Made by a program: the position numbers and the translations under genes | Notes under the pieces: model-generated | What the model was told of the DNA's origin: nothing | Database searches by the model: none | The model's input: only the letters and a program-made list of their open reading frames with translations | Shown: positions 1-64,000 of the stretch, in pieces | How the letters are laid out: each line of letters starts with the position of its first letter | Numbering within the stretch: position 1 is the first letter of the stretch | NCBI RefSeq assembly: GCF_006738645.1 | Contig: NZ_AP019700.1 | Coordinates: 4,012,001 to 4,076,000, forward strand | DNA length: 64,000 nucleotides | Reading direction: 5' to 3' | Source: Stella humosa | Lineage (GTDB): Bacteria > Pseudomonadota > Alphaproteobacteria > ATCC43930 > Allostellaceae

Positions 1-377
1 TCGGCCCCGTGCGCCCGGGTGGCGGCCACCTTGTACGGGCTGGTGTGGTCCAGCATGACGACCACGACCGGCACCTGCATGATGCGGCCGGCCAGCGCGA
101 AGCCCTGGGCGAAGTTGCCGGACGAGGTCATGACCACACCCCGGGCGCGTGCCTCCGGCGACAGCGCGTTCATGACGGCGAACGCCGCGCGCGGCTTGTA
201 GGCGCAGGTGACCTGGTGCGTCTCCAGCTTCAGGAACAGGCGCTCGGCACCGATGGCCAGCGGCTCGCCCGCGAAGGGCACGATCGGCGTGCGGCGGATG
301 ATCGACGGCATGGCCGCGCGCGTGGCGCGGATCTCGTCCAGCGTGATCAGCGGACGAGCGGTGGCGGAATCGGGCAT
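1..377 (-). CDS. PLP-dependent threonine/serine dehydratase-like protein (partial, N-terminal part)
   Basis: The gene runs off the left edge, so only the first ~125 residues are visible. The start is the ATG at 377. The translation has the N-terminal layout of fold-type II PLP enzymes (threonine ammonia-lyase, serine racemase, TdcB/IlvA group): an I-x-R-T-P-I-V-P segment near residue 30, then a Y-K-P-R motif where the family has the Schiff-base lysine (usually S-F-K-x-R-G). The phosphate/substrate loop reads TSSGNFAQG, where the family norm is SSGNHAQG. Such enzymes deaminate threonine or serine to 2-oxoacids, or racemise serine. The altered lysine-flanking residues (AYKPRAA) and F for H in the Asn loop point to a divergent paralogue, so the substrate is uncertain. 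It diverges from the SDR gene at 466. Confidence 0.8.
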   Translation of the reverse strand, partial: MPDSATARPLITLDEIRATRAAMPSIIRRTPIVPFAGEPLAIGAERLFLKLETHQVTCAYKPRAAFAVMNALSPEARARGVVMTSSGNFAQGFALAGRIMQVPVVVVMLDHTSPYKVAATRAHGA

Positions 378-465
378 CGTCGGGGGCTCCAGCGGGCGGG
401 GATGGGGATGGCTGGCCAGGACGCTAGCATGGGGTGGGCCCCGCGTTCTATTCTCTGCCCCACCC

Positions 466-1188
466 ATGGCACCTTCCCGCACCATCCTCATCACCGGCGC
501 CAGCCGCGGCATCGGGCTGGCCGCCGCCCATCATTTCGCGGCAGCCGGCCACCAGGTCATCGGCGTCGCCCGGTCCGCCGTGCCCGCGGGCTTCCCGGGC
601 CGCTTCCACAGCCTTGACCTGGCCGCCGACGACTTCGCCGAGAAGATCGCGGCGGTGACAGCCGCGACGCCGGTCGACGTGCTGATCAACAATGCCGGGG
701 CTGGCCGGATGGCCCATCTCGGCACGGTGAAGCTGGAGGATTTCGACGCCATCGTGCGCCTGAACCTGACGGCGACCCTGCTGGCGACGCGCGCCTGCCT
801 GCCGCACATGCGCGCCCAGGGTTGGGGCCGCGTCGTCAACGTCGCCAGCCGGGCGGCACTGGGCAAGGACGGGCGTACCGTCTATGGCGCGACCAAGGCC
901 GGGCTCTTCGGCTTCACCCGCACCTGGGCACTGGAACTGGCGGCCGAAGGGGTGACGGTCAATTGCGTCGCCCCCGGCCCGATCGAGACCGAGATGTTCC
1001 GCGAGCACAACCAGCCGGGCAGCCCAACCGCGCAGACCGTCATCGGCGCCATCCCCGTGAAGCGGATGGGCCAGCCCGAAGAGGTCGTCTCGGCGCTGGC
1101 CTTCTTCGCGGGCGAGCATGCCGGCTTCACCACCGGCCAGGTGCTCTATGTCTGCGGCGGCCTGACCGTGGCGCGCGACCCGATCTGA
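466..1188 (+). CDS. SDR-family oxidoreductase (3-oxoacyl-ACP reductase-like)
   Basis: This 240-residue classical short-chain dehydrogenase/reductase would use NAD(P)(H) to interconvert a carbonyl and an alcohol in the cytoplasm. The cofactor motif GASRGIG lies at residues 11-17 and the NNAG motif at 75-78. The catalytic set is Ser128, Tyr140 and Lys144 (Y-G-A-T-K), and the cofactor-binding PGPIETEM segment follows. The length is typical for the family. An upstream in-frame ATG at 208 would add 86 residues that do not look like an SDR, so the ATG at 466, directly before the Rossmann strand, is preferred. It is divergent from the dehydratase gene and convergent with the serine hydrolase. FabG-like is a family label. 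The substrate cannot be inferred. Confidence 0.88.
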   Translation: MAPSRTILITGASRGIGLAAAHHFAAAGHQVIGVARSAVPAGFPGRFHSLDLAADDFAEKIAAVTAATPVDVLINNAGAGRMAHLGTVKLEDFDAIVRLNLTATLLATRACLPHMRAQGWGRVVNVASRAALGKDGRTVYGATKAGLFGFTRTWALELAAEGVTVNCVAPGPIETEMFREHNQPGSPTAQTVIGAIPVKRMGQPEEVVSALAFFAGEHAGFTTGQVLYVCGGLTVARDPI

Positions 1189-1290
1189 CCGCCGCGTCTC
1201 GTTGGGGCAGCGCACGCCGTTCGCCGCTGCCAAGTCGCCGGCGGGCCTATGCCCGGGATGCTGCACCATCGCCCCATTCTCCGGTTGCCC

Positions 1291-1316
1291 TGGCCGGGTG
1301 GACTGCCACCCGGCCA
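1291..1316. terminator. Perfect hairpin between convergent genes
   Basis: An 11-bp perfect inverted repeat (TGGCCGGGTGG / CCACCCGGCCA) with an ACTG loop lies between the 3' end of the SDR (1188) and the stop of the convergent serine hydrolase (1365). There is no clear U-tract on either strand. A bidirectional transcription stop is inferred from position and stem stability. Confidence 0.5.
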
Positions 1317-1364
1317 AGTCATTGATCGCAGCGACAAAACCGGATGACGGGCGGCCGGGCTCCC

Positions 1365-2864
1365 CTAGTCCGCCGCAGCAGAGCGTGGCGCCTCAGACAC
1401 CGCAGCGATGGCGGCCGCCCCCACTCCGTCGAGCGCCTTCAGATCAAGTGTATGGTCGGTTTCGTTGGCGACCGCGATCACCAAGCCCTGCCGGCGCAGC
1501 ATGATCACCTTCTGGTCGGACGCCCCCGACGCCCACACCGCATCCACCGGCAGGCTCGGGAACTGGCCGTCGAGGTTGGTGCGGAAGCAGCCGGCATAGT
1601 GGTTGCCGAAATGGGTGGAGGTCAGGGCATAGTCGGCCCAGCCCTCCGGCAGCAGGCGCTCCCCGTTCCACACGCCGTCCTGGATGTAGAGCAGCCCGAA
1701 GCGGGCATAGTCGCGCAGGCAAGCGAAGCCCGAGCCCGACGCCACGAAGTTCCCCACCCGGTCGGCCGAATGCTGGTAGCTGGCCATGCCGATGCGGTCG
1801 GCCAGCAGGCCATAGACCGTCTCGTGATAGGGCAGCCCGCGGGCCTCGATGCGGTCGCGGATGATCGAACCCAGGACGTTCAGGCCGGTATTGATGTAGC
1901 GATAGACGGCACCCGGGCGGGTGGCGACGATCGCCCGCTGGGCGGTGTCGAACGCGTCCTCGCCGTCATAGTAGACGAAGCTGTTCTCGAAGATGACCGA
2001 GCCGCGCCCCTCGCCGTCGACGGCTGCGAAGGCGAGGCCCGAGCGCATGCGCATCAGGTCGTCGATGGTGATCAGGTGGTGGATGCAGCGCGGGTCCTTC
2101 CACAAGGGCGCCGGCGCCGGGTCGTAGACCGAGTTCAGCCAGCCCTCATGGATCATCCGGCCGATGATGGTGCCGGTGATCGCCTTGGTCATCGAGAAGC
2201 TGGGGGTGATCCGGTCGGGCGCGCCATGGTCGGAATAGCGCTCGGCGACGACGCCGTCCGGCGTCGCCACCAGCACGCCATAGATGCCGGACGAACCCGC
2301 GAACAGCCGCTCGATCGCCTGCTCCAGCGCCGCCGGCCCGCGATTGCGCCCGGGCGTGGCACCGCCGTCGCCCAGCGGCCAGGCCCGCGCGCGATCGGCG
2401 GCCGGGCGCTGGATCGGTTGCGGGGTGAATGCGGGCTCGGCATGGCGGCCCAGCACGATGCCGCCATAGCCCGGCCGGGCGACCGCATGGCCGACGACGG
2501 GCGCGCCGAAGGCCGGATCGGTCCAGGTGACGGTGGCGCGGCGGTCGGCATCGTCGGTCGCGACCGTGACCTGGCCCGTCTTCCAGGCGGCTGCCACCTC
2601 GGCCTGGGCGGCCGACACGTCCGGCTCGTCCTCCAACCCGCCAGAGCGGCCGGACGCCCGCGGCCGGAAATGCCGGTCGGCCTCGGCCCGCGACAGGCCG
2701 CTCACATACATCATGTCGACATAGCGCTTGGCGCTGTAGGACACGACCTTCTCGCGCAGCGCACGCGGCGACTGGTCGTAGAAGAAGGGCGCGGGGGGCG
2801 CGCCGACGCCGGCAGGCAGGAGCGGCGGGATACGGTCGAAAAGGGCGCTGGGGGCGCGGGCCAT
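1365..2864 (-). CDS. Serine hydrolase, class C beta-lactamase/6-aminohexanoate-dimer hydrolase-like
   Basis: This protein of about 499 residues belongs to the beta-lactamase-related serine hydrolases (EstB/NylB-like). The nucleophile motif S-M-T-K is at residues 224-227 and the Y-I-N motif at 323-325, which are the S-x-x-K and Y-x-N signatures of the fold. There is no convincing signal peptide, so a cytoplasmic amidase or esterase is more likely than a periplasmic lactamase. In-frame ATGs exist at 2906, 2876 and 2864. The last is preceded by GGAG at a 6-base spacing and is chosen. The ~200-residue N-terminal part before S-x-x-K is long but normal for NylB-like members. It lies near an amidohydrolase and peptide-transporter genes, which would suit amide scavenging, but this is inference. 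Confidence 0.82.
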   Translation of the reverse strand: MARAPSALFDRIPPLLPAGVGAPPAPFFYDQSPRALREKVVSYSAKRYVDMMYVSGLSRAEADRHFRPRASGRSGGLEDEPDVSAAQAEVAAAWKTGQVTVATDDADRRATVTWTDPAFGAPVVGHAVARPGYGGIVLGRHAEPAFTPQPIQRPAADRARAWPLGDGGATPGRNRGPAALEQAIERLFAGSSGIYGVLVATPDGVVAERYSDHGAPDRITPSFSMTKAITGTIIGRMIHEGWLNSVYDPAPAPLWKDPRCIHHLITIDDLMRMRSGLAFAAVDGEGRGSVIFENSFVYYDGEDAFDTAQRAIVATRPGAVYRYINTGLNVLGSIIRDRIEARGLPYHETVYGLLADRIGMASYQHSADRVGNFVASGSGFACLRDYARFGLLYIQDGVWNGERLLPEGWADYALTSTHFGNHYAGCFRTNLDGQFPSLPVDAVWASGASDQKVIMLRRQGLVIAVANETDHTLDLKALDGVGAAAIAAVSEAPRSAAAD

Positions 2865-2972
2865 GGGCGGCTCCATCGGAAAGGTTGCCCGATCTTGCCT
2901 CCCCATCCGCCGGCGTGCAAATCGCCAGTTGCCTTCCCCTGATAGCCAGAAAGGCCGCCCCTAAAACGGCGA

Positions 2973-2996
2973 AGGCCGCGGATCGCTCCGCGGCCT
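2973..2996 (-). terminator. Rho-independent terminator of the nonapeptide-repeat gene
   Basis: The stem AGGCCGCGG / CCGCGGCCT (9 bp, 6-base loop) lies 28 bases after the stop of the leftward repeat-protein gene. On that strand it is followed by TTCGCCGTTTTAG, giving a short T-run. The position between two leftward genes means it would separate the repeat protein from the serine hydrolase. Confidence 0.6.
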
Positions 2997-3024
2997 CGTT
3001 GCCGTTCGTGGTGGGTCCCGGCGT

Positions 3025-3315
3025 CTAGCGGCCGAGCTTCTGGTCGGCTTCGACCGACTGGCCGAACTTGCCGTCGTCGAGATTGCGACCGTACTTGCCC
3101 TCGTCCATGTTGCGGCCGTACTTGCCTTCGTCGGCATTCGCACCGAACTTGCCCTCGTCGGCGTTGGCGCCGAACTTGCCCTCGTCGAGCAACTGGCCGT
3201 ACTTGCCGTCATCCTGGTTCATGCCGAACTTGCCGGCATCGAGCGACAGGGGGGAAGCGACGGCACCGAAGGCGATCAGCGAAGCGATGGCAGCGGCGGA
3301 AATGAGCTTGGTCAT
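3025..3315 (-). CDS. Small secreted protein of seven tandem nonapeptide repeats
   Basis: This 96-residue protein has an N-terminal signal peptide (MTKLIS, a hydrophobic Ala/Ile/Leu core, cleavage predicted near A-V-A-S at 18-21). Residues 26-88 then form seven contiguous 9-residue units of pattern D-[AED]-G-K-[FY]-G-x-x-x, and a short tail EADQKLGR ends the protein. The units are DAGKFGMNQ, DDGKYGQLL, DEGKFGANA (twice), DEGKYGRNM, DEGKYGRNL and DDGKFGQSV. The start is the ATG at 3315, preceded by AGGAGG at ideal spacing. A terminator follows at 2973-2996, so it looks like a single-gene transcript. Every unit carries acidic-Gly-Lys-aromatic-Gly, suggesting a regular solenoid, a ligand-binding repeat or an exported structural peptide. 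I do not recognise the family and propose no function. Confidence 0.8.
   Translation of the reverse strand: MTKLISAAAIASLIAFGAVASPLSLDAGKFGMNQDDGKYGQLLDEGKFGANADEGKFGANADEGKYGRNMDEGKYGRNLDDGKFGQSVEADQKLGR
3052..3240 (-). repeat. Seven 27-bp in-frame tandem repeats encoding D-x-G-K-[FY]-G-x3
   Basis: There are seven 27-bp units without indels. All keep the GGCAAGT(T/A)CGG core (complement as written on the + strand: CCG[TA]ACTTGCC). The third and fourth units encode identical peptides but are not fully identical across flanks, so the array is old enough to have diverged at variable positions while the D-x-G-K-[FY]-G core is held. Confidence 0.85.
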
Positions 3316-3669
3316 GGGAACCTCCTGGTCAGTCTGGCTGGGCGACCCGGTCCATCCCCGCGCCGTCCTCATGACCAGAAGGTAGTCCCGCGGCCGACCG
3401 ACGGCGAATCACGCTGGGTCACTCCGCAGTGAGCGATGGATGACCGTTTCGTGATCGTCGCCGGCCCTCCACGAAACCGTAACGGCGGCGTGGCAGGGTC
3501 GCCCCATGCTGATGCACGACCTCGTCGACTCCCTGGCCCGCGGCCTCGCGGTCACCGGCCTCGCCATCGCCGTCCTGGCCCTGGCCGGCATGCTGCACTG
3601 ACCGCCGCCGCGACGGCCGGGCCAGCTAGGGGCTGGCCGGCGGCCGCATATCGCGCTATCGGAAGAGGC
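3316..3669. other. Longest gene-poor stretch (354 bp) between two divergent genes
   Basis: This stretch separates the leftward repeat protein from the rightward lipoprotein. It contains the strong ribosome-binding site of the repeat gene (around 3320), a small inverted repeat TCACT-CCGC-AGTGA (3419-3432) and one possible 31-codon membrane-peptide ORF (3506-3601). Apart from these I see no conserved coding signal. Promoters for both flanking genes must lie here, but no convincing -35/-10 pair stands out. Confidence 0.5.
3506..3601 (+). CDS. Possible 31-residue single-pass membrane peptide
   Basis: The ATG at 3506 is preceded by CAGGG at a 7-base spacing. It opens a 31-codon ORF: a short amphipathic start (MLMHDLVDSLARG), then a hydrophobic helix rich in Ala/Leu/Val/Ile ending GMLH-stop. 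Length and composition match the many single-TM small proteins of bacteria. It lies 68 bases upstream of the lipoprotein gene on the same strand, so co-transcription is possible. Nothing beyond ORF structure supports it, and GC-rich DNA makes such ORFs by chance. Confidence 0.3.
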   Translation: MLMHDLVDSLARGLAVTGLAIAVLALAGMLH

Positions 3670-4080
3670 ATGCGACGTCCCGGTATCCAGGGAGCGGTCC
3701 TGCTCCTTCCCCTTTCGCTGCTTGCCGCCTGCGGCACCAGCGCCTCGTCCTCATTCTCGGAGACGACCACCTATCGCTGCGCGCTCGGTCGCAGCTTCCA
3801 GGTGACCGTGCGGACCGGCGATCCCAAGGTGGCGCTGGATGCCAACCGCAACCGCCTGCTGCTGGCCCGCCCGACTGTCGAGGGCGACGAGGGCAAGAGC
3901 CGGTCGGCGGAAAAGACCGCCACCCTGACCGGCCAGTACACCAACGGCGCCGTCGGCCTGGTGCTGGATGGCGAGCAGGCGACGGTCGAGAACCTGCCGG
4001 GCGGCCCCTACGACAATTGCCAGGCCGCCGGCCCGGCCGACCGGCGCGCCAGCGACGCACCGCCGCTCAAGGTCGAATAG
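3670..4080 (+). CDS. MliC-like lipoprotein (lysozyme-inhibitor family resemblance)
   Basis: This 136-residue protein begins at an ATG preceded by GGAAGAGG. The N-terminus is a lipoprotein signal with lipobox L-A-A-C, so Cys21 would be lipidated and the protein anchored in a membrane facing the periplasm. The mature part has the outline of membrane-bound lysozyme inhibitors of c-type (MliC/PliC): T-Y-R-C near the start, a central beta-rich stretch with Q-Y-T-N-G, a D-G-E-Q-A-T segment like the family's G-x-E-A-x-L, and a final G-P-Y-D-N-C whose Cys would pair with the early one. Known family members bind host lysozyme and protect peptidoglycan. Similarity is by eye, so the family is moderately likely and the inhibitor role is inferred. 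An upstream in-frame extension to 3436 has no ribosome-binding site. Confidence 0.65.
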
Positions 4081-4093
4081 GCGACGCGGCCCT

Positions 4094-5083
<990 letters not shown>

Positions 5084-5095
5084 GGACTGCCCTCG

Positions 5096-6034
5096 CTAAA
5101 GCCGCGACGTCGGCAAGTTCGCGGCCTGGTGGCGGTGGGTCCATTCCTGGACGAGGCGCTGGGCCACGGCCATCTGCTCTTCCGTCAGGCGGGCGGCGAC
5201 GCGGTCGCGGTTGCCGGCACCCTGGCGGCGGCATTCGGGGTCGCTGGAGTTGATGGCGGCGGCCGCGAACCACTGGTAGGCGCGGGCGTGGTCCTGCGCC
5301 ACCCCGCGCCCTTCGTCATAGAGGGCGCCGAGATTGACCTGGGCGCAGGCGTTGCCGGCGTCGGCCGCGCGCGCGTACCAGGCAGCCGCCCGCGCCGGAT
5401 CGACCGGCGCGCCCTGCCCGTACTCATGCATGAGGCCGATGTTGAACTGCGCGGAGGCGTCGCCACGCTCGGCCGCCTGGCCGAACCAGTGCAGGGCCGA
5501 GGCATAGTCCTGCGCCACGCCCAGGCCGTGATAATGCAGGTTGGCCAGATTGAACTGGGCATCGACATTGCCGCGCTCGGCGCCGCCGCGATACCAGCGC
5601 GCCGCCTCGGCATGGTCCTGGGCCACGCCCTGGCCCTTGTCGTAGCGCAGGCCCACCTTGAACGACGCCGACGGATCGCCGCGCTCGGCCGCCAAGCGGA
5701 ACAGGCGGAACGCCTCCGCCGGGTCGCGGGCCACGCCGTTGCCGGCCTCGTACATCATGCCCAGCAGATACTGCGCGCTGGGCCGGCCGCGGTCGGCGGC
5801 CTGGCGGTAGAGGCGCACCGCCTCGGCATGGTCGCGCGGCACGGTCAGGCCCAGTTGGTGAAGGATGCCGCGGCTTTCCAGCGCTTCCGCATCCTCTTCC
5901 TCGGCCGGAGCGGCCGGCGGCTGCATCCAGGCGTCCATGCCGCGCCCCTCGACCCCGGGCGACCGCAACGATGCCTGGGCCCCCGAAATCGAGATGGCCA
6001 GCCCCATCCCGGCGATGATCGCGATGCGCAGCAC
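5096..6034 (-). CDS. Secreted Sel1-like repeat (SLR) protein
   Basis: This protein of about 312 residues has a signal peptide (LRIAIIAGMGLAISISGAQA) followed by about six Sel1-like repeats, 36-residue alpha/alpha units recognisable by A-x-x-x-L-G-x-x-Y/H-x-x-G-x-G-V-x-x-D-x-A-x-A-x-x-W/L-[YF]-x-x-A-A. Sel1 proteins are TPR relatives that scaffold protein-protein contacts, often in envelope signalling. The start is taken as GTG at 6034, which has GGAGGGG 6 bases upstream. An ATG at 6094 would put 20 charged residues before the signal peptide. The gene is convergent with dppD, with a 12-bp gap. The C-terminal ~50 residues are helical and not repeat-like. No partner can be named. Confidence 0.85.
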   Translation of the reverse strand: MLRIAIIAGMGLAISISGAQASLRSPGVEGRGMDAWMQPPAAPAEEEDAEALESRGILHQLGLTVPRDHAEAVRLYRQAADRGRPSAQYLLGMMYEAGNGVARDPAEAFRLFRLAAERGDPSASFKVGLRYDKGQGVAQDHAEAARWYRGGAERGNVDAQFNLANLHYHGLGVAQDYASALHWFGQAAERGDASAQFNIGLMHEYGQGAPVDPARAAAWYARAADAGNACAQVNLGALYDEGRGVAQDHARAYQWFAAAAINSSDPECRRQGAGNRDRVAARLTEEQMAVAQRLVQEWTHRHQAANLPTSRL

Positions 6035-6161
6035 GTGAACCCCCTCCGATCGAGATGGCCGACCAATTGCCCTGGCCTTGCCCAAATTCAGCAATCAGCA
6101 TGCCTCAATCGGGGTGGCGGATGGGGATGGGACAAACCGTCGCGGGGATCTTGCCCTTTCG

Positions 6162-7661
6162 CTATACCGTCTCCAGCGCCAGCGGGAACGCCTCGTCGGC
6201 CGTGCGCCCGGCCCAGTCCTTGTCGGGCACGCGTTCCAGGGCGCGCTGCTGGCCGGCGGTCAGGATCGCGCCCGCGCGGGTGACGTCGATGGTCAGCACC
6301 TCGCCACCCCGCACCACCTGGCGCCCGCCGACATAGACGTCGGTGATCGGCCGCTCCAGCGCGGAAAAGATGAAGCTGCGCAAGGGGTCGCGCAGCGGCT
6401 GCATCATCGGGTGGTTGCAATCGACGACGACGACATCGGCCTTGCAGCCGGGCGCCAGCCGGCCGATGTCGTCGCGCTGGAGGGCACGCGCGCCGCCGAC
6501 CGTGCCGGCATGGAACACGTCCTCCACCTTCGTCGCGTGGGCATCGCGGGCGGCGACCTTGCCCAGGATGGCGGCCCAGCGCATCTCGTCGACGAAGTTG
6601 TGCGGGTAGGTGTCGGTGCCGAGCCCGATATTGATGCCGGCCGCCCGATAGCGCCCGAAATCCTGCAGCACCACGCCACCACGCACGAAGTTGTGCGGAC
6701 AATGGGCGACGTGCGAGCCCGAATCGGCGTTCCGGCCGAGGTCGCGCTTCTCGGGCCAGGCGATCCAACTGTGCTCGTCGATGAAGATGGCGTGGCCGAT
6801 GATGAAGTTGGGCGCCAGCAGGCCCAGCGATTCCAGCCATTCGATCGGCGTCTTGCCGTGGCGGCGCACCATCTCGCGGAACTCGACGACGCTTTGGGCG
6901 GCATGCAGGGTCATCGGCAGGCCGCGCTCGCGCGACGCGTCGCGCGCATCCTGCAGCAGGTCGGCGGTGCAGGTGTCGATCTGGCCCGGGGCGACCATGC
7001 CGAAAAGCCGATCGGACGGGTGGCGGGCGACCTGGTCCAGCAGGGCCAGCGCCTCGTCGAAGGCACGCCGGCCGGCCGCCTCGTCGAAGGCGTAGAGCAC
7101 CTCGTGCCCGTTGCGCGTGTACCAATAGCCCGACCGGAAGGACGGGGCCAGACACACCCGCATGCCGGTCGCCAGCGCCTCGTCGATCCAGCCGGCCCGG
7201 TTGGGCGAATAGTCGACGAAGGTGGTGACGCCGCTCTTCAGCATCTCCCACATGGCGATCTGTCCCGCCGCCATGCGGGCGTCGTCGTCCTGGTAGATCT
7301 GCGGGTTGTCGCGCGCGGCCTGGCTCTCCGCCAGCGTCGTGGTGTAGTTCGAGCGGCCGACCAGCACCGTGTACTCGTAGAGCGTGCTCATGCCGAGCTT
7401 GCGGCTCTTGGTCTCCTCCGTCAGGCCGCGTAGCAGCGGCTCCGACGTCGGGTGCGAGTGGATGTTGACGAAGCCGGGCAGGATCAGCCTGTCCTTGCCC
7501 TCGACGATGACATCGGCCGACCCCGCATAGCCGCGCCCGACATGGACCAGGACGCCGTCGCGGAACACCACGTCGGCGTCGCGCATATAGACGTGGCGGT
7601 CGCGGGCGGCGTCCCAGCCCACCACCCAGGATGCGTTGCGGATCCAGGTCGTGCTGCTCAT
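6162..7661 (-). CDS. Amidohydrolase-superfamily metal-dependent hydrolase (AtzB/TrzA/cytosine deaminase-like)
   Basis: This protein of 499 residues belongs to the TIM-barrel amidohydrolases that deaminate or dechlorinate ring amines. The first metal motif H-S-H is at residues 68-70 within [12 protein letters not shown] histidine follows in MTLHAAQS, then another in [10 protein letters not shown], then HCPHN, and the late aspartate in [10 protein letters not shown]. These are the expected metal ligands of a mononuclear member. Start ATGs are at 7664 and 7661, and the second has the better distance to GGGG. The N- and C-terminal beta-sandwich segments are present. It sits divergently 104 bp from dppF and just downstream of dppD, so a substrate brought in by the peptide-type transporter is an attractive inference. 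The exact substrate is unknown. Confidence 0.88.
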
Positions 7662-7765
7662 CATGTCCCCACGGGTCGATCGTCCGGCCCGCATGTTCGC
7701 CATCCGCCGGCCCGAATGCCAGCCCCCTGGCGCTCGGGCCGGCAGGACCGCAAGATGCCCCGACC

Positions 7766-8839
7766 ATGACCGCGCTGCTCGAAGTCGACAACCTCGCCAA
7801 GCACTTCCCCGTCCGCCGCGGCGTCCTGCAACGGGTGCGGGGCCAGGTGAAGGCGGTGGACGGCGTGTCCTTCACGCTGGCGGCAGGCGAGACCTTGGCC
7901 GTCGTCGGCGAATCCGGCTGCGGCAAGTCCACCCTGGGCCGGCTGGTGCTGCGCCTGATCGAGCCGACCGCCGGGTCCGTGCGCTGGAAGGGGCAGGACA
8001 TCTTCGCGCTCGCCCCCGGCCCCCTGCGGGCGCTGCGGCGCGAGATGCAGATCGTCTTCCAGGACCCCTACGCCTCGCTCAACCCGCGCCTGACGGTGGG
8101 CGAGATGGTGGGCGAGCCGCTGATGCTGCATGGGCTGGCGCGCGGGCGGGCAGCCGAGGCCAGGGTGGTCGAGCTGTTGCACCTGGTCGGGCTGGCGCCG
8201 GAGCATGCGCGGCGCTACCCGCACGAATTCTCGGGCGGGCAGCGCCAGCGCATCGGCATCGCCCGGGCGCTGGCAGCCGGGCCGCAGCTATTGGTGGGCG
8301 ACGAGCCGGTGTCCGCGCTCGACGTGTCGATCCGCGCCCAGGTGGTGAACCTGCTCCAGGACATCCAGCAGCGGCTGGGGCTGGCCTATCTCTTCGTCTC
8401 GCACGACCTGGGCGTCGTGCGCCATGTCGCCGACCGGGTCGCGGTCATGTATCTGGGCCGGATCGTCGAGCTGGCGCCCAAGCCCGCTCTCTATGCCGCA
8501 CCGCGCCACCCTTACACGGCGGCATTGCTGGCCGCGATCCCGGTCGCCGACCCGCGCCTGAAGCGCGACCGGCCGATCCTCGAGGGCGACGTGCCGAGCC
8601 CGATGGCGCCGCCACCGGGCTGCCGCTTCCACACCCGCTGCCCCTACGCGATCGACCGCTGCCGGGTGGAGAGCCCGGCCCTGACGGCCGACGCCGCCGG
8701 GCATGCCGTCGCCTGCCACCGCTGGCAGGAACTGGCGCCCCTGCCCTCGGCCGTGGCGGAAACGGTGGCGATCGACCCGCGGCTGGCCGCCCTGCAGGGT
8801 GCCTTCCGGCGCCGGCCGGAGGTCAGCGCAGGGGCGTGA
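7766..8839 (+). CDS. dppF: Dipeptide/oligopeptide ABC transporter ATP-binding protein (DppF/OppF type)
   Basis: This 357-residue ATPase is the second of the pair needed by Dpp/Opp importers. Walker A GESGCGKS begins at residue 48, the Q-loop is [11 protein letters not shown], the signature is [15 protein letters not shown], and Walker B reads [12 protein letters not shown]. The hallmark F-type second half has [15 protein letters not shown] followed by a C-R-F-H-T-R-C-P segment. The extra R-x-R-G-V-L-Q-R insertion before the first strand is typical of DppF. Its 3' end overlaps the convergent modA gene by 17 bp. It is separated from dppD by 2.7 kb of opposite-strand genes and from dppA by 4.3 kb. 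Confidence 0.92.
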
Positions 8840-9593
8840 AGCCCTGCTTGACGAAGAACGGCGTGGCCTCCGGCGAGCGCAGCCAGGCGACGAAGCCCGC
8901 CGCCTCCGGCACGGAATCCTTGGTGAGTGCCACCGGATAGATGATCGGCGGATGGCTGTCGGCCGGGAAGGTGCCGACGATGCGCACGTTGGGCTCGGCC
9001 GCCGCATCCGTCGCGTAGACGATGCCGAGCGGCGTCTCGCCACGGGCAACCAGCAGCAGGGCGGCCCGTACGTTCTCGGTCTGGGCCAGCTTGTCGGCCA
9101 CCGCCGGCCATAGCCCCAGCTTCTCCAGCGCCGCCTTGCCGTACTTGCCGGCCGGCACCGAATCCACCTGCCCCATGGCCATGCGCCCGCCGCCCAGCAG
9201 GCCGGCCAGGTCGAGGCCCGGGCCGACGGTGCCCTTGGCGGCCGAGTCCTTCGGCGCGACCAGGACGATGCTGTTGCCGAGCAGGTTGGCCCGGCTTTCC
9301 GCCCGGATCAGTTTGCGCTGCTGAAGATAGTTCATCCAGTCGAGGTCCGCCGACAGGAAGACGGAGGCCGGCGCGCCCTGCTCGATCTGCCGGGCCAGCG
9401 CGGAGCTGGCGGCGTAGGAGACCTTGGCCGGGGCGCCGCCGCGCCGGCCCCATTCGGCCACCGCCTCGTCCAACGCCGTCTTCATGCTGGCGGCGGCGAA
9501 GACGAGCACGCCGCGCTGCTGGGCCGCGGCCGGCTGCACCAGCCCCACCGCAAGCGCCATCCACGCCACCACCGAAACGAAGCCGAGCCGCAT
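8823..9593 (-). CDS. modA: Molybdate-binding periplasmic protein ModA
   Basis: This 256-residue protein is the substrate-binding component that captures molybdate or tungstate in the periplasm. A signal peptide ([18 protein letters not shown], cleavage after A-A-A) precedes the ModA start [16 protein letters not shown], whose serine helps bind the oxyanion. [29 protein letters not shown] and the GIVYATDA loop are all characteristic. The ATG at 9593 has GGGAGA about 6 bases upstream. No modB or modC is present within 8 kb on either side, so ModA must work with permease/ATPase genes elsewhere. A ModE-like palindrome lies 18 bp upstream of the start. The 3' end overlaps dppF. Confidence 0.93.
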
Positions 9594-9610
9594 GATCCAT
9601 CTCCCGGATA

Positions 9611-9634
9611 CGATATATTCGAAGCAATATATCG
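9611..9634. promoter_or_regulatory. ModE-like operator upstream of modA
   Basis: The perfect inverted repeat CGATATATT-N6-AATATATCG lies 18 bp before the modA start, in the divergent modA/MATE intergenic region. The known E. coli ModE box consists of two A/T-rich CGnTATAT half-sites arranged as an inverted repeat with a short spacer, and this element matches that plan closely. In such GC-rich DNA, a 24-bp element with 18 bp of matched AT-rich arms is very unlikely by chance. I infer molybdate-dependent repression of modA by a ModE encoded elsewhere. Confidence 0.75.
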
Positions 9635-9741
9635 ATTCAGTCGGAACGGGAACCCCGGGATTGCCGGAGGGCGGGAAAGGCCGGAGATTGCGCACCCCAC
9701 CGGCCCGCCCGAGTCCCCCGTTGCCCGATCCCACGCCCGCG

Positions 9742-11148
9742 ATGCCCGCATCCGCTTCCCCTGCCGCCCCATGGCGGCGCGAGGCCCCGTCCGCCCCTTG
9801 GCGGCGCGAGGCCGTCGCCACGCTGGCACTCGCCTGGCCGCTGATCCTGACCAACCTGTCCCAGGCGGCGCTGAACGCCATCAACCTCGTCTATATCGGC
9901 ACGCTGGGCCCGGACCAGTTGGCAGCGGCCGCCATGGCGACCAGCCTCTATCACGCGGTCATGATCTTCTGCATGGGGCTGGTGTCGGCCACCATGCCGA
10001 TGCTGGCGACCATCCTGGGGCGCGGCCGGCATGTCGTGCGAGAGGTGCGGCGCACCGTCCGCCAGGGGTTGTGGAGTGCCGTGCTGATCTGCCTGCCGGT
10101 ATGGCTGCTGCTGTGGCAGGCGGAGCCTATCCTGATCGCGTTCGGCCAGCGGCCCGATCTGGCGGCCGTCGCCGGCGGCTACATGCACAGCCTGCAATGG
10201 GCGCTGCTGCCCTATCTGGGATACCTCGTCCTGCGTTCGCTGCTGGCGACGATGCAGCGGCCGCGCTGGACGCTGCTGGTGGCAGCCTTCGCCATATTGG
10301 CCAATGCCGGGGCCGGCTGGGCGCTGATCTTCGGCCGGCTCGGCCTGCCGGCGATGGGGCTGACCGGGGCCGGCATCTCCACCACCTGCTCCAGCCTGGT
10401 GCTGTTCGCCGGCATGGCGATCGTGCTGACGCGTCATCCGGCCTTCCGCCGCTATCGCATCTTCGGGCGCTTCTGGCGGCCGGACTGGCCGCGACTGCGC
10501 CAGATGTGGCGCCTGGGCATCCCAATGGCGATCACCTTCGCGCTGGAGACCTCGATCTTCTATGCCGCGGCCATGATGATGGGGCGCATCGGCGCCGACG
10601 CGCTGGCGGCCCACGCGATCGCCATCCAGATCGTCTCCCTGGTGTTCATGGTGCCGCTGGGCCTGGGCCAGGTGGCGACGATCCGCGTCGGCCGCGCCCG
10701 GGGGGCCGGCGATGCCGCCGCCGTAGGGCGGGCCGGCTGGTGCGCCCTGGCGATTGCCGGCGCCTTCATGTGCACCAGCGCCCTGGCGATGACGCTGATG
10801 CCGGGGCCGCTGGTCGGCCTGTTCCTGGACCGCGCCCGGCCGGAGAATGCGGCCGCCGTCGCCCTGGCGATCCTGCTGCTGGGCTATTCCGCGCTGTTCA
10901 TGATCGCCGACGGCGGCCAGGCGGTGTGCGCCGGCATGCTGCGCGGCCTGCACGACACCAGGGTACCGATGATCCTGGCGGCCATCGGCTATTGGGGGCT
11001 GGGCCTGCCCTTCGGCATCCTGCTGACCTTCCCGCTGGGCCTGGGGCCGGTGGGTGTGTGGATCGGCCTCACCGCCGGGCTGGCGGCCGTCGCCATGCCG
11101 ATGCTCGTGCGCTGGTGCCGACGCAACCGGCTGCTGGGCGAGGCATAG
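9742..11148 (+). CDS. MATE-family multidrug/toxin efflux transporter (NorM-like)
   Basis: This inner-membrane protein of about 468 residues has 12 predicted hydrophobic segments in two MatE repeats (first half from WPLILTNLSQAALNAINLVYIG, second from GIPMAITFALETSIFYAAAMMMGRIG). MATE pumps export cationic drugs or metabolites using Na+ or H+ gradients. The start at 9742 is the last ATG before the first helix. The ORF is open further upstream but overlaps the ModE-like region. The N-terminal tail has an imperfect doubled A-P-W-R-R-E-A segment (codons 9-23), a small internal duplication. It is divergent from modA, and whether it shares the molybdate-responsive promoter is unknown. Confidence 0.9.
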   Translation: MPASASPAAPWRREAPSAPWRREAVATLALAWPLILTNLSQAALNAINLVYIGTLGPDQLAAAAMATSLYHAVMIFCMGLVSATMPMLATILGRGRHVVREVRRTVRQGLWSAVLICLPVWLLLWQAEPILIAFGQRPDLAAVAGGYMHSLQWALLPYLGYLVLRSLLATMQRPRWTLLVAAFAILANAGAGWALIFGRLGLPAMGLTGAGISTTCSSLVLFAGMAIVLTRHPAFRRYRIFGRFWRPDWPRLRQMWRLGIPMAITFALETSIFYAAAMMMGRIGADALAAHAIAIQIVSLVFMVPLGLGQVATIRVGRARGAGDAAAVGRAGWCALAIAGAFMCTSALAMTLMPGPLVGLFLDRARPENAAAVALAILLLGYSALFMIADGGQAVCAGMLRGLHDTRVPMILAAIGYWGLGLPFGILLTFPLGLGPVGVWIGLTAGLAAVAMPMLVRWCRRNRLLGEA

Positions 11149-11208
11149 CCCCGGAACCCGCCATCGTCCGCCTCGTTGACCGGGGCGGCAGCCGGGGGAC
11201 CGCTTCGC

Positions 11209-12996
11209 ATGACCACGCCGCAGATACTCGCGATCGCCATCTTCGGCCTGACGCTGGCCGGGTTCGTCTGGGACCGCGTGCGCTACGACATCGTCGCGCT
11301 GACCGCGTTGGCGGCCTGCGTCGTGGCCGGGCTGGTGGAGCCCGACAAGGCCTTCGCGGGCTTCGGCAATGCCGCTGTCATCACGGTGGCCGCCGTGCTG
11401 GTGCTGAGCCAGGCGCTGGCGCGCTCGGGCGTGGTCGCCCTGGTCGGCCAGCGCATCGACCGCATCGTCTCGACCCCGATGCAGCAGACCGCACTGCTGT
11501 GCATCGTCGGTGCGGCATTGTCGGCCTTCATGAACAATGTCGGCGCGCTCGCGATCATGATGCCGATCGCCATCGCCGGCGCCCGGCGCTTCAACTCGTC
11601 ACCGGCCCTGGTCCTGATGCCGCTGTCCTTCGCCACCATGCTGGGCGGCATGTGCACGCTGATCGGCACGCCACCCAACCTCCTGGCGGCGGGGTTCCGC
11701 GACCGCTATGGCCAGCCGGCGTTCGACATGTTCGATTTCGCGCCCGTCGGCATCGCAATCACCGCGGCCGGCATCGCCTACATGGTCGTGGTGGCCCGCT
11801 TCCTGATGCCGACCGACCGCAAGGGCCAAGCCTCGGCCATGGAGCAGTTCGACGTCGGCCATTATGTGACCGAAGTGCGGGTCGCCGCCGGATCGGAGCT
11901 GGCCGGCCAGACCGTGCAGGCGATCGAGGACGCCAACGACGACCGGCTCTTCGTCGTCACCTTGTCGCGCCAGGGACTGCGGCTGCGCGGTCGCTTCCCG
12001 ACCACGATCCTGACGGCCGGCGACGAAATGCTGGTGCAGGCCGAAGCCGAGCTGCTGCAGGGCCTGGTGCGCAGCGGCGCCTTGGAACTGGTCGCCGCCC
12101 ACACCAGCGCCGGCCTGGAGGAGAAACCGGCCGAGCCCGCGGCCATCGACACCGCCGAGGTGATCGTGCCGCCGACGAGCTGGATCCAGGGTGCCACCGC
12201 CCGCAGCCTGCGCCTGCGCGCGCGGTTTGCCGTCAACCTGCTGGCCCTGTCGCGCCGCGGTCGGCCGGTGGCGCAGCGGGTGCGCGACACGGCCTTCGCG
12301 CCCGGCGACGTGCTGCTGCTCGAAGGCGACGCCGACCGGCTGACCGACGCCATCCGTGAGATGGGGTGCCTGCCGCTCGCCAACCGTCGCATCGCGCTGC
12401 AGCCGTTCCGGATCTACAGCTCGGTCGCGATCATGGTGGCCGCGATCGGGCTCGTCACGGCGGAGCTGCTGCCGGCGCCGATCGCCTTCATGCTGGGCGT
12501 GCTGGCCGTGATCGCCTGCCGCATCCTGCCCCTGCGCGACCTGTACGAATCCGTCGAATGGCCGGTGGTCATCCTCCTGGGCGCCATGATCCCGGTGGGG
12601 GGCATCCTGGAATCGACCGGCCTGGCCGAGATCGTCTCGGGCGGGGTGGCGGGCGCCAGCGGCAGCCTGCCCGACTGGGGCATGCTGGGACTGGTCCTGG
12701 TCGCGACGATGGTGCTGACGCCGGCCCTCAACAATGCCGCGACCGTCATCGTCATGGCGCCGATCGCCATCGGCATCGCCCAGCAACTGGGCGTCAACCC
12801 CGACGCCTTCCTGATGGCGGTCGCGATCGGCGCTTCCTGCGACTTCATCACCCCCTTCGGGCACCAGAACAACACGCTGATCCTGGCCCCCGGCGGCTAT
12901 CGCTTCTCGGACTACTGGAAGATGGGCCTGCCGCTGGACGCGATCGTGCTGGCGGTCGCCGTCCTGTTGCTGCCCATCGTCTTCCCGCTGCGGTAG
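11209..12996 (+). CDS. SLC13/DASS-family permease with two internal RCK-C domains
   Basis: This membrane protein of about 595 residues belongs to the ArsB/NhaD-like ion-transporter superfamily, SLC13 branch (sulfate, dicarboxylate or similar anions). The N-terminal transmembrane half includes MNNVGALAIMMPIAI and a LIGTPPNLLAAG helical hairpin. A central cytoplasmic insert of ~230 residues contains two TrkA-C/RCK-C-like modules (around AAGSELAGQTV and RARFAVNLLALSRRG, each ending in a D-x-L-L/V-x-G/Q strand). The C-terminal transmembrane half has the second N-N-A motif (TPALNNAATVIVMAPIAI). RCK-C domains usually bind a regulatory ligand. A small GC hairpin (13004-13023) follows the stop. Confidence 0.88.
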   Translation: MTTPQILAIAIFGLTLAGFVWDRVRYDIVALTALAACVVAGLVEPDKAFAGFGNAAVITVAAVLVLSQALARSGVVALVGQRIDRIVSTPMQQTALLCIVGAALSAFMNNVGALAIMMPIAIAGARRFNSSPALVLMPLSFATMLGGMCTLIGTPPNLLAAGFRDRYGQPAFDMFDFAPVGIAITAAGIAYMVVVARFLMPTDRKGQASAMEQFDVGHYVTEVRVAAGSELAGQTVQAIEDANDDRLFVVTLSRQGLRLRGRFPTTILTAGDEMLVQAEAELLQGLVRSGALELVAAHTSAGLEEKPAEPAAIDTAEVIVPPTSWIQGATARSLRLRARFAVNLLALSRRGRPVAQRVRDTAFAPGDVLLLEGDADRLTDAIREMGCLPLANRRIALQPFRIYSSVAIMVAAIGLVTAELLPAPIAFMLGVLAVIACRILPLRDLYESVEWPVVILLGAMIPVGGILESTGLAEIVSGGVAGASGSLPDWGMLGLVLVATMVLTPALNNAATVIVMAPIAIGIAQQLGVNPDAFLMAVAIGASCDFITPFGHQNNTLILAPGGYRFSDYWKMGLPLDAIVLAVAVLLLPIVFPLR

Positions 12997-13118
12997 CCGA
13001 AGTGGCGGGTTGCCGATCCCGCCCGGCCGCGCTTACCATCGCCGCCATCGGATGGGGACCGGAGCCAGGCGCGCAAGACGCCAGCCCAGCCCAGCAGGCA
13101 GGAACGGGGAGATCACAG

Positions 13119-14636
13119 ATGAAGCGCCTGATCACGCTCGCCTTCGCGGCGAGCATGTTGGCTGGCCCCATGCTGGCCGGGCATGCCGGCGCGCAGACCA
13201 CCCTGCGCATCGGCCTGGCCGAGGACCCCGACGTGATGGACCCGACGACGGCCCGCACCTTCGTCGGCCGCATCGTCTTCTCGTCCATCTGCGACAAGCT
13301 GCTCGATATCGACAAAGACCAGAAGCTGATCCCGCAGCTTGCGACCGAGTGGGCGTGGTCGGACGACCAGAAGCAGCTGACCATGAAGCTGCGCCCGAAC
13401 GTGAAGTTCCATGACGGCGAGCCGATGGACGCGGCCGCGGTGAAGTACAGCCTGGAGCGGCACCTGAACTTTCCGGGCTCGCGCCGCAAGGGCGAGATCA
13501 GCCAGATCACGGCCATCACGGTGGTCGACCCGCTTACCGTGCGCATCGACCTGTCGGTGCCCTTCGCCCCGCTGCTGGCGCAGTTCACCGACCGCGCCGG
13601 CATGATCATGTCCCCCAAGGCGGCCCAGGCGATGGGCGACAAGTTCGGCTCCGCGCCGGTCTGCGCCGGCCCCTACAAGTGGGTGGAGCGCGTCCAGCAA
13701 GACCGCATCGTGGTCGAGCGCTTCGCCGACTATTGGGACAAGGCCAACATCCATTTCGACCGCATCGTCTACCAGCCGGTGATCGACGCCACCGTACGCC
13801 TGGCCAACCTGCAATCGGGCCAGCTCGACCTGGTGGAGCGGGTGGCGGCGACCGATGTCGAGGCGGTTAAGAAGAACAACCGCCTGCGGCTCGTGCAGGC
13901 GACCGAGCTGGGCTATCTCGGCCTCAGCTTCAACATCGCCAACGGCGACCGCGCCAAGACCCCGCTCGGCCAGGACCCGCGTGTGCGGCGCGCGATCGAG
14001 CTCGCCATCGACCGCGACATCCTGAACCAGGTTGCCTTCGAGGGGCTGTTCAAGGCCGGCAACCAGTGGGTGTCGCCCGAGAGCCCGTGGTACGTGAAGT
14101 CGATGCCCGCCCCCAAGCGCGACGTGACGCGGGCCAAGCAGTTGCTGAAGGAGGCGGGCGTGCCCAACCTCTCCTTCACCGCCAACCTGCCGTCGGGCAG
14201 CGAGAACGCCCAGGTGGCGCAGATCATCCAGGCGATGCTGCAGGAAGCCGGCATCGACATGAAGCTGCGCACGGTGGAATTCGCGACCTCCCTCCAGATG
14301 GCGGCCAAGGGCGACTTCGAGGCCTATTTCATCGGCTGGTCGGGCCGGGTCGACCCAGACGGCAACATCTGGACCTTCAACTCCTGCGAGGCGGCCCAGA
14401 ACGACGGGCGCTACTGCAACCCCGAGATGGACCGGTGGCTGAAGGAGGCGCGCTCGACCAACGACCGCGAGCGCCGCATGGCCGCCTACGAGCAGGCGAT
14501 GAAGATCCATCAGGCCGACATGCCGCGCGTCTATCTCTACCACCGCACTTGGTTCTACGGCCTGTCGACCAAGTTGCAGGGCTTCCAGGCGCCGCCGGAC
14601 GGGCTGGTGCGGGTGCAGGGGCTGAAGGCGGGCTGA
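13119..14636 (+). CDS. dppA: Peptide/opine-type ABC transporter substrate-binding protein (DppA-like, SBP family 5)
   Basis: This 505-residue periplasmic binding protein has a clear signal peptide (MKRLITLAFAASMLAGPMLAGHAGA) and the family 5 sequence TTLRIGLAEDPDVMDPTTAR. Further family motifs are LIPQLATEW, FHDGEPMDAAAVKYSLER, GPYKWVERVQQDRIVVER and a late D-P-D-G-N-I. The ATG at 13119 has GGGGAGA at a 7-base spacing. It heads a three-gene run with two permeases (31-bp gap to the next gene) and would deliver di/oligopeptides, glutathione or opine-like compounds. The ATPases are found upstream at 4094 and 7766. Confidence 0.92.
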   Translation: MKRLITLAFAASMLAGPMLAGHAGAQTTLRIGLAEDPDVMDPTTARTFVGRIVFSSICDKLLDIDKDQKLIPQLATEWAWSDDQKQLTMKLRPNVKFHDGEPMDAAAVKYSLERHLNFPGSRRKGEISQITAITVVDPLTVRIDLSVPFAPLLAQFTDRAGMIMSPKAAQAMGDKFGSAPVCAGPYKWVERVQQDRIVVERFADYWDKANIHFDRIVYQPVIDATVRLANLQSGQLDLVERVAATDVEAVKKNNRLRLVQATELGYLGLSFNIANGDRAKTPLGQDPRVRRAIELAIDRDILNQVAFEGLFKAGNQWVSPESPWYVKSMPAPKRDVTRAKQLLKEAGVPNLSFTANLPSGSENAQVAQIIQAMLQEAGIDMKLRTVEFATSLQMAAKGDFEAYFIGWSGRVDPDGNIWTFNSCEAAQNDGRYCNPEMDRWLKEARSTNDRERRMAAYEQAMKIHQADMPRVYLYHRTWFYGLSTKLQGFQAPPDGLVRVQGLKAG

Positions 14637-14667
14637 GCCGGGGCGCGCGGCGTCCCCACGCCCGTCC

Positions 14668-15618
14668 ATGGGCAGCCTTCCGGCCTTCATCGCGCGCCGC
14701 CTGCTCGTCGCCCTGCCGACGCTGCTGGTCGTCTCCTTCATCGTCTTCGGGCTGCAACTGCTGCTGCCGGGGGACCCCGCGCTGCTGCTGGCGGGGGAGG
14801 ACCGCGACCCGCAGGTCATCGCCTACATGCGCGAGCTCTACCGGCTCGACGAGCCGATCTGGGTGCAGTACGGCGACTGGGTCCTGCGCCTCCTCCAGGG
14901 CGACCTGGGCGAGTCTATCCGGCTCAAGGAATCGGTCGGCGGCCTGATCGCCACCAAGCTGTGGGTGACGGCCGAGCTGGCGATCCTGTCGATGCTGTGG
15001 GCCGTCGCCATCGGCGTGCCCGCCGGCATCGTGGCAGCCGTGAAGCGCGACACCATCTGGGACTGGACGGCCAGCGCGATCGGCCTGGCCGGCCTGTCGA
15101 TCCCCAATTTCTGGCTGGGGATCATGATGATCCTCTTCTTCTCGGTGCAGCTCGGCTGGTTGCCGGCATCGGGCTATGTCAGCCCGTGGGAGGACCCGGT
15201 CGGCAACCTGGCGGCCCTCGCCATGCCGTCCTTCGTGCTGGGCTCTGGCGTCGCCGCCGTCCTGATGCGCCACACCCGCTCGGCCATGCTGACGGTGCTG
15301 AACGCGGACTACATCCGCACCGCGCGCGCCAAGGGCCTGGCCGAGAAGCGGGTCGTGCGCCGCCATGCGCTGCGCAACGCCCTGGTGCCGGTGGTGACGC
15401 TGGGGGCGATCCAGCTCGGTGAATTGCTGGGCGGGGCCGTCCTGACCGAGCAGGTGTTCTCGATCCCCGGCTTCGGCAAGCTGATCGTCGATGCCGTCTT
15501 CAACCGCGACTATGCCGTGGTCCAGGGGGTGGTTCTGGTGACGGCGCTGGCCTTCATCCTCCTCAACCTGGTGGCCGACCTGATCTATTTCCTGGTCAAT
15601 CCGAGGATGCGCGGATGA
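14668..15618 (+). CDS. dppB: Dipeptide-type ABC transporter permease (DppB-like)
   Basis: This 316-residue inner-membrane permease has six predicted helices. It starts with the family pattern FIARRLLVALPTLLVVSFIVF followed by LLPGDPA. The cytoplasmic coupling loop reads DYIRTARAKGLAEKRVVRRHALRNAL, the EAA-type motif that docks on the ATPases, and the region GAVLTEQVFSIPGFGKL is typical. It overlaps the next permease by 4 bp (ATGA), so the two are translationally coupled. Confidence 0.93.
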   Translation: MGSLPAFIARRLLVALPTLLVVSFIVFGLQLLLPGDPALLLAGEDRDPQVIAYMRELYRLDEPIWVQYGDWVLRLLQGDLGESIRLKESVGGLIATKLWVTAELAILSMLWAVAIGVPAGIVAAVKRDTIWDWTASAIGLAGLSIPNFWLGIMMILFFSVQLGWLPASGYVSPWEDPVGNLAALAMPSFVLGSGVAAVLMRHTRSAMLTVLNADYIRTARAKGLAEKRVVRRHALRNALVPVVTLGAIQLGELLGGAVLTEQVFSIPGFGKLIVDAVFNRDYAVVQGVVLVTALAFILLNLVADLIYFLVNPRMRG

Positions 15619-16493
15619 CCGCGGCCGCTCCCCTCGTCGCAACCGCGGGGCAGGCGCCGCGTGACCGCTTCCGGGCGTGGCGCCGGCTGCGGCGGCGCAA
15701 GGCGGCGATGGTGGGCCTCGTCGTCTTCGCGATCTTCGTGCTGGTGGCCCTGGCGGCCCCTTGGGTCGCCCCCTACGACCCGCTGAAGACCAACTTCCTG
15801 CTCGTGCGCAAGCCGCCATCGGCGCTCTACTGGTTCGGCACGGACGAGATCGGCCGCGACGTCTTCTCGCGCGTCGTCTGGGGCGCCCGGGCCTCGCTGC
15901 TGGCCGGCGTCGTGTCGGTGGCAATCGCCGTCGCCATCGGCGTGCCGCTGGGCCTGCTATCGGGCTATGCACGGGGCTGGGTCGACGGCCTGCTGATGCG
16001 CATCACCGACGGCCTGCTCGCCTGTCCCGGACTGATCCTCGCCATCGCCATGGCGGCCTTCCTCGGCCCCAGCCTGACCAACGCCATGATCGCCATCGGC
16101 ATCACCGCCATGCCGGTCTTCATCCGGCTGACGCGCGGCCAGGTGCTGGCCGTCACGGTCGAGGACTATGTCGAGGCCGCGCGCGCGCTGGGCAACCCGC
16201 CGATGCGCATCGCCATCCGCCACGTCCTGCCCAACATCCTGCCGCCGATCATGGTGCAGGCGACGCTGGCGATGGCGTCCGCCATCATCGCCGAGGCCGC
16301 ATTGTCGTTCCTCGGCCTCGGCCAGCAGCCGCCGGCGCCCTCCTGGGGATCGATGCTGAACGTCGCCCGCAACTTCATCGGCCAGGCGCCCTGGATGTCC
16401 TGGTGGCCGGGCCTGGCCATCGTCGCCGTCGTGCTGGCCCTCAACCTCCTGGGCGACGGCCTGCGGGATGCCTTCGACCCGAAGGAAGACTGA
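15615..16493 (+). CDS. dppC: Dipeptide-type ABC transporter permease (DppC-like)
   Basis: This 292-residue permease is the DppC partner. The N-terminal cytoplasmic tail is basic (WRRLRRRKAAM), followed by a first helix and the periplasmic segment APYDPLKTNFLL with GTDEIGRDVFSR, which is near-invariant in DppC. The EAA loop is DYVEAARALGNPPMRIAIRHVLPNI. The C-terminus has GDGLRDAFDPKE, the standard ending. It overlaps dppB by ATGA and ends 5 bp before the stop of the convergent Fic gene, with no obvious terminator in between. Confidence 0.94.
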   Translation: MTAAAPLVATAGQAPRDRFRAWRRLRRRKAAMVGLVVFAIFVLVALAAPWVAPYDPLKTNFLLVRKPPSALYWFGTDEIGRDVFSRVVWGARASLLAGVVSVAIAVAIGVPLGLLSGYARGWVDGLLMRITDGLLACPGLILAIAMAAFLGPSLTNAMIAIGITAMPVFIRLTRGQVLAVTVEDYVEAARALGNPPMRIAIRHVLPNILPPIMVQATLAMASAIIAEAALSFLGLGQQPPAPSWGSMLNVARNFIGQAPWMSWWPGLAIVAVVLALNLLGDGLRDAFDPKED

Positions 16494-16498
16494 CGGCG

Positions 16499-18001
16499 CT
16501 ATCGGCCCGCCATCGCGCCCTGAATGGCGGCTTCGATCGCCGACACTTCCCCCGCCGACAGTTCGGCAAACAGCGGCCGCTTGGCCGCAGACAGCCTGCC
16601 GTCGTTCTGCAGGCAGAGTTGCACCAGAAGGACGGCCCGCCGATCCGGCATGTCGACCAGCGACCGGACCGACGCCAGCGCGCGGTCGAAAAGGGCGATG
16701 AAGTCGAGCTCCTCCCCCAGATCCCGGCGGACGGCATCCAGCACGCGCTCGTGGAGGTACTCGGCAAAAGCCGTCGCATCGAAGTAGCGGTAGAGGTCGC
16801 CCGTGGCGTTGGCGACGACGACCTCGCGATCTCCCGTCCAGCGCCAGTCGACCAAGCCCGACAGCGGGCCCGAGAATCCCTCCAGAACGCGATCGTAGCC
16901 GCGGCGATCCCGCATGATTGCGGCCGACACCGGCAGGACCAGACCATCCGGACTATACCCCCGGCGGGCCAGCACATGGTGGATCAGCAGGCGGTGGATA
17001 CGCCCGTTGCCATCCTCGAACGGATGGATGAACACGAAGGCGAAGGATGCGACGGCGGCCGCCGCGACGGGATCGATGGCAGGATCCATCAGCCGGTCGA
17101 ACAAAGTGGCCCAGCCCTCCATGAGCCCCGGCACGTCCTCTGGCCGCGGACAGACATAGTGAACCACCTCCCGATGGCCCCCCATGGTCTCGCCGACAAA
17201 GGTCTGAAAGTCCCGCCAGTCGTCGGCGGCGTAGCGCGGATCGACGATCGCGGCCTGCAACGCGACCATGGCGGCCTTGTCGGTCGGATCGAGACGGGGC
17301 GCCGCGCGCAGGGCCGCGACGAAACGCTCTACCCGCCCGGCGCTCGGCGTCTCTCCCTCGATCGCGAAGGAGGATCGCGTCTCCTTGGCGTAGAGATAGC
17401 CCAGCGCGCGCGCCAGCACCGCCGGGTCGGCCGCGGCCACCAGGGCGCGCGCCTCGCCATCGACGGCCAGATCCATCTGGCGCTTCAGACGGGCCGTGCG
17501 CCGCACCACCGGGCAAAGCCCGCGACCGCCCAGCAGGTTGTCGACCACGCGGTGCCGGCGGCTGTTGCGGCGCCCGGCGACGATGTGCCGGCCAGGGTCG
17601 AGCGCACCCACATAATTGCCGCCGGCCGCGTCCGGTAGATCGAGCATGCGGCCGACGAAGGTCTCATAGAAGAACCAGGCCCGGCGGCTGAACGCGCCGC
17701 TGGGCTCGGAGAGGACCCAGCCTTCTATCACCGCCGGATCGATCGCCTTCATGGCAGCAACCATGATGCCGATGTCCGTTGGCTCGTGGCGCAACGCGAA
17801 GCGCAGATGGGCGACCACCTCGCTCTCGACGGCGTATCCCGGCGGATAGAGTTCTATCGTGCGGTCGCCGTCGGTCTCGGTGCGCCGGGCGCCAGCGAAG
17901 AGCCGTGCCTCGCTCGCTGGCGGGGGCACGGCCAAGCCCAACTGTTGTCGCAGCCAGGCTTGGCCCAGGAGGCCGGACGTATCTTTCGCTGCGGTCCGCA
18001 T
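16499..18001 (-). CDS. Fic-domain protein (predicted AMP-transferase, class II)
   Basis: This protein of 500 residues has the intact Fic motif HPFEDGNGRIHR at 326-337, with the catalytic His and phosphate-binding loop required to transfer AMP onto a target hydroxyl. An inhibitory motif S-F-A-I-E-G lies at 211-216. Because it precedes the Fic motif in the same chain, this is a class II, self-inhibited enzyme (family knowledge). The N-terminal ~150 residues hold a HLRFALRHEP segment typical of the long Fic subfamily. The last ~100 residues look like a winged-helix tail. Possible starts are TTG 18040, ATG 18016 and ATG 18001. The first two lie inside the palindromic operator, so 18001 is chosen, although its ribosome-binding site is weak. 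No antitoxin partner is adjacent. Confidence 0.88.
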   Translation of the reverse strand: MRTAAKDTSGLLGQAWLRQQLGLAVPPPASEARLFAGARRTETDGDRTIELYPPGYAVESEVVAHLRFALRHEPTDIGIMVAAMKAIDPAVIEGWVLSEPSGAFSRRAWFFYETFVGRMLDLPDAAGGNYVGALDPGRHIVAGRRNSRRHRVVDNLLGGRGLCPVVRRTARLKRQMDLAVDGEARALVAAADPAVLARALGYLYAKETRSSFAIEGETPSAGRVERFVAALRAAPRLDPTDKAAMVALQAAIVDPRYAADDWRDFQTFVGETMGGHREVVHYVCPRPEDVPGLMEGWATLFDRLMDPAIDPVAAAAVASFAFVFIHPFEDGNGRIHRLLIHHVLARRGYSPDGLVLPVSAAIMRDRRGYDRVLEGFSGPLSGLVDWRWTGDREVVVANATGDLYRYFDATAFAEYLHERVLDAVRRDLGEELDFIALFDRALASVRSLVDMPDRRAVLLVQLCLQNDGRLSAAKRPLFAELSAGEVSAIEAAIQGAMAGR

Positions 18002-18005
18002 CGTC

Positions 18006-18039
18006 CGATATCGCATACAGTGATGCGATATCGAATACA
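18006..18039 (-). promoter_or_regulatory. Operator-like repeat array at the Fic promoter
   Basis: On the + strand, CGATATCGCAT (18006-18016) and ATGCGATATCG (18023-18033) form a perfect 11-bp inverted repeat with a 6-base spacer. The same DNA also holds a direct repeat, GATATCGCATACA and GATATCGAATACA, with a 20-bp period (two helical turns) and one mismatch. It abuts the Fic start codon, so protein binding would block transcription or translation start. A dimeric DNA-binding regulator is inferred. The Fic protein's own C-terminal winged-helix-like tail is a candidate. Confidence 0.65.
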
Positions 18040-18064
18040 AATTGCCCCTGGGATGCGAAACCCC

Positions 18065-18856
18065 TTATCCGATCCCGCTCGCCTGCGACAGCGCGTCCCG
18101 GATGCCGGGTGCGGCGGCCAGCACGGCGTTGCCGCGCACCAGGCCCTCGCCGCCCGCCAGGAAGTCGTTGGTGACACCGCCCGCTTCCTCGATCATCAGC
18201 AGGGCGGCCAGGCAGTCCCAGGCATTGATGTGCAGCTCGACATAGCCGTCGACGCGGCCGTCGGCGACGTAGGCCAGGCCCAGCGCACCCGAGCCGCCGC
18301 GGCGGAAGCTGGCGCCGGCGCCGACCACGCGGTCGAGCAGGTCGAGATATCCGGCGATCGGCAGGCGCGAGGACCAGCCGACCTCGATGACCGCATTGCG
18401 CAGGCTGGCGGCATCGCTGACCCGCATCGGCCGGCCGTTGCAGGTGGCCCCACCGCCACGGACGGCGGTGAACATCTCCTGCGAGATCGGATCGTAGATC
18501 ACGCCCAGTTCCGTGCGGCCATCCACCACGAAGGCGATCGCGATGCAGAAGAGCGCGATGCCGCGGGCGAAATTGGCGGTGCCGTCGATCGGGTCGATGA
18601 CCCAGAGCCGGGGACCGACCGTGCCGCCGCCCTCCTCGCCCAGGAAGGTGTCGCCGGCGAACGCCGCCCCCAGGCGGGCCACGATCAGCCGCTCGACGGC
18701 GCCATCGGCCGCCGTCAGGTAGTCCTGCGGCCCCTTGAACTCGACCTTCAGGCTGTCCCGGTTGGTGAAGTAGCTGCGGGCAAGGTCGCCGGCCTCGCGC
18801 GCGACGGCGCAGGCGGCGAGGAACCGGCGATCCAGTTCGCCCTGGTCGAGGATCAT
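18065..18856 (-). CDS. Inositol monophosphatase-family phosphatase
   Basis: This 263-residue protein belongs to the IMPase/FBPase/CysQ superfamily of Mg-dependent, Li-sensitive phosphatases. Metal-site motifs are present in order: G-E-E-G-G at ~75, W-V-I-D-P-I-D-G-T at ~85-93, and I-N-A-W-D-C-L-A-A-L near 215 with the second-metal aspartate. Substrates in the family include inositol phosphate, 3'-phosphoadenosine phosphate, histidinol phosphate and sugar phosphates, and sequence alone does not decide. The gene is leftward, just upstream of the Fic gene (64 bp from its start region, with the Fic operator in the gap) and 29 bp downstream of the FAD oxidoreductase. Confidence 0.9.
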   Translation of the reverse strand: MILDQGELDRRFLAACAVAREAGDLARSYFTNRDSLKVEFKGPQDYLTAADGAVERLIVARLGAAFAGDTFLGEEGGGTVGPRLWVIDPIDGTANFARGIALFCIAIAFVVDGRTELGVIYDPISQEMFTAVRGGGATCNGRPMRVSDAASLRNAVIEVGWSSRLPIAGYLDLLDRVVGAGASFRRGGSGALGLAYVADGRVDGYVELHINAWDCLAALLMIEEAGGVTNDFLAGGEGLVRGNAVLAAAPGIRDALSQASGIG

Positions 18857-18885
18857 GCTGGGGAAGACTTTCGCTGGAGGATGGC

Positions 18886-20091
18886 TCAGACGACGTTCAG
18901 TTCGTGGACCAGCCGGCCCTCGGCGAAGCGGGTATAGGCGAAGCGCGACAGGTCGAGCGTGGTGAAGCCATCATGCAGGATCAGCTCCGATACCGCCCGG
19001 CCGGTGGCCGGCGCCTGCTGCAGCCCGTGGCCCGAGAAGCCGTTGGCGAATACGAGGTTCGTCACCTCGGGATGGCGGCCGATGATGCCGTTATGGTCCA
19101 CGGTGTTGAAGTCGTAGTGACCGGCCCAGGCGTTCGACAGCTTGATCGCCTCAAAGGCGGGAATGCGCTCGGCGATCGTCGGCCAGACGACATCGTCGAA
19201 CATGGCGTAGTCGATCTCGAGGTCGTCGCAGTCCGGGTCCTCGGCCTCCGGCGGCGAGGTGCCGCAGACATAGGCCGCGCCCTCGGGCCGCACCCAGACC
19301 CCGTTGGGGCAGATCACCAGCGGCATCGTCGGGAAGCGGTCCTTGCAGTCGAAGACATAGACGAAGCGCTTGCGGTGGGCGACCGGCAGCGCCACCCCCG
19401 CCAATGCCGCGACCCGCCCGGCATTGGGGCCGGCCGCGCACACCATGGTGCCGCAGGCGATGCGCCCGCCCGATGCCAGGCCGACCGCCGTGACCGCGGT
19501 GCCGGCGCCGTCGCGCTCGACCAGGACCACCTCGTCCTCGACATAGACCGCACCCTGGGCGCGCGCCTTGCGGCGGAAGGCCATCAGCAGCGTATAGGGG
19601 TCGAACCAGCCCTCGTTGGCGGTGCCGAAGGAGCCGGCCGCAATGCCGTCGGTCGAGAGCCACGGGAACTTCGCCACAAGCTGGGCCGGGTCGAGCAGTT
19701 CGACCGCGGCGTCGCAGGCGCGCTGCACCGCGTGGTTGGCCTCCAGCACCGGCATCCCACTTTCGCTGGCCAGGAACAGGTAGCCGTTCTCGCGGAAGCT
19801 GACATCCACCGGGTCGCCGTCGACCGCCAGATGCTCGTCGAGGCGGCGCAGGAAGCCCATGCCGAACTGCGACATGCGGATGTTCTCGGGCGTCGAGAAC
19901 TGCTGGCGGATCGACCCGGCCGAGCGCGGGGTCGACGCGCGGGCATAGGTGCCGTCGCGCTCCACCACCACGACCCGGCCGCTCCAGGCGGGGTCCCGGG
20001 TCAGGAAATAGGCGGTGGCGGAACCGACGATGCCACCACCGACGATGACGACGTCGGCGCTGGCGGGTGCTTCGGGCGGGGCCATGGTCAT
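18886..20091 (-). CDS. FAD-dependent oxidoreductase of the DAO (D-amino-acid/sarcosine oxidase) family
   Basis: This 401-residue flavoprotein begins with the dinucleotide-binding motif VVIVGGGIVGSATAYFL (residues ~13-29). The family segments PRSAGSIRQQFSTPENIRMS and GTMVCAAGPNAG follow, and the C-terminal FAD contact is GFSGHGLQQAPATGRAVSEL, as in MSOX/glycine oxidase relatives. It would oxidise a secondary or primary amine (sarcosine, proline or amino-acid derivative) in the cytoplasm. An ATG two codons later (20085) is an alternative start. It ends 29 bp before the IMPase gene, so the two may be co-transcribed, possibly for catabolism of an amine released from an imported compound (inference). 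Confidence 0.9.
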   Translation of the reverse strand: MTMAPPEAPASADVVIVGGGIVGSATAYFLTRDPAWSGRVVVVERDGTYARASTPRSAGSIRQQFSTPENIRMSQFGMGFLRRLDEHLAVDGDPVDVSFRENGYLFLASESGMPVLEANHAVQRACDAAVELLDPAQLVAKFPWLSTDGIAAGSFGTANEGWFDPYTLLMAFRRKARAQGAVYVEDEVVLVERDGAGTAVTAVGLASGGRIACGTMVCAAGPNAGRVAALAGVALPVAHRKRFVYVFDCKDRFPTMPLVICPNGVWVRPEGAAYVCGTSPPEAEDPDCDDLEIDYAMFDDVVWPTIAERIPAFEAIKLSNAWAGHYDFNTVDHNGIIGRHPEVTNLVFANGFSGHGLQQAPATGRAVSELILHDGFTTLDLSRFAYTRFAEGRLVHELNVV

Positions 20092-20207
20092 GCCCGCTTC
20101 TCTAGCAGATTCCGGACGATCCGGCAGTCCCGTCGCCGTCGCTCGGCACCATCTGGCGGCGAAACAGAACCGCCGAGTGAAACCAATAATTCAACAAGTA
20201 CAGCGGC

Positions 20208-20235
20208 TTGTGGAATCATAGACGGCGCTTATACT
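20208..20235 (+). promoter_or_regulatory. Sigma70-like promoter for the two-TM/Cys-rich gene pair
   Basis: TTGTGG (20208-20213), a 16-bp spacer and TATACT (20230-20235) lie 34 bp before the ATG at 20270, in a locally AT-richer 180-bp gap between divergent genes. The -10 box is a 5/6 match to the vegetative consensus. The -35 keeps only the TTG core. Confidence 0.4.
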
Positions 20236-20269
20236 TGGCCACCTCAAGCGGTCCCGCGAGGCGTCGGCC

Positions 20270-20950
20270 ATGAACGACATCACCGCGCTGCTCGACAAGA
20301 CGGAACAGTTCGAGCGGATGGTCCTGCTGGCGCAGCAATGCGCGCCGGCATTCTTTGCCATCCTCTTTGCCCTCGTCATACCGGTATTCGGCCAGCGCTG
20401 GCTGCTGGCGAGCCTGGATGCCAAGATCGAGGATCGCAAGCAGCGCGACATCGTCATCGAGACGTCGCGGCGCTACTGGCGGATGAACTCCATCTTCGCC
20501 ATCGTCCTGGTCGCCGTGGCCATCCTCTGGTTCTTCTACGTCCAGATCTTCGTGGCCTTTCCCGACCAGCAGCGACGCAGCCGCGAATACGTCAACGCCC
20601 GGCTGGAGGAGAGTTGGAACCGCAAGGTCTTCGAGGGCTACATCTATGCCTCGGCCGACGACGTGCTGATGCACTTCTTCGACGATCCGCGCTACCGCAT
20701 CTACATCCACCCCGAGGAGAACCACAATCCGCGCCGCTACCGCTTCGTCGTCATCCATACTGACGACGGCACCGGGCCCAAGCGCATCAAGTACCACTAC
20801 ATGACCCGCGCGCTATACGAGGTGGCGTTGAAGGAGAAGCTGGGCTTTCCGCCAACCGAGCTGGAGCTGTGCTTCAAGCCCGACGTGGTCAGCTACACGC
20901 TGCGCAGCAGCGACCGCGACGTGATGCCCGCCTTCGATCCGGGGTGCTGA
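20270..20950 (+). CDS. Uncharacterised protein with two N-terminal transmembrane helices
   Basis: This 226-residue protein is not recognised. Residues ~20-45 (LAQQCAPAFFAILFALVIPVF) and ~75-97 (SIFAIVLVAVAILWFFYVQIF) are hydrophobic helices separated by a charged loop with R-K-Q-R. The remaining ~125 residues form a hydrophilic domain rich in aromatic and charged residues (Y-R-I-Y-I-H, R-Y-R-F-V-V, K-Y-H-Y-M), suggesting a beta-rich globular part, probably periplasmic. It precedes the secreted cysteine-rich protein by 2 bp, so the two are almost certainly co-transcribed and may act together at the envelope. Confidence 0.75.
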   Translation: MNDITALLDKTEQFERMVLLAQQCAPAFFAILFALVIPVFGQRWLLASLDAKIEDRKQRDIVIETSRRYWRMNSIFAIVLVAVAILWFFYVQIFVAFPDQQRRSREYVNARLEESWNRKVFEGYIYASADDVLMHFFDDPRYRIYIHPEENHNPRRYRFVVIHTDDGTGPKRIKYHYMTRALYEVALKEKLGFPPTELELCFKPDVVSYTLRSSDRDVMPAFDPGC

Positions 20951-20952
20951 CG

Positions 20953-21243
20953 ATGATCCGCATGGCCTTCTGCCTGCCCTTTGCGATAATGGCCCTGCTG
21001 ACGTCGCTGCCCGTGGCGGGCCAGACGGCCACCTGCACGCCGCAATGCGTGCAGTCCTACCAGGCGCGCGGCCTGCCGGCGTGGGAGGCGCAGCGGGTCT
21101 GCCGCTGCACCGGCGCCGGCGGCGGCACGGCCGCCAACTGCGTCACCACCACCGGCACCTGCCGCATGTCGACGGCCGTCCAGCCCGGCACCGCCTGCGT
21201 CTGTGCGTCGGCGCAGGGGCCGGTCGCCGGCCGGGCGCAATAG
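20953..21243 (+). CDS. Small secreted cysteine-rich protein
   Basis: This 96-residue protein has a signal peptide (MIRMAFCLPFAIMALLTSLPVAGQ) and eight cysteines in the mature part, at 28, 32, 50, 52, 63, 70, 82 and 84. They form two modules, C-x3-C-x17-C-x-C and C-x6-C-x11-C-x-C, each ending in a C-x-C pair, consistent with four disulphides or a metal site in the periplasm. The start at 20953 lies 2 bp after the upstream stop. Its stop directly abuts the stop of the convergent acyl-CoA synthetase with no gap. I do not recognise a named family. Confidence 0.72.
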   Translation: MIRMAFCLPFAIMALLTSLPVAGQTATCTPQCVQSYQARGLPAWEAQRVCRCTGAGGGTAANCVTTTGTCRMSTAVQPGTACVCASAQGPVAGRAQ

Positions 21244-22887
21244 TCAGGCGTCCGCCGCCAGCCGCCGCGTCGCCTCCTCGCGCAGCCGGGCGCGCTGGAT
21301 CTTCATGCCGTTGGCGCTCTCGGTCGTGGGGAAGGCATCGACCGCGAAGATACGGGCCGGTACCTTGTAGCGGGCCAGGACGGCGCGACCACGCGCCTGC
21401 ACGGCCGCCTCGTCGAGGATCGCCCCGGGGGCCAGGATGACGAAGCCCACGGCCCGCGGCCCGGCCGGGGTGTCGGCGGCCACGACCTGGGCCTGCACGA
21501 TCCCGGCCTCGTCCTCCAGGAAGGCCTCGATCTCGCGCGGGGCGACCAGGAAGCCACCCAGCCGCATGACGTCGCCCGCCCGCGTCAGGTAGACGAAGCT
21601 GCCATCCGGCTCGCGATAGCCGATGTCGCCCGTGCGCAGGAAACCGTCGGCGGTCAGCGCCTCGGCCGTCGCCGCCGGGTTGTCCAGGTATTCGGCCATC
21701 AGGCTGGGACCCGATGTTTCCAGCAGCCCCGCCTCGCCATCGGGCAGCGCGCGTTCGCCCGCGCCCTCGCCGTCTGCGGCCACCACGCGCACCCGGCCGC
21801 CCGGCGCCACCGGCATGCCGCCGGCCAGCACCCGGCGGCCGGCCGCATCGTCCAGGCCACGCATGGCGTAGAGCGCCTGCACCTCGCTCATGCCGTAGAG
21901 GCCGTGCAGCCGCGTGCCGAAGCGGTCGAAGGCATCCACCAGGTCGCGCCGCTCCGGCGCCTTGAAGGCGGCAAAGCCGCAACGGCCGAGCGAGGCCAGA
22001 CGGCGGCCGGACGGGTCGGCCGCCAGCATGCGCTCCAGCATGTCGTCGGTGGCGTTCGTCGCCGTCAGCCGGTGGCGGGCGATCGCCGCCACCGCGGCCT
22101 CGGGCTCGAAGAAGGGCTGGATCGCCATGGGGGCCGCCGCTGCCAGGCTCGCCATGACCTGGCAGAAGCCGAACACGCCGCAGAACGGCAGCGACTGCAA
22201 GGTCGCCTGCCCCGGCACGAAATAGCCCATGGCAGCGGCCGACTGGGCGGCATGGGCGGTCAGCGAGCGGTGCGGGTGCAGGACGAACTTCGGCGCCTTG
22301 GTGGTGCCCGATGTCGTGAAGACCGCGGCTCCTGCCCCGGCATCGTCCACATCCCCCGTCCAGGGCGGGGCCGCGGCGAGATCGGCGAAGGACTGCCGCC
22401 GGGCATGGGCCAGGGCCGCCGGCAAGGGCGGCACCGGCTCGCCCTCGTCATGGAGGATGACGCTTTCGACCCGCGAGAACGCGGCCGGGTCGGCGGCGGC
22501 CAGGATGTCGAGAAAGCCGATGTCCTTGAAGCCCGGCCACAGGCAGATCGCCTTCACGCCGCCGCGCCCGACGAGATCGGCCATCTCGCGCTGGCGGAAG
22601 CGGGTGTTGGCGCAGAAGACGATCGCCCCCAGCCGCGCCGCCCCGAAGAAGAAGGCCAGCCAGGCCGGGCCGTTGGGCAGCCACAGCATCACCCGGTCGC
22701 CGCGGCCGATGCCCAGGCGGGCTAGCCCGCCCGCCACCCGGCGGCTGGCGAGCGCCATGTCGGCGAAGGTGCCGCTGCGGTCGCCATACCACCAAGCGGT
22801 GCGGCCGGCATGCCGTTCGGCGACCGTGTCGAGGAAGCGGCCCAGCGTCGGGGCGGCGTCGGTTATCATCATGGTTGCGGCGGTCAT
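21244..22887 (-). CDS. Acyl-CoA synthetase / AMP-dependent ligase (ANL superfamily)
   Basis: This 547-residue enzyme would activate a carboxylic acid with ATP to an acyl-AMP and then a CoA thioester. The P-loop-like A3 motif is T-T-S-G-T-T-K-A-P-K, A5 is LHGLYGMSE, A7 is LRTGDIGYREPDG, the hinge is around AGDVMRLGGFLVAPREIE, and the late catalytic lysine lies in NGMKIQR. The C-terminal domain is complete. The ATG at 22887 overlaps the stop of the upstream K+ channel gene by 4 bp (ATGA), supporting this start. Chain-length or aromatic preference cannot be read, and the pairing with an ion channel is odd. Confidence 0.92.
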   Translation of the reverse strand: MTAATMMITDAAPTLGRFLDTVAERHAGRTAWWYGDRSGTFADMALASRRVAGGLARLGIGRGDRVMLWLPNGPAWLAFFFGAARLGAIVFCANTRFRQREMADLVGRGGVKAICLWPGFKDIGFLDILAAADPAAFSRVESVILHDEGEPVPPLPAALAHARRQSFADLAAAPPWTGDVDDAGAGAAVFTTSGTTKAPKFVLHPHRSLTAHAAQSAAAMGYFVPGQATLQSLPFCGVFGFCQVMASLAAAAPMAIQPFFEPEAAVAAIARHRLTATNATDDMLERMLAADPSGRRLASLGRCGFAAFKAPERRDLVDAFDRFGTRLHGLYGMSEVQALYAMRGLDDAAGRRVLAGGMPVAPGGRVRVVAADGEGAGERALPDGEAGLLETSGPSLMAEYLDNPAATAEALTADGFLRTGDIGYREPDGSFVYLTRAGDVMRLGGFLVAPREIEAFLEDEAGIVQAQVVAADTPAGPRAVGFVILAPGAILDEAAVQARGRAVLARYKVPARIFAVDAFPTTESANGMKIQRARLREEATRRLAADA

Positions 22888-23705
22888 GGTTGCGGCCGGG
22901 CCACCGCCCCCTCCTGGCCCGCATCGGGCGCCACCGGCTCCATACGCTCATGATGATAGCGCCGCAGCGCCTCGGCAAACGCGGTCGCCAGGATGCCGGT
23001 CGGGGCCGCGATCAGGCCGATGGCAGCCAGCGCCGTCATGCCGGCCAGGATCCGCCCCAGCGCCGTCACCGGATAGACGTCGCCATAGCCGACGGTGGTC
23101 AGGGTGGCGATCGCCCACCACATGGCGCGCGGGATACTGCCGAAGGCCGCCGGCTGCACGTCGCCCTCGATCAGGAACATGAGCGTGGCGCTGAAGATCA
23201 GCACGACGAGCGCCACCAGCAGGCTCAGCAGCAGTTCGGGCAGGCGCGCGCGCAGGGTCATCAGCAGGATCGTGGCCGCGCGCGAGAACGGCCCCAGGCG
23301 CGAAAAGCGCAGCAGGCGGAACAGCCGCAACAGGCGCACGATCTGGGTGTTGCCCGCGATCTCGCCCAGGAACAGCGGCAGCACCGCCACCAGGTCGATC
23401 AGCGCCATGGGTGTCACGGCGTAGCGCAGGCGGCCGGCCAACCCGCGATAGCGCGGGTCCTCGCCCACCGCGATCATGCGGGCGACATACTCTGCCAGGA
23501 AGATGGCGCCGAAGATGCGCTCGGACCACAGGAAGAAGCCGGGCGCCAGGTCGCTGATCGCCTGTTCGGTGTCGACGATGGCGATGATGGAACTGGCGAC
23601 GATGCACACCGCCAGGACCCGGTTCACCCAGCCCGCCGACCGCGAGGCGCGGCCGGTCGGGTCCAGCAGCCGGTGCAATCGCAGCGAAATCGGCATGCGC
23701 GTCAT
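22884..23705 (-). CDS. Voltage-gated-type potassium channel (Kv-like, six TM)
   Basis: This 273-residue inner-membrane protein has the layout of bacterial Kv channels. S1-S3 span residues ~28-118. S4 is the arginine-spaced RLLRLFRLLRFSRL near 125-138. S5, a pore helix, the selectivity filter T-V-G-Y-G-D at 204-209 and S6 (LAGMTALAAIGLIAAPTGILA) complete the fold. It would conduct K+ down its gradient with gating by voltage. There is no cytoplasmic RCK or cyclic-nucleotide domain. It is translationally coupled to the downstream acyl-CoA synthetase (ATGA). Confidence 0.93.
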   Translation of the reverse strand: MTRMPISLRLHRLLDPTGRASRSAGWVNRVLAVCIVASSIIAIVDTEQAISDLAPGFFLWSERIFGAIFLAEYVARMIAVGEDPRYRGLAGRLRYAVTPMALIDLVAVLPLFLGEIAGNTQIVRLLRLFRLLRFSRLGPFSRAATILLMTLRARLPELLLSLLVALVVLIFSATLMFLIEGDVQPAAFGSIPRAMWWAIATLTTVGYGDVYPVTALGRILAGMTALAAIGLIAAPTGILATAFAEALRRYHHERMEPVAPDAGQEGAVARPQP

Positions 23706-23781
23706 TTGGCCCCCCGGCCGGTCCCCGCCCGGGCGCTACCCTAGCATGGGCCGGGCGCGACGGAAGTGGGGGCCGCCCGCA

Positions 23782-24141
23782 TCAGGGAGAGCGGCGCGCC
23801 ACCCCGTCCTTGATGAAGACGCGCAGCGGCGTGGTGCCGCTGGCGCCGCCATCGGCCGACTGCCAGCGGCCGTTGGTGCACAGGACCCCGCCCTGCATGG
23901 CGACGGCGTCGAACTCCACGCGGTTCTGCATGACCATGCCGTTCGGCACGGTCGCGGTGAAATCGGTGGTGCAGACGGGGCCGTTCACCACCGGCTTGTA
24001 GCCGCCGATGACCACGCCGCCGCCGCCGGTGCTTGGGAAGGACGGCGTCAGCAGCGGCCAGGCTGAGAAGTCCTCCTGTGCCACGGCGAATGCGCCCGGC
24101 AGCGCCAGCGCGAGGACGAAACCGGCGGCAAGGCGATGCAT
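23782..24141 (-). CDS. Small secreted protein of unknown function
   Basis: This 119-residue protein has a classical signal peptide (MHRLAAGFVLALALPGAFAVAQ). The start at 24141 has GGAGG at an 8-base spacing. The mature part begins acidic (EDFSAW), then a Gly-rich turn (STGGGGVVIGGYKP), then a beta-rich segment with two cysteines (PVCTTDF and VLCTNGRW) that could form one disulphide. I do not recognise a family. It lies alone between the K+ channel and the Kef antiporter, all leftward. Confidence 0.72.
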   Translation of the reverse strand: MHRLAAGFVLALALPGAFAVAQEDFSAWPLLTPSFPSTGGGGVVIGGYKPVVNGPVCTTDFTATVPNGMVMQNRVEFDAVAMQGGVLCTNGRWQSADGGASGTTPLRVFIKDGVARRSP

Positions 24142-24213
24142 GGCGTACCTCCAGGGGGACGTGGCTACCATCCAGCTACGCCCGCCAGGGTCCGCGTCAA
24201 GGGCAAGCCGCCG

Positions 24214-26019
24214 TCAGGCCGCGCGCGGCGCGGTCGGCGACGGCTCGTCGGGCAGCAGTTCCTCGGCCTGGGCGTCGGCCGGCGCGGTCGTCCTGGCGGC
24301 GCCAACCGGCGCCACGTCGGCCAGCGCGTGGGCCAGCATGGCGCGCGCGATCTCCCGCTCGCCCATGATGATCAGGTCCGCGCCATGGCCCTTCAGATGC
24401 TCGACCTCGGCATCGGAATGGGCGCGGGCGACGATCTGCAGGTCCGGGTTCGCGGCCCGGGCGCGCGCGATGATCTGGCCGGCCTCGAACGCCTCCGGTA
24501 TGGCGACGAACAGCCGGCGGGCGCGGTCGAGGCCGGCTAGGCCCAGCAGCGTGCCGTCGGCGGCATTGCCGGCCATCACCTCGCGCCCTTTGCCGCGCAG
24601 CTCGTCGATCACCGTCTGGCGTTCCTCGATCACCAGGATCGGCCAGCCGGCCTCCACCAGCCCCTCGCCGAGCAGGCTGCCGACCCGGCCATAGCCGACG
24701 ATGACGGCATGGTCGGACAGCCGGGTGGCCACGAGCGCCGGCTCGTCCCGCTCCGGATGGGCCGGGCGGGCGGCCGCCACGGCGGCGTCGACCTGGGCCA
24801 TGGCGCGCTCTGCCCGCGCCTTCATGCGATCGAGTGCGGTGAAGATGAAGGGGTTGACCAGGATCGACAGGATGGCCCCCGCCAGGATCAGGCTGCGCCC
24901 CGCCTCCGGCAGGATGTGCAGGCTGACGCCCAGCCCGGCCAGGATGAACGAGAACTCGCCGATCTGGGCCAGGCTGGCCGAGATGGTGAGGGCCGTCCCT
25001 TTGGAATGGCCGAAGGCACGCACGATCAGGAAGGCCGCGATCGACTTGCCGCCCACGATGATGAGCACCGTGCCGATGAGCGGCAGCGGGTCGCGCAGCA
25101 GGATGTTGGGGTCGAACAGCATGCCGACCGAGACGAAGAACAGCACCGCGAAGGCATCGCGCAGCGGCAGCGATTCCTCGGCCGCGCGATGCGAAAGCGG
25201 GGATTCGCTGAGGATCATGCCGGCGAAGAAGGCGCCCAGCGCGAAGGAGACGCCGAAGAGGGCCGCCGCGCCATAGGCCACGCCCAAGGCCAGCGCCAGC
25301 ACCGCCAGCCGGAACAGTTCGCGCGAGCCGGTATGGGCGACGTAGTGCAGCACCCAGGGGATGACCCGGCGGCCGACCACCAGCATCAGCACGACGAAGG
25401 CCGTGACCTTGGCCAGCGTGATGCCGATCGTCTTGGCGATGTCGATGGTGGCCAGCCCGTCCTCGGGCCGGGTCGCCGGGTCGAAGCTGCCGCCCAGCAG
25501 GCCGGCCACGGCCGGCAGCAGCACCAGCGCCATCACCATCGCCAAATCCTCGACGATCAGCCAGCCGACCGCGATCCGGCCGCGCTCGCTGTCGATCATC
25601 CGCCGTTCCTGCAACGCGCGCAGCAGCACGACCGTGCTGGCGACCGACAGGGCCAGTCCGAACACGAATCCCGCCCCCGGCGGCCAGCCCATCGCCCAGC
25701 CCAGCCCCATGCCCAGGATCGTCGCCACGGCGATCTGGGCGATGGCGCCCGGAATGGCGATGGCGCGGACCGACAGCAGGTCCGCCAGCGAGAAATGCAG
25801 GCCGACGCCGAACATCAGCAGGATGACGCCGATCTCCGCCAGCTCGTTCGCCAGGCCCTGGTCCGCCACGAATCCCGGGGTGAAGGGACCGACCAGGATT
25901 CCCGCCATCAGGTAGCCGACGAGCGGGGATATGCGGAAGCGCTGGGCAATCGCCCCCAGGACGAAGGCAAGGCCGAGGCCAGCGACGATGGTGGCGATCA
26001 GCGGCGTGTGATGCAGCAT
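24214..26019 (-). CDS. Kef-type cation/proton antiporter with C-terminal TrkA-N domain (YbaL-like)
   Basis: This 601-residue member of the CPA2 family has an N-terminal ~390-residue exchanger domain of 12-13 helices. It contains ISPLVGYLMAGILVGP, the active-site region GWLIVEDLAMVMAL (with the conserved acidic residue) and FFVSVGMLFDP. A C-terminal Rossmann RCK-N domain (HAVIVGYGRVGSLLGEGL at ~440) with IEERQTVIDEL would bind nucleotide. It exports K+ in exchange for H+, giving protection against electrophiles or alkaline stress. The last ~40 residues are low-complexity. No KefF/KefG-type ancillary gene is adjacent. The neighbouring K+ channel gene is 0.5 kb downstream on the same strand, so a K+-handling neighbourhood is plausible. 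Confidence 0.93.
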   Translation of the reverse strand: MLHHTPLIATIVAGLGLAFVLGAIAQRFRISPLVGYLMAGILVGPFTPGFVADQGLANELAEIGVILLMFGVGLHFSLADLLSVRAIAIPGAIAQIAVATILGMGLGWAMGWPPGAGFVFGLALSVASTVVLLRALQERRMIDSERGRIAVGWLIVEDLAMVMALVLLPAVAGLLGGSFDPATRPEDGLATIDIAKTIGITLAKVTAFVVLMLVVGRRVIPWVLHYVAHTGSRELFRLAVLALALGVAYGAAALFGVSFALGAFFAGMILSESPLSHRAAEESLPLRDAFAVLFFVSVGMLFDPNILLRDPLPLIGTVLIIVGGKSIAAFLIVRAFGHSKGTALTISASLAQIGEFSFILAGLGVSLHILPEAGRSLILAGAILSILVNPFIFTALDRMKARAERAMAQVDAAVAAARPAHPERDEPALVATRLSDHAVIVGYGRVGSLLGEGLVEAGWPILVIEERQTVIDELRGKGREVMAGNAADGTLLGLAGLDRARRLFVAIPEAFEAGQIIARARAANPDLQIVARAHSDAEVEHLKGHGADLIIMGEREIARAMLAHALADVAPVGAARTTAPADAQAEELLPDEPSPTAPRAA

Positions 26020-26141
26020 CCCGGAGGTCCGGCCCGTAGTAGTGCGGAAGGACTGCCATTATGGACGGCCGGCCGGCGATTTGCCTCCCCTTTGTGTGCA
26101 GCGACTTGCACTCTGGATCAGAAAAGGCACGGCGAATGCTG

Positions 26142-26765
26142 TCAGGCCGGCCGGCCCCAGAGCGCGGTCAGCAGCCCCGCCCCGACCAGCAGGCCGCCGC
26201 CGGTGCGATTGACCGCCCGCTGCACGGACGGCCGGCGAACCGCGCGGCGCGCGCCTGCCGCCAGCAGGGCATAGGCGAGCGCGTTTACGGTGGCGATCAC
26301 CACGAAGCTCGAGCCCAGGATCAGAAGCTGCCAGGCGACATCGCCGCCGCGGTCGACGAACTGCGGCAGGAAGGCCACGAAGAAGACGATCCCCTTGGGA
26401 TTGAGTGCCGTCACGCCATATGCGTGCAGGAAGATCTTCCAGGGTGGAGCGGGCGGTGCGGCCGGGATGCCGTTGGCCGACACCGGCGCCCGCCACAGCT
26501 TCACGCCGAGATAGACGAGGTAGGCCGCCCCCACCCATTTCAGGACCGTGAACAGCATTGCGGACGCGGCCAGCAAGGCACCCAGCCCCAGCAGCGAGGC
26601 GATGACGGCCGTGGTGTCGCCGAGCGCCACGCCGGCCACGGTCGCGGCGGCCGAGCGCCGCCCATGGCCCAGCGCGTAGGAGACGACCAGCAGCACGGTC
26701 GGCCCGGGAATTGCGACCAGGACCGCCGAGGCAGCGACGAAAGCGAGCCATTGTTCGATGGGCAG
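26142..26765 (-). CDS. LysE/RhtB-family amino-acid exporter, probable CTG start
   Basis: This protein of about 207 residues exports amino acids (homoserine lactone, threonine or lysine type) through six helices. The family signature IPGPTVLLVVSYALGHG is present, followed by A-A-A-T-V-A-G-V-A-L-G-D and N-P-K-G. The only ATG/GTG in this frame near the start is GTG 26696, which would cut off the first helix. The full family N-terminus (P-I-E-Q-W-L-A-F-V-A-A-S-A-V-L-V-A-I-P-G-P) begins after a CTG at 26765, which has GGAG 7 bases upstream. An in-frame stop lies further upstream. I therefore call a CTG start, or a start codon damaged by mutation or sequencing error. Confidence 0.75.
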   Translation of the reverse strand: MPIEQWLAFVAASAVLVAIPGPTVLLVVSYALGHGRRSAAATVAGVALGDTTAVIASLLGLGALLAASAMLFTVLKWVGAAYLVYLGVKLWRAPVSANGIPAAPPAPPWKIFLHAYGVTALNPKGIVFFVAFLPQFVDRGGDVAWQLLILGSSFVVIATVNALAYALLAAGARRAVRRPSVQRAVNRTGGGLLVGAGLLTALWGRPA

Positions 26766-26917
26766 GGATGATCTCCACGAGCGTCAAGGGACAGGATCAA
26801 TCCATCGCCCGCGTGCCGAGGCAAGCGCCGGGTGCGGCGCGACCGGTGGCCGCGCCCCTGGCCTCGGCCACCGCGGCGGTGCTACCCATCCCCCCGCGAT
26901 AGGCTGGAGTTGAAACC

Positions 26918-27526
26918 TTGGATGAACTGCTGGACGGCTATCGCCGCTTCCGTTCCGAAGTCTGGCCCAGCGAGCGTGCCCGCTACGAGCAGCTCGCCCG
27001 CCGCGGCCAGCGACCGAAGACCCTGATCGTCGCCTGCTCGGATTCGCGCGTCGACCCGCAAACGGTGTTCGATGCCGCGCCGGGCGAGCTGTTCGTGGTG
27101 CGCAACGTGGCCGGGCTGGTGCCGCCCTACAGCCCCGACGGCGTCTATCACGGCACCAGTGCGGCGCTGGAGTTCGGCGTGCGTGTCCTGAAGGTGGAGA
27201 ACATCGTGGTGCTGGGCCACGCCCAGTGCGGCGGTGTCGCCGCCATGGTCCAGGGGGCGCCGGCCGAGGCGCGCGATTTCGTCGAACCCTGGATGAGCAT
27301 GGGCCGATCAGTCCCCCCGCCCCCGCCTGACGTCACCGACCCAGATGCGATCCTGGACCACTACGAGGTCGAGATCGTCCGCCTGGCGCTGGCCAACCTG
27401 CTGACCTTTCCCTGGATCGCCGAGCCGGTGGCCGCCGGACAACTGGCCCTGCACGGCTTCCGCTTCGGCATCCGGTCGGGCGTGCTGTCGCGCCTGGGCG
27501 AGAACGGGCTGGTCCCGGTGACCTGA
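26918..27526 (+). CDS. Beta-class carbonic anhydrase
   Basis: This 202-residue zinc enzyme interconverts CO2 and bicarbonate. The ligands are visible: Cys40 with Asp42 and Arg44 in C-S-D-S-R, then His101 and Cys104 in G-H-A-Q-C-G-G. The length and the R-N-V-A-G motif fit the beta class. It begins with TTG at 26918, preceded by GGAG at an 8-base spacing. No ATG or GTG lies in frame near the start. It is 64 bp upstream of the ureide-transport operon on the same strand, which may link it to CO2 released from purine/urea breakdown (inference). Confidence 0.93.
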   Translation: MDELLDGYRRFRSEVWPSERARYEQLARRGQRPKTLIVACSDSRVDPQTVFDAAPGELFVVRNVAGLVPPYSPDGVYHGTSAALEFGVRVLKVENIVVLGHAQCGGVAAMVQGAPAEARDFVEPWMSMGRSVPPPPPDVTDPDAILDHYEVEIVRLALANLLTFPWIAEPVAAGQLALHGFRFGIRSGVLSRLGENGLVPVT

Positions 27527-27590
27527 CCGGCCGGTCCTGGCCCACGTCTTGCTTTGCCCCAAGGCAGGTTAGCCATGGGGATGACAAGCG

Positions 27591-28721
27591 GTGCTGGGAT
27601 CGGTCCGCGACGCCGCCATCGAAGCGGGCACATCGGCGGGCAAGCCCGTCGATGTGGAAGGCGTGCTGCATCGTTATGGCGCCATGACCGCCGTCGACCG
27701 GGTGACGCTGTCGGTCGGGGCCGGCGAAGTGCTGGCCCTGCTGGGCCCGTCCGGCTGCGGCAAGACCACGCTCCTGCGCATCATCGGCGGATTCGTCCGG
27801 CAGTCGGCCGGCAGCGTGCGCATCGACGGCAGGCTGGTCGACGACCTGCCGCCCAACCGGCGCAATGTCGGCATCGTCTTCCAGAGCTATGCTCTCTTCC
27901 CGCACATGAGCGTGGCCGAGAACGTGGCCTATGGCCTGAAGGCGCGGGGCTGGGCGCGGGCGCGCGTCGCCCCCCGGGTCGCCCGGATGCTGGAGGTGGT
28001 GCGGCTGGCCGGCTTTGCCGACCGCCTGCCGCGGCAGCTTTCCGGCGGGCAGCAGCAGCGCGTGGCGCTGGCCCGGGCCCTCGCCGTCGGGCCGTCGGTG
28101 CTGCTGCTGGACGAGCCGTTCAGCGCGCTCGACAAGGGCCTGCGCCTCGACATGCAGATCGAGCTGAAACGCCTGCAGCAGCAGTTCGGCCTGACCGCCA
28201 TCCTCGTCACCCACGACCAGGACGAGGCGATGAGCGTCGCCGACCGCATCGCCGTGATGAACCGCGGCCGGGTCGAACAGTGCGACAGCCCCGTCGCGGT
28301 CTATGACCGGCCGGCCAGCCTGTTCGTCAGCGGTTTCGTGGGTACGTCGAACCGCCTGGCCGGTCGCATCACCGCGGTGGAGGGCGCCGAAGCCGGGCTG
28401 GCGCTGGACGCCGGCGGCACCGTCGTCCTGCCGGCGGTGGCGGGCCTGTCGGGCGGCAGCCGGGCCATCATGGTGGTGCGGCCGGAGCAGCTCGTGCTGT
28501 CCGATCGCGAGGGGCCGGGTCGCTGGCCGGTCACGCGCCGGCTGTCCGTCCCGCTTGGGCCGGACCTCGTTCACGACCTGGAGACCACCGACGGCACGGC
28601 CCTGAAGCTGGTGGAGCGCCGCGCGGGCGGCGGGCCGCCCGCCGGCGCCGCGCTATGGTGCGGACTGGCGCCGGGCGCAGAGCCATCCCTTTTCGCCGCA
28701 ACCGACCACACGGGAGATTGA
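27591..28721 (+). CDS. ABC transporter ATP-binding protein (PotA/FbpC-like) of the ureide operon
   Basis: This protein of 376 residues has Walker A GPSGCGKTT, Q-loop FQSYALFPHMSV, signature LSGGQQQR and Walker B LLLDEPFSALD, plus a C-terminal TOBE-type beta domain after ~250 (VRPEQLVL). It powers the adjacent SBP-permease set at the inner membrane. The start is set at GTG 27591 because the ORF opens there, but its ribosome-binding site is weak and the first ~20 residues are not conserved-looking, so the true start could differ. The gap to the binding-protein gene is only 5 bp. Confidence 0.9.
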   Translation: MLGSVRDAAIEAGTSAGKPVDVEGVLHRYGAMTAVDRVTLSVGAGEVLALLGPSGCGKTTLLRIIGGFVRQSAGSVRIDGRLVDDLPPNRRNVGIVFQSYALFPHMSVAENVAYGLKARGWARARVAPRVARMLEVVRLAGFADRLPRQLSGGQQQRVALARALAVGPSVLLLDEPFSALDKGLRLDMQIELKRLQQQFGLTAILVTHDQDEAMSVADRIAVMNRGRVEQCDSPVAVYDRPASLFVSGFVGTSNRLAGRITAVEGAEAGLALDAGGTVVLPAVAGLSGGSRAIMVVRPEQLVLSDREGPGRWPVTRRLSVPLGPDLVHDLETTDGTALKLVERRAGGGPPAGAALWCGLAPGAEPSLFAATDHTGD

Positions 28722-28726
28722 CCGCC

Positions 28727-29749
28727 ATGAGACTGGACCGCCGTCGCTTCCTCGCCGGCTCCGCGGCACTGGGTGCCGTGGGCCTCGGCATCCGCCCCGC
28801 CTGGGCCAAAGGCTCCGTCACGGCCGCCGTCTATCCCGGCTCGTGGGAGGAGGCGTTCCGCGGCATCGTCGCGCCCGCGCTCGACAAGGCCCATGGCGTC
28901 CAGCTCGAGATGCAGGCCCTCTATGCGGTCGACCAGATCGCCAAGGCGCGCGCCGCCCGCGGCCAGCCGACCTTCGACGTCTTCGTGCTCGACCCGGGCC
29001 CGCGGGTGAGCGGCATCGAGGCCGGCGTCTTCGACAAGTTCACCCCGTCCAAGCTGACCAACCTCGGCGCGGTGCCGGCGGGGCTGGCCGACGAATGGGG
29101 CGTGACGGTGGCGGCCCAGGTGGTCGGCATCGCCTACAACCCCAAGAAGCTGCCGCCGCCCAAGGACTGGGACGACCTGCTGAAGGACCCCTGGGTGTCG
29201 CGCCTGGGCCTGACCGGATTCCAGACCACCTTCGGCACCGTCTCCATCATCGAGATCGCGCGGCGCTTTGGCGGGTCCGAGACGAATGTCGACCCGTTCT
29301 TCGTGGAGATGCGCAAGGTCCTGTCCAAGGTCGCCACGATCGGCACGCCGCAATCCATGGCCGGCCTCTACCAGCAGGGGCAGTGCGACGTCCTCTATAC
29401 CAACACCCAGACCGTCTCGACCCTGAAGGGCCGCGGCGTCGACATCGAGTTCGTGAAGCCGGCATCGGGTGCCGTCGCCTTCTTCACGACCATGCACCTG
29501 GCCAAGGGTGCTGCCGAGCCCGAGAACGCCTATCGCTACATCGACACGGTGATCGGGCGCGACGTGCAGGCGGCCCTGATCCAGCCGCCCTGGAACTTCG
29601 TGCCGGTGAACAGGGAGGTGGCGCTTGGGCCCGAGCTGCCGATGAAGACCCTGGACGAGATGGCGGGCTTCGTGCGCCACGACTGGACCAAGATCAACCC
29701 GCTGCGCGCCGGCTGGATCGAGCGGTTCAACAAGGAAGTGGCCAAGTAG
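28727..29749 (+). CDS. Periplasmic substrate-binding protein (PotD/family 1-like), Tat-exported
   Basis: This protein of about 340 residues begins with a twin-arginine signal (D-R-R-R-F-L-A-G, then a hydrophobic stretch ending P-A-W-A). It would fold in the cytoplasm before export and bind its ligand in the periplasm. The mature part shows the alternating alpha/beta pattern of polyamine/iron-type binding proteins (VYPGSWEEAF at the start, then VLDPGPRVSGIE, GIAYNPKKLPPPKDWDDLL and a late AYRYIDTVIG). The operon also encodes ureidoglycolate lyase and allantoinase, so an allantoin/ureide ligand is inferred rather than a polyamine. Confidence 0.9.
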   Translation: MRLDRRRFLAGSAALGAVGLGIRPAWAKGSVTAAVYPGSWEEAFRGIVAPALDKAHGVQLEMQALYAVDQIAKARAARGQPTFDVFVLDPGPRVSGIEAGVFDKFTPSKLTNLGAVPAGLADEWGVTVAAQVVGIAYNPKKLPPPKDWDDLLKDPWVSRLGLTGFQTTFGTVSIIEIARRFGGSETNVDPFFVEMRKVLSKVATIGTPQSMAGLYQQGQCDVLYTNTQTVSTLKGRGVDIEFVKPASGAVAFFTTMHLAKGAAEPENAYRYIDTVIGRDVQAALIQPPWNFVPVNREVALGPELPMKTLDEMAGFVRHDWTKINPLRAGWIERFNKEVAK

Positions 29750-29756
29750 GCGGCCG

Positions 29757-30641
29757 ATGGCGGTGGCGGCGCGACGGGGTGGAGGACGATTGCGACTGGC
29801 GGAGTGGCAGCTTGCCATGCCGCTCACCCTGGCGTTTGCCGCCTTCTTCCTGGCACCGCTGCTGATCCTGGCGGCGATCAGCACATTCGACGACGACCAG
29901 CTCGCCCGCGTCGGCTTCGCCCAGTGGATCAAGTTCCTGGGCGATCCCTTCTACTGGCGGGTGGTGCGCGACACGCTGGCGCTGGGCCTGATGACGGTGG
30001 CGGCGACGGTACTGGTGGGCTTTCCCCTGGCGCTCGTCTTCGTCGAGGCGAGCCCACGCTGGCAGCGGGTGCTGCTCTTCGTCATCGTCCTGCCGCTGCT
30101 GACGTCCGTGGTGGTGCGGACCTTCGCCTGGATCGTCATCCTCGGCCAGGAGGGGGTGATCAACCGCACGATCATGGCGCTCGGCCTGTCGCCCGCGCCC
30201 TTGCGCCTGCTCCAGACCGAGTTCGGGCTGATCCTGGCGCTGACCCAGATCGAGATGCCGCTGCTGCTGCTGCCGCTGCTGGGGGTGATGAGCCGCCTCG
30301 ACCCCGCGCTGGGCGACGCCTCGCAGGCGCTGGGCGCATCGCGCTGGCGCACGCTGTTCCGCGTCACCCTGCCTCTGGCCGTGCCGGGTCTGGTGTCGGG
30401 CTGCCTGCTGGTCTTCGCCTCCAGCACGACCGCCTTCATCTCGCAGTCGGTGATCGGCGGCAACCGGCTGGTCTACCTGCCGCTCGTCATCTGGCAGCAG
30501 TCGCTGGTCGTCTACAATTGGCCGCTGGCGGCCGTGGCCGCCCTGACGCTGCTGGTATCGGTCTCGGCCTGCGTCGTCGCCATATCCGCGCTCGGGCGGC
30601 AGATCGCCGGCGGCCGGGCGGCGGGGGTGGCCCATGGCTAG
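29757..30641 (+). CDS. ABC transporter permease (PotB-like)
   Basis: This 294-residue inner-membrane protein has six predicted helices. The coupling motif is GDASQALGASRWRTLFRVTLPLAVPGL. It forms the channel with the next gene, which it overlaps by 8 bp. It belongs to the same operon as the ATPase, the SBP and the ureide enzymes. Confidence 0.92.
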   Translation: MAVAARRGGGRLRLAEWQLAMPLTLAFAAFFLAPLLILAAISTFDDDQLARVGFAQWIKFLGDPFYWRVVRDTLALGLMTVAATVLVGFPLALVFVEASPRWQRVLLFVIVLPLLTSVVVRTFAWIVILGQEGVINRTIMALGLSPAPLRLLQTEFGLILALTQIEMPLLLLPLLGVMSRLDPALGDASQALGASRWRTLFRVTLPLAVPGLVSGCLLVFASSTTAFISQSVIGGNRLVYLPLVIWQQSLVVYNWPLAAVAALTLLVSVSACVVAISALGRQIAGGRAAGVAHG

Positions 30642-31455
30642 GCGGCGCAGCGCGGCCGACATCTCCTATGCGCTGGTGGTCGGCGGCCTGGCCGCGCTGG
30701 CGCTGCTGATCCTGGTCGGGCCGGTCGTCATCGTCCTGCTGACGTCCTTCACCGACGGCCGCTCGCTGCGGTTCCCGCCGGCGGGGCTGTCGACGCAGTG
30801 GTACGAGATGCTGTTCGATCCGGCGCGCTCGCGCCCGATCCATCGCGCCGCCGGCAACAGCCTCTATGTCGCGGCGATGGCCACGGGGGCGGCCGTCATC
30901 CTGGGCACGCTGGCGGCCATCGGCATCGCGCGCCGCGGCCAGGGCTGGGCGCGCGCGCTCGACACCCTCTTCATGTCCCCGCTGATCCTGCCCGGCATCG
31001 CCTTCGGGCTGGCGGCCCTCATGTACTTCACGCTGATCGGCCTGCGCCCGTCCCTCGACCTGATCGCGCTGGGCCATGTCATCGTCATCGTGCCCTTCGT
31101 GCTGCGCACGACCTCGGCCAGCCTGTCGCAGCTCGACCCCGCCTTGCTGGAAAGCTCGGCCAGCCTGGGGGCCGGCTGGTTCTACACCTTCCGCCGGGTG
31201 ACCCTGCCGACCATCGCCCCCGGCATCGCCGCCGGGGCCTTCCTGGCCTTCATCGCCTCGCTCGACAACGTGCCGGTGTCGCTGTTCCTGGCGGGCCCGC
31301 GCAGCGACATGCTGCCGATCCGCATGTGGGGCATGATGGAAAGCACGCTCGACGTGCGGGTGGCGGCCGTATCGGGTGTCTTGATCGTGGCCGTGCTGGC
31401 GCTGATGCTGCTGATGGAGCGCCTGACCGGCCTCACCCGCCGCATGTCGATTTGA
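30634..31455 (+). CDS. ABC transporter permease (PotC-like)
   Basis: This 273-residue second permease has six helices, with the first after a basic R-R-R-S start. The coupling motif is LESSASLGAGWFYTFRRVTLPTIAPG, and the C-terminal helix ends M-E-R-L-T-G-L-T-R-R. It overlaps the upstream permease by 8 bp and is followed after 8 bp by the ureidoglycolate lyase gene, indicating a single transcript. Confidence 0.92.
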   Translation: MARRRSAADISYALVVGGLAALALLILVGPVVIVLLTSFTDGRSLRFPPAGLSTQWYEMLFDPARSRPIHRAAGNSLYVAAMATGAAVILGTLAAIGIARRGQGWARALDTLFMSPLILPGIAFGLAALMYFTLIGLRPSLDLIALGHVIVIVPFVLRTTSASLSQLDPALLESSASLGAGWFYTFRRVTLPTIAPGIAAGAFLAFIASLDNVPVSLFLAGPRSDMLPIRMWGMMESTLDVRVAAVSGVLIVAVLALMLLMERLTGLTRRMSI

Positions 31456-31463
31456 GGGACCCG

Positions 31464-31940
31464 ATGGAACTGACCGCCCAGAAGCTGACCGCGGAGGCAT
31501 TCGCCCCCTATGGCGAGGTGCTGGCCCTGCCCGAGGGCACCGGCCGCAGCTATTTCGAGGATGCACTCGGCAACCTGCGGCCGGGCGCGCGGGCCAGCCT
31601 GTCGATGTCCGTCCGGGCACCGCTCGACGCCCTGCCCTTGCAGGCCAACCTGCTGGAGCGGCACGAATTCTCGTCCCAGAGCTTCGTTGCCATCGACGCG
31701 TCGCGCTGGATCGTCATCGTCTGCCCCCATGCCGCCGACGGCGGGCCGGACGTGGCCCAGGCCATCGCCTTCGTCGCCGGCCCGGGCCAGGGCGTGACCT
31801 ACCGCCCGAACGTCTGGCACCACGGGCTGACGGTGCTGGACCGGCCCGGCAGCTTTGCCGTCTTCATGTGGCGCGACGGCACCAAGGGCGACGAGGAGTT
31901 CGTGCCAGTCGCCCCCTTCACCGTCCATGTTCCGGACTGA
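31464..31940 (+). CDS. allA: Ureidoglycolate lyase (AllA)
   Basis: This 158-residue cupin-fold enzyme releases urea from ureidoglycolate to give glyoxylate, a late step of allantoin/purine degradation. The family features present are TAEAFAPYGEVL at the N-terminus, a central L-E-R-H-E-F-S-S-Q-S-F metal/substrate strand, and Y-R-P-N-V-W-H-H-G followed by F-M-W-R-D. The length is right (E. coli AllA is about 160). It lies between the transporter genes and puuE, so the operon encodes uptake plus two ureide enzymes. The intermediate allantoate-hydrolysing step is not encoded here. Confidence 0.92.
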   Translation: MELTAQKLTAEAFAPYGEVLALPEGTGRSYFEDALGNLRPGARASLSMSVRAPLDALPLQANLLERHEFSSQSFVAIDASRWIVIVCPHAADGGPDVAQAIAFVAGPGQGVTYRPNVWHHGLTVLDRPGSFAVFMWRDGTKGDEEFVPVAPFTVHVPD

Positions 31941-31955
31941 GCACGGGAGATAGCG

Positions 31956-32864
31956 ATGCCCTGGCAGCCCACCCGCGACTTCGTCGGCTACGGCCGCACC
32001 CCGCCCGACCCACAATGGCCGAACGGGGCCAGGCTCGCGATCAACTTCGTCATGAACTACGAGGAAGGGTCGGAGCCGTCGGTGCAGGATGGCGAGGGGA
32101 TGACCGAGCTGGGCCTGACCGAGGCGCACGGCCTGAACCAGGGGGTCAAGGGCCGCGACCTCGCCGGCGAGAGCATGTTCGAATATGGCAGCCGCGTCGG
32201 CTTCTGGCGTCTCCTGCGCCTGTTCGAGGAACGCGGCCTGCCGATGACGGTATTCGGCTGCGCCCTGGCGCTGGAGCGCAACACCGAGGCCGCCGCCGCC
32301 ATCCGGGCGGCCGGCTACGACGTGTGCTGCCATGGCTGGCGCTGGATCAAGCATTTCGAGCTGTCGGAGGAGGAGGAGCGGGAACATATCCGCAAGGCCG
32401 TCGCCTCCCTGCAGAAGACGGTCGGCGAGCGCCCCTATGGCTGGTACTGCCGCTACGGACCCAGCGTGAACACCCGCCGGCTGGTCGCCGAGGAAGGCGG
32501 CTTCCTCTATGATTCCGACAGCTATGCCGACGAGCTGCCCTTCTGGCAGACGGTCGAGGGCCAGCCCCACCTGGTCGTGCCCTATTCGCTCACCAACAAC
32601 GACGGCAAGTATGCCGGCTGGATGGGCACGTCCGACCAGTGGTTCTCCTTCATCCGCGACGCGGTCGACATGCTGTGGCGCGAGGGGGCCAAGACGCCGA
32701 AGATGATGTCGGTCGGCCTGCACATGCGCCTCATCGGCCACCCCGCGCGGGCCGCCGGGCTGGAACGGCTGCTGGACCATGTGATGGGCATGGAAGGCGT
32801 CTGGGTCACCCGCCGGATCGAGATCGCGGAGCACTGGCGCCGGGTGCATCCGTTCGCGGGTTAG
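31956..32864 (+). CDS. puuE: PuuE-type allantoinase (polysaccharide-deacetylase fold)
   Basis: This 302-residue member of the NodB/polysaccharide-deacetylase superfamily belongs to the metal-independent allantoinase branch, which opens the allantoin ring to allantoate. Diagnostic segments are R-D-F-x-G-Y-G-R-x-P-P-x-P-x-W-P at residues 7-22, N-Y-E-E-G-S-E near 33, E-Y-G-S-R-x-G-F-W-R, C-C-H-G-W-R-W and W-Y-C-R-Y-G-P-S. The ATG at 31956 has GGGAGA at about 6 bases. A hairpin terminator follows immediately, so this is the last gene of the operon. Confidence 0.95.
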   Translation: MPWQPTRDFVGYGRTPPDPQWPNGARLAINFVMNYEEGSEPSVQDGEGMTELGLTEAHGLNQGVKGRDLAGESMFEYGSRVGFWRLLRLFEERGLPMTVFGCALALERNTEAAAAIRAAGYDVCCHGWRWIKHFELSEEEEREHIRKAVASLQKTVGERPYGWYCRYGPSVNTRRLVAEEGGFLYDSDSYADELPFWQTVEGQPHLVVPYSLTNNDGKYAGWMGTSDQWFSFIRDAVDMLWREGAKTPKMMSVGLHMRLIGHPARAAGLERLLDHVMGMEGVWVTRRIEIAEHWRRVHPFAG

Positions 32865-32872
32865 CGTCGACG

Positions 32873-32898
32873 AAGGCGGGGCCGGATCGCCCCGCCTT
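32873..32898. terminator. Bidirectional terminator between puuE and a convergent gene
   Basis: The perfect 9-bp stem AAGGCGGGG / CCCCGCCTT has an 8-base loop. It is located 8 bp after the puuE stop and 11 bp before the stop of the convergent membrane-protein gene. The A/T ends of the stem supply a short T-run on both strands (CTTCT rightward, CTTCG leftward). Confidence 0.7.
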
Positions 32899-32909
32899 CT
32901 GCCAGGCGC

Positions 32910-33323
32910 TCACCGGGCGGACCGGCGCAGGCCCAGATACTGCAGGTCGGCGAAGGCCAGGACGGTGACGGCCTGGACCAGCACGAAGGCGATGCCGAGG
33001 CCCGTCGGCGCCACCCAGCCCGACGCCAGCAGGATGAGGCAGTCGGCCGCCCACAGGACGTTGAGCACGATCACCGCCCACACCGCGCCGCGCGGGGGGG
33101 CCGGCCGGCGGGCGAGCCAGGCCAGGAAAAGCGCGTAGGGCAGCAGGGCCAGGCCAGCCCAGCGCAGCAGCGGCACCGGCAGGCCGAGCAGGCCCGACAG
33201 CGGGTCGGCGCCGGCCGCCATCAGCAGGCCGCAGGCGCCACTGACGGCGGCATCGCCGGCGAGCGACCACCACAGCAGCGAACGGGCAGGCGCGGCAGCC
33301 GGGATCGAACTGGTCTTGGACAT
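32910..33323 (-). CDS. Uncharacterised small integral membrane protein (four TM)
   Basis: This 137-residue protein is almost entirely hydrophobic, with four predicted helices (about 15-40, 45-68, 78-100, 105-128) and short basic loops (L-A-R-R-P). The tail G-L-R-R-S-A-R is positive, so the C-terminus is probably cytoplasmic. The ATG at 33323 has GAGGAG at a 6-base spacing and is preferred over 33344. No family is recognised with confidence. It is convergent with puuE and leftward downstream of two other unknown envelope genes. Confidence 0.72.
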   Translation of the reverse strand: MSKTSSIPAAAPARSLLWWSLAGDAAVSGACGLLMAAGADPLSGLLGLPVPLLRWAGLALLPYALFLAWLARRPAPPRGAVWAVIVLNVLWAADCLILLASGWVAPTGLGIAFVLVQAVTVLAFADLQYLGLRRSAR

Positions 33324-33401
33324 GGCTAGCTCCTCTTCAGGCAAGTGCGGGTCATGGCCCGCAACTGCCGCGAAGATGAGCCCCGGCTGGTGCCGGGTCG
33401 A

Positions 33402-34154
33402 TTATCTGGCAGGTAACGGCGTCGCCTCCGTCGGGGGCGAGGGCGGGCTGGATTCGAGGCTGCGTTCGGCGCCGAGCACCAGCCCTTCCCATCGCGTCCT
33501 GGCCAGCGCCGTGGCTTCGTAGCGGCGATAGCCCCAGGTCAGGGCCGTCGTCGCCAGGGCGGTGGCGACGCCGGCCAGCCCGGCCGCGCCATAGGCAACG
33601 AAGTCGTTGAGCGGGGCCACCGCGGCGATCCCGCCCAGCTTGCCGCCGGCGACCGGCGCCAGCGCCGGCACGGCGGCCGCCGCACCCGTCGTGGCCGATG
33701 CAGCGACGCCCGAGACGGCGACCGCCGAGCCGCCGGCCAGCGCCTTGGCGGCGAGCCACAGCGTCGCCGCCTGGACCCCGACGAAGACCGTGTCGATCGC
33801 CTCGTTCTCGAGCATCCCGGCCAACGCCTTGGCCGGCGAGGTGCGCCCGTCCAGCACGTCATAGGCGGTCAGCGCCATGCCGAGGCCCGAGGGCAGCGGC
33901 AGGCGGGACTTGGCGACCTGAAGGCTGCTGACCAGAAACAGCGCGGCGATGCCGTCGCCCGGCGGCGCCATGCCCCACGAGGGCGTCGGCGCGCCCTGGG
34001 ACAACGCCCCGGCCGGGGCGGCGACGGGCAGGGCGGCCTCCCCCGCCGACAGCGCCCGGCTCGCCATGTCGAGAGCCGACCGACCCGGTTCGGCCATCGC
34101 CGGGCTGGCCGCCAGGGCGAGCGCGGCCACCGCTGCGCCGCGGAACCGGGGCAA
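33402..34154 (-). CDS. Uncharacterised exported/membrane protein
   Basis: This protein of about 250 residues starts with a signal peptide (P-R-F-R-G-A-A-V-A-A-L-A-L-A-A-S-P-A-M-A). Further hydrophobic Ala/Gly/Val-rich stretches in the centre (LWLAAKALAGGSAVAVSGVA and YGAAGLAGVATALATTALTW) could be helical hairpins. The C-terminal part is hydrophilic (R-R-Y-E-A-T-A-L-A-R-T-R-W-E-G). The start is TTG 34154, which follows the stop of the upstream gene by one base and is preceded by GGGAGAG, so translation is probably coupled. I recognise no family. Confidence 0.6.
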   Translation of the reverse strand: MPRFRGAAVAALALAASPAMAEPGRSALDMASRALSAGEAALPVAAPAGALSQGAPTPSWGMAPPGDGIAALFLVSSLQVAKSRLPLPSGLGMALTAYDVLDGRTSPAKALAGMLENEAIDTVFVGVQAATLWLAAKALAGGSAVAVSGVAASATTGAAAAVPALAPVAGGKLGGIAAVAPLNDFVAYGAAGLAGVATALATTALTWGYRRYEATALARTRWEGLVLGAERSLESSPPSPPTEATPLPAR

Positions 34155-34155
34155 C

Positions 34156-35019
34156 CTACATCTCTCCCGGCTGGCGCTTCGGCGCCGCCACCAGTTGCGC
34201 CACCACCCGGATGCGCGCGTCCGGGCCGAGTTCGAGCCACAGGCGTTGGAACAGGTCGCCATGCACGGCCTGGACGGCCGGCCCCAGCAGGCGCACCTCG
34301 ATCGGACCCAGCCCCTCCAACATCCGCGCCTCGACCTCGGGCGTGCCCGCGCCCCGCAGCGGAATGTCGCTGAGGTTGGACCTGGCCCAGCCATCCAGCG
34401 CCCGCGCCCGCTCCAGCGCCCAGAGGTCGTAGCGCCGCTGCTGCTCGCGGCCCCACGCGCCATAGGCATCCTCCAACAGCCGCTGCAGCCGGCGCAGCTC
34501 GCCGTCCGTGTCGGCATCGCCCGCCTCGGCCTGGGCCCGGGCCAGTGCCACGCGGGCTGCGGCTAGGTCATCCATCGCCTGGCGGGCCGGAATGCCCGCG
34601 ACGATGCCGTCATGCTGCCGCAGCGCGTCCAGCACCGGCGCCAGGGCGGTCTGGCGGCTGGTTCCGCGGGCGGCGGCGATCCGGCCGCGCAGTTCCGCGA
34701 CCGCCGCCGCGCGGCAGGCTCCATGGCGGTGCAGCCGCGCCTCGACGGCGGACAACGTGCCGGCCGCCGCCGCCAGGAGCCGCCCCGCCTCCCACGTCGT
34801 CAACGTCGGCGCGGCGGCGTCGAGCAGCAGCGTGCCGACCTCCGCCAGCCGGTCGTCCGCCAGGCGGCATTCGTCGACCAGCGGCTGCCCGACGCGGGCC
34901 CGGTGCCGATCGAGCGCCACCGCCCCCGCGGCACCCACCGCCACCCCGAGCAGGAGGGCGACCAGCAGCGGCCAGACGCGGGCGGCCCCTGGGAAGGTGG
35001 CTGCTGTCGGTGAACTCAA
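34156..35019 (-). CDS. Uncharacterised membrane-anchored helical protein
   Basis: This protein of about 287 residues starts at TTG 35019, which has GGAGG at a 7-8 base spacing. A single N-terminal helix ([24 protein letters not shown]) anchors it. The rest is long, Ala/Arg/Leu/Glu-rich and helical, with probable coiled-coil stretches (for example [22 protein letters not shown], then [26 protein letters not shown]). The topology suggests a periplasmic rod. The family is not recognised. It is divergent from the RND adaptor gene at 35171 and one base from the next leftward gene. Longer in-frame readings to 35919 run antisense to the adaptor and are rejected. Confidence 0.62.
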
Positions 35020-35109
35020 GGCCGTGCCTCCGCCGGTCAATTGCGATATCCGAGGACGGGAACGATGGCTGCCGCTGGCCATCGGCGCAATCGGGGGCTG
35101 GTCGGCGGG

Positions 35110-35141
35110 GATGTTTCGGGGCAACGATGTTTCGGGGCAGC
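35110..35141. repeat. 16-bp tandem duplication in the RND/adaptor promoter region
   Basis: GATGTTTCGGGGCAAC (35110-35125) is followed directly by GATGTTTCGGGGCAGC (35126-35141), with one mismatch. It lies 30-61 bp before the adaptor start and after the divergent TTG start, where an operator would be expected. It may be a regulator binding site or a replication-slippage duplication. Confidence 0.6.
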
Positions 35142-35170
35142 ACTGGCCGCAACGGCAGGAGGGGACTGGC

Positions 35171-36316
35171 ATGACCGCACTTCCGCATGGGCCCGCCGGC
35201 CGGATCGGCGCCGCAGCCATCCTGCTGGCCATTGCCGGCATCCTGCTCGCCGCCCGGCCGGCCGGCGCCCAGCCGGCACCGCCCGGCGCGCCGCCGCCCG
35301 CCGTCGTCGTGGCCGCGGCCGAGAAGCGGCCGCTAACCCGCTCGTTCCCCTTCGTCGGGCGCGTCCAGGCACTGGACAAGGTGGAACTGCGCTCGCGCAT
35401 CCAGGGCTTCCTGCAACGCCGCCTGTTCGAGGAAGGGGCCGTCGTCAAGGAAGGCGACCTGCTGTTCGTGATCGAGAAGGCGCCGTTCGAGGCAGCCGTC
35501 GCGCAGCAGCGGGCGGGCCTGGCCGTCGCCCAGGCCGGCGCGCAGAACGCGACCGTGCAACTGGCCCGGGCGCGCGAGCTGTCGCGCACCCAGAACATCC
35601 CGCAGGCGACCGTCGACCAGCGCGCCGCCGAGGACGCCCAGGCCCGCGCCCGGGTCATGGAAGCCCAGGCCAGCCTGCGCGACGCCGAGATCAACCTTGG
35701 ATACACCGACATCAAGGCGCCGCTCGACGGCCGCATCGGGAAGGCGAACTTCACGGTTGGCGCCTTTCTCGGCCCGGATTCCGGCGCGCTTGCCACCATC
35801 GTGCGCGAGGAGCCGATGACCATCACCTTCAGCGTGCCGCAGCGCATGATGGTGGAGGCGCAGCGCAGCGGGCTGGCGAACGAGAAGTTCGTCGTCCGCG
35901 CCATCCTGGCCGACGGCAAGCCCTACGCCCATCCCGGCGCCATCGACTTCGTCGACGTGCTGGTCGACCGGCGCACCGACAGCCTGGCCATCCGCGCCCG
36001 CTTCCCCAACCCCGACCGCATGCTGGTGGACGGCCAGGCGGTGCGCGTCGCCGCCGAGACGACCACGCCCGAAGAGGCCGTGATGATCCCCCAGGCGGCG
36101 ATCCAGCAGGACCAGAGCGGCGCCTTCGCCCTGGTGGTCGGGGCCGGCGACCGGGTGGAGATCCGCCGGGTGAAGACCGGTACCGTCGATACCGGCTGGA
36201 CCGCGGTCGAGAGCGGCATTGCCGCCGGCGACCGCGTGATCGTCCAGGGGGTGCAGCGGGTGCGGCCGGGCCAGGTAGTGGCGCCGACCGTGGCCCCGCC
36301 CGCCCCGCGCTCCTGA
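35171..36316 (+). CDS. RND efflux periplasmic adaptor (HlyD/AcrA/MexE-like membrane fusion protein)
   Basis: This 381-residue protein has an N-terminal export signal ([24 protein letters not shown]). The lipoyl/barrel-sandwich half-motif is [31 protein letters not shown], a coiled-coil hairpin spans ~95-165 (with Q-A-T-V-D-Q-R), the second lipoyl half is [13 protein letters not shown], and beta-barrel domains follow. It bridges the RND pump and an outer membrane channel. The ATG at 35171 follows AGGAGGGG. The pump gene starts 17 bp downstream, but no outer membrane factor is present in this locus, so an OMF encoded elsewhere (for example 56768) must serve. Confidence 0.92.
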
Positions 36317-36333
36317 CGCAGCAGGGCCCGGCC

Positions 36334-39300
36334 ATGATCTCCGCCGTCTTCATCGACCGGCCGCGGCTGGCCGCGGTCATCTCGATCATCATCACTCTGG
36401 CCGGCCTGATCGCCATGCGGTCGATCCCGGTGGCGCAGTTTCCCGACATCGTGCCGCCGCAGGTGACGGTGACGGCCAGCTATCCGGGTGCGGCCGCCGC
36501 CGTGGTCGAGGCGACCGTCGCCCAGCCGATCGAATCCCAGGTGAACGGCGTCGATGGCATGCTCTACATGAAGTCGACCAGCGGCAATGACGGCAGCTAC
36601 AGCCTGTCGATCGCCTTTGCCGTCGGCTCCGACCCCGACCTCAACGCCGTCAACGTGCTGAACCGGGTGCAACTGGCCCAGGCCAAGCTGCCCTCGGAGG
36701 TGACGCGGGCCGGCATCAACGTCGCCAAGCGCTCGTCGGCCCTGCTGCAGGTGGTGAACCTGCACTCGCCCAAGGGCACGCACGACGCGCTCTTCCTGTC
36801 CAACTATGCCACCATCAACGTCATCGACACGCTGGCGCGCGTGCCGGGCGTGGGCCAGGCGGCGATGTTCGGCCCGCTCGACTATTCCATGCGCATCTGG
36901 CTCGGCGTCGAGCGCATGGCGGTGCTGGGATTGACGGTGCAGGACGTGGTCTCGGCGCTGGCCAGCCAGAACGTGCAGGCCGCCGCCGGCCGCATCGGCG
37001 CGGCGCCCTTCAGCGACGACACCCAGTTCCAGCTCAACATCCAGACGCGCGGCCGCCTGACCGACGTCGCCGCGTTCGAGAACATCGTCGTGCGCGCCGA
37101 GCCGGACGGCGGCTTCCTGCGCATCAAGGACGTGGCCCGGGTGGAGCTGGGCGCGCGCTCGTCGGATGCCTCGGGCCGCCTCAACGGCAAGCCCGCCGCC
37201 GTCATCGGCATCTTCCAGGCACCCGGCGCCAACGCCATCGCAGTGGCCGACGGGGTGCAGAAGGCACTGGCCGACCTCGGCCACCGCTTTCCCGACGACC
37301 TTGCCTACTCGGTCGTCTACGACACCACCATCTTCGTCCAGGACACCATCGCCGAGGTGATCAAGACACTGGTCGAGGCGTTCGTGCTCGTCGTCCTGGT
37401 GGTGTTTCTGTTCCTGGGCCAGGTGCGCGCGACGCTGATCCCGATGCTGGCGGTGCCTGTCGCCTTGATCGGCACCTTTGCCGTGCTGCTGGCCCTGGGC
37501 TTCACCGCCAACACCATCTCGCTCTTCGCGCTGGTGCTGGCGATCGGCATCGTCGTCGACGATGCCATCGTCGTGGTCGAGAATGTCGAGCGGGTGATGG
37601 AGGAGGACGGCCTGCCGCCGCGCGAGGCCGCCAAGAAGGCGATGGGGCAGATCACCGGACCCATCATCGCCATCACGCTGGTCCTCCTGTCGGTGTTCGT
37701 GCCGGTCGGCTTCGTGCCGGGCATCGTGGGACAGCTCTACCAGCAGTTCGCCGTCACCGTGTCGGTGGCGATGGTGATCTCCGCCGTCAACGCGCTCACT
37801 CTGGCGCCCGCCCTGTGCGCCCTCATCATGAAGCCGGCGCACAATCGGCCGCGGGCGATCCGCGCCATCCTGGGCAGCATCGACCGCGCGCGCGACGGCT
37901 ATGCCCGCGCCGTAGGCGCGCTGGTGCGGCGGGCATTGTTCTGCCTGGTCGCCCTTGCCGTCGCCGCGGCCCTGACCGGGTGGCTCTTCGCCCGGACGCC
38001 GTCGAGCTTCCTGCCGGAGGAGGACCAGGGCCTGTTCTTCATCGAGGCGCAACTGCCCGACGGCGCATCCAGCAACCGCACGCGCGCGGTGGTGGAGCAG
38101 GTCGAGGCGGTGCTGCGGCAGACCGAGGGCGTCAGCCTCGTCACCTCGGTCGTCGGCTACAGCTTCATGAACTCCCTGGCGCAGTCGAACTCCGGCTTCT
38201 TCGTCGTCACGCTGGAGCCGTTCGCAAAGCGCACCCGCGCCGACCTGTCGGTGCAGGCGATCATCCGGCGCATCCAGATCGCCGGCGCCTCGATCCCTGG
38301 CGCCAACGTGCTGGCCTTCAACCTGCCGCCGATCATCGGTCTCGGCACCGCGGGCGGCTTCGAATACCAGCTCCAGGACATGGGCGGCAGCACGCCCGAG
38401 GACCTGGCCGCCGTCACCCGCGGCCTGCTGTTCCAGGCCAACCAGCAGCCCGAGCTAACCCGGGTCTACAGCGGCTTCAGCGCCGCCACCCCGCAGGTCT
38501 TCCTCGACATCGACCGCGAGAAGGCCCAGCAGCTCGGCGTCGACCTGGCCGACGTGTTCCAGGCGCTCCAGGCGACACTGGGCGGGCTTTACGTCAACGA
38601 CTTCAACCTCTTCGGCCGCACCTGGACGGTGACGGTGCAGGGCGAGGCGGCCGACCGCGACCAGATCCCCGACATCTACCGCATCCATGTGCGCAGCCGC
38701 ACCAATGGCGAGATGGTGGCCCTGTCGTCGATCGCCGATGCCCGGGTCATCCTCGGGCCGCAGTTCCTGGTGCGCTACGACAATGCCCGCAGCGCGTCCA
38801 TTTCGGGCAGTGCCGCCCCCGGCTACAGCTCGGGTGCGGCCATCCAGGCGATGGAGCGGCTGTCGGCCAACCTGCCCCAGGGCTATGCCTTCGCCTGGAC
38901 CGGCTCGTCCCTCCAGGAAAAGCAGGCGGGCGGCCAGACCGTCGTCATCCTCGGCCTGGCGGTGCTGTTCGCCTACCTCTTCCTGGTGGCCCTCTACGAG
39001 AGCTGGACCATCCCGATCGGCGTGCTGCTGTCGGTGATCGTGGGGCTGGCCGGCGCCATGCTGGCCCTGCGGCTGGCGGGGCTCGCCAACGACGTCTATG
39101 CCCAGATCGGCATCGTCGTGCTGATCGCGCTGGCCGCCAAGAACGCCATCCTCATCGTCGAGTTCGCCAAGGAGGAACGCGAGCGCGGCCGGCCTCTCCT
39201 GGAGGCCGCCGTCTCGGGCGCCCGCCTGCGCTTCCGGGCGGTGATGATGACGAGCTTCGCCTTCATCCTCAGCCTGGTGCCGCTGGTGATCGCGACCGGG

Positions 39301-39471
39301 GCCGGGGCCGCCAGCCGGCGCGCCGTCGGCACCGCGGTCTTCGGCGGGATGCTGGCGGCATCGGTCATCGGCATCTTCCTGATCCCGCCGCTCTTCGTCC
39401 TGCTGCAACGCACGCGCGAGGGCTTCCATGCCCAATTCGGCGCGGCTGGCAAGGCATCCGCACGGCAATGA
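36334..39471 (+). CDS. RND multidrug efflux transporter, HAE1 family (AcrB/MexF-like)
   Basis: This 1045-residue inner-membrane pump has the full family length, with 12 helices and two large periplasmic loops. It starts with [15 protein letters not shown] and [15 protein letters not shown]. The proton-relay aspartates are in [13 protein letters not shown] (TM4) and the lysine in [16 protein letters not shown] (TM10). It exports amphiphilic drugs, dyes or metabolites using the proton gradient as a homotrimer. The overlap of its stop with the following acetyltransferase start (ATGA) indicates coupled translation. Confidence 0.95.
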
Positions 39472-39917
39472 ACGCTCCCCCGATCCGCCGCGCCGCGCAC
39501 GCGGACATTCCCCGCCTGTTCGAGATCCGGTTCGCCGTCACCGAGAACCGGCTGATCGACCCGACGCGGGTGACGGCGGCCGACTGCGCGTGGTTCATCG
39601 ACCATTCCGACGTCTGGGTGTGGGTGGAGGATGGCACGATCCGCGGTTTCTCGGCCGCCGATCCGCGCGACGCCACCATCTGGGCGCTGTTCGTCGAGCC
39701 CGGCCAGGACGGGCGCGGCATCGGCCGGGCGCTGCTGGCGGTGGCGTGCGACACGTTGCGACGGCACCGCTTCCGCTCGGCCAGCCTGACCACCGACGCC
39801 GGCAGCCGGGCCGAGGGGTTCTATCGCGCCGCCGGCTGGGTGGAGATCGGGCGCGACGGCGGCGAGGTCCGCCTGCAACTGGCCCTGCGGTCGGTCGACG
39901 ACCCGGTCGGCATCTAG
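39468..39917 (+). CDS. GNAT-family N-acetyltransferase
   Basis: This 149-residue enzyme would transfer an acetyl group from acetyl-CoA. The fold starts [12 protein letters not shown]. The pyrophosphate-binding motif A is [17 protein letters not shown]. Motif B follows as [18 protein letters not shown]. The start overlaps the RND pump stop (ATGA), an unusual pairing that may combine export and chemical modification of the same toxic amine (inference). Confidence 0.9.
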
Positions 39918-39942
39918 CATCAGGTCGAGGGAGAACGGCGGG

Positions 39943-40608
39943 ATGGCCGAGTTCAAGCTTCACTGCTTCGCGCAGTCCGGCAACGCCTACAAGGTGGGCC
40001 TGATGCTGTCGCTGGCCGGCGCCGACTGGGAGCCGGTCTATGTCGACTTCTTCGGTGGTGTAACGCGTACCGAGGAATGGCGCGGCGCCGTCAACGAGAT
40101 GGGCGAGGTGCCGATCCTGGAGTATCGCGGCCTGCGGCTCACCCAGTCCGGCGTCATCCTCGACTACCTGGCCGACGCGCTGGGGCGGTTCGGCGGCCGG
40201 GACGCGGCCGAACGGCGCGAGATCTGGCGCTGGATCCTCTTCGACAACCACAAGTTCACCAGCTACTTCGTCACCCATCGCTGGCTGCGGGCCTTTGCCG
40301 AGACCGCACCCGCGCCCGAGGTGCTGGCCTTCCTGCGCGCCCGCATCGACGCCGCCTTCGCCGTGGTCGAGAAGCATTTGGCCGACCGCCCATTCATGCT
40401 GGGCGACCGGCTGACGATCGTCGACTTCTCGCTGGTGGGCTATCTCTACTTTCCGTCGGAGGAAACCGGCTACGACCTGCCGGCCAGCCACCCGAACATC
40501 GCCGCCTGGACCCGGCGCCTGATGGCCGAGCCCGGCTGGCGCCACCCCTACGACATGCTGCCGGGCGAGCAGATCAAGCCGCGCCGCACCTATCCGCCCG
40601 GGCAGTAG
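39943..40608 (+). CDS. Glutathione S-transferase-like protein
   Basis: This 221-residue protein has an N-terminal thioredoxin-like domain (K-L-H-C-F-A-Q-S-G-N-A-Y-K-V) with the glutathione-contact loop E-V-P-I-L and L-T-Q-S-G-V-I-L-D-Y-L. The C-terminal all-helical domain ends D-R-L-T-I-V-D-F-S-L-V-G, the usual N-capping motif. The catalytic position near the N-terminus would be Ser12. It may conjugate electrophiles, fitting the neighbouring efflux pump, from which it is separated by 25 bp. It is convergent with the ABC ATPase, with a 2-bp gap. Confidence 0.9.
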   Translation: MAEFKLHCFAQSGNAYKVGLMLSLAGADWEPVYVDFFGGVTRTEEWRGAVNEMGEVPILEYRGLRLTQSGVILDYLADALGRFGGRDAAERREIWRWILFDNHKFTSYFVTHRWLRAFAETAPAPEVLAFLRARIDAAFAVVEKHLADRPFMLGDRLTIVDFSLVGYLYFPSEETGYDLPASHPNIAAWTRRLMAEPGWRHPYDMLPGEQIKPRRTYPPGQ

Positions 40609-40610
40609 CC

Positions 40611-41678
40611 CTATCGCGCCACAACGTAGCAGCGCTCCGGATCGAGGCGGACGCCGACGCGGTCGCCCTGGTTGCCGGGGCGCGGCCCCGCCAGCGTTCG
40701 GGTGCGGATCGCCCGGGTGCCGATCCGGACGTGAAAATCGACCATCTCGCCCAGGTCGACGATGGCCTCGATGGTACCGGGCAGGTCGTCGGGCGTGGCA
40801 GCCGAAACGGGGTGGAGCGAGATCGCTTCCGGTCGGGCGCACAGCACGGCGGGGTCGCCCGGCTGCATGCCGTGGCCGCGCCCCACGAGCCGAAGCCCCT
40901 CGTCGGTGACCACGAGCCCCCGCCCCTCGCCCGCGTCCCAGGACTCGACGCGGCCTTCGAGGAAACTGGCCGTGCCGACGAACTCCGCCACGAAGCGCGA
41001 GGCGGGGTCGCGATAGACCTTGTGCGGCGTGTCGACCTGGACGATGGCGCCCTTGTCCATGACGACGATGCGGTCGGAGATGACCATCGCCTCGGCCTGG
41101 TCATGGGTCACGTAGAGCGTCGTGATCTTCAGCGATTCCAACAGCTTGCGCAGCTCGAAGCGCATGTATTCGCGCAGCTTGGCATCTAGGTTGGACAGCG
41201 GCTCGTCGAACAGCAGCACGTCGGGCTCGGTCGCCAGGGCGCGCGCGATGGCGATACGCTGTTGCTGGCCGCCCGACAGTTGCTTGGGCAGGCGGTCGGC
41301 GGTACCCGGCAGTTGCACCAGCTCCAGTACGGCGTCGACCTTGCGATCGATCTCGGCGCGCGGTCGCTTGCGCACCTCCAGCCCGAAGGCGATGTTCTGG
41401 CGCACGGTCATGTGCGGGAAGAGCGCGTAGTTCTGGAACACCATCGCGGCGTTCCGGCGTTCCGGCGGCACGTCGTTGATCAGCCGGTCCCCGAACCAGA
41501 GGTTGCCCTCGTCCTGCTCGATCAGGCCGGCGACGATGCGCAAGGTCGTCGTCTTGCCGCAGCCGCTCGGCCCCAGCAGCGACACGATCTCGCCGTCGCG
41601 GATGTCGAGGCGCTCGATGCGCGCGGCTGCCGCCGTACCATAGCGCTTCACGATCCCTTCCAGACGGATGGCGGTCAT
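40611..41678 (-). CDS. ABC transporter ATP-binding protein (MalK/UgpC/PotA-like)
   Basis: This protein of 355 residues has Walker A GPSGCGKTTT, Q-loop VFQNYALFPHMTV, signature LSGGQQQRIAIARAL, Walker B LLFDEPLSNLD and the switch histidine in YVTHDQAEAM. A C-terminal TOBE/MOP domain begins near 240. The ATG at 41678 has GGGAGGGG at a 5-base spacing. It is leftward, 28 bp downstream of the glycerophosphodiesterase gene, and should power the SBP/permease set that starts at 42710 on the other strand, since that set lacks its own ATPase. Confidence 0.92.
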   Translation of the reverse strand: MTAIRLEGIVKRYGTAAAARIERLDIRDGEIVSLLGPSGCGKTTTLRIVAGLIEQDEGNLWFGDRLINDVPPERRNAAMVFQNYALFPHMTVRQNIAFGLEVRKRPRAEIDRKVDAVLELVQLPGTADRLPKQLSGGQQQRIAIARALATEPDVLLFDEPLSNLDAKLREYMRFELRKLLESLKITTLYVTHDQAEAMVISDRIVVMDKGAIVQVDTPHKVYRDPASRFVAEFVGTASFLEGRVESWDAGEGRGLVVTDEGLRLVGRGHGMQPGDPAVLCARPEAISLHPVSAATPDDLPGTIEAIVDLGEMVDFHVRIGTRAIRTRTLAGPRPGNQGDRVGVRLDPERCYVVAR

Positions 41679-41706
41679 CGCTCCCCTCCCTTGGCGCGCG
41701 GTGCGA

Positions 41707-42471
41707 TCAGGCCCGGTCAGGCCGGTCGGTGATGATCCAGCCGACACCAAGTTCACGCATCCGCGCGAGATCGGCCGCCTCGTTGGGCGTCCAGGCGCCG
41801 AGCCCTACCCCCTCGGCGGCGCAGGCAGCGACGATCCCGGCATCGATGGCGGCGAACTCCAGCCCGAGCTGCGCGCCGCCGATCTCCTTCAGCCGGCGGG
41901 CCGCCGCGACGGCCCCCGCCGCCCCGGCGATGTCGCGGCCACGCAGCACGCCGGTCAGGTCGAAGCCGCGGCCCAGCTTCGCGACCGCCACGACGGAGCG
42001 CCAGTCGAAGGCCGAAATGGTGACGCGCTCGCGCATCCCGGCCTGCTCCAGGATATCGGCCAGCGCCCGGCAATGGTCGTCATGTCCGGGGGGATCGGCC
42101 GCGAACTTGATCTCGACGATGGCGGTGGCGCCGGCGGGATGCAGCACGTCCAGCAGTTCCGCCAGGGTCGGCACCTGCTCGCCGTCGGTCCCGGTCAGGC
42201 GCAGCCGGCGCAGGTCGGCCAGGTCCATGTCGGCCACCGCACCCTTGCCGTCCGTCGTGCGATCGACCGTGAGGTCGTGGATCACCACCGGCACGCGGTC
42301 GCGGGTGAAGTGCACGTCGAACTCGACCGCCAGATAGCCCGCGGCCAGCGAATGGCGGAACGCGGACAGGCTGTTCTCCACCCACAGGCCGGCCGCGCCG
42401 CGATGCGCGACGATCGTCGTCGCGGCAGCCGGCCGGGACGACCCGGCAAAGATCGATGCGAGATGGCCCAT
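41707..42471 (-). CDS. Glycerophosphodiester phosphodiesterase (GDPD)
   Basis: This enzyme of about 254 residues hydrolyses glycerophosphodiesters to glycerol 3-phosphate and an alcohol. Catalytic-site motifs are I-V-A-H-R-G-A-A-G near residue 20, E-N-S-L-S-A-F, V-E-F-D-V-H-F-T-R-D and P-V-V-I-H-D, i.e. the HR-GxxxxxPENT-like and E-x-D-V-x-T-x-D sites. A late L-G-A-W-T-P-N-E matches the G-x-W-T-x-N end motif. There is no signal peptide, so it is cytoplasmic and acts on imported substrate. An alternative TTG start at 42489 has a better-spaced AGAAGG. It is divergent from the binding-protein gene across an operator-rich gap. Confidence 0.92.
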   Translation of the reverse strand: MGHLASIFAGSSRPAAATTIVAHRGAAGLWVENSLSAFRHSLAAGYLAVEFDVHFTRDRVPVVIHDLTVDRTTDGKGAVADMDLADLRRLRLTGTDGEQVPTLAELLDVLHPAGATAIVEIKFAADPPGHDDHCRALADILEQAGMRERVTISAFDWRSVVAVAKLGRGFDLTGVLRGRDIAGAAGAVAAARRLKEIGGAQLGLEFAAIDAGIVAACAAEGVGLGAWTPNEAADLARMRELGVGWIITDRPDRA

Positions 42472-42501
42472 GCGACGAACGCTCCCCAAGCAGCCTTCTT
42501 T

Positions 42502-42641
42502 TTTCGCAAATGAAAATGCGGGGTGGCCGGCTTCCTGTCAATTCTTGAAACCCAAAGTCGGGGCCGGAACGTTCTGTCGGGAGTTTTTCCGCTCCTCGCC
42601 CACGACCTTTCGCAATGCAACATTCATTTCACTTGCGAAAG
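42502..42641. promoter_or_regulatory. TTTCGCAA repeat operators in the divergent GDPD/SBP promoter
   Basis: Three copies of TTTCGCAA lie in the 238-bp gap. TTTCGCAAATGAAA (42502-42515) is followed by CTTTCGCAA (42607-42615), which pairs with TTGCGAAAG (42633-42641) as a perfect 9-bp inverted repeat 17 bp apart. The reverse copy reads TTTCGCAAGTGAAA, one mismatch from the first. DeoR-family regulators commonly bind TTTCG/CGAAA repeats (family knowledge), and a DeoR-family gene closes this cluster at 47779. I infer these are its operators, controlling both divergent transcripts. Confidence 0.65.
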
Positions 42642-42709
42642 TCGCCGTACCGTTTCTACCATCGTGTCGGAAAGCGGCCCGGTGAAGCGGCCGCCGTCGG
42701 GAGGAAACC

Positions 42710-44047
42710 ATGGCGAAGACGAAGAACGGCGGAGCGGATTCGGACATTGCGCGCCCTGGCCTGGCGCGGCGCGGCTTCATCGGCGCGGCCGGGACCGCCG
42801 CCCTCTCGCTGACGGCACTCGGCCATGTCGGGCGCGAGGCCCAGGCGGCCGCGTTCCGCCCCGACCTGACCATGGCCGAGAACCCGAACCCGGCCTCGGC
42901 CTATCCGAAATGGTTCCCGTCCTGGCCCGAGGTCGAGAAGCTGGCCCGCCAGGAGGGCCAGGTGCTGGTCAGCGCCTGGGGCTCCGCCGAAGCCAAGGAG
43001 ATGTTCACCAAGCTCTGCGCCCAGTTCGAGAAGAAGTACGGCATCAAGGCGGTCTATCGCCACGGCGACTGGTTCGCGGCCCAGCAGCAGGTGCTGAACG
43101 ACGTCAAGGAGAAGAAGGAACAGGGTTCGATCGACGCGATCTTCCTGTGGGGCAAGCCCTTCTCGAACCTGATGCAGGGCGGCGGCGTGTGGGAGGTGCC
43201 GATCCTCGACATGCTGCCCAACGCCCGGCGCATCGCCTATCGCCCGGAACTGGGCCGGTTCGTGCACGACATGGTGCCGACCTATGGCTGCTTCGTGCCG
43301 CAGGTGAACTACCAGAACTGCTTCGTCTACGACAAAAAGAAGTTCAAGAAGACCGACATGCCGCAGACCGTCGAGGGCGTCCTCGACTGGGCGAAGAAGA
43401 ACAAGGGCCAGTTCACCTACTGCGACGTCAACAAGGGCGGCAGCGGCCATACCTGGGTGATGATGCTGATCTACGCGCTCACCGGCGGCTACGAGAAGTA
43501 TGCCTTCAAGCCCTTCAACAAGGACGTGGCGGCGAACGACTGGAAGCCGCTTTGGGACTATCTGAAGGAGCTGGAGCAGTACATGTACCGCCCCGGCACC
43601 TATCCCCAGGGCAACAACGCGGTCGCCCAGCTCTTCTCGGCCGAGGAGATCACCTTCTGCCCGAACTGGGACGGCACCATGGCGCAGGAGGTGCGCGGCG
43701 GCCGGCTCGATCCCGACCGGCTGGGCGTGTTCGTGCCCGAGCCCGGCATCTTCTCGCCCTGCGACGGCTTCACCATCCCGACCAACGCCCCGCACAAGGC
43801 GGCCGCCCTGCTGTTCCTCGACTATATCCTGTCGGTCGAGGCGCAGATGGAGGTGCCGCGGATCATGGCCTCCTATCCCGTCGTCACCGAAGCCTGGGAC
43901 AGGCTGCCGGCCAAGGAACGCAACGAGCCCTGGGTTCCCGTGCAGGACCTGCGGCAGTGGCGCGACCTCGGCCGCACCGGCGCGCGCCATGGCGAATACA
44001 TGTTCCAGATGATGACCGAGTGGGTCGACCGGATCGCCCGGCGCTGA
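42710..44047 (+). CDS. ABC transporter periplasmic substrate-binding protein, Tat-exported
   Basis: This 445-residue protein has a twin-arginine signal (L-A-R-R-G-F-I-G-A-A-G, hydrophobic region to about residue 47). The mature protein has the binding-protein fold, with E-K-K-Y-G-I-K-A-V-Y, a cleft-lining W-G-K-P-F-S-N-L, S-G-H-T-W-V-M-M-L and a late F-L-D-Y-I-L-S-V-E-A-Q-M-E. It has many aromatic residues near the presumed cleft. It resembles extracellular solute-binding proteins of the polyamine/iron/sugar-phosphate type and does not reveal a ligand. It starts at an ATG preceded by GGAGG and is followed after 91 bp by two permeases. Confidence 0.9.
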   Translation: MAKTKNGGADSDIARPGLARRGFIGAAGTAALSLTALGHVGREAQAAAFRPDLTMAENPNPASAYPKWFPSWPEVEKLARQEGQVLVSAWGSAEAKEMFTKLCAQFEKKYGIKAVYRHGDWFAAQQQVLNDVKEKKEQGSIDAIFLWGKPFSNLMQGGGVWEVPILDMLPNARRIAYRPELGRFVHDMVPTYGCFVPQVNYQNCFVYDKKKFKKTDMPQTVEGVLDWAKKNKGQFTYCDVNKGGSGHTWVMMLIYALTGGYEKYAFKPFNKDVAANDWKPLWDYLKELEQYMYRPGTYPQGNNAVAQLFSAEEITFCPNWDGTMAQEVRGGRLDPDRLGVFVPEPGIFSPCDGFTIPTNAPHKAAALLFLDYILSVEAQMEVPRIMASYPVVTEAWDRLPAKERNEPWVPVQDLRQWRDLGRTGARHGEYMFQMMTEWVDRIARR

Positions 44048-44138
44048 CGCGGCCGTCGCCTGAACAGCCTTCGCTGAACCAAATGGGACCGCTGCGCGCC
44101 GTCACCCAGGCGGCGCGCACCTTCCCCTTGGATGCGCC

Positions 44139-45029
44139 ATGGTGACAGTTCGCAAACTCCTCCGCCGCAACGGCGACCTCCTCATGGTGGCGCCGCTTGC
44201 CCTGTTCCTGGGCACCATGGTGCTGGTGCCGCTGGTGATCGCGGTCCTGTCCTCGGTCGGCCTGACGACGGTGGCCCCGGGGCTGACCGGCCAGTTCACG
44301 CTCCAGGGCTTCCGGGACTTCTTCGATCCGTCGAAGCCGAGCCTCGCCTCGCTCTGGTTCACCTTCAAGGTGACGGCGGTCACGACGGTCGTCTCCACCG
44401 GCCTCGGCCTGGCGCTGGCCCTCTTCATGCGCTTCCGCGGCATCGAGCTGGGGATGGTCTTCTCGTTCCTGGTGAAGATCCCGCTCTTCATGCCGTATCT
44501 GGTGACGGCCTTCGTCTTCTGGGTGCTGCTCTATCCCAAGGGCTATATCGGCATCCTCGTCCACAAGCTGCTGGTCGACTATCTGGGCCTGGTGGAGCAG
44601 GCGCCGTCCCTGGTCTCCGACCCGCTCGGCATTGGCATCATCGTGTGCGGGTCGTGGATGCGCTTCCCTTACGCCTTCGTCATCATCCACGGGCTGCTGC
44701 AGATGATCGACCCCTCCTACGAGGAGGCCGCCCGGACGCTGGGTGCCCGGACCGGACGCATCATCCGGCGCGTCTACCTGCCGCTGGTCGGCTACGGCAT
44801 CCTGTCGGTGGCGCTCCTCAATTTCCTGGCGCTGTTCATCGCCTTCGCGATCCCGTTCGTCCTGGGCGCGAGCTGGCCGCAGTTCCTGTCGGTGTTCATC
44901 TATGTGAACGCCAAGGACCAGGGCAACTGGTTGGCCGGTTATACGACCGCCGTCATCTACATCGTAATCGCGCTGGTGATCGCCTGGTTCTACACCCGCG
45001 CCCTGCAACAGGCCAAAGCCCGTGCGTAA
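44139..45029 (+). CDS. ABC transporter permease (first, PotB/UgpA-like)
   Basis: This 296-residue inner-membrane permease has six predicted helices (first at about 17-40). The coupling motif is EEAARTLGARTGRIIRRVYLPLVGYG. It overlaps the second permease by 8 bp. It works with the SBP at 42710 and, by elimination, the ATPase at 40611. Confidence 0.92.
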   Translation: MVTVRKLLRRNGDLLMVAPLALFLGTMVLVPLVIAVLSSVGLTTVAPGLTGQFTLQGFRDFFDPSKPSLASLWFTFKVTAVTTVVSTGLGLALALFMRFRGIELGMVFSFLVKIPLFMPYLVTAFVFWVLLYPKGYIGILVHKLLVDYLGLVEQAPSLVSDPLGIGIIVCGSWMRFPYAFVIIHGLLQMIDPSYEEAARTLGARTGRIIRRVYLPLVGYGILSVALLNFLALFIAFAIPFVLGASWPQFLSVFIYVNAKDQGNWLAGYTTAVIYIVIALVIAWFYTRALQQAKARA

Positions 45030-45849
45030 GCGCAATCCCGGACGCTGGCTGAACCGGGCCGTCCTCGGCCTGGTCACCTTCCTCATCCTGGCACCTGTCG
45101 CCGTCGTCTTCCTCTATGCGTTCGCGACGAAGTGGTTTCCGTCCCACTGGTGGTGGCCGCAGGAGTTCGGGACCCGCTGGTTCGAGCGGCTGCTCGGCCT
45201 CGGCAACATCGTCAACGCCATGCTGAACAGCTACATGATCGCCGCCATCGTGACGGTGGCGACGCTGGCCATCACCTTTCCGGCCGCCTACGTCTTCGGC
45301 GCCCGCACCCGGCGCGACAGCGGCCGGCTGGTGCAGCTCATCGAGGGATTCTCCAACGTGCCGCTGGCCTTCCCGACGATCGCCGTCGGCATCGGCCTGC
45401 TGCCGGTCTACGCCAAGATGGGCCTGCTGGCCTCGGTCCCCGGCGTCGTCCTGGCCCATATGATCATGGCCATTCCCTATGCGCTGCGGGCCATGGTCGG
45501 CGCCTTCATCATGGTCCCGCCGGAATACGAGGAGGCGGCGCGCAACCTCGGCGCCGGCCGCTTGTACGTCCTGCGCCGGGTCTACCTGCCGCTGGTGTGG
45601 CCGGGCGTGATGGCGGGCGGCATCTTCGCCTTCAGCTGGTCGCTCAACGAGTTCGTGCTGATCCTCCTCCTCGGCTATCCCAACATCGAGACGATCCCCG
45701 TGCAGATCTACCAGTTCGTCGGCGGCTACTACCTGCACCCACAGCAGGCCGCTGCCCTTGGCCTCTTCCTGCTGGTGCCGACGCTGGCGCTGATGTTCCT
45801 GGTGGAGCGCACGACGCGCGGCTCGACCGTGGTTCCGGCCGGCGCATGA
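45022..45849 (+). CDS. ABC transporter permease (second, PotC/UgpE-like), GTG start
   Basis: This 275-residue permease starts with GTG (45022) inside the preceding gene, giving an 8-bp overlap. It has six helices and the coupling motif EEAARNLGAGRLYVLRRVYLPLVWPG. Its stop overlaps the ATG of the HAD phosphatase gene (ATGA), so transport and phosphatase synthesis are coupled. Confidence 0.92.
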   Translation: MRKRNPGRWLNRAVLGLVTFLILAPVAVVFLYAFATKWFPSHWWWPQEFGTRWFERLLGLGNIVNAMLNSYMIAAIVTVATLAITFPAAYVFGARTRRDSGRLVQLIEGFSNVPLAFPTIAVGIGLLPVYAKMGLLASVPGVVLAHMIMAIPYALRAMVGAFIMVPPEYEEAARNLGAGRLYVLRRVYLPLVWPGVMAGGIFAFSWSLNEFVLILLLGYPNIETIPVQIYQFVGGYYLHPQQAAALGLFLLVPTLALMFLVERTTRGSTVVPAGA

Positions 45850-46664
45850 CGCGGCCCTCGCTGCAGCCGCTGGAGCGGTTTTCGCCCGCGGCACTGGCGC
45901 GGGTGCGTTGTGTCCTGACCGACATCGACGACACGCTGACCAGCGACGGGCTGCTGCGGCCGGCCGCCTTCGCCGCCATCCACCGGCTGGCGCAGGCGGG
46001 CATCCGCGTGGTGCCGGTAACCGGCCGCCCCGCCGGCTGGTGCGACCTGATCGCCCGGCAATGGCCGGTGGCGGGCGTGATCGGCGAGAACGGCGCGCTC
46101 TGGTTCCGCTACGACCCGGGCGGCCCGCGCATCGCCCGCGGCCACTGGTTCCCCGAGGATCGCAGGCAGGCCGACCGCCTGCGCCTCGACGACCTTGCCC
46201 GGCGCATCGCCGAGGAGATTCCAGAGGCTCGGCCCACATCCGACCAAGCCTACCGCGAAAGCGACCTCGCCATCGACTGGTGCGAGGACGTGGCGCCGCT
46301 GTCGCGGGCCCAGCTCGACCGCATCGTCGAGCTGGCCGAGGAGGCAGGTGCCACGGTCCGCGTATCGTCCATCCACGTGAACATCTGGTTCGGCGAGTTC
46401 AGCAAGCTGGCGATGACCGAGCGCTTCCTGGCGGACGGGCTGGGCATCGACCTGCGGTCCGACCCGGACGCCTTCGTCTTTGCCGGCGATTCTCCCAACG
46501 ATTCGACGATGTTCGGTTTCTTCGCCAACTCCGTCGGCGTCGCCAACGTGCTGGATTTCGTCGGCCGCATGGAGGCGGAGCCCACCTACGTCACCCCGAG
46601 CCGCGGCGGCGAAGGCTTCGCCGAACTGGCCGACGCGCTGCTGGCCGCGCGGACCGGTGGCTGA
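45846..46664 (+). CDS. HAD-superfamily phosphatase (type IIB cap, MPGP/Cof-like)
   Basis: This 272-residue hydrolase would remove phosphate from a small phosphorylated metabolite. The nucleophile motif D-I-D-D-T has Asp26/Asp28, motif II is V-T-G-R (about 57-60), and motif IV is F-A-G-D-S-P-N-D-S-T-M with the Mg ligands. The cap lies between motifs II and III as in sugar-phosphate phosphatases. It is coupled (ATGA) to the permease and 23 bp upstream of the MetE-like gene. With the GDPD next door, a phosphorylated product of the imported compound is a plausible substrate (inference). Confidence 0.9.
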   Translation: MTRPSLQPLERFSPAALARVRCVLTDIDDTLTSDGLLRPAAFAAIHRLAQAGIRVVPVTGRPAGWCDLIARQWPVAGVIGENGALWFRYDPGGPRIARGHWFPEDRRQADRLRLDDLARRIAEEIPEARPTSDQAYRESDLAIDWCEDVAPLSRAQLDRIVELAEEAGATVRVSSIHVNIWFGEFSKLAMTERFLADGLGIDLRSDPDAFVFAGDSPNDSTMFGFFANSVGVANVLDFVGRMEAEPTYVTPSRGGEGFAELADALLAARTGG

Positions 46665-46687
46665 CACCCCGACCGGAGAGCGCCCCC

Positions 46688-47749
46688 ATGGCCATCCTCA
46701 CGACCACCATCGGCTCCTATCCCAAGCCGGACTATGTGCGCATCCCCAACTGGTTCGAGGTGCGCCGCCGCCTGGCACCCGGCCAGTGGAACCCGACCCA
46801 GGCCTATGAGCAGGTCCTGGCCGACCAGGATGCCGAGCATGCCGAGCGGCTCGATCGCGGCACCCGCGAAGTGGTGGCCGAGCAGGCCGATGCCGGCATC
46901 GACATCCCGACCGACGGCGAGGTGCGGCGCGAGCACTACATCTATCACCAGTGCCGGCGCTTCCCGGGGTTCGACTTCGCCCGGCTCACCTCCAAGGCGA
47001 TGCGCGGCGGCAGTTGGCTGGCGGCCGTGCCGACCGTGACCGGCCCCGTCACCGCCGGCACGCCCGGCATGCCCGCCGACTGGCGCATCGCCCAGTCGGC
47101 GACCGACCGGCCGGTCAAGATGACCCTGCCCGGCCCGCTGACCATCATCGATTCGACCGCCGATGCCCACTACCACGACGACCGGCGGCTGGCCGCCGAC
47201 CTGGCGGACGCCCTCAATCACGAGATCCGCGCCCTCGCCGAGGCCGGCTGCCGCTGGATCCAGGTGGACGAGCCGGTCTTCGCCCGCCAGCTCGACCGCG
47301 CGCTCGATTTCGGCGTCGAGATGCTGGACCGCTGCTTTCACGGCGTGCCGGCTGCGACGCGGCGCGCAGTGCATATCTGCTGCGGCTACCCGGCCGCACT
47401 CGACCTGGAAGACTTCCCCAAGGCCGACCGCCGCACCTATTTCGACCTGGCGGACGCCCTGGAAGAAACGGCGATCGACGCCGTGTCGATCGAAGACGCC
47501 CATCGCCGCAACGACCTGTCGCTGATCGAGCGCTTCCGCTCCAAGACCCTGATCCTGGGCGTCGTCGAGATCGCCCGCACCCGGGTCGAGACGGTGGACG
47601 AAATCCGCGCCCGCATCGCCGACGTGCTGGAGCATATCGAGCCTGCGCGCCTGATCGCGGCACCCGATTGCGGGCTGATCATGCTCGACCGGGCGACCGC
47701 GGTGGCCAAGCTGCGCAACCTGTCGGCGGCCGCCCGCAGTTTCGGCTGA
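46688..47749 (+). CDS. MetE-core (cobalamin-independent methionine synthase-like) protein
   Basis: This protein of 353 residues matches the C-terminal, catalytic half of MetE rather than full MetE (about 750). It has T-T-T-I-G-S-Y-P-K at the start, I-P-T-D-G-E near 80, G-P-L-T-I-I at ~150, I-Q-V-D-E-P-V-F at ~193, zinc ligands His229 and Cys231 (H-I-C-C) and Cys328 in P-D-C-G-L, and a probable Glu in S-I-E-D-A-H. Core-only relatives use zinc-activated thiols as methyl acceptors or have other C1 or alkyl-transfer roles. In a transporter-GDPD-phosphatase operon it is unlikely to be the housekeeping enzyme. The substrate is unknown. Confidence 0.85.
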   Translation: MAILTTTIGSYPKPDYVRIPNWFEVRRRLAPGQWNPTQAYEQVLADQDAEHAERLDRGTREVVAEQADAGIDIPTDGEVRREHYIYHQCRRFPGFDFARLTSKAMRGGSWLAAVPTVTGPVTAGTPGMPADWRIAQSATDRPVKMTLPGPLTIIDSTADAHYHDDRRLAADLADALNHEIRALAEAGCRWIQVDEPVFARQLDRALDFGVEMLDRCFHGVPAATRRAVHICCGYPAALDLEDFPKADRRTYFDLADALEETAIDAVSIEDAHRRNDLSLIERFRSKTLILGVVEIARTRVETVDEIRARIADVLEHIEPARLIAAPDCGLIMLDRATAVAKLRNLSAAARSFG

Positions 47750-47778
47750 CGGCCCGGTCTACCGGCTGACCACCCTGC

Positions 47779-48567
47779 CTACCGCCCCGGGGCGATATGC
47801 ACCGGGATGCCGCGATCGCGCAGGATGGCCGCGATCGCCGGCGGCGGCGGCCGGTCGGTGAAGAGCGCCGAGATGCCCGAGATGTGGCCGACCTTCACCA
47901 GCCCCTTGCGGTCGAACTTCTGGGCGTCGATCGCCAGGTAGACTTGGCGGGCGTTGGCGGTGATGGCGCGCGCGGTCTCGGCCGCCTCGAAGCCGAATTC
48001 ATAGAGGGTGCCGTCGGGCCCGACCGAGCCACAACTGATCAGGCCGAAATCGGCCGTGAAGCGGTCGATGAAGGAGGTCGCCTCCTGCCCCTGGGTGCAT
48101 TGCTCGTCGGGGCTGACCTGGCCGCCGACCAGCAATATCTTCATCCCCTCTGCCGGCCGCAGCGTGGCGACCGCGCCGATGTTGTTGGTGACGACCAGCA
48201 GGCCGCGATGCTTGGCCAGTGCCGCTGCCACCGCCTGCATGGTGGTGCCGTAATGCAGGAAGAGCGAGGCGTGGTCGGGGACGTGCTCGGCCAGCAGTGC
48301 CGCGATCCGCACCTTCTCGGCGTGGCGCTGCACCCGACGCTTGGCAAACGTCGCGTTCTCCTGGGTCGAGACCGGGCCGACGCCGCCGTGATAGCGGCGC
48401 AGCACGCCGTCCCGGCACAGGCGGTTGACGTCGCTGCGGATGGTCTGCGCCGTCACCCGGAAATGCCGCGCCAGCTCGTCGATCGGGATGAACCCGCGGG
48501 TGCCGACCATCTCCACGATCTGCGCCTGCCGCGGGCTCGCCGCCGCCGCTGTCGCCTCTGCATCCAT
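47779..48567 (-). CDS. DeoR/GlpR-family transcriptional regulator
   Basis: This protein of about 262 residues has an N-terminal DeoR helix-turn-helix (R-Q-A-Q-I-V-E, then I-D-E-L-A-R-H-F-R-V-T-A-Q-T-I-R-S-D-V-N-R-L near 33-55, then G-V-L-R-R-Y-H-G-G-V). The C-terminal DeoRC sensor domain has F-L-H-Y-G-T-T-M and V-V-T-N-N-I, the loop that binds a phosphorylated sugar or related effector. It is convergent with the MetE-like gene and is the only regulator in the cluster, so it probably senses a phosphorylated intermediate and acts on the TTTCGCAA sites at 42502-42641. A TTG at 48573 is an alternative start. Confidence 0.92.
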   Translation of the reverse strand: MDAEATAAAASPRQAQIVEMVGTRGFIPIDELARHFRVTAQTIRSDVNRLCRDGVLRRYHGGVGPVSTQENATFAKRRVQRHAEKVRIAALLAEHVPDHASLFLHYGTTMQAVAAALAKHRGLLVVTNNIGAVATLRPAEGMKILLVGGQVSPDEQCTQGQEATSFIDRFTADFGLISCGSVGPDGTLYEFGFEAAETARAITANARQVYLAIDAQKFDRKGLVKVGHISGISALFTDRPPPPAIAAILRDRGIPVHIAPGR

Positions 48568-48652
48568 CGACAAATTCCAGGCCCGGCCGTGGCGAATCGC
48601 TATCGCGGCATTTGAACCGTCCTGGCTGGCCCCGGCAACCCGCCGGACGCAG

Positions 48653-49711
48653 TCAGCCGGCCGGCGGGTGCACCAGCCGGTCGATGAAGTCGAGCTTCTC
48701 GATCACCGGCGGCGGCAGGACGAAGGGGTAGAGGTCGGGGTGCCCCATGCTGCGGTTCAGGCTGTTGACCGCGAAGGTGAGCGGTAGCCAGGCATCGACC
48801 AAGCGCTCTGCCCCGACCGAGGTGTTGGGGTCGAAGTCGATGCGGGCCGCCATCTCGGGCCCGCGTTCGATGCGCGGCTGGATGCGCAGGCCGAAGGCGC
48901 GTGCCGTCTCCAGCGTGTCGACGATGTGGAGGTAGTGCGCCCAGGTCTCGGCGAAGTCTTCCCATGGGTGGCTGCTGGCATAGGCGCTGACGAAGCGGTC
49001 CTGCCAGTCGGGCGGCGGGCCGTTCTGGTAGTGGCGGGCCAGCGCCTGGGCATAGTCCTGGGTGTCGTCGCCGAAGAGCGCGCGGCAGGCCTCGAGCTGC
49101 GGGCCGTTCGCCACCAGCCGGTCCCAGAACCAGTGCCCGACCTCGTGCCGGAAATGGCCCAGCAGCGTGCGGTAGGGCTCTCCCATCTCGGTACGGATGC
49201 GCTCGCGCGCGTGGTCGTCGGCTTCTTCCAGGTTGATGGTGACGAGCCCGTCGTCATGCCCCGTCAGCACCCGCGGCCCTTGCGGCGAGGCATCGGCCAG
49301 GAAATCGAACGCCAGGCCGTTGTCGGGATCGTCGACGCGGTTGGCGAGCGGCAGGCCCAGCGCCAGGAGCGTGTAGAACAGGCGATGCTTGGCCAACTCC
49401 AGCCGGCGCCAGCGGTCGAGGTTGCCGGCGGGCGCCAGGTCGGGGATGGTGCGGTTGTGGCGGCAGGCCCGGCACAGCGGCTCATCCTGGTCGGCCGGCA
49501 CCAGCCAGTTGCAGATGCCGTGGGTCACGTTGGCGCAGAAGCGGTACGGACGGTCGGGCGCACCCAGCGCCCGCCAGTCATCCCCCTCCGACTCCAGCGC
49601 CGACATCTCGCCGATGTCGGGCAGATAGCCCAGGACCAGCCCGCAGCTCATGCAGCGGGTGTTCTCGAAATAGAGCGGCTGGCCGCAATTCTGGCATTCG
49701 AAGAGCTTCAT
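48653..49711 (-). CDS. Putative zinc-binding metallopeptidase with N-terminal zinc ribbon
   Basis: This protein of about 352 residues begins with a zinc ribbon (F-E-C-Q-N-C-G-Q-P, then R-C-M-S-C-G) and a second Cys set (F-C-A-N-V, C-N-W-L, L-C-R-A-C). The peptidase signature H-E-V-G-H lies at residues 189-193, followed by E-D-F-A-E-T-W-A-H at ~245. This combination matches the uncharacterised zinc-ribbon/Peptidase_Mx-like family common in proteobacteria. It has no signal peptide, so it is cytoplasmic. The ATG at 49711 has GGGCGGAG close upstream. Confidence 0.88.
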   Translation of the reverse strand: MKLFECQNCGQPLYFENTRCMSCGLVLGYLPDIGEMSALESEGDDWRALGAPDRPYRFCANVTHGICNWLVPADQDEPLCRACRHNRTIPDLAPAGNLDRWRRLELAKHRLFYTLLALGLPLANRVDDPDNGLAFDFLADASPQGPRVLTGHDDGLVTINLEEADDHARERIRTEMGEPYRTLLGHFRHEVGHWFWDRLVANGPQLEACRALFGDDTQDYAQALARHYQNGPPPDWQDRFVSAYASSHPWEDFAETWAHYLHIVDTLETARAFGLRIQPRIERGPEMAARIDFDPNTSVGAERLVDAWLPLTFAVNSLNRSMGHPDLYPFVLPPPVIEKLDFIDRLVHPPAG

Positions 49712-49896
49712 CGCTCCGCCCAACGTAGGCGCCTCCGGATCGTTCCGGAAAATCGGGCGACCGCGGCAAATCCACCCAGGCGATCTGGACGCTCCCGTCG
49801 TATCGCATGATATAGGACGGTGAGGCGCCCTTGTCCGCGCCGCCCCCTGCCGCCTGAGCCCCCCTCTTCGGCCACACCATCGCGAGGATGCACCCC

Positions 49897-51327
49897 ATGT
49901 CGCACGCGCAGCAGTTCTACATCGACGGCCAGTGGGTCGATCCGATCGTCCCGGCGACGATCGACGTCATCGACCCGTCCAGCGAGGAAGCCTTCGTGAA
50001 GATCTCGGTCGGCAGCGCCGCCGACGTCGATCGCGCGGTGGCCGCCGCCAAGGCCGCCTTCCCCGCCTTCTCGCAGACCAGCAAGGCCGAGCGCGTCGCG
50101 CTGCTGCGCCGTATCGTCGAGGTCTACAAGACCCGCCTGCCCGACATCGCGGCTGCCGTCTCGCAGGAGATGGGCGCGCCGATGGACCTGGCCACCAACG
50201 CCCAGGCGGCCATCGGTTGGCGCCACATCGCCAAGATGGCCGATACCCTGGAGCAGTACGAGTTCAACGAACTGCGCGGCTCCACCCTGATCGCCAAGGA
50301 GCCGATCGGCGTGTGCGGCATGATCACGCCGTGGAACTGGCCGCTCAACCAGATCGCCTGCAAGGTAGCGCCCGCCATCGCCGCCGGCTGCACCATGGTC
50401 CTGAAGCCGAGCGAGATCGCACCCATCAACGGCATCATCTTCGCCGAAGTCATGCATGAGGCGGGCGTGCCCAAGGGCGTGTTCAACCTCGTCAACGGCG
50501 ACGGTCCGACGGTCGGCCAGGCGATCGCCTCCCACCCCGACGTCGACATGGTGTCCTTCACCGGCTCGACCCGGGCCGGCATCCTGGTCGCCAAGGCGGC
50601 CGCCGACACCGTCAAGCGCGTCCACCAGGAACTGGGCGGCAAGTCGGCCAACATCCTGATGGACGACGTCGATTTCGAGAAGGCGGTGACCAAGGGCATC
50701 GTCAACTGCTTCCGCAACAGCGGCCAGTCCTGCAACGCGCCCACCCGCATGTTCGTCCCGGCCGCGCGCCATGACGAGATCCTGGCCGTCGCCAAGAAGG
50801 TCGCCGAATCGCACAAGGTCGGCCACCCGCAGACCGAGGGCACCTCGCTCGGCCCCGTGGTCAGCCAGACCCAGTTCGAGAAGATCCAGCGCCTGATCCA
50901 GACCGGCATCGACGAGGGTGCGACGCTAGTCACCGGCGGCCCCGGCCGGCCCGAGGGCCTGAACCGCGGCTATTATGTGCGGCCGACCATCTTCGCCAAC
51001 GTCACGCCGGACATGACGATCTCGCGCGAAGAGATCTTCGGGCCCGTGCTGGCCATCCACAAGTACGAGAGCGAGGACGAGGTCGTCCGTCTCGCCAACG
51101 ACACGGTCTATGGCCTGGCGGCCTACATCCAGTCGGCCGACCTCGCCAAGGCGCGCGACATGGCGGCGAAGATGCGGGCCGGCAACGTCCACATCAACTA
51201 CCCGATGGGCGACCTGGGCGCGCCGTTCGGCGGCTACAAGCAGTCCGGCAACGGCCGCGAATACGCCGATTTCGGCCTCGACGAGTTCCTGGAGATCAAG
51301 GCGGTCATCGGCTACGAAGCCGCCTGA
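49897..51327 (+). CDS. NAD(P)+-dependent aldehyde dehydrogenase
   Basis: This 476-residue enzyme oxidises an aldehyde to the acid. The catalytic Cys279 lies in NSGQSCNAPT, the general base Glu245 in QELGGKSAN, and the cofactor/oxyanion Asn in TPWNWPLNQ. The cofactor glycine loop is F-T-G-S-T-R-A-G. The C-terminal P-F-G-G-Y-K-Q-S-G-N-G-R-E is standard. The ATG at 49897 lies 9 bases after GAGG, whereas the ATG at 49888 directly abuts it and is rejected. A strong intrinsic terminator follows. No operon partner suggests the aldehyde. Confidence 0.93.
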   Translation: MSHAQQFYIDGQWVDPIVPATIDVIDPSSEEAFVKISVGSAADVDRAVAAAKAAFPAFSQTSKAERVALLRRIVEVYKTRLPDIAAAVSQEMGAPMDLATNAQAAIGWRHIAKMADTLEQYEFNELRGSTLIAKEPIGVCGMITPWNWPLNQIACKVAPAIAAGCTMVLKPSEIAPINGIIFAEVMHEAGVPKGVFNLVNGDGPTVGQAIASHPDVDMVSFTGSTRAGILVAKAAADTVKRVHQELGGKSANILMDDVDFEKAVTKGIVNCFRNSGQSCNAPTRMFVPAARHDEILAVAKKVAESHKVGHPQTEGTSLGPVVSQTQFEKIQRLIQTGIDEGATLVTGGPGRPEGLNRGYYVRPTIFANVTPDMTISREEIFGPVLAIHKYESEDEVVRLANDTVYGLAAYIQSADLAKARDMAAKMRAGNVHINYPMGDLGAPFGGYKQSGNGREYADFGLDEFLEIKAVIGYEAA

Positions 51328-51353
51328 CCACCCACCGTTCCAGGCTTTCCATG

Positions 51354-51389
51354 ACGGGGTGCCGCTTCCGCGGCGCCCCGTTTTCTTTT
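51354..51389 (+). terminator. Strong intrinsic terminator after the aldehyde dehydrogenase
   Basis: A 12-bp stem (ACGGGGTGCCGC / GCGGCGCCCCGT, one G-U pair) has a TTCC tetraloop and is followed by TTTCTTTT, 26 bp after the ALDH stop. The best rho-independent terminator in the window. It also stands 4 bp from the stop of the convergent antitoxin gene. Confidence 0.85.
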
Positions 51390-51393
51390 GAAT

Positions 51394-51696
51394 CTACGAT
51401 CCGAGCCCTTGAAGTTCCTCTTGAACAAGAGAGGGGCGCTTCTCGATCAGCGCCAGCAGAACCCGCGCGGGCCCTTCCGGTCGCCGGCGTCCCTGTTCCC
51501 AGCCGCGCAGCGTGCCCACGGCCACGCCGATGCTGCGCGCGAAGGCTGTCTGAGACAATCCCGCCCTGGCACGGATCGCCGCCACGTCCGGAATCGGCAC
51601 GACCACCTCGTGGGTGACGGAACCACCGCGCGCACCCTTGGCGTAGGCGAGCGCCTCCTCCAGTCCTTGCCGGATGCTTTCGTAAGCCTCGCTCAT
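51394..51696 (-). CDS. Antitoxin of a HigBA-like pair (Xre-family HTH)
   Basis: This 100-residue protein has a charged N-terminus (MSEAYESIRQGLEEALAYAKG), then V-V-P-I-P-D-V and a C-terminal helix-turn-helix (I-R-A-R-A-G-L-S-Q-T-A-F-A-R-S-I-G-V-A-V-G-T-L-R-G-W-E-Q-G). It matches the HTH antitoxins of the COG2944 type. It would neutralise the toxin and repress the operon by binding the promoter palindromes. The ATG at 51696 overlaps the toxin stop (ATGA) and has GGGAGA upstream. Confidence 0.88.
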   Translation of the reverse strand: MSEAYESIRQGLEEALAYAKGARGGSVTHEVVVPIPDVAAIRARAGLSQTAFARSIGVAVGTLRGWEQGRRRPEGPARVLLALIEKRPSLVQEELQGLGS

Positions 51697-52040
51697 GCCC
51701 GTCTCCCGTAAGCCTCGGCAATAAGGTCGCAAAGGGAAATCAGCGCCGCCCGCTCCGCCGTCGAGATGTTCGCCTTCTCGTTCTTTCCGAACACGGAAAG
51801 CAGAAACACCGGCAGGTCCTGGCGGCGATAGAAGTGCAATACCCGCCATCCGCCGCTCTTGCCGCCGCCGGGTCGACCGAACCTCATTTTGTAGAGGCCG
51901 CCGCCAAGCGGCACGCCCGCTGCGGGGTCTGATGCAAGAGCCGTAACCAACTCGGCACGCTCGGCGTCCGCCAAGCCGACCGCCTTTGCTCTGCGCAGAA
52001 ACTGCGCGGTTTCGACAACGGTCACGAGGCGTTCGACCAT
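51693..52040 (-). CDS. RelE/HigB-like toxin
   Basis: This protein of about 115 residues matches the RelE-like toxins paired with COG2944 antitoxins. It has T-V-V-E-T-A-Q-F-L-R-R-A-K near the start, A-A-G-V-P-L-G-G-G-L-Y-K-M-R-F, G-K-S-G-G-W-R-V-L-H-F-Y and V-F-L-L-S-V-F-G-K-N-E-K-A-N-I-S. Such proteins are ribosome-dependent or free mRNA endonucleases that arrest translation. The toxin precedes the antitoxin (HigBA order). The ATG at 52040 gives the usual N-terminus. A GTG at 52064 lies inside the operator palindrome and is less likely. Confidence 0.88.
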   Translation of the reverse strand: MVERLVTVVETAQFLRRAKAVGLADAERAELVTALASDPAAGVPLGGGLYKMRFGRPGGGKSGGWRVLHFYRRQDLPVFLLSVFGKNEKANISTAERAALISLCDLIAEAYGRRA

Positions 52041-52047
52041 CGGCCAA

Positions 52048-52080
52048 TGTGGTACGAACCACACTATACGTCAATGACGT
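52048..52080 (-). promoter_or_regulatory. Two palindromes at the toxin-antitoxin promoter
   Basis: TGTGGT-ACGA-ACCACA (52048-52063) and ACGTCA-A-TGACGT (52068-52080) are perfect inverted repeats 4 bp apart, immediately upstream of the toxin start. Type II toxin-antitoxin operons are normally autoregulated by antitoxin binding to such palindromes (family knowledge). The leftward strand also holds TTGACG and TATAGT in this stretch, but their spacing does not form a standard pair. Confidence 0.6.
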
Positions 52081-52108
52081 ATCTATGCTTTAGCGGTCGG
52101 CTCATGGA

Positions 52109-52161
52109 GTGGCAGTCCGTTGACAGTGCCACCCAGCGGGCGCTGTATTTTATATAAAATA
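52109..52161 (+). promoter_or_regulatory. AT-rich promoter/operator upstream of the esterase
   Basis: A perfect TTGACA -35 (52120-52125), an 18-bp spacer and TGTATT (52144-52149) form a sigma70-like promoter. The -35 sits inside an inverted repeat GTGGCA-N12-TGCCAC (52109-52132). The perfect 16-bp palindrome TATTTTATATAAAATA (52146-52161) overlaps and follows the -10. Both repeats are placed where a repressor would block RNA polymerase. The 88-bp leader that follows ends in a strong ribosome-binding site (GGAGGGG). Confidence 0.55.
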
Positions 52162-52249
52162 TGATTCGTCCCCTCAATCGCGGTTGTCCGCATCGGGGGC
52201 AACAAGAATCCGGGCGCGCTAAAGCGTCCGGTATCGGAGGGGAAACCCC

Positions 52250-53296
52250 ATGCGCACCATACGCTCTGTCCTACTGCCGGCTGCTTTCGTCTTGCCGGCA
52301 GCGCTGACGCTCCTGTCGCCTGCGCCGTCCGGCGCCCAGGAACTGAAGGACTTCGGCAGCTTCCATGTTGGCGGCCGCCAGGTCAGCCTCAGCGGCTATC
52401 CCGTCACCGAGAGCGTCTTCACCCAAGGTGCCGCACCCACCCGGGTCGATCCGAACGGCGATTTCGAAGTGGAGCAGATGTACGTCCAGTACCTCGTTCC
52501 CGCCCCGCAGGCCTCGAAGTACCCGCTGCTGATGTGGCATGGCGGCGGCCTGACCGGGACGACGTGGGAGACCAAGCCCGATGGCAAGCCCGGTTGGATG
52601 AACTACTTCTTCAAGGCCGGCCACCCGGTCTATGTCTCCGACGCGGTCGAGCGCGGGCGCGCCTCCTGGGCGCGTTATCCGGAGATCTACAAGACCCCGC
52701 CCTTCTTCCGCACCAAGAAGGAAGCGTGGGAAATCTTCCGCATCGGCCCGCCCGATTCCTATGCGACCGACCCGGCCAAGCGCGTGATGAATGCGGGCAT
52801 GAAGTTCCCGGTCGAGGCCTTCGACCAGTTCGGCAAGCAGTTCGTGCCGCGCTGGACCAGCAACGATGCCATCACCCAGACCGCATACCATGCGCTGGTG
52901 CAGAAGGTCGGCCCGTCCGTCGTGATGGTCCACAGCCAGGCCGGCAATTTCGGCTTCCACGCGGCCCTGGCCGCACCCGACAAGGTCAAGGCGCTGATCG
53001 CGATCGAGCCCGCCGGCGCGCCGCTGCCCGGGCCCGAGCTGGACAAGCTGAAGGGCATCCCGATGCTGATCGTGTGGGGCGACTATGTCGGCACGGAAGC
53101 CGTCTGGACCCGCCAGCAGCCGGCGTCGGTCAACTTCGCCCGCGACCTGAACGCGCGCGGCGGCGATGTCGAATGGCTGGACCTGCCCAAGGCCGGCGTC
53201 ACCGGCAACAGCCACATGCTGATGATGGACACCAACTCCGACCAGATCGCCGGGCTGATCCAGGACTGGATGAAGCGCAAGGGCCTGATGAACTGA
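52250..53296 (+). CDS. Secreted alpha/beta-hydrolase (esterase)
   Basis: This 348-residue protein has a signal peptide (MRTIRSVLLPAAFVLPAALTLLSPAPSGA) and an alpha/beta-hydrolase core. The oxyanion-hole strand is L-L-M-W-H-G-G-G-L-T-G, the nucleophile elbow H-S-Q-A-G is at 228-232 (Ser229), V-W-G-D-Y-V-G-T carries a likely acid, and the catalytic His lies in G-N-S-H-M-L-M-M-D. It acts in the periplasm on esters of unknown type. The start at 52250 is preceded by GGAGGGG. It stands alone behind a well-defined promoter. Confidence 0.88.
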   Translation: MRTIRSVLLPAAFVLPAALTLLSPAPSGAQELKDFGSFHVGGRQVSLSGYPVTESVFTQGAAPTRVDPNGDFEVEQMYVQYLVPAPQASKYPLLMWHGGGLTGTTWETKPDGKPGWMNYFFKAGHPVYVSDAVERGRASWARYPEIYKTPPFFRTKKEAWEIFRIGPPDSYATDPAKRVMNAGMKFPVEAFDQFGKQFVPRWTSNDAITQTAYHALVQKVGPSVVMVHSQAGNFGFHAALAAPDKVKALIAIEPAGAPLPGPELDKLKGIPMLIVWGDYVGTEAVWTRQQPASVNFARDLNARGGDVEWLDLPKAGVTGNSHMLMMDTNSDQIAGLIQDWMKRKGLMN

Positions 53297-53309
53297 CCCT
53301 CATGACATG

Positions 53310-53347
53310 AGGCGGGGCGGGGCGCGCCCGCCAGGGCAGCCCCGCCT
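53310..53347 (+). terminator. Probable terminator after the esterase
   Basis: AGGCGGGGC (53310-53318) pairs with GCCCCGCCT (53339-53347) around a 20-base GC-rich loop that can fold further. It is followed by TCTTCCC. It lies 13 bp after the esterase stop. Confidence 0.5.
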
Positions 53348-53438
53348 TCTTCCCGATCCCGGACGGCCATCGCGCTGGCGCCCCTCCCTGCTACAGGGTT
53401 AGATCAGCGCCAACGATAACCAACCAGGAGGGGAAACG

Positions 53439-54428
53439 GTGAAGACCAGACACGCACTGGCCGCATTGGCGGCCGCCCTGCTCGCGGCTGCCGGCCCGGT
53501 TGCCGCCACCGGACCGGCCGCAGCCCAGGCCTATCCCAGCAAGACCATCCGCTGGGTGGTGCCCTACACGCCGGGCGGGATCACGGATTCGGTGACGCGC
53601 CTCGTCACCCAGAAGATCCAGGCCTCGATTGGCCAGAACATCGTCGTCGAGAACAAGCCCGGCGCCAACTCGATCATCGGCGCCGAGAACGTCGCGGTGG
53701 CAGCGCCCGACGGCTACAGCATCCTGACGGTGATCGCGGCCCACGCCGCCAACGCCACGCTCTATGCCGGCAAGCTGCCGTTCGATGCGGTGAAGAGCTT
53801 CCAGCCGATCTCGCTGCCGGCGATCGCACCGCTGATCCTGACGACCGGCCTCACCTTCCCGCCCAAGGACATGAAGGAGCTGATCGCCTATGCAAAGCAG
53901 AATCCCGGCAAGGTGGCGTTCGGCTCGTCGGGCATCGGGGCTGCCGCCCACCTGACGACGGAGTTGCTGAAGCAGACCGCCGGCATCGACATGCTGCACA
54001 TCCCCTACAAGGGCACGGCACCGGCGGTGCAGGACCTGATCGCCGGCCAGATCCAGGTGCTGGTCGACGTGCCGTCCTCGATGATGCCGCATGTGCGCGG
54101 CGGCAAGGTGCGCGGCGTCGCCATGTTCTCGGGCAAGCGGGTCCAGGGCGCGGACGAGATCCCGACCATCGTCGAGAGCGGCGGCCCGGCGATCGAGGCC
54201 TCGACCTGGGTCATGTTCCTGGCCCCGGCCGGCACGCCGCCCGCCATCGTCCAACGCCTGTCCGAGGAGACCGCCAAGGCGCTGGCCCTGCCCGACGTCA
54301 AGGAGCGCTTCGCCCAGCTCGGCATCGAGGCCGTTGGCGGCACGCCGGAGGCGACGGGCAAGTTCCTGGCCGACGAAATCGCCAAATGGGCCAAGGTCAT
54401 CACCACGGCCGGCGTGAAGCCGGAGTAG
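53439..54428 (+). CDS. Tripartite tricarboxylate transporter (Bug-family) substrate-binding protein
   Basis: This 329-residue periplasmic receptor of the Bug/TctC family starts with GTG (53439) after AGGAGGGG. A signal peptide ends near A-A-A-Q-A. Family motifs are Y-P-S-K-T-I-R-W-V-V-P-Y-T-P-G-G at the mature start, V-V-E-N-K-P-G-A-N-S-I-I-G-A, A-P-D-G-Y-S-I-L, P-Y-K-G-T-A-P-A-V-Q-D-L-I and a late G-T-P-E. It would bind a carboxylate (tricarboxylate, nicotinate or amino-acid-like). No TctA/TctB membrane genes are nearby, so it is an orphan receptor. It is convergent with purC, with a 6-bp gap. Confidence 0.93.
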   Translation: MKTRHALAALAAALLAAAGPVAATGPAAAQAYPSKTIRWVVPYTPGGITDSVTRLVTQKIQASIGQNIVVENKPGANSIIGAENVAVAAPDGYSILTVIAAHAANATLYAGKLPFDAVKSFQPISLPAIAPLILTTGLTFPPKDMKELIAYAKQNPGKVAFGSSGIGAAAHLTTELLKQTAGIDMLHIPYKGTAPAVQDLIAGQIQVLVDVPSSMMPHVRGGKVRGVAMFSGKRVQGADEIPTIVESGGPAIEASTWVMFLAPAGTPPAIVQRLSEETAKALALPDVKERFAQLGIEAVGGTPEATGKFLADEIAKWAKVITTAGVKPE

Positions 54429-54434
54429 CTCTTC

Positions 54435-55406
54435 CTAGAAGAACCCCGCGAGATTCCGCCGGATGCGGTCCAGGATCGGGCCGTCTTCGGCGGGAAACGC
54501 GAATGCCTGGCCGGTGATCATCTCGTAGGCGCGGATATAGACCTCGGCCGTGCCGGCGATCAGCTCGGCCGGGATCTCGGGGATCGGGTCGGTGTAGGGG
54601 TCGCAGCGCGCCGCCACCCAGCTCCGCACGAAGTCCTTGTCGAAGCTCTCGGGCCGGTCGCCGGCGGCAAAGCGCGCGGGATAGCTGTCGGCCATCCAGT
54701 AGCGGCTGCTGTCGGGCGTGTGGATCTCGTCCGCCAGCACGATGCGGCCGTCGCGGTCGGTGCCGAACTCGTACTTGGTGTCGACCAGGATCAGGCCCTG
54801 GCGGGCCGCCATCTCCTGCCCGCGGGCGAAGAGTGCGAAGGCGTAGTCGGTGAGCTGGCGCCACTGGCCGGCCGTCAGCAGGCCGCGGCCGACGATCTCG
54901 TCCGGCGTCAGCGGCTCGTCATGGCCGCCGTCGAAGGCCTTGCTGGTGGGCGTGACGATGGGTCGGGGCAGGCGCTGGTTGTCACGCATGCCGTCGGGCA
55001 GCCGCACGCCGTACATGTCCCGCTGGCCGGCCTTGTAGAGCGTCAGGATCGAGGTGCCGGTGGTGCCCGCCAGATAGTCGCGGATCACCACCTCGACCGG
55101 CAGGATGTCGAGCCGCTGGCCGATCACCACGTTGGGGTCGGGATAGGCCAGCACGTGGTTGGGGCAGATGTCGGCCGTCGCCTCGAACCAGAAGCGCGCG
55201 GTCTGGGTCAGCACCTGGCCCTTGCAGGGGATCACCGCCAGGATGCGGTCGAAGGCGCTGAGGCGGTCGGTCGCGATCAGGATCCGCCGGCCGTCCGGCA
55301 GGTCGTAGTTGTCGCGCACCTTGCCGCTGTAGTGGTTCGGCAGCTCGGGAATCGTCGCATCGGCCAGGACGCGGTCCAGGGCTCCCATCAGTTGCGGGCG
55401 GGTCAT
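54435..55406 (-). CDS. purC: Phosphoribosylaminoimidazole-succinocarboxamide synthase (SAICAR synthetase)
   Basis: This 323-residue enzyme of de novo purine synthesis joins CAIR and aspartate using ATP. Motifs seen are Y-S-G-K-V-R-D-N-Y at ~26 (ATP loop), [33 protein letters not shown] and [12 protein letters not shown]. It is the longer (about 300) rather than the short (about 240) form. The ATG at 55406 follows AGGAC. It is leftward, directly after the TRAP binding protein gene, separated by a duplicated 18-bp segment. Confidence 0.96.
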
Positions 55407-55438
55407 CACTGTCGTCCTGAAATTTGCGGCGGCAAAGG

Positions 55439-55474
55439 GCACTTTATTCGCTGCCAGCACTTTATTCACTGAAC
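55439..55474. repeat. 18-bp tandem repeat spanning the TRAP-protein stop codon
   Basis: GCACTTTATTCGCTGCCA (55439-55456) is followed by GCACTTTATTCACTGAAC (55457-55474), identical at the first 11 positions and in CTG. On the coding strand the unit contains GAATAAAGTGC, so the final Glu codon and TAA stop of the TRAP gene are duplicated just downstream. A slippage duplication is the simplest reading. Confidence 0.55.
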
Positions 55475-56481
55475 GTGCGTGCGATCGAGCGATATTCGGC
55501 CAGGGCCGCGCGCGCGTCGATCTTGCGCTCGCGCGAAGCCTTGATGATCCAGGCGGTTTCGATCGGGCCGAAGATGTCCTCGAACTCCAGCTCCATGGCC
55601 GCATCGGCCACCGACAGGATGTTGCCGGCCACCGTCGCCACGCTGCGGGCCCGGGCATCGGCCGCCCGCCAGCCGCGCCCGGCCAGGGCCGACAGCCGCT
55701 CGCCCGAGACCGACAGCAGGGCTGCGCGATCGGCCCCCAGCCGGTCGAGGGCTGCTGGATTCATCACGATCGAGAAGGTGCCGTCGTAGAAGCCGACCGG
55801 CATCTCGACCGAGTGTTTCGCCACCTCCATAAGCCGAAAGCTCTCCTTGCTCTCCATCGGGAAGAAGGCGCCGTCCGCCCGGCCTTCGACCATGGCGGCA
55901 TAGGCCTGGAGCGGGCCGAGGGAGATCGGCCGGATGCCGAGCGCGGCCGTGATGGCCGTGGACACCCCGCCCGGCACGCGTATCCGCAGGCCGCGCAGGT
56001 CGGCTAGCTGGGTGATGGGCTGCTTCAGGTGCAGCACCCCCTGCCCGTGCAGCATGACGCCGATCACCGCTACGCCGCGATGCTCTTCGGCCTTGGCCAG
56101 GATCGCCTCATGCACCCGCCAGTAGGCGACGGATGCCGCCACTTGGTCGGCGCCGGTGCCCGGCAGCTCGGCCAGCTGCGGCAGCAGGAAGCGGTCGGGG
56201 TGGTAGCCGTGGAAGACATAGCCGATGTCGGCCTTGCCATCGCGGACGAGGTCGAACTGGCGATCGGCGGCGGCAAGGTCGTGCTGGATCTCCACCTTCA
56301 CGCGGCCGTCCGTCACCCGCTCCACCGAGCGTGCCCAGGTGGGAAACACGGTGCGGTTGAGTTCGTGGCCGGGTGGCACCCAGGTGGACAGGCGCAGGAC
56401 CGTCGTCCCCTGCGCCGACGTGGCGCCGGGCGACAAAGCAATGACGGCCAGGAACGCGAGACCGAGCAGGCGACAGATCAT
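55462..56481 (-). CDS. TRAP-transporter solute-binding protein (DctP family)
   Basis: This protein of about 339 residues has a signal peptide ([23 protein letters not shown]). The DctP pattern follows: [46 protein letters not shown] and [11 protein letters not shown], where the conserved arginine binds carboxylates. It would pass an organic acid to a DctQM membrane pair, but none is present in the window, so it is an orphan. The ATG at 56481 has a poor ribosome-binding site, and GTG 56520 is possible. Confidence 0.88.
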
Positions 56482-56767
56482 TCCCGTTCTTGGTCGGGCA
56501 GAGCCGGCGCTGTCAACCACCAGCCGTTCGCCGGGTTATGGCCCCGGCACGCGCGAATGGCTATTAACGGGAACGATAGCCGCAATCGGGTGGTTATGGC
56601 GCCGCCGGCCAGCCCGCCCGACGACGAGGCGCTGGAAATACCGATCTCCGCGCAGGATCGCGCCAACGCCGCCGTACAACGCTCTACCGGCGACCCATCT
56701 GCCGCCAGCCCACAGCCGTAAGCCCACCGCCGCCTGCCCAATGCCGACCTGAACGAAAGACCCCTGG

Positions 56768-58258
56768 GTGACGCACACGCAAGCCAGCCGGCCAACCGCT
56801 CCCCGCCCGGCCCTGCATTCGGCACTGCTGCATTCCGTCCTGCTGCTGCCGATCCTGGCTGGCTGCGCGGGGCTGGATGCCAGGGTGCCGCCCGCCACCA
56901 CGCCCAGCCAGGCGGCATGGGTGGGGGCCACCGGCGCCGACCAGCCCCTGCCGCCCGCACCCGACTGGTGGCGCTCGTTCGAATCGCTGGAGTTGAACGC
57001 GCTGCAAAGCGCCGCCCGGGCCGACAATCTGGAGATCGCCGCCGCCGTCGCGCGCATCGAGCAGGCCGACGCCCTGGTGCGGGTGGCCGGCGCCAACCTG
57101 CTGCCGACCGTCGATTTCGGGGCCAACACGTCGCGCAGCCGCTCGGGCGGCGGCAGCGGCGGCAGCGCGTCCTATCGCAGCCAGTACAGCCTCAGCCTGT
57201 CGGCCAGCTACGAGATCGACTTCTGGGGCAAGAACCGCGCGTCCGCGCGCGGCGCCCAGTGGGCGGCGGCCTCCAGCCGCTTCGACCGCGAGACGGTGTC
57301 GCTCGGCATCGCGTCGGCCATCGCCAACACCTATTTCGCCATCCTGACCGCCCAGGACCGCCTGCGCCTGGCCGAGAATAACCTGGCGATCGCCCAGCGC
57401 AGCCTGGACGCCATCCGCGCCCGCACCGCCGTCGGCACGGCGACCGCGCTTGATGTCGCCCAGCAGGAGAACTTGGTGCTGCAACAGCGGGCCGCCGTGC
57501 CGCCGCTGCGCCAGCAGATCCGCCAGAACACCAACGCGCTAGCCGTCCTGACCGGCCGCACGCCCGACGCCATCACGATCGACGGCGGCAGCCTGTCCGG
57601 CGTCACCATCCCGGCCGTGGCCGCCGGCCTGCCATCCGACCTGCTGGAGCGCCGCCCCGACATCCGCCAGTCGGAGGCCCAGCTCGGCGCCGCCGAGGCC
57701 GATGTCGTGGTTGCGCGCGCCGGCCTCTTTCCGCGCGTCCAGCTCACCGCCGACGGCGGCGTGCAGAGCACGGCCCTGCGCCTGCTGTTCGAGCCGGGGG
57801 CGGTGTTCTGGTCGGTGGCGGCCGGCCTGACCCAGCCGATCTTCGACGCCGGCCGGCTCCAGGCGCAGCTCGCCCAGCAGCGCGCCCGCTATGGCGAGCA
57901 GCTTGCCAACTATCGCCAGGCGATCCTGTCGGCCTTCCGCGACGTAGAGGATGCACTGGCCGCGATCGACCAGACCGGACAGCAGGAGCGGCTGCAGCAG
58001 GCCGTGGTAGCCAACGCCCGGCGCGCCTACGAGATTTCCGAGGCCCGCCTGAGGGAGGGAACGATCGACCTTCTGACCCTGCTGAACACCCAGCAGACCC
58101 TGTTCCAGGCGCAGGATGCGCTGGCGCAGATCCGCCTGTCGCGGCTGCAGGCCGCCGTCGGGCTCTACCAGGCGCTGGGCGGCGGCTTCGATCCCATGGC
58201 GGTGCCCGTGCCGGCAACGCCGGAGATCCCGGTGGCCGCGACGATGGTGCGGCCATGA
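56768..58258 (+). CDS. Outer membrane efflux lipoprotein (NodT/OprM family)
   Basis: This 496-residue trimeric outer-membrane channel belongs to RND systems. The lipobox L-A-G-C places the lipidated Cys at 33. Family motifs include W-W-R-S-F near 67, L-N-A-L-Q-S-A-A-R-A-D-N-L-E-I, the duplicated A-x-x-R-I/L-x-x-A coiled-coil halves, D-L-L-E-R-R-P-D-I-R-Q-S-E-A and E-G-T-I-D-L-L-T-L-L. The start is GTG 56768 with a weak ribosome-binding site. The stop overlaps the adaptor start (ATGA). It heads an OMF-adaptor-pump-pump operon, an order different from the usual adaptor-first layout. Confidence 0.92.
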   Translation: MTHTQASRPTAPRPALHSALLHSVLLLPILAGCAGLDARVPPATTPSQAAWVGATGADQPLPPAPDWWRSFESLELNALQSAARADNLEIAAAVARIEQADALVRVAGANLLPTVDFGANTSRSRSGGGSGGSASYRSQYSLSLSASYEIDFWGKNRASARGAQWAAASSRFDRETVSLGIASAIANTYFAILTAQDRLRLAENNLAIAQRSLDAIRARTAVGTATALDVAQQENLVLQQRAAVPPLRQQIRQNTNALAVLTGRTPDAITIDGGSLSGVTIPAVAAGLPSDLLERRPDIRQSEAQLGAAEADVVVARAGLFPRVQLTADGGVQSTALRLLFEPGAVFWSVAAGLTQPIFDAGRLQAQLAQQRARYGEQLANYRQAILSAFRDVEDALAAIDQTGQQERLQQAVVANARRAYEISEARLREGTIDLLTLLNTQQTLFQAQDALAQIRLSRLQAAVGLYQALGGGFDPMAVPVPATPEIPVAATMVRP

Positions 58259-59628
58259 GGCGGGTGGTGCGCTGGCTGGTCTGGCTTGTCGTCCTGGGGG
58301 CGATCATCGGCGGCATAGCCTGGGTCCTGATGGGACAGCAGCCGCCCGCGACCTCCCAACGCGGCGGCCGCGGCGGCTTCCAGGGCGGCGGCGGGCAGCC
58401 GACGCCGGTGCTGGCAGTGCCGGCCGCCACCGCCGACGTGCCGATCCGGCTCGACGCTGTCGGCACCATCCAGCCGATGAACACCGTCACCGTGCGCCCG
58501 CAGGTGGACGGGCAGCTCATCTGGATCGGCTTCAAGGAAGGCCAGGACGTCCGCAAGGGCGACCTGCTGGCCCAGATCGACCCCGCCATCTACAAGGCGG
58601 CCCTCGACCAGGCTGAGGCCAAGAAGGCCCAGGACCAGGCCAACCTGACCAATGCCCGCCTCGACCTCGAGCGCTATGTCCGCCTGTCGCGCACCGACTA
58701 TGCGACCAAGCAGCAGGCCGATACCCAGCGCGCCCTGGTGCAGCAACTGGAGGCTCTGCTGCGGGCCGACCAGGCGGCGATCGACAATGCCAAGACCCAG
58801 CTCAGCTACGCCACCATCACCGCCCCCATCGACGGGCGCACCGGCCTGCGCCTGGTCGACGAAGGCAACCTGGTGGGGCAGTCGACCACGACCGGCATCG
58901 TCGTCATCACCCAGGTGCAGCCGATCGCCGCCATCTTCACCCTGCCGCAGCAGTTCCTGAACCAGGTGAATGCCGCCATGGCCGCGGGCGCCGTCCCGGC
59001 CGAGGCGATCGCGCCCGACAACCGCACGGTGTTGGGCACCGGCGTGCTCGAGGTGGTCGACAACCAGGTCGACCCCACCACCGGCACGATCAAGATGAAG
59101 GCCACCTTCGCCAATGCCGACCGCAAGCTGTGGCCCGGCCAGTTCGTCAACATCCGCCTCCAGGTGGGCGTGCGCCGCGGCGCCGTCGTCGTGCCATCGG
59201 CCGCCGTCCAGCGCGGGCCCAACGGCACCATCGTCTACCTGGTGCAAGAGGGCGACACCGTCGCCCTGAAACCGGTCACGGTGGTGCAGCAGAGCGAGAC
59301 GCAGGCCGTGATCGGCGAAGGGCTGGCGGCCGGCGAACGGGTCGTCACGTCCGGCTTCTCGCGCCTGATGAACGGCAGCAAGGTCCAGGTGTCCGCGCCC
59401 GGCCCCAACCCCACCTCCGGTCCGCCGGCCGCCACCGGCGAGGGCCGCCGCGGCCCCGGCGCCAACCGCGAGGGTCGCGGTGCCGGCCGGGGCGAGCGGC
59501 CCGCCGGGGAACGCCCGGCTGGTGAACGTCCTGCCGGTGAGCGTCCTGCCGGCGAGCGCCCGGCTGGGGAGCGGCAGCAGGGTGCGCGGCCGCAGGGCGA
59601 AGCGTCGGCACCGCGGCCCGCGCAATGA
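58255..59628 (+). CDS. mdtA: RND efflux adaptor (MdtA/MuxA-like) with GERPA-repeat tail
   Basis: This 457-residue periplasmic adaptor is anchored by one N-terminal helix (V-V-R-W-L-V-W-L-V-V-L-G-A-I-I-G-G-I-A-W). Barrel-sandwich halves are V-R-P-Q-V-D-G-Q-L-I-W-I-G-F-K-E-G-Q and Y-A-T-I-T-A-P-I-D-G-R-T-G, with a coiled coil at ~120-175 and a beta barrel including P-G-Q-F-V-N-I-R-L. Normal family length ends near 385. Here the chain continues with a Gly/Arg/Pro-rich, highly charged tail containing five tandem G-E-R-P-A units. Genes before and after overlap by 4 bp each. Confidence 0.9.
   Translation: MRRVVRWLVWLVVLGAIIGGIAWVLMGQQPPATSQRGGRGGFQGGGGQPTPVLAVPAATADVPIRLDAVGTIQPMNTVTVRPQVDGQLIWIGFKEGQDVRKGDLLAQIDPAIYKAALDQAEAKKAQDQANLTNARLDLERYVRLSRTDYATKQQADTQRALVQQLEALLRADQAAIDNAKTQLSYATITAPIDGRTGLRLVDEGNLVGQSTTTGIVVITQVQPIAAIFTLPQQFLNQVNAAMAAGAVPAEAIAPDNRTVLGTGVLEVVDNQVDPTTGTIKMKATFANADRKLWPGQFVNIRLQVGVRRGAVVVPSAAVQRGPNGTIVYLVQEGDTVALKPVTVVQQSETQAVIGEGLAAGERVVTSGFSRLMNGSKVQVSAPGPNPTSGPPAATGEGRRGPGANREGRGAGRGERPAGERPAGERPAGERPAGERPAGERQQGARPQGEASAPRPAQ
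59491..59580 (+). repeat. 15-bp tandem repeats encoding G-E-R-P-A
   Basis: Five in-frame 15-bp units (59491-59565) encode GERPA, and a sixth degenerate unit encodes GERQQ. Codon choice varies between units (GGC/GGG/GGT, GAG/GAA, CGG/CGC/CGT), so the peptide is conserved more than the DNA, which argues against a very recent slippage event. Confidence 0.85.
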
Positions 59629-62600
59629 ACATATCGGCCCCCTTCATCGGCCGGCCGATCGCCACCTCGCTGCTCGGCATCGCGGTGCTGCTGGCGGGGC
59701 TGCTGGGATACTGGCAGTTGCCGGTGTCGGCCCTGCCGCAGGTCGACTTCCCCTCGGTACAGGTCACCACCCGCCTGCCGGGCGCCAGCCCGGAGACGAT
59801 GGCGGCCCTGGTCACGGCACCGCTGGAACGCCAGCTTGGCCAGATCCCCTCGCTGCAAGCGCTGACCTCGACCAGCGGCGCCGGGATCAGCCAGATCACC
59901 CTGCAGTTCGACCTTGGCCGCGACATCGACGGCGCCTCGCAGGACGTGCAGTCGGCGATCAATGCCGCCGGGTCCACCCTGCCGCGGACGCTGCCCTACC
60001 CCCCCACCTACAGCAAGGTGAACCCGGCCGACGCCCCCATCGTCACCGTGGCGCTGACCTCCGAGACCCAGCCGCTGCGGGCGTTGAGCGATCTTGCCGA
60101 CACGCTGATGGCCCAGCGCCTGGCCGAGGTGTCGGGCGTGGGCTCGGTCAGCGTGCAGGGCAGCGTGCGCCCGGCCGTGCGGGTGCAGGCCGATCTGGCC
60201 CGCCTCTCCTCCTACGGCGTCAGCCTGGCCGACCTGCGCACCGCCATCGTCGGCGCCAACCAGTCGGGGCCGAAAGGCCAGCTCGACGGCGCCCAGCAGG
60301 CCTATACCATCGCCGCCAACGACCAGATCGAGACGGCGGCCGCCTATCGCGAGGTCGTCGTCGCCTACCGCAACGGCGCGCCGGTGCGCGTGGGCGATGT
60401 TGCCACCCTCATCGACGGCTTCGAGAACGAGAAGGTGGCGGCCTGGTACCAGAGCAAGCCCGCCGTCGTCATCGACATCCGCCGTCAGCCCGGTGCCAAT
60501 GTCGTCGCCACGGTCGAGCATCTGCGCCAGGAACTGACCCGGCTGCGCGGCATGCTGCCGGCCGGCGTCGAGCTGACGATCGTCGCCGACCGCACCGAGA
60601 CCATCCGCGCCTCGATCCACGAGGTGCAGTTCACGCTCGTCCTCTGCGTCGGGCTGGTGGTGCTGGTGGTCCTGCTGTTCCTGCGCACGCTGCGCGCCAC
60701 GCTGATCGCCGCCATCGTGCTACCGCTGTCGCTGGTCGCCACCTTCGGGGCCATGTGGCTGTGCGGCTTCAGCCTCGACAACCTGTCGCTGATGGCGCTC
60801 ACCATCGGCACCGGCTTCGTCGTCGACGACGCCATCGTCATCATCGAGAACATCGTCCGCTACATGGAGAAGGGCGAGAGCCCGATGGAGGCCGCCTACA
60901 AGGGCGCCAAGGAAATCGGCTTCACCATCATCTCGCTGACGGCCTCGCTGGTGGCGGTGTTCATCCCGCTGCTGTTCATGACCGGCTTGGTCGGGCGCAT
61001 GTTTCGGGAGTTCGCGCTGACGCTGACCCTGGCCGTGGTGCTGTCGGCCGTGGTGTCGCTGACGATGACGCCGATGCTGTGCAGCCGCCTGCTGAAGTCC
61101 GGCCATGGCGGCGGCGAGAACCGGCTGGGGGCGGCCGCCGACCGCGCCATCGACTGGCTGATCGAGGGCTATCGCCGCAGCCTGGTGGTCGTCCTGCGCC
61201 ACCGCGCGCTGACGATGCTGGTGACGGCCGGCACACTGGCGGCGACCGTGGCGCTCTATGTCGTCATCCCCAAGGGCTTCCTGCCGGCCCAGGACACCGG
61301 CTCGATCACGGCGGTGACCGAGGCCGGCCAGGACGTGTCCTTCGCCGAGCTGCGGCGGGTGCAGCAACTGGTGGCCGACGCCGTCCGCCAGGACCCCGAC
61401 GTCGCCAACGTCGTCTCGGTCATCGGGGTCGGCACCATCAACCTGACACCCAATTCGGGCCAGCTCAGCATCACGCTGAAGCCGCATGATTCCGGCCGCG
61501 TGCAGGCCGCCGCGGTGATCGAGCGGCTGAAGGGGCTGGTCGCGCCCATCCCCGGCGTCGAGGTCTATTTCCGGTCGATCCAGGACATCCAGATCGCCAC
61601 CCGTGCGGCCCACTCGCAGTACCAGTACACGCTGGTCGGCACCGACGCGGCCGAGCTGTCGGAGTGGTCGCAGCGGCTGGTGCAGGACATCCGCCAGGCG
61701 CCGGCGATGCAGGACGTGACCAGCGACCTGCGCGAGAACGGCCTTGGCGTCATGGTCCGGGTCGACCGCGAGCAGGCCGGCCGCCTCGGCGTCTCCATGC
61801 AGTCCGTCGAGGACGCGCTGAACGACGCCTTCGGCCAGCGCCAGATATCCACCATCTACGGCCAGGCCAACCAGTACCGCGTGGTGCTGGAGGTCGACCC
61901 GCAGTTCCGTCTCGACCCGTCGTCGCTGTCGCGCCTCTACGTGCCGGGCCGCGACGGCGCGCAGGTGCCCTTGCTGTCCGTCGCCCGGATCGAGCGCACC
62001 AGTGCGCCGCTCTCGATCAACCACGAGGAGCAGTTCCCGGCCGTCACCATCAGCTTCAACTTGGCCCAGGGGGCAAGCCTCAGCGATGCGGTGCAGGTGA
62101 TCTCCGCCGCCCAGCGCCGGCTCAGCATGCCGACCGCCATCACCGGCAGCTATTCGGGCGATGCTGCGGAGTTCGAGAAGTCGCTGCAGGGCCAGCCCTG
62201 GCTGATCCTGGCCGCCATCGTCGCCATCTACATCGTGCTGGGCGTGCTCTACGAGAGCTTCATCCACCCGGCCACCATCCTGTCGACGCTGCCGTCGGCC
62301 GGCGTCGGCGCCCTGCTGGCGCTGATCCTGTTCGACCTCGACCTGTCCTTCGTGGCGCTGATCGGCATCATCCTCCTCATGGGTATCGTCAAGAAGAACG
62401 CGATCCTGATGATCGACTTCGCGCTGGAGGCCGAGCGCCACCAGGGCATGACGCCCTACGACGCCATCGTCCAGGCGAGCGTGCTGCGCTTCCGGCCGAT
62501 CATCATGACCACGCTGGCCGCCTTGTTCGGGGCGCTGCCGCTGGCGCTGGCGACGGGGCCCGGTGCGGAGCTGCGCATCCCGCTCGGCGTCAGCATCTGC

Positions 62601-62723
62601 GGCGGGCTGATTCTCAGCCAGCTCCTGACGCTCTACACGACGCCCGTGATCTATCTGCTGATGGAGCGGCTGCGCGGCCGCGCCGGGCTGGAGCCCGCGG
62701 CCCTGCCGAGCCCGGCCGAGTAG
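59625..62723 (+). CDS. mdtB: RND multidrug transporter, MdtB/MuxB type
   Basis: This 1032-residue pump starts N-I-S-A-P-F-I-G-R-P-I-A-T-S-L-L, as MdtB proteins do. The TM4 proton-relay aspartates lie in F-V-V-D-D-A-I-V-I-I-E-N and the TM10 lysine in I-V-K-K-N-A-I-L-M-I-D-F. Family segments L-P-Q-V-D-F-P-S-V-Q-V-T-T and F-I-H-P-A-T-I-L-S-T-L-P are present. In MdtABC-type systems two B and one C subunit form the heterotrimer (known for E. coli). It overlaps the adaptor stop (ATGA). Confidence 0.94.
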   Translation: MNISAPFIGRPIATSLLGIAVLLAGLLGYWQLPVSALPQVDFPSVQVTTRLPGASPETMAALVTAPLERQLGQIPSLQALTSTSGAGISQITLQFDLGRDIDGASQDVQSAINAAGSTLPRTLPYPPTYSKVNPADAPIVTVALTSETQPLRALSDLADTLMAQRLAEVSGVGSVSVQGSVRPAVRVQADLARLSSYGVSLADLRTAIVGANQSGPKGQLDGAQQAYTIAANDQIETAAAYREVVVAYRNGAPVRVGDVATLIDGFENEKVAAWYQSKPAVVIDIRRQPGANVVATVEHLRQELTRLRGMLPAGVELTIVADRTETIRASIHEVQFTLVLCVGLVVLVVLLFLRTLRATLIAAIVLPLSLVATFGAMWLCGFSLDNLSLMALTIGTGFVVDDAIVIIENIVRYMEKGESPMEAAYKGAKEIGFTIISLTASLVAVFIPLLFMTGLVGRMFREFALTLTLAVVLSAVVSLTMTPMLCSRLLKSGHGGGENRLGAAADRAIDWLIEGYRRSLVVVLRHRALTMLVTAGTLAATVALYVVIPKGFLPAQDTGSITAVTEAGQDVSFAELRRVQQLVADAVRQDPDVANVVSVIGVGTINLTPNSGQLSITLKPHDSGRVQAAAVIERLKGLVAPIPGVEVYFRSIQDIQIATRAAHSQYQYTLVGTDAAELSEWSQRLVQDIRQAPAMQDVTSDLRENGLGVMVRVDREQAGRLGVSMQSVEDALNDAFGQRQISTIYGQANQYRVVLEVDPQFRLDPSSLSRLYVPGRDGAQVPLLSVARIERTSAPLSINHEEQFPAVTISFNLAQGASLSDAVQVISAAQRRLSMPTAITGSYSGDAAEFEKSLQGQPWLILAAIVAIYIVLGVLYESFIHPATILSTLPSAGVGALLALILFDLDLSFVALIGIILLMGIVKKNAILMIDFALEAERHQGMTPYDAIVQASVLRFRPIIMTTLAALFGALPLALATGPGAELRIPLGVSICGGLILSQLLTLYTTPVIYLLMERLRGRAGLEPAALPSPAE

Positions 62724-62733
62724 GGCGCGAGCC

Positions 62734-64000
62734 TTGAGCATCTCCACCCCCTTCATCGAGCGGCCGGTCGCCACCATCCTCCTGGCGATCGGCCTCTTCC
62801 TGGTGGGCATGGTCGCCTACATCTTCCTGCCGGTGGCGAGCCTGCCGGCCGTCGACTACCCGACCATCCGCGTCTCGGCCAGCCGGCCGGGTGCCGACCC
62901 CGAGATCATGGCGGCCACCGTTGCCGCCCCGCTGGAGCGGCGGCTGGGCGCCATCGCGGGCGTGACCGAGATCACCTCGTCGAGCGGCGTCGGCTCCACC
63001 AGCATCGTCGTGCAGTTCGACCTCGGCCGCGACATCGACGGGGCCGCGCGCGACATCCAGGCGGCGATCAATGCCGCCGCCGCCGACCTGCCGAGCGACC
63101 TGCCCAGCCGCCCCAACTTCCGCAAGGCCAACCCCGCCGCCGCCCCCGTCATCATCCTGTCGATGACCTCGCAGAGCCTGCCGCCGTCCGAGCTCTACGA
63201 CCTGGCCGACAGCATCCTGGTGCAGCGCCTGTCACAGGTGGAGGGCGTGGCCGAGGTGACGGTGAACGGCGCCGAGCAGCCGGCGATCCGCGTCCGCGTC
63301 GATCCCAACAGGCTGGCGGCCATGGGCCTCGGCCTCGACACGGTGCGCCAGGCGATCGCCCAGGCCAGCGTCGTCAACCCGGTCGGCACGCTGGAGGGGC
63401 CACGCCAGGCGACCTTCATCCTGACCGACGGCCAGCTCCGCACGGCCGAGCAGTTCAAGCATGTCGTGGTGCGCACCGAGGGCACGACGGTGGTGCGCCT
63501 GGGCGACATCGCGATCGTCGAGGACGGCGTGCGCAACGCCCGCTCGGCCGGCTGGGTCGGCGCCCAGCGCGGCATCCTGATCGTCATCAACCGCCAGGCC
63601 GACGCCAACGTCATCCGCACCGTCGACCAGATCAAGGCCGAACTGCCGGAACTGGAGATGCTGCTGCCGGCCGGCGTGAAGCTCGGCATCCTGTCGGACC
63701 GGACGACGACGATCCGCGCCAGCGTCGACGAGATGCAGTTCACCCTGGCGCTCTCGATCGGGCTGGTGACGCTGGTGGTGCTGCTGTTCCTGCGCCGGAC
63801 GACGCCGACGGTCGCTGCGGCGCTGACCGTGCCGCTGTCACTGGCCGGCACCTTCGGCCTGATGTGGCTGGCCGGCTATACCGTCAACAACCTGACCCTG
63901 ATGGCGCTGGTCATCGCCGTCGGCTTCGTCGTCGACGACGCGATCGTGATGATCGAGAACGTCTACAGCAATCTCGAAAAGGGCATGCAGCCACTGCAGG
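62734..64000 (+). CDS. mdtC: RND multidrug transporter, MdtC/MuxC type (partial, N-terminal 422 residues)
   Basis: This gene runs off the right edge. It starts with TTG 62734 (S-I-S-T-P-F-I-E-R-P-V-A-T-I-L-L), 10 bp after the mdtB stop, with only a weak upstream ribosome-binding site. Visible are L-P-A-V-D-Y-P-T-I-R-V-S-A-S-R-P-G, the first periplasmic loop, TM2-TM4 and the proton-relay F-V-V-D-D-A-I-V-M-I-E-N near residue 405. As the MdtC partner it completes an OMF-A-B-C operon. Confidence 0.92.
   Translation, partial: MSISTPFIERPVATILLAIGLFLVGMVAYIFLPVASLPAVDYPTIRVSASRPGADPEIMAATVAAPLERRLGAIAGVTEITSSSGVGSTSIVVQFDLGRDIDGAARDIQAAINAAAADLPSDLPSRPNFRKANPAAAPVIILSMTSQSLPPSELYDLADSILVQRLSQVEGVAEVTVNGAEQPAIRVRVDPNRLAAMGLGLDTVRQAIAQASVVNPVGTLEGPRQATFILTDGQLRTAEQFKHVVVRTEGTTVVRLGDIAIVEDGVRNARSAGWVGAQRGILIVINRQADANVIRTVDQIKAELPELEMLLPAGVKLGILSDRTTTIRASVDEMQFTLALSIGLVTLVVLLFLRRTTPTVAAALTVPLSLAGTFGLMWLAGYTVNNLTLMALVIAVGFVVDDAIVMIENVYSNLEKGMQPLQ

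Follow-up and report, generated by a model that had tools for sequence, protein, structure and literature searches.

The window analysed here is a 64,000-nucleotide stretch of the chromosome of Stella humosa ATCC 43930, whose genome sequence is AP019700 (PMC6687932). On its minus strand, positions 3025–3315 encode a nonapeptide-repeat protein of 96 residues (translation: MTKLISAAAIASLIAFGAVASPLSLDAGKFGMNQDDGKYGQLLDEGKFGANADEGKFGANADEGKYGRNMDEGKYGRNLDDGKFGQSVEADQKLGR), which has seven relatives elsewhere on the same chromosome and belongs to class A of its family. The first 20 residues (MTKLISAAAIASLIAFGAVA; 3256–3315, minus strand) read by eye as a Sec-type signal peptide, with a lysine near the N-terminus, a hydrophobic core and the junction AVA/SP. 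A signal-like N-terminus is kept in all full-length family copies, and the predicted A-x-A cleavage between AVA and SP would leave a mature protein of about 76 residues, near but not equal to the 75 originally proposed. Residues 26–88 (3052–3240, minus strand) consist of seven tandem units of the form D-x-G-K-[FY]-G-x-x-x, which start at residues 26, 35, 44, 53, 62, 71 and 80. Every spacing is exactly nine residues, which bears out the original observation of seven perfect-length nonapeptides, and Tandem Repeats Finder independently recovered a 27-bp period in the DNA, the strongest array in the window. The short tail described earlier is indeed present (EADQKLGR; 3028–3051, minus strand), but it is a worn, degenerate eighth unit: the same place is intact and in register (DDGKLGR) in the copies of S. 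vacuolata.

The gene has a ribosome-binding site and a terminator of its own, as had been claimed. AGGAGG lies five bases before the ATG (3321–3326, minus strand), and AGGAG is conserved across all class-A copies. Downstream, GGCCGCGGAGCGATCCGCGGCC (2974–2995, minus strand) forms a strong terminator-like hairpin (−35.4 kcal/mol, z = −4.1), though its U-tract (UUCGCCGUUUU) is weak, which is why a consensus terminator scan missed it. The hairpin is retained in the S. vacuolata copies, where the stem sequence differs yet is still complementary. Upstream of the gene lie a core promoter-like 15-mer, TACCTTCTGGTCATG (3370–3384, minus strand), which is common to class A and most of class B, and a 54-bp class-A operator (3403–3456, minus strand) with five TCA/TGA half-sites, whose outer end coincides with the boundary of the homogenised cassette described below. 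Elsewhere in the window, an ordinary-looking gene for a Sel1/TPR-like repeat protein occupies 5096–6094 of the minus strand.

A repeat family in the genus Stella

We examined four genomes of the genus, which is now also called Allostella (PMC12488387): S. humosa ATCC 43930 (AP019700), S. vacuolata ATCC 43931 (G003), Stella sp. ATCC 35155 (G001) and a fragmented genome, G002. The first three carry eight, eight and six copies, respectively; G002 has several, broken at contig ends, as is usual for near-identical repeats in short-read assemblies. The copies fall into three sequence classes: class A, which begins SPLSLD and includes the window gene, class B, which begins AAGLDEGKFG, and class C, with one member per genome. 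Two S. humosa copies stand somewhat apart. L035 (5194681–5194968), a class-A gene at a locus that is empty in both relatives, has one decayed unit (DAAKFAANT) and is 90–93% identical to its paralogues, and L040 (5469470–5469664), of class B, is shortened to four units and has a new C-terminus, AVAFQGR; the copies syntenic with it contain six and seven units. The S. humosa copies also lie nearer the dnaA end than expected, at a mean of 0.26 of the half-chromosome (p = 0.007, in a comparison that was not pre-specified). Codon adaptation of the family genes (CAI 0.69–0.77 against a window median of 0.70) is not unusually high-expression-like, and it is uninformative as an expression proxy here, as ribosomal genes hardly stand out from average ones.

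The repeat is not a product of chance. Among 148 units from 22 full-length homologues the spacing is nine without exception, with four to eight units per protein. All full-length copies from the four genomes preserve the repeat frame; its loss, which would have spoken against the original observation, was not found. Lys4 is present in all 148 units, and Gly3 and Gly6 in 147 each. The Gly-Lys-aromatic-Gly core that had been called invariant holds for its lysine and all but holds for its glycines; position 5 is not strictly aromatic, being Tyr in 64 units and Phe in 62 (126/148 together), Leu in 17 and Lys in three. Position 8 is Asn in 111 of the 148 units, and positions 7 and 9 are variable. 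The mature parts contain 18–25% glycine, have GRAVY values of −1.06 to −1.74 and pI values of 4.4–5.1, and no cysteine occurs in any of the 22 proteins. Two roles suggested earlier lose ground on these properties: polyanion binding is less likely for an acidic mature protein (net charge −1 to −6), and there is no Cys or His ligand set to back metal binding. A structure prediction had also been called for. AlphaFold2, run on a 23-sequence alignment, gave a mean pLDDT of 51 and a pTM of 0.13, and no fold for the mature protein; the model has no secondary structure except the signal helix. This low confidence fits a disordered mature protein, although for an orphan repeat family it is weak evidence.

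Within the databases searched, the family was found only in the genus Stella. Profile searches of the class (385 genomes), the order (43) and the phylum (399) recovered it in the genus alone: all four Stella genomes have it, and all 39 genomes from the neighbouring family of the order lack it. When the single protein was run against 84,980 species genomes, by a pattern-based scan that detects close relatives only, S. vacuolata alone was returned, and phages, plasmids and IMG/VR viral contigs held no true relative. The only two outside matches were rejected: one, in G053, aligned in a wrong reading frame with the repetitive tail of a gene that resembles PhaR, and the other, to a phage protein, was collagen-like. 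In line with the original remark, which did not recognise the repeat, it belongs to no known family: Pfam, NCBIfam and PDB gave only sub-threshold collagen-like or low-complexity matches. The collagen-like hit (PF01391) reached 18.5 bits against a gathering score of 27.2, and the glycines, at positions 3 and 6, form no G-x-y triplets; the likeness to bacterial collagen-like repeats (SclA/SclB) is thus weakly compositional and below cut-off, with no triple-helix pattern in the Stella protein. RTX nonapeptide repeats (GGxGxDxUx) share with the Stella units a nine-residue period, richness in glycine and an extracytoplasmic location. That identity was also rejected: the second glycine is replaced by lysine (148/148), there is no large hydrophobic residue at the U position, no beta-roll is predicted, and in Pfam the window protein has no match to the haemolysin-type calcium-binding repeat.

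Concerted evolution of the copies

In both relatives, the flanking genes are the same as in S. humosa at six of its eight loci (three of class A, two of class B and one of class C), and these six places must therefore have been occupied in the common ancestor. Within a genome, however, class-A paralogues are 90–99% identical in DNA, whereas same-place orthologues from different species are 76–82% identical. The tree groups class-A copies by species and not by locus (support 92/87, 100/99 and 97/95). In a sliding-identity analysis, the near-identity of paralogues was confined to the stretch between about −150 and the stop codon, beyond which they are unrelated. Orthologues, by contrast, are homologous along the whole locus, with similarity inside the cassette no higher than outside. 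That the six identical places were filled by independent insertion in each of three species is far less likely than gene conversion. Taken together, the identities, the tree and the sliding comparison demonstrated that the copies are kept alike by gene conversion, that is, by concerted evolution of a promoter-plus-gene cassette. Judging from the limits of paralogue identity, the homogenised unit is the stretch from the 54-bp upstream element through promoter, leader and coding sequence to the stop codon.

The two other S. humosa loci, L035 and L038, are empty in both relatives, so that gain or loss of copies also happens; inspection of these two empty sites by eye showed neither a target duplication nor terminal inverted repeats. 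For nearly all between-species pairs dN/dS was below 1, mostly 0.3–0.6. To our knowledge, bacterial protein genes kept identical by conversion in many copies at scattered loci are uncommon outside rRNA, tuf and antigen genes. The Stella family is a clean natural case for measuring bacterial gene conversion, one in which an entire promoter-to-stop cassette for an exported protein of no known relatives is the unit homogenised.

Class-specific operators

All class-A copies, the two in G002 included, carry the 54-bp element GATCACGgAnCGGTCATcnnncgnTCACcgnggAGTGAnCngGCGTGATTCGCC, in which TCA half-sites begin at 0, 11 and 22 and TGA half-sites at 33 and 43 (spacings of 11, 11, 11 and 10 bp). When the four genomes were searched with up to three mismatches, it matched only before class-A genes. 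Below this operator lies TACCTTCTGGTCAT[CG], common to classes A and B; with at most one mismatch, 14 of the 17 matches of the core promoter 15-mer in the four genomes were at family genes, and a reversed-pattern control gave none. The half-site layout is reminiscent of OmpR-family or PhoB sites. The half-sites resemble G-TCA-[CT] with an 11-bp period, which raised the idea of a Pho box; on a comparison by eye with a single pstS upstream region we make no claim of one.

Class-B genes have a different operator, GANNNAATNNGT-N13-GATTATC, which in many cases follows ATTGTTTC so that an inverted repeat ATTGTTTC...GAAACAAT results. This pattern had 11 matches in the four genomes and none with the reversed control, and all 11 lie at class-B genes, at a divergent LysR/extradiol dioxygenase promoter (L038/L131, L127, L128 and L137) or at a DoxX gene (L135, L136 and L134). 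The protein families beside the operator are HTH_1/LysR_substrate, LigB and DoxX. In S. humosa, copy L038 sits between the class-B operator and the dioxygenase gene, and in S. vacuolata, copy L046 likewise separates the operator from the DoxX gene; in the other species the same LysR/dioxygenase and DoxX promoters are present without a repeat gene. We infer from position and pattern a small regulon that joins the LysR gene, a LigB-type extradiol dioxygenase, DoxX and the class-B repeat genes under putative LysR control.

In Bacillus and Staphylococcus, quinone-detoxification regulons include ring-cleavage dioxygenases (PMC6798810), which makes an aromatic or quinone signal the leading guess for class B. 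The gene content itself, with a dioxygenase and DoxX, points to a signal that is probably aromatic or redox in nature, of the catechol or quinone type. In the YodB/MhqR/QsrR regulons of those genera, as putatively in Stella, a regulator controls a ring-cleavage dioxygenase; there the regulators are MarR-family repressors, whereas the Stella regulator would be LysR-type. The YodB/MhqR/QsrR regulons also include DoxX-type proteins, and we know of no secreted repeat protein in them. The window gene, being of class A, lacks the LysR-linked operator and shares only the 15-bp core promoter with class B, so that any aromatic link of this gene would be by family only.

Possible functions of the repeat protein

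That these genes form a genus-specific, gene-converted family of exported repeat proteins is, in our judgement, highly probable. The best explanation of the whole adds a function to this anatomy, and we hold it tentatively, at somewhat less than an even chance: a disordered polymer that coats or protects the envelope, with class B taking part in an aromatic/redox response. Six to eight scattered cassettes per chromosome, each with operator, promoter, leader and coding sequence and kept uniform by gene conversion, would supply a high dose of flexible polymer outside the cytoplasmic membrane. The protein would be an abundant polymer of the sticker-and-spacer type, residing in the periplasm, on the envelope or in the matrix around the cell. 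Within this polymer, the Phe, Tyr or Leu of each unit may act as a weak sticker, glycine and acidic residues as spacer, and the invariant lysine as an ionic or nucleophilic group. Such abundance is suggested by copy number and by the weak origin-proximal bias noted above (p = 0.007, not pre-specified). Class A would be expressed through a putative activator that reads the five half-sites, and class B would be made together with the LysR-controlled extradiol dioxygenase and DoxX. Since classes A and B have separate operators and one is tied to aromatic/redox genes, function is directly testable by induction and deletion.

An alternative that we consider unlikely, though worth weighing, is a secreted hydrophilin or LEA-like protectant that shields envelope proteins when soil dries or under osmotic stress. 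Hydrophilins and LEA-like proteins (yeast Hsp12, bacterial GsiB/YciG-type) resemble the Stella protein in being small, glycine-rich, hydrophilic, repetitive and without a predicted fold. The mature parts, to which we applied the physico-chemical definition in place of the uncleaved precursor, have glycine far above 6% and hydrophilicity above 1; AlphaFold2 gives no fold, and Stella species were isolated from soil, manure and water (PMC6687932), habitats in keeping with such a role. Against this, class B is tied to a LysR–dioxygenase–DoxX set associated with aromatic/redox functions and not to any set recognisable as one for desiccation or general stress, and the strict G-K-[FY]-G register with its invariant lysine goes beyond the demands on a compositional protectant. 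Most known hydrophilins are cytoplasmic, unlike the exported Stella protein, with which they share neither the strict nine-residue unit nor any sequence relation.

A more specific form of the coating function takes up the invariant lysine. Because the amines of lysine react with quinones, a coat that is sacrificial or tannable would be an attractive reading: lysine-studded disordered polymers would react with, or be cross-linked by, quinones and humic aromatics, one branch would be induced by a LysR aromatic sensor, and conversion would keep dosage and sequence uniform. We think this quite unlikely as it stands. Phe and Leu freely take the place of Tyr, so that tyrosine oxidation cannot be the essential chemistry. 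By analogy, quinone-tanned or DOPA proteins such as mussel foot protein and trematode eggshell proteins are likewise exported and built of short Lys/Tyr/Gly repeats; unlike them, the Stella protein is bacterial, its Tyr is replaceable by Phe or Leu and no oxidase gene is tied to it. If true, this reading would provide a bacterial counterpart of the quinone-tanned animal proteins.

Stella are bacteria known for the star shape of their cells. A structural component of this peculiar cell, in its arms, coat or matrix, would explain the restriction to a star-shaped genus, and an exported, multi-copy, repeat-built protein present in four of four genus genomes and in none of 39 of the neighbouring family would suit it. 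We nevertheless regard this role as improbable: many genes are genus-specific, so that co-occurrence with star shape is a single phylogenetic event and no test, the regulation of class B points to stress and not to constitutive structure, and the protein is very small, without a predicted assembly domain.

Very unlikely, in our view, is a precursor cut into bioactive nonapeptides (signals, antimicrobials or RiPP-like core peptides), which had also been raised originally. The perfect nine-residue period, the signal peptide and the multi-copy family would all fit, but the centre of the unit is invariant while positions 7–9 vary freely, and no protease, modifying enzyme or exporter accompanies the copies, whose flanks are mutually unrelated. 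Bufferins (DUF2282 RiPPs with an MNIO enzyme and the DoxX-like BufD) offer a comparison of this kind, the Stella protein being likewise a small exported peptide that can adjoin a DoxX gene (S. vacuolata, L134). This identity was rejected on sequence, as none of the 22 copies analysed contains cysteine. Among the immediate neighbours of the class-B loci inspected, no MNIO/DUF692 gene was seen. Finally, a selfish dispersed element whose coding sequence is incidental is barely credible: the dispersed cassettes of 0.35–0.6 kb and the two loci empty in both relatives would fit a small mobile cassette, but six loci hold a copy in each of the three species, dN/dS is mostly 0.3–0.6, operators, ribosome-binding site and reading frame are conserved, and the empty sites lack, by eye, the marks of transposition noted above.

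We also observed that all class-A and class-B proteins end in Arg, as LGR, DGR, DPR or QGR, with the other last residues differing; the class-C proteins do not end in Arg.
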